Origin: Bacteroidota bacterium
GTDB lineage: Bacteria; Bacteroidota; Bacteroidia; Bacteroidales; Marinifilaceae
Direction of reading: 5' to 3'
Assembly: GCA_023400335.1 (NCBI GenBank)
Contig: JAEXFF010000166.1
Span: 1-17,834 of the forward strand
Length of the DNA stretch: 17,834 nt
Part shown: positions 1 through 17,834 of the stretch, piece after piece
How the letters are laid out: each line of letters starts with the position of its first letter
Position numbering within the stretch: the first letter of the stretch is position 1
The notes under the pieces: model-generated
Told to the model about the DNA's origin: nothing
Seen by the model: only the letters and a program-made list of their open reading frames with translations
Database searches by the model: none
Position numbers and translations under genes: made by a program

Positions 1-863
1 AAACGTTCCCGCCCAAAATCGCGGATCAATATTTCCATCTCTGTCTCTTCTACACTTCCCTTTAGTGAGGTCACATGAAAAAAGCCGTCATAACCGGAAG
101 TAAGCTCAGGAATCTCTTTTTTAGGAAGACTATTCAGAAAATCGTTAGCAATGGCTATCGAATTCACCATCTTATTTTTTGCATACCCCGGATGAGCATT
201 CCGGCCTTTAAAAATTAATTTTGCCTGAGTAGCATTGAAATTCTCGAATTCCAATCCTCCTATTTCACCTCCATCCAAAGTATAAGCAAAACGGGCTCCG
301 AATGCCCGGATATCAAAATGATCGGCTCCTCTCCCGATTTCCTCGTCCGGCGTAAAGCAGATACAGATTTTTCCGTGCTTTATTTCCGGATGATTCTTCA
401 AGTATTCGATAGCCGTCAAAATCTCAGCTATTCCGGCTTTATCATCAGCTCCAAGCAAAGTATGCCCGTCCGTTACAATTAAATCCTGTCCGACATAATT
501 GGACAATTCGGGTGAACTCTCCACTGTCAGGACAATATCTTCCTGTTTATCCAGGATAATATTATTCCCCGTATATTCTCTGACGATCTTAGGCTTTACA
601 TTTCTCCCGCACATATCCGGACTCGTGTCCAAATGCGCAATAAATCCGACGGCCTGGGTCTCCCGTTCTGCATTCGAAGGCAGATAACCGCCCAGATAGC
701 CGTATTCGTCAATTCCGACTTCCTCCAGTCCCAACTCCTTCATCTCCTCAGCCAATGCATGCGCAAACACGAGCTGTCCGGGACTGCTGGGGCATGTCTC
801 TGAAGCAGGATCCGACTGAGTGTCGTATTGGACATATTTCAAAAAACGTTCCGTAACTGACAT
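1..863 (-). CDS. pepT: Peptidase T (tripeptide aminopeptidase), C-terminal end outside the window
   Basis: This zinc-dependent M20-family aminopeptidase removes the N-terminal residue from tripeptides in the cytoplasm. My translation from the ATG at 861-863 begins MSVTERFLKYVQYDTQSDPA and stays open for 287 codons to the left edge. About 120 residues of the usual ~410 are therefore missing. Visible active-site landmarks are FIAHLDTSPD (H77 and D79), GADDKAG (D140), PDEEIGRG (general-base and metal Glu at 174-175) and LDGGE (D197). Their spacing matches the Escherichia coli enzyme. The last metal-binding His would lie in the missing part. The gene follows proS on the same strand after about 120 bases, so it could be co-transcribed with it, although a possible hairpin lies between. 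I see no -7 box of its own. The identification is firm; only the C-terminus is unseen. Confidence 0.96.
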   Translation of the reverse strand, partial: MSVTERFLKYVQYDTQSDPASETCPSSPGQLVFAHALAEEMKELGLEEVGIDEYGYLGGYLPSNAERETQAVGFIAHLDTSPDMCGRNVKPKIVREYTGNNIILDKQEDIVLTVESSPELSNYVGQDLIVTDGHTLLGADDKAGIAEILTAIEYLKNHPEIKHGKICICFTPDEEIGRGADHFDIRAFGARFAYTLDGGEIGGLEFENFNATQAKLIFKGRNAHPGYAKNKMVNSIAIANDFLNSLPKKEIPELTSGYDGFFHVTSLKGSVEETEMEILIRDFGRER

Positions 864-930
864 AAAAGGAAGCATTCTGGTTTTGCTGCTTCGTTACCGA
901 AGAACTGAAAAAAGGTTATTTCCCGTTTAT

Positions 931-960
931 TTTCCGACTGGAAGAAGTACCAGTCAGAAA
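931..960 (-). terminator. Imperfect hairpin between proS and pepT
   Basis: Arms TTTCCGACTGG (931-941) and CCAGTCAGAAA (950-960) pair over 11 positions with one mismatch, around an 8-base loop. The hairpin begins about 23 bases downstream of the proS stop on the transcribed strand. No clean T-tract follows on that strand, so it may be a weak terminator, an mRNA-stabilising 3' stem, or an attenuating element ahead of pepT. Confidence 0.35.
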
Positions 961-983
961 ATATTATATTCGTATTTTACAGC

Positions 984-2459
984 TTAATAAGCTTTTGCAA
1001 TCAAGACTCTGCGATGAGAAGGTTTTCCGGTAACCATACATTTTCCTTCTTCCTCCGGACTGTCAAAAGGAATACAACGGATCGTCGCCTTCGTATCTGC
1101 TTTGATCTTTTCTTCCGTCTCCGCAGTCCCGTCCCAATGGCAAAGGAAAAATCCGCCTTTCGTTTCCAGTAATTCTTTGAATTCTTCGTAAGTATCAACT
1201 TTTGTAATCATATTATTGCGGAAGTTAAGGGCTTTCCGGTAAATATTTTCCTGAATATCATCCAATAACTTTTCTACATGCTCAGCAATTCCTTCCAACG
1301 GCAAAGTTTCCTTAGTGAGCGTATCCCGCCGGGCTACTTCAATGGTATGATTTTCCAAATCCCGTTCCCCCATAGCCAAACGCACAGGTACTCCTTTTAA
1401 TTCGTAATCAGCGAATTTCCAGCCCGGTTTCTGAGTATCCCGGTCATCGTATTTAACAGTAATACCCTTCGCTTTCAAAGCCTCTACGATCCCGCTTACC
1501 TGTTTGCTGATCCGTTGCAAACCTTCCGCGCTCTTGTAAATCGGCACAATTACCACCTGTAAAGGGGCCAGTTTCGGAGGTAATACCAAACCGTTATCAT
1601 CCGAATGAGCCATAATCAGGGCACCCATCAGCCGGGTCGAAACTCCCCAGGAAGTAGCCCATACATAATCCCGCTCTCCGGCTTGATTTGTAAACAGTAC
1701 GTCGAAAGCTTTCGCAAAATTCTGTCCCAGAAAATGGGAAGTTCCTGCCTGTAAAGCTTTTCCGTCCTGCATCAGGGCCTCGATCGTATAGGTATCCAAA
1801 GCTCCGGCAAAACGCTCACTCTCACTCTTAGAACCCATAATCACCGGCACAGCCATCCATTTTTCTGCAAATTCAGCATATATCCTTACCATCTGATTGG
1901 CTTCGGCAACCGCCTCCTCCTTTGTCGCATGAGCCGTATGCCCTTCCTGCCACAAAAATTCAGCCGTACGTAAAAACATACGGGTCCTCATTTCCCAACG
2001 CATAACGTTGGCCCATTGATTGCAAAGTATAGGCAAATCCCGGTAAGACTGAATCCAATTGCGGTAAGTATTCCATATAATGGTCTCCGAAGTGGGACGG
2101 ATAATATATTCTTCTTCCAATTTTGCCTCCGGATCGACAACCACTCCTTTCCCGTTCGGATCATTTTTCAAACGGTAATGGGTAACTACAGCACATTCCT
2201 TGGCAAACCCTTCTACATGGTCAGCTTCTTTTGAAAAGAATGATTTCGGTATCAGCAAGGGGAAATAAGCATTTACATGCCCCGTATCTTTAAACATTTG
2301 ATCCAATTGATGTTGCATTTTTTCCCAAATTGCATATCCGTACGGTTTAATCACCATACATCCTCTAACAGCAGCCGGCTCCGCCAAACCTGCCTTGGTC
2401 ACTAATTCGTTATACCATTGAGAATAATCTTCATTTCTTGATGTTAAAAACTTGGCCAT
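984..2459 (-). CDS. proS: Prolyl-tRNA synthetase, archaeal/eukaryotic type (class II)
   Basis: The enzyme charges tRNA-Pro with proline in the cytoplasm. I place the start at the ATG at 2457-2459 ([20 protein letters not shown]), giving 491 residues. The reading frame runs 13 codons further to a TTG, but a TAAATTTG -7 box lies inside that extension. Landmarks, numbered from this [13 protein letters not shown] (about 118-127), class II motif 2 [16 protein letters not shown] (153 onward, ending GHTAH), motif 3 [19 protein letters not shown] (about 271-290), then the anticodon-binding domain (about 296-400). A C-terminal tail with LCHWDG and GKCMVTG and the terminal Tyr (IAKAY) is typical of this subtype. 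The large editing insertion (INS) of the ~570-residue bacterial type is absent. This short type is normal in Bacteroidota. Confidence 0.98.
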
Positions 2460-2485
2460 CTTCTTATTTTTTGATAAAACAGCTG

Positions 2486-2493
2486 CAAATTTA
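2486..2493 (-). promoter_or_regulatory. Bacteroidota -7 promoter box for proS
   Basis: On the minus strand these bases read TAAATTTG, an exact match to the TAnnTTTG -7 consensus of Bacteroidota housekeeping promoters. It predicts a transcription start near 2480 and a leader of about 20 bases before the ATG at 2459, which rules out the upstream TTG as the start. I did not find a clear TTG-type -33 element, so confidence is moderate. Confidence 0.4.
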
Positions 2494-2498
2494 AGCAA

Positions 2499-2794
2499 AA
2501 AACTAAGATATATAATCTGAAATCACTATTTTTACAGAGCTGAGAATAAAATATTCAATTCAGGGAGCTATAAAATGCAGAAAAAACGTCCCGGATCTAT
2601 ATACCTGTCTTCAGGCTGAGAAGGGAAAGTAAATATAAACGGTACGACAGAAGTAAAAAACGGCGTTCTATCCACATAAATTTTATAATTCCCACCTGCA
2701 AAATTGTCTTATTTTAATCGCAGCTCCTGTTAAACCTTTCAGCAGGAGAATAGTCTAAATTCTAAAAGAGAAACAGAATTCTTCAGGAATTTGG
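2499..2794. other. Non-coding divergent spacer between proS and the lipoprotein gene
   Basis: No convincing gene or RNA gene is visible. The only structure I can point to is a 6-bp inverted repeat, CTCCTG (2724-2729) and CAGGAG (2743-2748), about 90 bases ahead of the lipoprotein start. It could be a small leader hairpin or chance. The spacer presumably carries the upstream parts of both divergent promoters. Confidence 0.5.
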
Positions 2795-2805
2795 TATACT
2801 TTTTG
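2795..2805 (+). promoter_or_regulatory. Possible -7 box of the lipoprotein gene
   Basis: TATACTTTTTG is one base too long to be a perfect TAnnTTTG box but is the best candidate upstream. It would start transcription near 2811, leaving about 28 bases of leader before the ATG at 2839 and excluding the in-frame TTG at 2791 as a start. Weak evidence. Confidence 0.3.
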
Positions 2806-2838
2806 ATAGAATATAAAAAACAACTAAACGAATATTAC

Positions 2839-4305
2839 ATGAAAATTATTTTCTATATCATTTTAGTTTCGGCTATCTTATTTTCATCCTGCGCTTCTAC
2901 CCGCAGTCTGAACAACACGATAGAAGACGATATATATTTTGTCCCCGGCAGTAAGCCGCTTCTGGTACAGGAAGTGGAAAACGTCACCGGACAAAGTATT
3001 CCCCTGACTTCAGGTAATCGTCAGTCTGCTCCTTCCCTGGATAAAAATACCCCCGGGAACAGTGCGCTTGTCATCAATCGCCGGCAAGGTACAATAGAAG
3101 AAATCAGTACAAGTACCCTGACATCCAGGGCAGAACAACGTTTAGCCGAATCGGAGGTGGTCAATGAAACGCTTTATGAAAATACGGGTTACTGGATCGG
3201 TGGTTTTAAAGGCAGCGATAGCGACCTGAAGGAAGCGGCACGGATTATAGCCCGTTATCCGGACGGATTTGGGTATATTGCTAACGGAGAAGAAATTGCC
3301 TTGAATTTATCCTTTAGCCCGGATTGGAACGTTTATACCGATAACGGTCGTTACTGGTGGTTCCCCTCCTATACCAACGTGAAACTTTATTCCACTCTTT
3401 TATTCGGAACCTATCCCGAGTATATCTGGACGGTAGTCTGGGAAGATCCGCGTTACGACGTGATCGCTTTCGACAATCAGTTTAATTTCGGACTAAACAT
3501 TGGCTGGGGAAGTCCCGGATGGAATTTCGGATTCGGCTGGAATTCCGGTTTTTACCGTCCTTGGTATAACGGTTGGTACGGACCTTACTGGAGTGGCTGG
3601 TACGATCCCTGGTGGGGATATTACCCCGGTTGGGGATATCCGGGCTGGGGTCCCCCGCACGGACATTACCCACCCCACTGGGGCGGCGGAAATCACCACC
3701 CGGGCGGAAATATTCCTTCACACCGGCCAGGTAATCTGCGGCCCAATTACGGAGGGGGTTCCATTGGTTTACGCCCGAACAACCGGCCGGGAACAAATAC
3801 CCGCCCGAATGTAACAGGACGTCCCAATACGTCCGTTACCCGGCCAAACGTAAACACCCGGCCGAATTACAGTACTTCCAGACCTTCAACGGGAGTAAAC
3901 ACCCGGCCGTCTACAGGCACCTCCACCCGGCCGTCGGTAACGACCCGGCCCAGCACAACCCGGCCGACAAACAAATATACGCGTCCGGGAACCTCCTCTA
4001 CCGGTACAAACCGGTATACACGCCCCAGTAACAGTTCTACCGGAACAAACCGGTATACAAGGCCCAACGTAAGACCGAACACGAACAATAGCATAAACCG
4101 TAGTACAACCCGGACATACAACCGGTCGTATAATAACTACCGGCCAAGTTATAACAGTAACCGTTCTGCTTCTCCAACGAGAAATAGCAGCAGTTATCAA
4201 AGAACGCCTACACGCAGCTCAACTTATTCTCCCTCCCGCTCAACCGGGACCAACAGGTCATCCGTAAGCCCGTCGAGATCAACCCGTTCAGGAGGAAGAA
4301 GATAA
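2839..4305 (+). CDS. Lipoprotein with an aromatic Gly/Trp/Tyr-rich middle and Thr-Arg-Pro-rich tail
   Basis: I start it at the ATG at 2839, which gives 488 residues and a lipoprotein signal peptide, MKIIFYIILVSAILFSSC, with the lipobox Cys at residue 18. An in-frame TTG at 2791 would bury this signal. The N-terminal ~220 residues look globular (for example YWIGGFKGSDSDLKEAARI and WEDPRYDVIAFDNQ). Residues about 220-300 are packed with Trp, Tyr, Gly and Pro (PWYNGWYGPYWSGWYDPWWG), followed by a His/Gly stretch. From about 310 to the end it is basic low complexity built on TRPN/TRPS units and closing in Ser/Arg-rich sequence. I recognise the arrangement as a hypothetical protein type of Bacteroidales, but no function is established. 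The FadL-type porin starts 29 bases after it, so the pair is probably an operon and the product envelope-associated. The basic tail could bind an acidic surface polymer; that is inference. Confidence 0.85.
   Translation: MKIIFYIILVSAILFSSCASTRSLNNTIEDDIYFVPGSKPLLVQEVENVTGQSIPLTSGNRQSAPSLDKNTPGNSALVINRRQGTIEEISTSTLTSRAEQRLAESEVVNETLYENTGYWIGGFKGSDSDLKEAARIIARYPDGFGYIANGEEIALNLSFSPDWNVYTDNGRYWWFPSYTNVKLYSTLLFGTYPEYIWTVVWEDPRYDVIAFDNQFNFGLNIGWGSPGWNFGFGWNSGFYRPWYNGWYGPYWSGWYDPWWGYYPGWGYPGWGPPHGHYPPHWGGGNHHPGGNIPSHRPGNLRPNYGGGSIGLRPNNRPGTNTRPNVTGRPNTSVTRPNVNTRPNYSTSRPSTGVNTRPSTGTSTRPSVTTRPSTTRPTNKYTRPGTSSTGTNRYTRPSNSSTGTNRYTRPNVRPNTNNSINRSTTRTYNRSYNNYRPSYNSNRSASPTRNSSSYQRTPTRSSTYSPSRSTGTNRSSVSPSRSTRSGGRR
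3994..4071 (+). repeat. Two tandem 39-bp coding repeats (13-residue unit)
   Basis: Units 3994-4032 and 4033-4071 each encode SSTGTNRYTRP plus two residues, with high nucleotide identity. They sit in the longer TRP-rich tail (about 3780-4000), where Pro-Arg-Thr units recur at irregular spacing with repeated ACCCGGCCG-like DNA. The pattern suggests expansion by replication slippage and could make tail length vary between strains. Confidence 0.8.
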
Positions 4306-4334
4306 CGAAAGTTTAACAAAACAGTCGACATGCC

Positions 4335-5846
4335 ATGAAAAAGTTATACGTACTAGTTGCCTTGTTTTTAACCTCCGGCATCGCATTTGCACAAACAGAT
4401 GCCGACGTATTGAGATTCTCCAGAACCCTTCCCCTCGGCACCGCCCGTTCGGCAGCCATGAGCGGAGCTTTCGGAGCATTGGGTGGTGACATCTCTACTT
4501 TAAACGTAAATCCGGCAGGTATAGGTGTATTCCGGAAATCGGAAGCCAGCATTACCCTTTCGCCGGATTTCGGGAATACCAAAGCCGGAGGCCAAACAGC
4601 ACACGACAACTCTTTTCAGATGGGAGATATCGGGGTCGTTATCTCATTATATAATCCCAATTTTGATTGGAGAGGGATTAATTTCGGGATCAATTATACC
4701 AATATGAATAACTTTAACCGGCATACGACTCAAGCCATCGCCAAATCCCCCAATTCTTTTTCCCAATATCTGGCACAGGACATCAACGCTTTAATAGCCT
4801 ACGTTCTCAGTCAGAATCCGACAGCAGACCTGGCAGATTATTTCAGCGAACTGCAATGGCTGGGGATTGAAAGCAATTTTATACTTTCTGATAACGAAAA
4901 CGAGGATAATCCTTATTTCGAACCTGCCATTATCGGTGCCAACCAGAAAAAAATCATAAAAGAAGACGGCTATCAGGGAGAATATGCCTTTTCTTTCGGT
5001 ACAAACTATAAAGACAAACTCTATTTAGGAATAACAATCGGTCTACAGAATATTTATTATAAAATGAAATCCGTATACTCCGAAACTCCGGACCAGGACA
5101 ATCCCTACGAATTGGAACGTTTTAATTTTGAAGAACACCTCAAAACAACAGGAGTGGGAACCAACTTTAAATTCGGTGTTATTTACCGGCCGATTCCCGA
5201 ATTACGGCTGGGAGCGACGATTCATACCCCGACTTATTACTCGATGACCGATACTTACGATGTAGGGATGTATACTAAATACAAAACCCCTGTAGACGGA
5301 CAAACAGAATATTATGGCGGTCCTTCTTATTATAAGTACGACTATGATCTAAAAACTCCCTGGAAAGCCATCTTAAGTATTGCCGGAGTGATTCAGCAAA
5401 AAGCAATTATCAGTTTCGATTACGAATATGTAAACTACAGTTCTGCCCGGCTAAAAAACGGAGCAGACGGATATGATTATTACGAACCCGACGGCAGCGG
5501 TGTAAATAACCAGATCAAAGATTACCTGAGTTCCACCCATAATTTCAGGTTAGGAGCCGAATACCGGATAAACAGCATGGTTAGTGTGAGAGGAGGTTAT
5601 TCATTCTATGCCAGCCCTTATAAAGACAATAAAGATCTGAATAAAATACAAACCTTATCCTGTGGCTTCGGTCTCAATTTCGGTCAATTTTACTGCGACG
5701 CAGCTTATATTTATAAATTTTCCAAAGATATAACACGTTTTTACAGCTATTATGATGAAGATCCGGAATACGATGTTATCGCAGAACCGATCAATAACAA
5801 ATACAATAATCATATTGCGAAGGTATCCGTGGGGATGAAATTCTAA
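4335..5846 (+). CDS. Outer-membrane beta-barrel transport protein, OmpP1/FadL/TodX family
   Basis: FadL-type porins carry hydrophobic compounds across the outer membrane; the substrate here cannot be told from sequence. The 503-residue product has a Sec signal peptide (MKKLYVLVALFLTSGIAFA, cleavage before Gln20). An N-terminal plug-like region of the family type follows: LPLGTARSAAMSGAFGALGG, then TLNVNPAGIGVF. The rest is alternating amphipathic strands rich in Tyr and Asn, ending in a terminal Phe (KVSVGMKF), the usual beta-barrel assembly signal. It lies 29 bases after the lipoprotein gene on the same strand and likely shares its transcript. No terminator with a clear T-tract is visible directly after its stop; the next structure is the palindrome at 5965-5999. 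Confidence 0.88.
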   Translation: MKKLYVLVALFLTSGIAFAQTDADVLRFSRTLPLGTARSAAMSGAFGALGGDISTLNVNPAGIGVFRKSEASITLSPDFGNTKAGGQTAHDNSFQMGDIGVVISLYNPNFDWRGINFGINYTNMNNFNRHTTQAIAKSPNSFSQYLAQDINALIAYVLSQNPTADLADYFSELQWLGIESNFILSDNENEDNPYFEPAIIGANQKKIIKEDGYQGEYAFSFGTNYKDKLYLGITIGLQNIYYKMKSVYSETPDQDNPYELERFNFEEHLKTTGVGTNFKFGVIYRPIPELRLGATIHTPTYYSMTDTYDVGMYTKYKTPVDGQTEYYGGPSYYKYDYDLKTPWKAILSIAGVIQQKAIISFDYEYVNYSSARLKNGADGYDYYEPDGSGVNNQIKDYLSSTHNFRLGAEYRINSMVSVRGGYSFYASPYKDNKDLNKIQTLSCGFGLNFGQFYCDAAYIYKFSKDITRFYSYYDEDPEYDVIAEPINNKYNNHIAKVSVGMKF

Positions 5847-5964
5847 AACAGAAAGTGTTACCGGGTCCTACAGCTGAATGAAATAATACTCATAGGCTTT
5901 ATAAAAGGGATAAATTATAGAAAAGCTGCGAAAGTTTACCGTTTTTTAAAAATTTATCCTTTTG

Positions 5965-5999
5965 AAAATATTACTTTTGTCCTTCAAAAGTAATATTTT
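5965..5999 (+). promoter_or_regulatory. Perfect 15-bp palindrome containing the likely miaB -7 box
   Basis: Arms AAAATATTACTTTTG (5965-5979) and CAAAAGTAATATTTT (5985-5999) are perfectly complementary around the 5-base loop TCCTT, and are followed by T's up to the miaB ATG at 6003. The left arm contains TACTTTTG (5972-5979), an exact TAnnTTTG -7 box. That would place the transcription start near 5985 with a leader of roughly 18 bases. The same structure, stem plus T-run, could instead be an intrinsic terminator for the upstream porin gene, or an operator overlapping the promoter. No clear -33 element is seen. Confidence 0.5.
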
Positions 6000-6002
6000 T
6001 TT

Positions 6003-7325
6003 ATGGGAAAAAAATTCTATATAGAAACGTACGGTTGCCAGATGAATGTAGCGGACAGCGAAGTAGTAGCAGCCATTCTGACCGCCAAAGGATTCGAACA
6101 CGTCAAAGATAAAAACAGAGCGGACATCATTCTGGTAAATACTTGTTCGGTACGGGAAAACGCAGAACAAAGAGTAAGAGGAAGGGTACAGGGATTTTCT
6201 GAAATCCGGAAACAAAATCCCCGTTTACTGATCGGAGTAATGGGATGTATGGCTGAACGGCTGGGAGAAAAACTGTTCGAACAGGAAAAAAACGTCAATA
6301 TTGTAGTAGGACCGGACGCCTATATGGATTTGCCGTTATTGATCGAAAAAGCAAACCGGGGGGAAAAAGCAATCAATATCCAGCTTTCCGAAACGGAAAC
6401 TTACAAGGACATTTGTCCTTCGCGTATTGATGAAACCTCTATTTCCGGTTTCGTGTCCATCATGCGCGGATGTAATAATTTTTGTACTTACTGTATTGTT
6501 CCCTATACAAGGGGACGCGAACGCAGCCGCAGTCCGCACAGTATTATCGGTGAAGTAATCGATTTACAGAAACGGAGGTTCAAAGAAGTGACCCTACTGG
6601 GACAGAATGTCAATTCATACTGGTATAAAGACGAAAAAACAAGCGTGGACTTTCCTGCCTTACTGGCTCTGGTAGCCCGCACAGTTCCTTCCATGCGTAT
6701 CCGTTTTGCCACTTCTCATCCCAAAGATATGAGTAATCAGACGCTGGAAACGATTGCCCGTTATCCTAACATTTGTAAAGCAATCCATTTGCCGGTACAA
6801 TCCGGAAGCAATCCGGTACTAAAAAATATGAACCGGAAGTACACCCGGGAATGGTATCTGGACCGGATTGCGGCCATCCGGCAAATCATCCCGGATTGCG
6901 GAATCTCTACCGACGTATTTGTCGGTTTTCACAACGAAAGTGAAGCCGATTTCCGGGAAACCCTTTCCCTCATGGAAGAAGTGAGATTCGACCTGGCCTA
7001 TATGTTTAAATATTCCGAACGCCCCGGTACGATAGCTTCCAAACGTTTGCCGGATAATATCGACGAAGAAACCAAAGGGCGCCGGCTTCAGGAACTCATC
7101 GACCTGCAAATCGGCTGGTCGCTCGAAAGCAACCGGAAAGATATCGGAAAAACCTTTGAAGTATTGGTTGAAGGAACCTCTAAAAAAAGCCCGGACGAAA
7201 TGTTCGGACGCAGTAGCCAGAATAAAGTGATCGTGTTTCCTTCCACTACTACCTGCACAGGAGATCTGGTCCGGGTAAGAGTGAAAGACTGTACTTCAGC
7301 AACCTTAATTGGGGAACTTGTCTAA
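6003..7325 (+). CDS. miaB: tRNA-2-methylthio-N6-dimethylallyladenosine synthase
   Basis: A radical-SAM methylthiotransferase that adds a methylthio group at C2 of i6A37 next to the anticodon of tRNAs reading UNN codons. Three domains are clear in the 440 residues. The N-terminal MTTase domain holds its auxiliary 4Fe-4S ligands at C12 (ETYGCQMN), C48 (NTCSVREN) and C82 (GVMGCMAE). The radical-SAM domain has the CxxxCxxC motif at C157, C161 and C164 (MRGCNNFCTYCIVPYTRGRE). A C-terminal TRAM RNA-binding domain covers about 375-440. NTCSVREN and the length favour MiaB over RimO or MtaB. The ATG directly follows a palindrome, so the leader is probably very short and without a Shine-Dalgarno sequence. 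The next gene, also an RNA methyltransferase, starts 10 bases after the stop, pointing to an RNA-modification operon. Confidence 0.97.
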   Translation: MGKKFYIETYGCQMNVADSEVVAAILTAKGFEHVKDKNRADIILVNTCSVRENAEQRVRGRVQGFSEIRKQNPRLLIGVMGCMAERLGEKLFEQEKNVNIVVGPDAYMDLPLLIEKANRGEKAINIQLSETETYKDICPSRIDETSISGFVSIMRGCNNFCTYCIVPYTRGRERSRSPHSIIGEVIDLQKRRFKEVTLLGQNVNSYWYKDEKTSVDFPALLALVARTVPSMRIRFATSHPKDMSNQTLETIARYPNICKAIHLPVQSGSNPVLKNMNRKYTREWYLDRIAAIRQIIPDCGISTDVFVGFHNESEADFRETLSLMEEVRFDLAYMFKYSERPGTIASKRLPDNIDEETKGRRLQELIDLQIGWSLESNRKDIGKTFEVLVEGTSKKSPDEMFGRSSQNKVIVFPSTTTCTGDLVRVRVKDCTSATLIGELV

Positions 7326-7335
7326 AATCTTTTTT

Positions 7336-7896
7336 ATGAAGTATAAAAAACGCCAGAACGAAGAACTCCACCGGATAAGCCCGGACGCTTTTAAATCAGC
7401 ATCGAAAATGCCCGTTGTCCTCTTGCTGGATAATGTGCGCAGCCTGAATAATGTAGGATCTGTCTTCCGTACTTCCGACGCTTTCCGGATTGAAAAAATT
7501 TACTTATGCGGCATTACAGCTACTCCGCCCAACCGGGAAATCCATAAAACAGCATTGGGAGCCGAAGACAGTGTCGACTGGGAATACAGTAAAGATACCC
7601 TGCCTGTCGTTGCCGGATTGAAAGTCCAAGGCTATAAAGTCTATGCGGTAGAACAAGCGGAAAACAGCATTTCCCTGGAAAATTTTTCCCTTTCTCCGGA
7701 AGAGAAATATGCCCTGATTTTCGGAAACGAAGTGAAAGGCGTACAGCAGGAGATTATAGACGAAGCAGAAGGCTGTATTGAAATCCCCCAATACGGTACC
7801 AAACATTCATTTAACATTTCTGTCAGCGCCGGCATTGTTCTCTGGGAATTGATTCACCCCCGTATTAAGGAAGTCTGCAAACGGACAGAAAAATAA
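7336..7896 (+). CDS. TrmH/SpoU-family RNA 2'-O-methyltransferase
   Basis: A SPOUT-fold S-adenosylmethionine-dependent methyltransferase acting on tRNA or rRNA ribose; the target base cannot be told. I start it at the ATG at 7336 (MKYKKRQNEELHRIS, 186 residues). A longer frame begins at a TTG inside miaB and adds nine unlikely residues. Family motif 1 is DNVRSLNNVGSVFRTSDAF (32 onward). Motif 2 is YALIFGNEVKGV (about 125-136), and motif 3 is QYGTKHSFNISVSAGI (from 152), which forms the trefoil-knot cofactor site. There is no N-terminal SpoU substrate-binding (L30-like) domain, so it is a minimal catalytic version, as in the short TrmH-like proteins. It follows miaB by 10 bases and is very likely co-transcribed. 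Confidence 0.92.
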   Translation: MKYKKRQNEELHRISPDAFKSASKMPVVLLLDNVRSLNNVGSVFRTSDAFRIEKIYLCGITATPPNREIHKTALGAEDSVDWEYSKDTLPVVAGLKVQGYKVYAVEQAENSISLENFSLSPEEKYALIFGNEVKGVQQEIIDEAEGCIEIPQYGTKHSFNISVSAGIVLWELIHPRIKEVCKRTEK

Positions 7897-8066
7897 AATA
7901 TTTCAAACGGACAGCTCTTTGTATTCGATTCAAATTCGTCTGACAGTTCACTCCTTACCAAACCTTTGGTTCGGATAAAATAATCTTTCCGTAACCTCAG
8001 TTTTGTTTATTAGCGAAAGGTGAATCTCTTTCTGCAGCAAGCGTTTATCCGTAAACAATAGTCCGC

Positions 8067-8903
8067 TCAGGATTCTTTCAGTTGCCCGATCAGTTTTACA
8101 GCTTCCACAGCCTCTTTGACATCGTGTACCCGTAAAATATCCGCTCCTTTTAACAAAGCAATTGTATTTAGAACCGTCGTTCCGTTTAAGGCTTCAGCCG
8201 GAGTAATTCCCAACGTTTTCCATATTGTTGTCTTCCGGGAAATTCCCACCAACAAGGGATAGCCTAAATCCCGGTACTGATACATTCCGTTCAACAACTG
8301 GAAATTGTGCCGTATCGTCTTCCCGAACCCGAACCCCGGGTCCAGTATAATATTGTCGAATCCTTTCCGGTCCAATTGTCCGATACGACTGATAAAAAAA
8401 TCCCGGACATCTTCTACAACATCCCGGTACACCGGATTTTTTTGCATTGTCTGCGGCGTTCCCTGTATATGCATCAGGATATAAGGGATACCGGTCCGGG
8501 CCACAAAATCGAACATTTTCTCATCCATCGTTCCTCCGGAAATGTCGTTTATGATAACCGGTCCCATACAGGTATTGACTTCTTCTGCTACAGAAGCCCG
8601 GAATGTATCGATAGAAACGAGGGCATCCGGATAATATTTCCGAATCAATTCCACGGCAGGCATCAAACGGGCCGTCTCTTCTTTTTCATCGACGAAAGCA
8701 GCGCCGGGGCGGGTAGAATAAGCCCCCACATCAATTATATCCGCTCCCTCCTCCATAATCTGGTGAATACGCCCGATCACTTTTAATTCACTGACGTATT
8801 TTCCCCCATCGTAAAAAGAATCCGGTGTCACGTTTAATATACCCATTACCCAGGGACGGGATAAATCGAGGGGATGTCCTCCTAACAAAGGAAATTTCAA
8901 CAT
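8067..8903 (-). CDS. folP: Dihydropteroate synthase
   Basis: The enzyme condenses 6-hydroxymethyl-dihydropterin pyrophosphate with p-aminobenzoate in folate synthesis and is the target of sulfonamides. The 278 residues show the standard TIM-barrel motifs in order: GILNVTPDSFYDGG (pyrophosphate/pABA loop 1), DIIDVGAYSTRPGA (loop 2, STRPG), VSIDTFRASVA, INDISGG, ILMHIQGTPQTMQ, ILDPGFGFGKT, VGISRKT (the SRK pterin/phosphate motif) and LRVHDVKEA near the end. The start ATG (MLKFPLLGGHPLDLSRPWVM) gives the expected length. It is divergent from the DUF1599 gene, with a 114-base spacer, and convergent with the methyltransferase gene, 170 bases from its stop. That convergent spacer holds only a 6-bp inverted repeat, ACCAAA (7957-7962) with TTTGGT (7965-7970). 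Confidence 0.97.
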   Translation of the reverse strand: MLKFPLLGGHPLDLSRPWVMGILNVTPDSFYDGGKYVSELKVIGRIHQIMEEGADIIDVGAYSTRPGAAFVDEKEETARLMPAVELIRKYYPDALVSIDTFRASVAEEVNTCMGPVIINDISGGTMDEKMFDFVARTGIPYILMHIQGTPQTMQKNPVYRDVVEDVRDFFISRIGQLDRKGFDNIILDPGFGFGKTIRHNFQLLNGMYQYRDLGYPLLVGISRKTTIWKTLGITPAEALNGTTVLNTIALLKGADILRVHDVKEAVEAVKLIGQLKES

Positions 8904-8919
8904 AGTACTGTTAAATTTG

Positions 8920-8948
8920 AGAATTGAAAATGAAGGATTATCAATTCT
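8920..8948. promoter_or_regulatory. Inverted repeat in the folP/DUF1599 divergent spacer
   Basis: AGAATTGA (8920-8927) and TCAATTCT (8941-8948) form a perfect 8-bp inverted repeat with 13 bases between, about 17 bases upstream of the folP ATG. It could be an operator for a shared regulator or a hairpin in the folP leader. TACATTTC at 8989-8996 is a seven-out-of-eight -7-like box that may serve the plus-strand gene. Both are AT-rich and could be chance. Confidence 0.3.
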
Positions 8949-9017
8949 ATTTATTAATTTTACACGTTCAAAGTAACAACGAGTTTTTTACATTTCATAA
9001 TGTAAGGGGACAAATTT

Positions 9018-9590
9018 ATGGCGAATACAGCACAAGAATACGATAAGGTGATCCAGATATGCCGTGACATTTTTATAAAAAAAATGCACGATTACGGAAC
9101 CGCCTGGCGAATTTTACGACCGACATCCTTGACCGACCAGATATTTATCAAAGCCAACCGCATCCGTTGCATTGAAGAAAAAGGTATTTCCAAAATACAC
9201 GAAGGGATAAGTTCTGAATTTATCGGCATTGTCAATTATGCTCTCATGGGGTTAATTCAATTGGAACAAAAAAGTGAAACAGAACTGCCTGCTGAAAAAA
9301 TTACAGAATTGTACGACCTTTATTTTCAAAAAGCCAAACAATTAATGGCAGATAAAAATCATGATTACGACGAAGCCTGGCGGTATATGCGAATCAGTTC
9401 CTATACAGACCTGATTCTGATGAAAATTAAACGCACTAAGCAAATCGAAGATCATCAGGGAGATACCTGGATATCGGAGGGGATAGATGCAAACTATTAC
9501 GATATGATCAATTATGCAGTATTCGCATTGATACGGCTCCTTGTGGAAAAAGAAGAAACAGAGCCGGCAGCCCCGGAAGCAAGGAGTTGA
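9018..9590 (+). CDS. DUF1599 protein with two tandem domain copies
   Basis: The 190-residue protein is an internal duplication. Copy 1 (about 7-85) has KKMHDYGTAWRILRP, IFIKANRIRCIEEKG and FIGIVNYALMGLIQLE. Copy 2 (about 96-178) has DKNHDYDEAWRYMRI, LILMKIKRTKQIEDH and YYDMINYAVFALIRL. The HDYxxAW motif recurs at 24-30 and 115-121, a 91-residue period. I recognise this as the DUF1599 (PF07659) type found in Bacteroidota. Members elsewhere have been proposed to act in nucleotide modification, but no reaction is proven for this form. The conserved His/Asp/Trp in each copy suggest a small helical domain with a real active or binding site. The position between folP and the DoxX/tpiA genes is, as I recall, conserved in related Bacteroidales. 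Start chosen at the ATG at 9018. Confidence 0.88.
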   Translation: MANTAQEYDKVIQICRDIFIKKMHDYGTAWRILRPTSLTDQIFIKANRIRCIEEKGISKIHEGISSEFIGIVNYALMGLIQLEQKSETELPAEKITELYDLYFQKAKQLMADKNHDYDEAWRYMRISSYTDLILMKIKRTKQIEDHQGDTWISEGIDANYYDMINYAVFALIRLLVEKEETEPAAPEARS

Positions 9591-9696
9591 TGCCTTGCGT
9601 TACCCGGTATCAGTGCTCCAACTGACCGTTCACTCAAAGAGGTAAGTGTACCCGTACCCAGAATAACACACTACATAACAGCAAAATGATACACTT

Positions 9697-10944
9697 ATGA
9701 AATTTATTGCAAATCTTTTCCGGATACTTTTAGGGTTGGTATTCATCTTTTCAGGCTTTGTAAAAGGGATTGATCCGTTGGGTTCCGAATATAAATTTAT
9801 CGATTATTTCAATGCTTTCGGAATAGGAAGACTCAATGCTACTGCCCTGTTTTTTTCTTTCCTTTTGTCGGGATTGGAGTTTTTGATCGGAATTTGTCTT
9901 CTTCTGAATATTAAAACCAAATGGGGGGCTTGGGGAGCCTGGTTGTTTATGCTGATATTCACCCTTATCACCCTTATTCTGGCCGTGCGGAATCCGGTGA
10001 CCGATTGCGGCTGTTTTGGGGACGCCATCACACTGAGTAATTGGCAGACATTCTGGAAAAATATTATTCTCTTATTTATGGCTTATCTGGTATTCCGCCG
10101 GAGGAAGCATTTTAAACCCATATATAATTTTCTCGAACAAACAGTGCTGTTCCTCGGATCTGTTATTTTTATAGGCTGTGTGGAAGGCTACAGCTACCGC
10201 CACTTACCGATTATCGATTTCCGCCCCTATGCCATTGGGGCCAATATCCCGGAAAGTATGGACATACCGGCAGATGCTCCCCACGATCAATACCGGATTT
10301 TGTTGAAATACCGGAATAAAAATACAGGGGAACTACAGGAATTCGACGAACAGAATTATCCTTGGCAAGATACCCTAAATTGGGAATTCCACAGTTCAGA
10401 ACAAAAATTGATTCAAAAAGGCTATCAGACTCCCATACACGATTTTGTAATTGAACATCCCGAATGGGGAGACATTACGGAAGAAGTGTTACAGGACGAC
10501 AATTATACTTTTTTAGCCGTATCTTATCAGATAGATAAAATCGTCCCCTCTGCTTTGGACCGGCTCAACGAACTGGCTGATTATGCCCGGGCCAAAGGGT
10601 ACCGGTTTTACGGATTGACAGCATCCGATCCGGAAGAAATCCGGCAGCTTCAGTCCGGCCATCCCTTGCATTTTGATTTTTGCACGACGGACGAAATACA
10701 ATTAAAGACCATGATCCGCTCAAATCCAGGGCTTCTCTTATTGAAAAAAGGCACAATTATCGATAAATGGGGATACCGAGATATTCCTTCCGTAGACAAG
10801 CTCGCAGGGAAAGATCCCCTCGCTTATTGCCTGACAGAACAACAGCGGGTTACCAACCGTTACGTTCTCTATTCCCTCGCCTTATTATTCCTGTTCCTTC
10901 TAACTTTCTACACCTTGAAGAAGTATAAAAAGGGAGGAAGATAA
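9697..10944 (+). CDS. DoxX/MauE-like membrane protein with C-terminal periplasmic domain
   Basis: The N-terminal ~145 residues form a four-helix DoxX/MauE-type membrane domain (LFRILLGLVFIFSGFVKGIDP at 7 onward, FFSFLLSGLEFLIGICLLL, WLFMLIFTLITLILAV, NIILLFMAYLVF). The signature DCGCFGD has C104 and C106 in the loop before helix 4. A further helix (about 148-165, LFLGSVIFIGC) follows, then about 220 soluble residues, and a last helix (VLYSLALLFLFLLTFY) with a basic cytoplasmic end. Part of the soluble region (FLAVSYQIDK, ALDRLNELADYARAKGYRFYGLTA, SNPGLLLLKKGTIIDKWGYR) looks thioredoxin-fold-like but has no CxxC. MauE relatives take part in disulfide or redox chemistry of exported proteins, so an envelope redox role is an inference. 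tpiA starts 39 bases downstream. The stretch 9591-9696 ahead of it holds no gene that I can see. Confidence 0.82.
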   Translation: MKFIANLFRILLGLVFIFSGFVKGIDPLGSEYKFIDYFNAFGIGRLNATALFFSFLLSGLEFLIGICLLLNIKTKWGAWGAWLFMLIFTLITLILAVRNPVTDCGCFGDAITLSNWQTFWKNIILLFMAYLVFRRRKHFKPIYNFLEQTVLFLGSVIFIGCVEGYSYRHLPIIDFRPYAIGANIPESMDIPADAPHDQYRILLKYRNKNTGELQEFDEQNYPWQDTLNWEFHSSEQKLIQKGYQTPIHDFVIEHPEWGDITEEVLQDDNYTFLAVSYQIDKIVPSALDRLNELADYARAKGYRFYGLTASDPEEIRQLQSGHPLHFDFCTTDEIQLKTMIRSNPGLLLLKKGTIIDKWGYRDIPSVDKLAGKDPLAYCLTEQQRVTNRYVLYSLALLFLFLLTFYTLKKYKKGGR

Positions 10945-10983
10945 ACGACGAAATTCTGTAAACTTTAATAATAAATCACTGAC

Positions 10984-11751
10984 ATGAGAAAAAAAATTGT
11001 AGCAGGTAACTGGAAAATGAATAAAACGCTTCCTGAAGGTATTCAGTTGGCTAAAGAAGTAAATGAAAAAGTAAAGGCTTTAAATGTTCCGCACGTAAAA
11101 GTCATCCTTGCTCCCCCCTTTATCCATTTGGCTGAAGTAAACAAGGTTGTCGATCCTGCAATTGTATCCGTTTCTGCTCAAAATTGTGCCACAGAAGCTT
11201 CCGGAGCTTATACGGGCGAAGTGTCCGCTGCCATGATAGCTTCCACTGACAGTACTTATGTCATACTGGGACATTCCGAAAGAAGAAGTTATTACGGAGA
11301 AACCGATGCCGTTCTGGTAAAAAAAGTAGCACAGGCATTAAACAATCAGCTGGACATTATCTTCTGTATAGGAGAAGTATTGGCCGAACGGGAAGCCGGA
11401 AAACATTTTGAAGTGGTAAAATCTCAATTGATAAACGGACTTTTCCAGCTTTCTCCTGAGGAATTTTCCCACATCATTTTGGCCTATGAACCGGTTTGGG
11501 CTATCGGAACCGGAAAAACAGCCACTTCTGCTCAGGCACAGGAAATGCATGCTTTTATCCGCAATGTACTGACGGAAAAATACGGCAAAGAAATAGCAGA
11601 AAACACCTCTATCCTTTACGGAGGAAGCTGTAATGCCAAAAATGCCGACGAACTGTTCGCCAATCCGGACGTAGACGGAGGCCTTATCGGCGGAGCTTCT
11701 CTGAAAGCCGAGGATTTTTCTATTATCATAGCCGCCCGCGCCAACCACTAA
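10984..11751 (+). CDS. tpiA: Triosephosphate isomerase
   Basis: The enzyme interconverts dihydroxyacetone phosphate and glyceraldehyde-3-phosphate in glycolysis and gluconeogenesis. The 255 residues carry all the classical elements: GNWKMN with N9 and the electrophilic K11, [24 protein letters not shown] with H97, [15 protein letters not shown] with the catalytic base E169 and the phosphate-gripping loop 6, and [15 protein letters not shown] with [12 protein letters not shown]. Length is normal and no residue is missing. It starts 39 bases after the DoxX-like gene and is probably co-transcribed with it. A REP-like hairpin begins 7 bases after its stop. In Bacteroides, as I recall, a SPOR-domain gene and folE follow tpiA; here accessory DNA follows instead. 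Confidence 0.98.
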
Positions 11752-11757
11752 AGCAAA

Positions 11758-11792
11758 AATGGTGACAAGGGGACGGTTCTTTTGTCACCATT
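11758..11792 (+). repeat. REP-like palindrome, copy 1
   Basis: Arms AATGGTGACAA (11758-11768) and TTGTCACCATT (11782-11792) form an 11-bp perfect stem around a 13-base loop, GGGGACGGTTCTT. I recognise this GTGACA-rich motif with a GGGACGGTTCTT core as a short repeat scattered in many bacterial genomes and linked there to REP-associated tyrosine transposases. Read on the minus strand the stem is followed by a run of five T's, so it could terminate transcripts entering from the regulator gene. Confidence 0.8.
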
Positions 11793-11867
11793 GCAAATCC
11801 CAATCAACCTCCTACTTCTATACAAGCCAAACTTTACATAAAACGAACCTATGCCTATTATAGCTCG

Positions 11868-11886
11868 GATTTATTCCGAATAAATC
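11868..11886. repeat. 19-base palindrome inside the REPIN-like element
   Basis: GATTTATTC (11868-11876) and GAATAAATC (11878-11886) are perfect inverted 9-mers around a single C. A protein-binding dyad is more plausible than an RNA hairpin, because a hairpin would lose the inner pairs to a loop. Function unknown. Confidence 0.5.
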
Positions 11887-11962
11887 GCTTCTGACTTACG
11901 TTATGGAAAATTCTGTACTTTCCTCAACAGTAGCTTGCCATTTATTGTATAAATAAAAAAAT

Positions 11963-12589
11963 TCAAAACTTCCGGCTCAAATTAAATAAATGAAATGGTG
12001 ACAAAAGAACCGTCCCCTTGTCACTGTTTTTCAGGTACTCTATTTTTTTTCGAATATAAATGTCAAGGGAACAAGTCAGGCCCATTTGTTTCCGGATCCG
12101 ATAGGATTTAGTGTAAACAGAACCTTTGTTCGACAATTCGTAAATAAAACTCAACTCCTCTACTGTAAAACCGACTCCAATAAAACAGACAAATTCGATA
12201 TCTTCCTCTCTTAGATCCGAATGACACCTGCGAATCTCGTCCACAATCCCATAATAGCAATAATTGATTAAATCACACCACAATTTCCGACCCGCATCTG
12301 AAACCAGATTTTGTTCCATTAAAACATAAACTTTCCGAAAACATTCCTCTTTAGAACCTTTATAAAAAATCAAAATATTTAATAACTTACGGAAAAAAAT
12401 CAGCATTACTTCTGAATCTCTTTTTTTTAACTCTTTTGTAATCTTCCTCTTTTTAAATAATGCCAAAGCAGGGAAGCAAAACTTTTTCCATTTTTTTTTG
12501 AACAATTTCCAGACTTCACTTTTTCTGTAACTTCTCAAATCAATTGTATTAAATAAACATTTCCTCATATTATGTAAGTTAATTTTCAT
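11963..12589 (-). CDS. Small helix-turn-helix (LuxR/sigma-region-4-like) regulator with a REP-derived C-terminus
   Basis: The 208-residue protein has a very basic N-terminal half (MRKCLFNTIDLRSYRKSEVW, FKKKWKKF, LFKKRKITKELKKR). It is followed by helical sequence and, at about 124-176, a motif like the C-terminal DNA-binding domain of Bacteroidota orphan LuxR-type regulators: LREEDIEFVCFIGVGFTVEE, then a degenerate recognition helix and SYRIRKQMGL. The canonical recognition-helix consensus is only partly kept, so DNA binding is a moderate inference. Residues 189-199 (SDKGTVLLSPF) are coded by the REP-like repeat, and the last nine residues lie in the element spacer, so the original C-terminus was probably replaced by insertion. 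The gene is AT-rich compared with the core genes. It lies downstream of the RHS operon on the same strand, 271 bases beyond the 86-residue gene. It may be functional or decaying. Confidence 0.6.
   Translation of the reverse strand: MKINLHNMRKCLFNTIDLRSYRKSEVWKLFKKKWKKFCFPALALFKKRKITKELKKRDSEVMLIFFRKLLNILIFYKGSKEECFRKVYVLMEQNLVSDAGRKLWCDLINYCYYGIVDEIRRCHSDLREEDIEFVCFIGVGFTVEELSFIYELSNKGSVYTKSYRIRKQMGLTCSLDIYIRKKIEYLKNSDKGTVLLSPFHLFNLSRKF
11994..12024 (-). repeat. REP-like palindrome, copy 2 (inverted), inside the regulator's 3' end
   Basis: AATGGTGACAA (11994-12004) and TTGTCAC (12018-12024) pair around AAGAACCGTCCCC. The unit is the reverse complement of copy 1. Read on the plus strand the stem is followed by TGTTTTT, so it could stop plus-strand transcripts coming from tpiA. 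Confidence 0.8.
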
Positions 12590-12779
12590 AAATTATAATA
12601 TGAAAATACAAAACTTTACATTTACATTTTGAAATATTCTTTTAATACAATTCTATTTACTTTATTATCATATAATGATATACTAATAATATTTATAATA
12701 TATTTTGTTAATTAACTGACAATAAAGATAAAAAGAATAAAATTATTTAAATTGATAAATTTTTTTAATATTGAAAAAT
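12590..12779. other. Very AT-rich spacer upstream of the regulator gene
   Basis: Almost entirely A and T with short homopolymer runs. No gene, RNA gene or long repeat is visible. It should hold the promoter of the minus-strand regulator, but I found no exact TAnnTTTG box on that strand. The composition fits horizontally acquired DNA. Confidence 0.5.
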
Positions 12780-12849
12780 AGAGAGGCTATCTTTATTTTT
12801 TTACAAAATTTTATCATAAATCTTGATATATATAATCAACAGCCTCTCT
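12780..12849 (-). terminator. Inverted repeat AGAGAGGCT/AGCCTCTCT downstream of the 86-residue gene
   Basis: AGAGAGGCT (12780-12788) and AGCCTCTCT (12841-12849) are perfect 9-bp inverted arms around an AT-rich 52-base loop. On the minus strand the second arm is followed by ATTTTT, and the structure begins 11 bases after the stop of the 86-residue gene. That fits a terminator for the RHS operon. Similar AGAGGCT...AGCCTCT stems are common at Bacteroidales gene ends, usually with a shorter loop. The long loop leaves open an eroded insertion-sequence or MITE end pair. Confidence 0.5.
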
Positions 12850-12860
12850 TATTTAGAAAC

Positions 12861-13121
12861 TTAATTTACCAATTTCACCAATTGACGGATTGTTTCATCT
12901 GAATCGCAATTATCTTTTAATTCTTTTCGGATTTTTATCTCATATTCTTTAGAAACGACTCCTTTCTTCATCAAAGAAAGTTCTTGAAGCAAATTTTCAA
13001 TTAAATACCAATCTTCTCTTTTCATTTCGTAAGAAGAATCAGTTCCCATCGTCATCCGACACCATGTATCGACATCACCATGGAATGAATTATAAATTTC
13101 TAACTTTTTTTGTGTAATCAT
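12861..13121 (-). CDS. Putative immunity protein for the RHS toxin
   Basis: An 86-residue acidic-to-neutral protein without signal peptide or membrane segment (MITQKKLEIYNSFHGDVDTW). It appears mostly helical, with a WYLIENLLQELSLMKKGVVS helix pair and a C-terminal DSDETIRQLVKLVN helix. I do not recognise the family. Its ATG overlaps the RHS stop as ATGA (13118-13121), so it is translationally coupled to a gene whose C-terminus looks like a toxin. In polymorphic toxin systems the gene in this place almost always encodes the cognate immunity protein, which stays in the cytoplasm and blocks the toxin active site. The immunity role is therefore inferred from position, size and lack of a secretion signal only. 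It is as AT-rich as the toxin end of the preceding gene, consistent with the two having been exchanged together. Confidence 0.75.
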   Translation of the reverse strand: MITQKKLEIYNSFHGDVDTWCRMTMGTDSSYEMKREDWYLIENLLQELSLMKKGVVSKEYEIKIRKELKDNCDSDETIRQLVKLVN

Positions 13122-16100
13122 TTAGGTATAACATTATGATAAATAATTGGATTTTTCCCATTTAAAATAGGATACTCTACAGTACTCCAAACACTCTCTA
13201 TACTTATTCCATTTTTGGCATTTTGGAACACATGGACTGGTCCTTTCGCTCCTTTCGCGTAGGTGGCTGACAAACGTTCCCAAAGGGGCTTAGCTTCTTC
13301 CCAAGACATATTTTTGGTCAATTCGCTTAGATTTCGCCCCGCACGTGTCATCTCTAAAGTAGTCATACCATTTGCTTTGGCAAAATTCATTGCTTCTTCT
13401 AGAACACCTCCCGACCAGAATACGCGTGTAAGCTGGGAAGCAGCTGGTTTGACAAAAAATTTACCAATATTTCCCAGAGCAACTATTCCTTCAATTCCAC
13501 CGGTAGTCAAAAAAACAGCAGCATTCATAACTCCTTGAGTGACCGGATGATGAATAAAATCCTCGCGGCCTTTATTGACCAAAGATTGCATTAGTCCTAC
13601 CTGACTTTTAAGAGAAAGAGGGCTTCGCCTGTTCAATAACTGAGCGGACAAAGAAGGATCATTCAAAACTCTGAAACTGGCACTTTTCGGTACGTTAGAG
13701 ATCGAAATGGGTACATTCTGATAGTAATTTATGTATGAACCATCTATCTGACCGACAGAAACAGAAGTCCCGATATTTGAAAAGGTCTCTCCGTTAAGAA
13801 CCACTTGTTTATCCTGACGATCCAGCCAGAGAAGGGCTCCGCTACCCGAAGCATACCAATCGTCCAGCATACCGTCTGCATCGACCCGGGTGACGGGATT
13901 ATTTCCGCAATAATGGTAAGGGGTCAAAGCATAATTTTTCTCCGCCATCGGATCAACAGTCATCCATTTTCCCAAAGAGGCATCGTACATCCTCGCTCCA
14001 TAATCCAACAATCCCAGATTGCCTACTGTCTGACATTCCTTACCACTGAATTTCTCCCGGTTTACAGCCAGCTGAGGATAATTTTCTTTCAGCTGACGGG
14101 TTCCGAAAAGGTAGTAATCATTACGCTCCCGGACCTTCCCGTCAGCGTCGACTACAGCACGTACGCTCCCTAAATGATCTGTCAGATAATAATAAACCTC
14201 GTATCCACTTGTACCTGAAACGATACGGCCACCTCCGAAAAGGGCACTTTCCAGTGTCAAAGAACTTCCATTACGGGTATATACAAAACTTCCCCGGTAA
14301 TCCCATCCCCGGCCGTCTGCCCCCTTTACGCCTACTTTATTGCCATTATAAGCATAGCGATAGGCAGCTTTTAAATTATTGGCAGAAGTGACCTGTCTCA
14401 ACAAATTTAAATAATTATATTGATAATTCAAGCCCTGCCGCGTATCTGTCTGCAAATTTCCGTCTGCATCATACGTATACGCTCCTGCCACATTATTTCC
14501 TCTTGCATAAATATCTCCGGAAACCGGCGCAGCATTTTCGGCAAGCGCCGTCAATTGATTTCCGGTATAAGTATACACCAAGTTATCTACGACAGCAGCT
14601 GTCGTGCCGGTCCGCCGTAACGTCTTTATATTTCCATTTAAATCATAAGTAATCTCTTGTTCTGTATTCCGGTTATCCAACGTATTACCGCTGAAGGAAC
14701 GGGCCCCTTTAAAGCGTCCGTAAACATCATAATCTATGGCATAAGTAAAAGAATTTCCACTTCCCTGTGTCCATTCCCATTCGCTGATATTTCCGGTATA
14801 AGCAGCCGTCGAACCGCTTTTCGAAGGCTGTCCGTAACGGAGGTACATGGAAAAAGGAGCTGAGACCCGGCTGTCCAGCCAACCCTGAAGGGTATACGTA
14901 AACGATTCAGTACAGGCCGTCTGTCCGTAAACCCGTTTTGAAAGCTGCCCCAGACGATCGTACTGATACTCTAGCTGCCCTTTCCCCTCCCCGTTCAGAA
15001 CCGTCTCTGTACTTAACAGCCTTCCCTGACGATCATAGGTATTTGTAGTCCTTAAAATTGAAGTAACAGTAGTTTCCGCAGCAGATTGTTCCTGCACCTG
15101 AATTTCATTTCCGACGAAATCATATGCTTTGGAAAGAGTACTTGTTAACTCTTCCGGATTTTTCTCCTTGACTTCCAGGATCCGTCCTTCTTTATCGTAA
15201 GTATATGCTTTTTCTATATAATGGGAAACGGTATTATCATTCTCCATAATCGCCAGTTTTTCCCAGGTTAACAATCCTTTTGGGGCAGTAAGACTTTTGG
15301 AATTTTCCTTTTCAATAATAGGTATCTTGTCCGGCAACAAAGGCACAGAAGAATCGTCCGAGGCAAAGAGAGTGGGAGACAACAGACGATAGCTGTCATA
15401 AGCACATTCTTGCAATAAAATCCCGCTTGTCAGGTAGAGAGAATTTGTATTTCCCGTATCGAAAAGATTCTGTAAAGCAGAACGGGCAGAAGTATGGGAA
15501 ATCAGCTTCACTTCTGTCAACCGCCCCAAAACATCATAGCGGTTCAATTTCCAACGGTTGGAAGCCCTTAAGTTTCCGTTCTGCCACATTACTACCCGGT
15601 TCCCTTTATCATAAACAGAATACTCTTCTGACATTCCGGGTAATTTTCTTCCGATCAGGCGGTCGTATTTATCGTAAGTATAAAGATAACTATACTGAGT
15701 AGCTATGATATGGGTCCGGCCCACGGTCAGCCCGCTGCTCAGCAAGGCAGAACCCTCCGGAGAAATAACGGCTGCCACCCTTCCCTGATCATCGAATACA
15801 GAATAAGTATCCGCTTTATCACTTCCTTCTCCTATTTGCCGCAGCAATACAACCTTACCTGAAATATCCGTAAAGCTTTCCGAGGTGCGGCCGTCTGCGT
15901 CTGTTATTACAGTTTTATGCAGAGAATGTGCCGGATAATATCCCTCCACTTTAAAGCTTCCGTCATTATTTACCATAAACCGAAAAACTTCATTCGCCGC
16001 ATTCGTAGCATAACGATAAATTGTTTTTTTATCTTTTTCCCGGAAAATTTTTCCTGTATTATAAGAATATAAGACCCGCTCTAAAGGTGAAGCTTCATAC

Positions 16101-17299
16101 TTTTTTTCTGCATAGGTATATGCTCCTTCGCCCGGATATAAAGCAGCATAAAAAGAAGACTGATGCCCTAAAGCTTCCGAATCGTATCTCCCCTTATTAG
16201 CGGCAAGAGCATAAGGCAAATACGTTCTGGCATCTTCTCTGCCTAATTCATCATAATAGACAGGCATTATTAAATCGCTGCCGTCCGGTGCAGCCTCTAT
16301 CCCGATTTCCTGAGCTTTCCGTCCCAGTCCGTCGTAATAGGTAATAGTAGAACGATAATAATCTTCCGGATCAGTACTTTCATTCTTTAAGGCCGTCGTT
16401 TTCAGAATATAATTCCGGTTTCCGAAAACATCCTTTTTCAGGATACAGACATTACTATAAGCGGTCTGCGTCCCGCTACTGACCATTCTCCGGAAATACA
16501 TATTTTCAGCAGGTGCATTGACAGTATAATCTTTTTTATAGGCATTCCCTATACTTTTCCAGCCTCCAGAAGTATATTGCTGCCAGGCATAATAATAACT
16601 TCCTCTTCCTCCTTTTGCCTCACATCCCTCCAACTTACAGGAAGTAGCTCCCTCTGAAAAATACTGAACAGCAGGTATCGTTCCCGCTTCTAAAGCAACA
16701 TAAGGTTGCTGGGAATAAAAGAATTTCATCGTCCGTTCACAGCGTCTCTCCGTATAACTCCCATCTGAGTGTATCTGTCCGTTTTCATTCAGATAAACCG
16801 TATTATAGTGAATCACCACTTCCCCCTCGATAATGGCGTTCGTATAATTCGGTTTAAAACTGACATGACTGGGACCGTAATGACAAGAAATAGAGTTAAT
16901 TTGCCCACCGCTATCCTCAAAACGGACAAACTCAAAACGAATCAGTTTTTCCGGTTCTATAGGATCGACCGGTTCTACCGGAATGGGATCCGAAAGTAAC
17001 CTGGCCTGAGCATTCGTTGTCAAATCTGTTATTTCGGGTAATAACAAAAGGGTATCTTCCACAGCAACACAAGTATCAACAATTTCCTCCTTGTCTTCCA
17101 CAACCGTATAAGCCGAATAAGCCCCAATTTTAAAAGAAACAAACGTTTCGTCGAATCCGACCGGTACCTTGGGCTCAAAAGCGGAAGTATGGGCAGACGG
17201 AAACACCAGATAAAATTCTCCCAAAAAAATTACCGAATCGGAATATACAATTCCGACCCTGCAACAAAATAAGAATATAAGAATAATCAATTTTTTCAT
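13118..17299 (-). CDS. Secreted RHS-repeat polymorphic toxin with a CD38-like ADP-ribosyl cyclase C-terminus
   Basis: The 1393-residue protein starts with a Sec signal peptide (MKKLIILIFLFCCRVGIVYS). Residues about 215-290 resemble an Ig/PKD-like fold (GRGSYYYAWQQY, YFRRMVSSG). A DUF6443-like block follows at about 300-420 (STITYYDGLGRKAQEIGIE, YYDELGREDARTYLPYA). A long series of YD repeats comes next (for example YDKYDRLIGRKLPG, YTYDKEGRILEVKE, YTYDADGNLQTD). The RHS core (YLTDHLGSVRAVVDADGK near 1036; GLLDYGARMYDASLGKWM near 1097) ends with VDADGM1144. Beyond the core lie a linker, a hydrophobic segment (1256-1283) and a ~110-residue toxin domain. RHS shells form cocoons that hold the toxin until release. 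The gene follows another RHS gene by 10 bases and overlaps the putative immunity gene. The N-terminal signal suggests Sec export, not a PAAR/T6SS-type N-terminus. Single intact frame, no frameshift. Confidence 0.93.
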   Translation of the reverse strand: MKKLIILIFLFCCRVGIVYSDSVIFLGEFYLVFPSAHTSAFEPKVPVGFDETFVSFKIGAYSAYTVVEDKEEIVDTCVAVEDTLLLLPEITDLTTNAQARLLSDPIPVEPVDPIEPEKLIRFEFVRFEDSGGQINSISCHYGPSHVSFKPNYTNAIIEGEVVIHYNTVYLNENGQIHSDGSYTERRCERTMKFFYSQQPYVALEAGTIPAVQYFSEGATSCKLEGCEAKGGRGSYYYAWQQYTSGGWKSIGNAYKKDYTVNAPAENMYFRRMVSSGTQTAYSNVCILKKDVFGNRNYILKTTALKNESTDPEDYYRSTITYYDGLGRKAQEIGIEAAPDGSDLIMPVYYDELGREDARTYLPYALAANKGRYDSEALGHQSSFYAALYPGEGAYTYAEKKYEASPLERVLYSYNTGKIFREKDKKTIYRYATNAANEVFRFMVNNDGSFKVEGYYPAHSLHKTVITDADGRTSESFTDISGKVVLLRQIGEGSDKADTYSVFDDQGRVAAVISPEGSALLSSGLTVGRTHIIATQYSYLYTYDKYDRLIGRKLPGMSEEYSVYDKGNRVVMWQNGNLRASNRWKLNRYDVLGRLTEVKLISHTSARSALQNLFDTGNTNSLYLTSGILLQECAYDSYRLLSPTLFASDDSSVPLLPDKIPIIEKENSKSLTAPKGLLTWEKLAIMENDNTVSHYIEKAYTYDKEGRILEVKEKNPEELTSTLSKAYDFVGNEIQVQEQSAAETTVTSILRTTNTYDRQGRLLSTETVLNGEGKGQLEYQYDRLGQLSKRVYGQTACTESFTYTLQGWLDSRVSAPFSMYLRYGQPSKSGSTAAYTGNISEWEWTQGSGNSFTYAIDYDVYGRFKGARSFSGNTLDNRNTEQEITYDLNGNIKTLRRTGTTAAVVDNLVYTYTGNQLTALAENAAPVSGDIYARGNNVAGAYTYDADGNLQTDTRQGLNYQYNYLNLLRQVTSANNLKAAYRYAYNGNKVGVKGADGRGWDYRGSFVYTRNGSSLTLESALFGGGRIVSGTSGYEVYYYLTDHLGSVRAVVDADGKVRERNDYYLFGTRQLKENYPQLAVNREKFSGKECQTVGNLGLLDYGARMYDASLGKWMTVDPMAEKNYALTPYHYCGNNPVTRVDADGMLDDWYASGSGALLWLDRQDKQVVLNGETFSNIGTSVSVGQIDGSYINYYQNVPISISNVPKSASFRVLNDPSLSAQLLNRRSPLSLKSQVGLMQSLVNKGREDFIHHPVTQGVMNAAVFLTTGGIEGIVALGNIGKFFVKPAASQLTRVFWSGGVLEEAMNFAKANGMTTLEMTRAGRNLSELTKNMSWEEAKPLWERLSATYAKGAKGPVHVFQNAKNGISIESVWSTVEYPILNGKNPIIYHNVIPK
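13121..13447 (-). other. C-terminal toxin domain, ADP-ribosyl cyclase (CD38/ARC)-like, of the RHS protein
   Basis: This covers residues about 1285-1393. The active-site pattern of CD38 and Aplysia cyclase is visible in order: W1295 in VFWSGG; E1316 in TLEMTRAG, 21 residues later, the same spacing as W125 to E146 in human CD38; W1340 with S1344 (LWERLSATYAKGA), as W189 and S193; PVHVFQNAKNG, like the VVHVMLNG strand; and E1375 in WSTVEYPIL, as catalytic E226. W1340 to E1375 is 35 residues, against 37 in CD38. The disulfide-bonded insertion between E146 and W189 is shortened, and the Cys are absent. Predicted reaction: NAD+ to nicotinamide plus cyclic ADP-ribose or ADP-ribose, that is, NAD+ depletion in the target cell. 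This is alignment by eye from memory. Confidence 0.7.
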
Positions 17300-17310
17300 G
17301 GCACATCTGT

Positions 17311-17834
17311 TTATTGTTGGACATGGTATTCGTAGTTCTCTTTCAGATAGCCTTGTCCATCGGTCACATTTTTCAAGCGTCCGTAGCTATCGTATTGGTA
17401 CTGTACTTTTATGCCGGCGGGATCTGTAACCGAGATTACCCCGACATAAGGCAGATAGTCGTAAGTGGTGACTAAAGTCCCCGCCAGTTTCCGGAGTTCC
17501 ATTTCCTGAACGTTTGAAAGGGTTCCGGTTAAAGGAGTCTTTTCGAGCGCAGACAATCCTGAAACCTTCTTAACATTTGTCAGGCTGGCGTTTTCTACTT
17601 TTCCGATCAGGTATAATCCACCATAACCCCAGATATAAACCGTCTTTTTTCCTTCCTTATCAGTAGTCTGCAGAATATTCCCCTGTTTATCGTATAAATC
17701 ATACGTCAATTCCGTGTCTGTATAAAGGGAAGGCTGAAAAAGAGAGGCGGATATAGGTTGGTCAAATCTGGCTTTCCGGACAGCAGACGGCAATATCAGA
17801 TTATTGAATAAGCCAAATTCCGTTTGTTCTCCTC
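17311..17834 (-). CDS. RHS/YD-repeat protein, C-terminal part only (runs off the right edge)
   Basis: The frame is open from the right edge to a TAA at 17311-17313 and gives about 174 residues; a TTG at 17791-17793 inside it is not a real start. It contains FNNLILPSAVRKARFDQP, YDLYDKQGNILQTTDKEGKK, VYIWGYGGLYLIGKVENA, LVTTYDYLPYVGVISVTDPA and a final YD repeat YQYDSYGRLKNVTDGQGYLK, ending YEYHVQQ. I recognise this as the C-terminal portion of a large Bacteroidota RHS/YD-repeat protein that is usually encoded directly before a DUF6443-type RHS gene. The spacing to that gene here is 10 bases, so the two are surely one transcript. It ends without any toxin-like domain, so it is likely a shell or surface-display partner. 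The N-terminal majority lies outside the window. Confidence 0.9.
   Translation of the reverse strand, partial: GEQTEFGLFNNLILPSAVRKARFDQPISASLFQPSLYTDTELTYDLYDKQGNILQTTDKEGKKTVYIWGYGGLYLIGKVENASLTNVKKVSGLSALEKTPLTGTLSNVQEMELRKLAGTLVTTYDYLPYVGVISVTDPAGIKVQYQYDSYGRLKNVTDGQGYLKENYEYHVQQ

What the first reader, a model, noticed from the sequence alone, without database searches (positions are those of the whole stretch)
13121..13447. RHS toxin tip resembling human CD38: an ADP-ribosyl cyclase/NADase warhead in a Bacteroidales polymorphic toxin
Seen in the sequence: W1295-(21)-E1316 within TLEMT-G, W1340 with S at +4, a PVHVFQN strand, and a VE pair (E1375) near the end. Known from the CD38/BST1/Aplysia cyclase family: W125, E146 (TLEDT-G), W189/S193, the VVHVMLNG strand and catalytic E226. 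The W-to-TLE spacing is identical at 21 and the W-to-catalytic-Glu spacing is 35 against 37. Inference: the domain consumes NAD+ in a competing bacterium, or possibly a host cell, and may make cyclic ADP-ribose. ARC-fold domains have been proposed among polymorphic toxins, but a compact Cys-free version on a Sec-exported Bacteroidales RHS shell with its neighbour gene seems little described.
Basis: partly seen in the sequence, partly recalled or inferred. Interest (0 to 1): 0.86.

Follow-up and report, generated by a model that had tools for sequence, protein, structure and literature searches.

The report
CD38-like NAD-destroying tip of bacterial toxin
The end of this large, probably secreted bacterial protein is a small enzyme-like domain of the same family as human CD38, very probably used to poison rival bacteria by destroying their NAD; such toxins were predicted in 2012 and shown in two 2025 papers, so this is a good new example rather than a new kind.

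The parts
13121..13447 (-). ARC (CD38-like) C-terminal domain, residues 1285-1393; W1295 at 13415-13417, E1316 at 13352-13354, W1340 at 13280-13282, E1375 at 13175-13177
13118..17299 (-). 1393-aa RHS polymorphic toxin: signal-peptide-like N-terminus, DUF6443 (residues 300-431), RHS-associated core (residues 1062-1144), linker, ARC tip
   Evidence: the signal peptide is read by eye
12861..13121 (-). 86-aa ORF, probable cognate immunity gene; its ATG overlaps the toxin stop codon by 4 nt (ATGA, 13118-13121)
   Evidence: the immunity role is inferred from position
17311..17832 (-). 3' end of a further RHS-repeat gene, cut by the window end; it ends 11 nt upstream of the toxin gene's ATG (possible operon partner)

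Best explanation
The gene encodes an RHS polymorphic toxin whose C-terminal ~109 residues are a Tox-ARC domain. Inferred working: the protein is exported (Sec-type N-terminus, by eye), the RHS shell carries the tip to a neighbouring cell by a route not visible here, and in the target cytosol the ARC domain binds NAD+ and NADP+ in a two-lobed cleft lined by W1295 and W1340. E1375 catalyses loss of nicotinamide and E1316 favours hydrolysis of the cyclic intermediate to ADP-ribose, so NAD(P)+ collapses and growth stops. The overlapping 86-aa downstream gene protects the producer, probably by plugging the cleft. Shown here: sequence homology, predicted fold and conservation of the four catalytic positions. 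Shown in distant relatives (papers): enzyme activity, toxicity and neutralisation. Inferred for this protein: activity, delivery, target and immunity.
Against: The window's own PF02267 score is below the gathering cut-off (15.4 bits and 17.9, against 25). NCBIfam has no ARC match for any of the 98 rows at E<=0.01. I saw no enzyme assay for any close relative. TM-scores are only about 0.5: the first ~40 residues of the model are low confidence, so the N-terminal lobe is not well defined. In ARCtox the second-Glu mutant (E299A) still depleted NAD in cells although it lost toxicity, so the role given to E1316 rests on Tac1 and CD38. 11 of 92 complete rows lack at least one of the four residues.
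Confidence: 0.92

Rival explanations
1. The ARC domain is mainly a cyclase that releases cyclic ADP-ribose (a signal) rather than a NAD-depleting hydrolase.
For: The fold is that of Aplysia cyclase as well as CD38; Nac1, a bacterial ARC, makes cADPr and ADP-ribose in about equal amounts.
Against: Nac1 has Ala where Tac1 has Glu516; the window keeps Glu (E1316), as do Tac1 and ARCtox, which gave no detectable cADPr. The RHS shell and overlapping small gene point to a toxin.
Confidence: 0.06
2. The domain keeps the ARC fold but is enzymatically dead, or acts on something other than NAD(P)+.
For: I saw no assay of any near relative; 11 of 92 rows with letters in all four columns lack at least one of the four residues.
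Against: All four residues and S1344 are kept here and in most aligned relatives; a coupled small gene is expected for an active toxin.
Confidence: 0.05
3. The main target is a host (eukaryotic) cell rather than a bacterium.
For: ARCtox, tested in an attenuated form, also inhibits yeast when made inside it; the fold matches a human enzyme.
Against: The overlapping candidate immunity gene implies a self- or kin-killing risk, typical of antibacterial toxins; the 2012 paper argues the same for Tox-ARC. I saw no eukaryote-specific delivery feature in the Pfam and NCBIfam hits.
Confidence: 0.05

Closest known systems
Tox-ARC domain of polymorphic toxins (Zhang et al. 2012, PMC3482391; passages read)
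   Same: ARC domain at the toxin tip; RHS repeats, T2SS export and bacteroidetes are all in its table row
   Different: Primary immunity there is Imm74 (also Imm63); Pfam recognises neither in the downstream gene here
ARCtox PANA_2924 of Pantoea ananatis, PDB 9RO8 (PMC12605009; abstract, introduction, start of results, sections 6-8 and passages read)
   Same: Best sequence and fold match; all four catalytic residues align; small downstream immunity gene
   Different: PAAR/T6SS carrier; 28-31% identity; different W-E spacings
Tac1 of Streptococcus parasanguinis, PDB 9OUF (PMC12356396; abstract, introduction, start of results, sections 6-8 and passages read)
   Same: Same fold and catalytic residues, including the second glutamate (E516)
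   Different: LXG/T7SSb carrier and an Imm74-superfamily immunity protein (Tci1)
Metazoan CD38 / BST1 / Aplysia ADP-ribosyl cyclase (PF02267)
   Same: Core catalytic fold and W, E, W, E positions
   Different: Chains of 229-255 residues against ~109 here; no cysteine here; the window is below the Pfam cut-off

Membership tests
Bacterial ARC toxins (Tox-ARC; Tac1, ARCtox) | ARC fold | tested here: met
Bacterial ARC toxins (Tox-ARC; Tac1, ARCtox) | Sequence homology to a characterised member | tested here: met
   phmmer 3.5e-5; profiles 8.3e-8 and 3.4e-14
Bacterial ARC toxins (Tox-ARC; Tac1, ARCtox) | Two Trp and two Glu of the active site (W273, E299, W323, E356 of ARCtox) | tested here: met
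   aligned (counted by hand), numbering; conservation
Bacterial ARC toxins (Tox-ARC; Tac1, ARCtox) | The four residues lie in one cleft of this protein's model | not testable with these tools
   no coordinates of model m0f5a89b7ff5f were available
Bacterial ARC toxins (Tox-ARC; Tac1, ARCtox) | C-terminal position on a secretion or trafficking carrier | tested here: met
   TIGR03696 RHS core 57.7 bits and DUF6443 105.1 bits upstream in the same ORF
Bacterial ARC toxins (Tox-ARC; Tac1, ARCtox) | NAD(P)+ hydrolysis and toxicity | not testable with these tools
   needs protein; reported for Tac1 and ARCtox
Tox-ARC with Imm74 or Imm63 immunity | Adjacent gene of the Imm74 or Imm63 family | tested here: inconclusive
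   no Pfam family at E<=10 in 5 of 5 members of the 86-aa family; HMMER filters can hide weak matches and the Imm models were not tried one by one
Metazoan CD38 family as curated in Pfam PF02267 | Score at or above the gathering cut-off of 25 bits | tested here: not met
   15.4 bits for the 310-aa piece, 17.9 bits for the 145-aa piece
T6SS Rhs/PAAR effectors | PAAR domain in the carrier | tested here: inconclusive
   no PAAR hit in the 1393-aa protein at E<=1; the upstream RHS gene is cut by the window end

The most novel reading that the evidence does not exclude
The 86-aa neighbour is the first of an undescribed, helix-rich ARC immunity family that blocks a Bacteroidales Tox-ARC in a way unrelated to Imm74. 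In addition, the ARC family around it includes natural variants lacking the second glutamate (D, N or G in 7 of 98 rows) that would be toxins releasing cyclic ADP-ribose instead of only destroying NAD.
Probability: 0.3. Interest if true: 0.45.

Novelty: new member of a known kind. Interest (0 to 1): 0.25.

Why it matters
It puts a CD38-type NAD(P)+-destroying warhead, with a specific testable active site, on a probably secreted RHS protein of a probable Bacteroidales bacterium. It also points to a large set of related tips (243 proteins at E<=1e-3, 120 listed) that databases hardly label: 6 of the 120 listed carry a precomputed PF02267 label, and 64 of 98 rows match PF02267 at the loose limit of E<=0.01.

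Tried and rejected
Genome context: no whole genome is held for the window, so a genome-wide look for orphan immunity genes or other toxin tips was not possible. The genome-contig scan returned one locus, L001 (a Clostridia record). Its match (46% over query residues 37-70) lies in an 889-aa ORF with an EEAKPLWE-like piece and no ARC motif that I could see, and profile A1 has no match in that genome (G001): rejected as a false positive. The PF02267 search is no evidence either way: nothing rang in the 3 records or 14 controls, and it missed the Hymenobacter ARC in W02 too. Viral contigs with A1: 91 stretches matched a pattern, none encoded a relative. Phage records: no match. Plasmids: DNA search no match; the 310-aa tail hit 37 records, of which 20 were listed: 18 match only its first 136 residues (RHS core and linker) and 2 (H5 Hymenobacter, H10 Streptomyces) the ARC part; the other 17 were not seen. 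H10 was not followed. H4 (Bacteroides finegoldii) matches the RHS core of a gene annotated as a JAB-like toxin, consistent with tip swapping. The gene downstream of the H5 ARC does not align with the 86-aa protein.

Immunity: no plasmid match; no Pfam, NCBIfam or PADLOC match; best PDB sequence hit E=0.09, not convincing; its model is poor (pLDDT 66.5) and gave one Foldseek hit at E=8.9. Its fold is not known. L004 and L005 were read: ARC-like domains (PF02267 E=1.3e-4 each, below cut-off) with downstream ORFs without an Imm74 match. L006 (E=9e-4) was not examined.

Rows dropped: of the 120 listed homologs (243 in all), 97 went into A2 and 23 were left out by hand without a fixed rule; 14 of the 23 are under 100 aa. 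Two A2 rows with Y at the W1295 column (P0032, P0048) have unrelated sequence before the TLE motif, so those are probably not true changes. The shuffle test used a motif chosen afterwards and is weak.

Full report
What is there. The finding's coordinates 13121-13447 (minus strand) encode residues 1285-1393 of a 1393-aa ORF at 13118-17299. The ORF starts with a signal-peptide-like stretch (read by eye), then has DUF6443 (PF20041, 105.1 bits, residues 300-431), sub-threshold RHS matches, an RHS-associated core (TIGR03696, 57.7 bits, residues 1062-1144), a linker, and the tip. The end of the core reads DADG in this protein and DPDG in its relative P0004, which is 81% identical over the whole length.

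What the tip is. Pfam PF02267 (ADP-ribosyl cyclase) scores below its cut-off in the window protein (15.4 and 17.9 bits against 25). The PDB sequence search is clearer: the single sequence finds 9RO8 at 3.5e-5 and 9OUF at 0.015. A profile of six rows gives 8.3e-8 and 2.2e-6. A profile of 98 rows gives 3.4e-14 and 1.2e-12, then CD38 5bnf at 2.8e-8, Aplysia cyclase at 1.4e-5 and human CD38 at 4.2e-5 at best. 9RO8 is the P. ananatis toxin ARCtox and 9OUF is Tac1 of S. parasanguinis.

The active site. Counting by hand along the alignment with the published numbers, W1295, E1316, W1340 and E1375 fall on W273, E299, W323 and E356 of ARCtox; alanine at any of these abolished its toxicity in E. coli. 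Tac1 E573 corresponds to CD38 E226 and Tac1 E516 to CD38 E146; by position these are E1375 and E1316. In A2, counting rows with a letter at the column, the four positions are kept in 92 of 94, 91 of 98, 97 of 98 and 95 of 96, and all four in 81 of 92 complete rows. Tac1 keeps its second Glu and gave no detectable cADPr; Tac1 E516A did, and Nac1, with Ala there, makes cADPr and ADP-ribose about equally. ARCtox converts NAD(P)+ to nicotinamide and ADP-ribose with no cADPr detected; its E299A mutant still depleted NAD in cells. I therefore predict NAD(P)+ glycohydrolysis with ADP-ribose as end product.

Relatives. The full-length search gave 7 proteins among 77 candidates, all with RHS-type Pfam labels. 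P0005 has a 67%-identical tip on a shell that looks different by eye, which is what a swappable tip looks like. The profile search gave 243 proteins at E<=1e-3, 120 listed; the six listed rows whose name includes an organism say Porphyromonadaceae, Saprospiraceae, Arachidicoccus, Bacteroidota, Flavobacterium and Pedobacter, all Bacteroidota (placement recalled for the genera and families). A Hymenobacter plasmid protein carries a 37%-identical tip. The window's own taxon is not given; its MiaB is 61% identical to that of Bacteroides finegoldii, and Bacteroidales is my inference.

The neighbour gene. The 86-aa ORF 12861-13121 overlaps the toxin stop codon in ATGA, as expected for a coupled immunity gene. 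It has four relatives besides itself at E<=0.01 among 6 candidates (73-85% identity). None of the five members matches any Pfam family at E<=10, so Imm74 and Imm63, the partners listed in 2012, were not recognised. Its model is mostly helical but of low confidence (pLDDT 66.5). Whether these relatives sit beside ARC toxins could not be checked.

Delivery. No PAAR domain was found in the protein. The Sec-like N-terminus and a second RHS-repeat gene ending 11 nt upstream, cut by the window end, suggest a secreted RHS pair. The route into target cells is unknown.

What is in print. Zhang et al. 2012 (PMC3482391; passages read) list Tox-ARC for bacteroidetes and other groups, with RHS repeats and T2SS, T5SS, T6SS and T7SS, and suggest NAD(P) depletion as one mode. 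Colautti et al. 2025 (PMC12356396) and Martinkus et al. 2025 (PMC12605009) characterise two members with structures (parts read as named under Closest known systems); a figure legend of the second lists an Allomuricauda protein, a Bacteroidota genus by my recall. In my searches (listings only, and one search listed 12 of 29) I saw no paper on a Bacteroidales RHS-ARC protein or on this immunity gene. Most subscription papers are not in the library.

Verdict. Observation confirmed; interpretation right in essence; the expected end product is ADP-ribose rather than cADPr; novelty low. The open points are the immunity family and the second-glutamate variants.

Noticed in passing
A2 rows P0028, P0029, P0030, P0053, P0054, P0071, P0117 (column of window E1316): Seven of 98 rows have D (2), N (2) or G (3) in place of the second glutamate while keeping the catalytic glutamate and the second Trp; by analogy with Nac1 (Ala there) some may release cyclic ADP-ribose. 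Sequencing error is not excluded.
   Followed up: partly
11755-11795 and 11991-12031: A 41-nt inverted repeat (93% complementary, arms 195 nt apart) with core GGTGACAAAAGAACCGTCCCCTTGTCACC; one arm lies in the end of the 208-aa ORF, the other between it and the triosephosphate-isomerase-like ORF. No exact copy of the 27-nt core in viral contigs. It may be a REP-like or mobile element.
   Followed up: partly
11963-12589 (-): A 208-aa ORF downstream of the immunity gene with no Pfam or PADLOC match and only very weak NCBIfam hits (best: BT3442 family, 17.1 bits against a cut-off of 940).
   Followed up: no
17311-17832 (-): End of another RHS-repeat gene 11 nt upstream of the toxin gene, cut by the window end.
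   Followed up: no
L002:4791-5765: A Bacteroides finegoldii record labelled a plasmid, but carrying miaB, truB and an FtsX gene, has an RHS core like the window's in a gene annotated as a JAB-like toxin: tip polymorphism, and perhaps a mislabelled chromosome piece.
   Followed up: partly
   Followed up: partly
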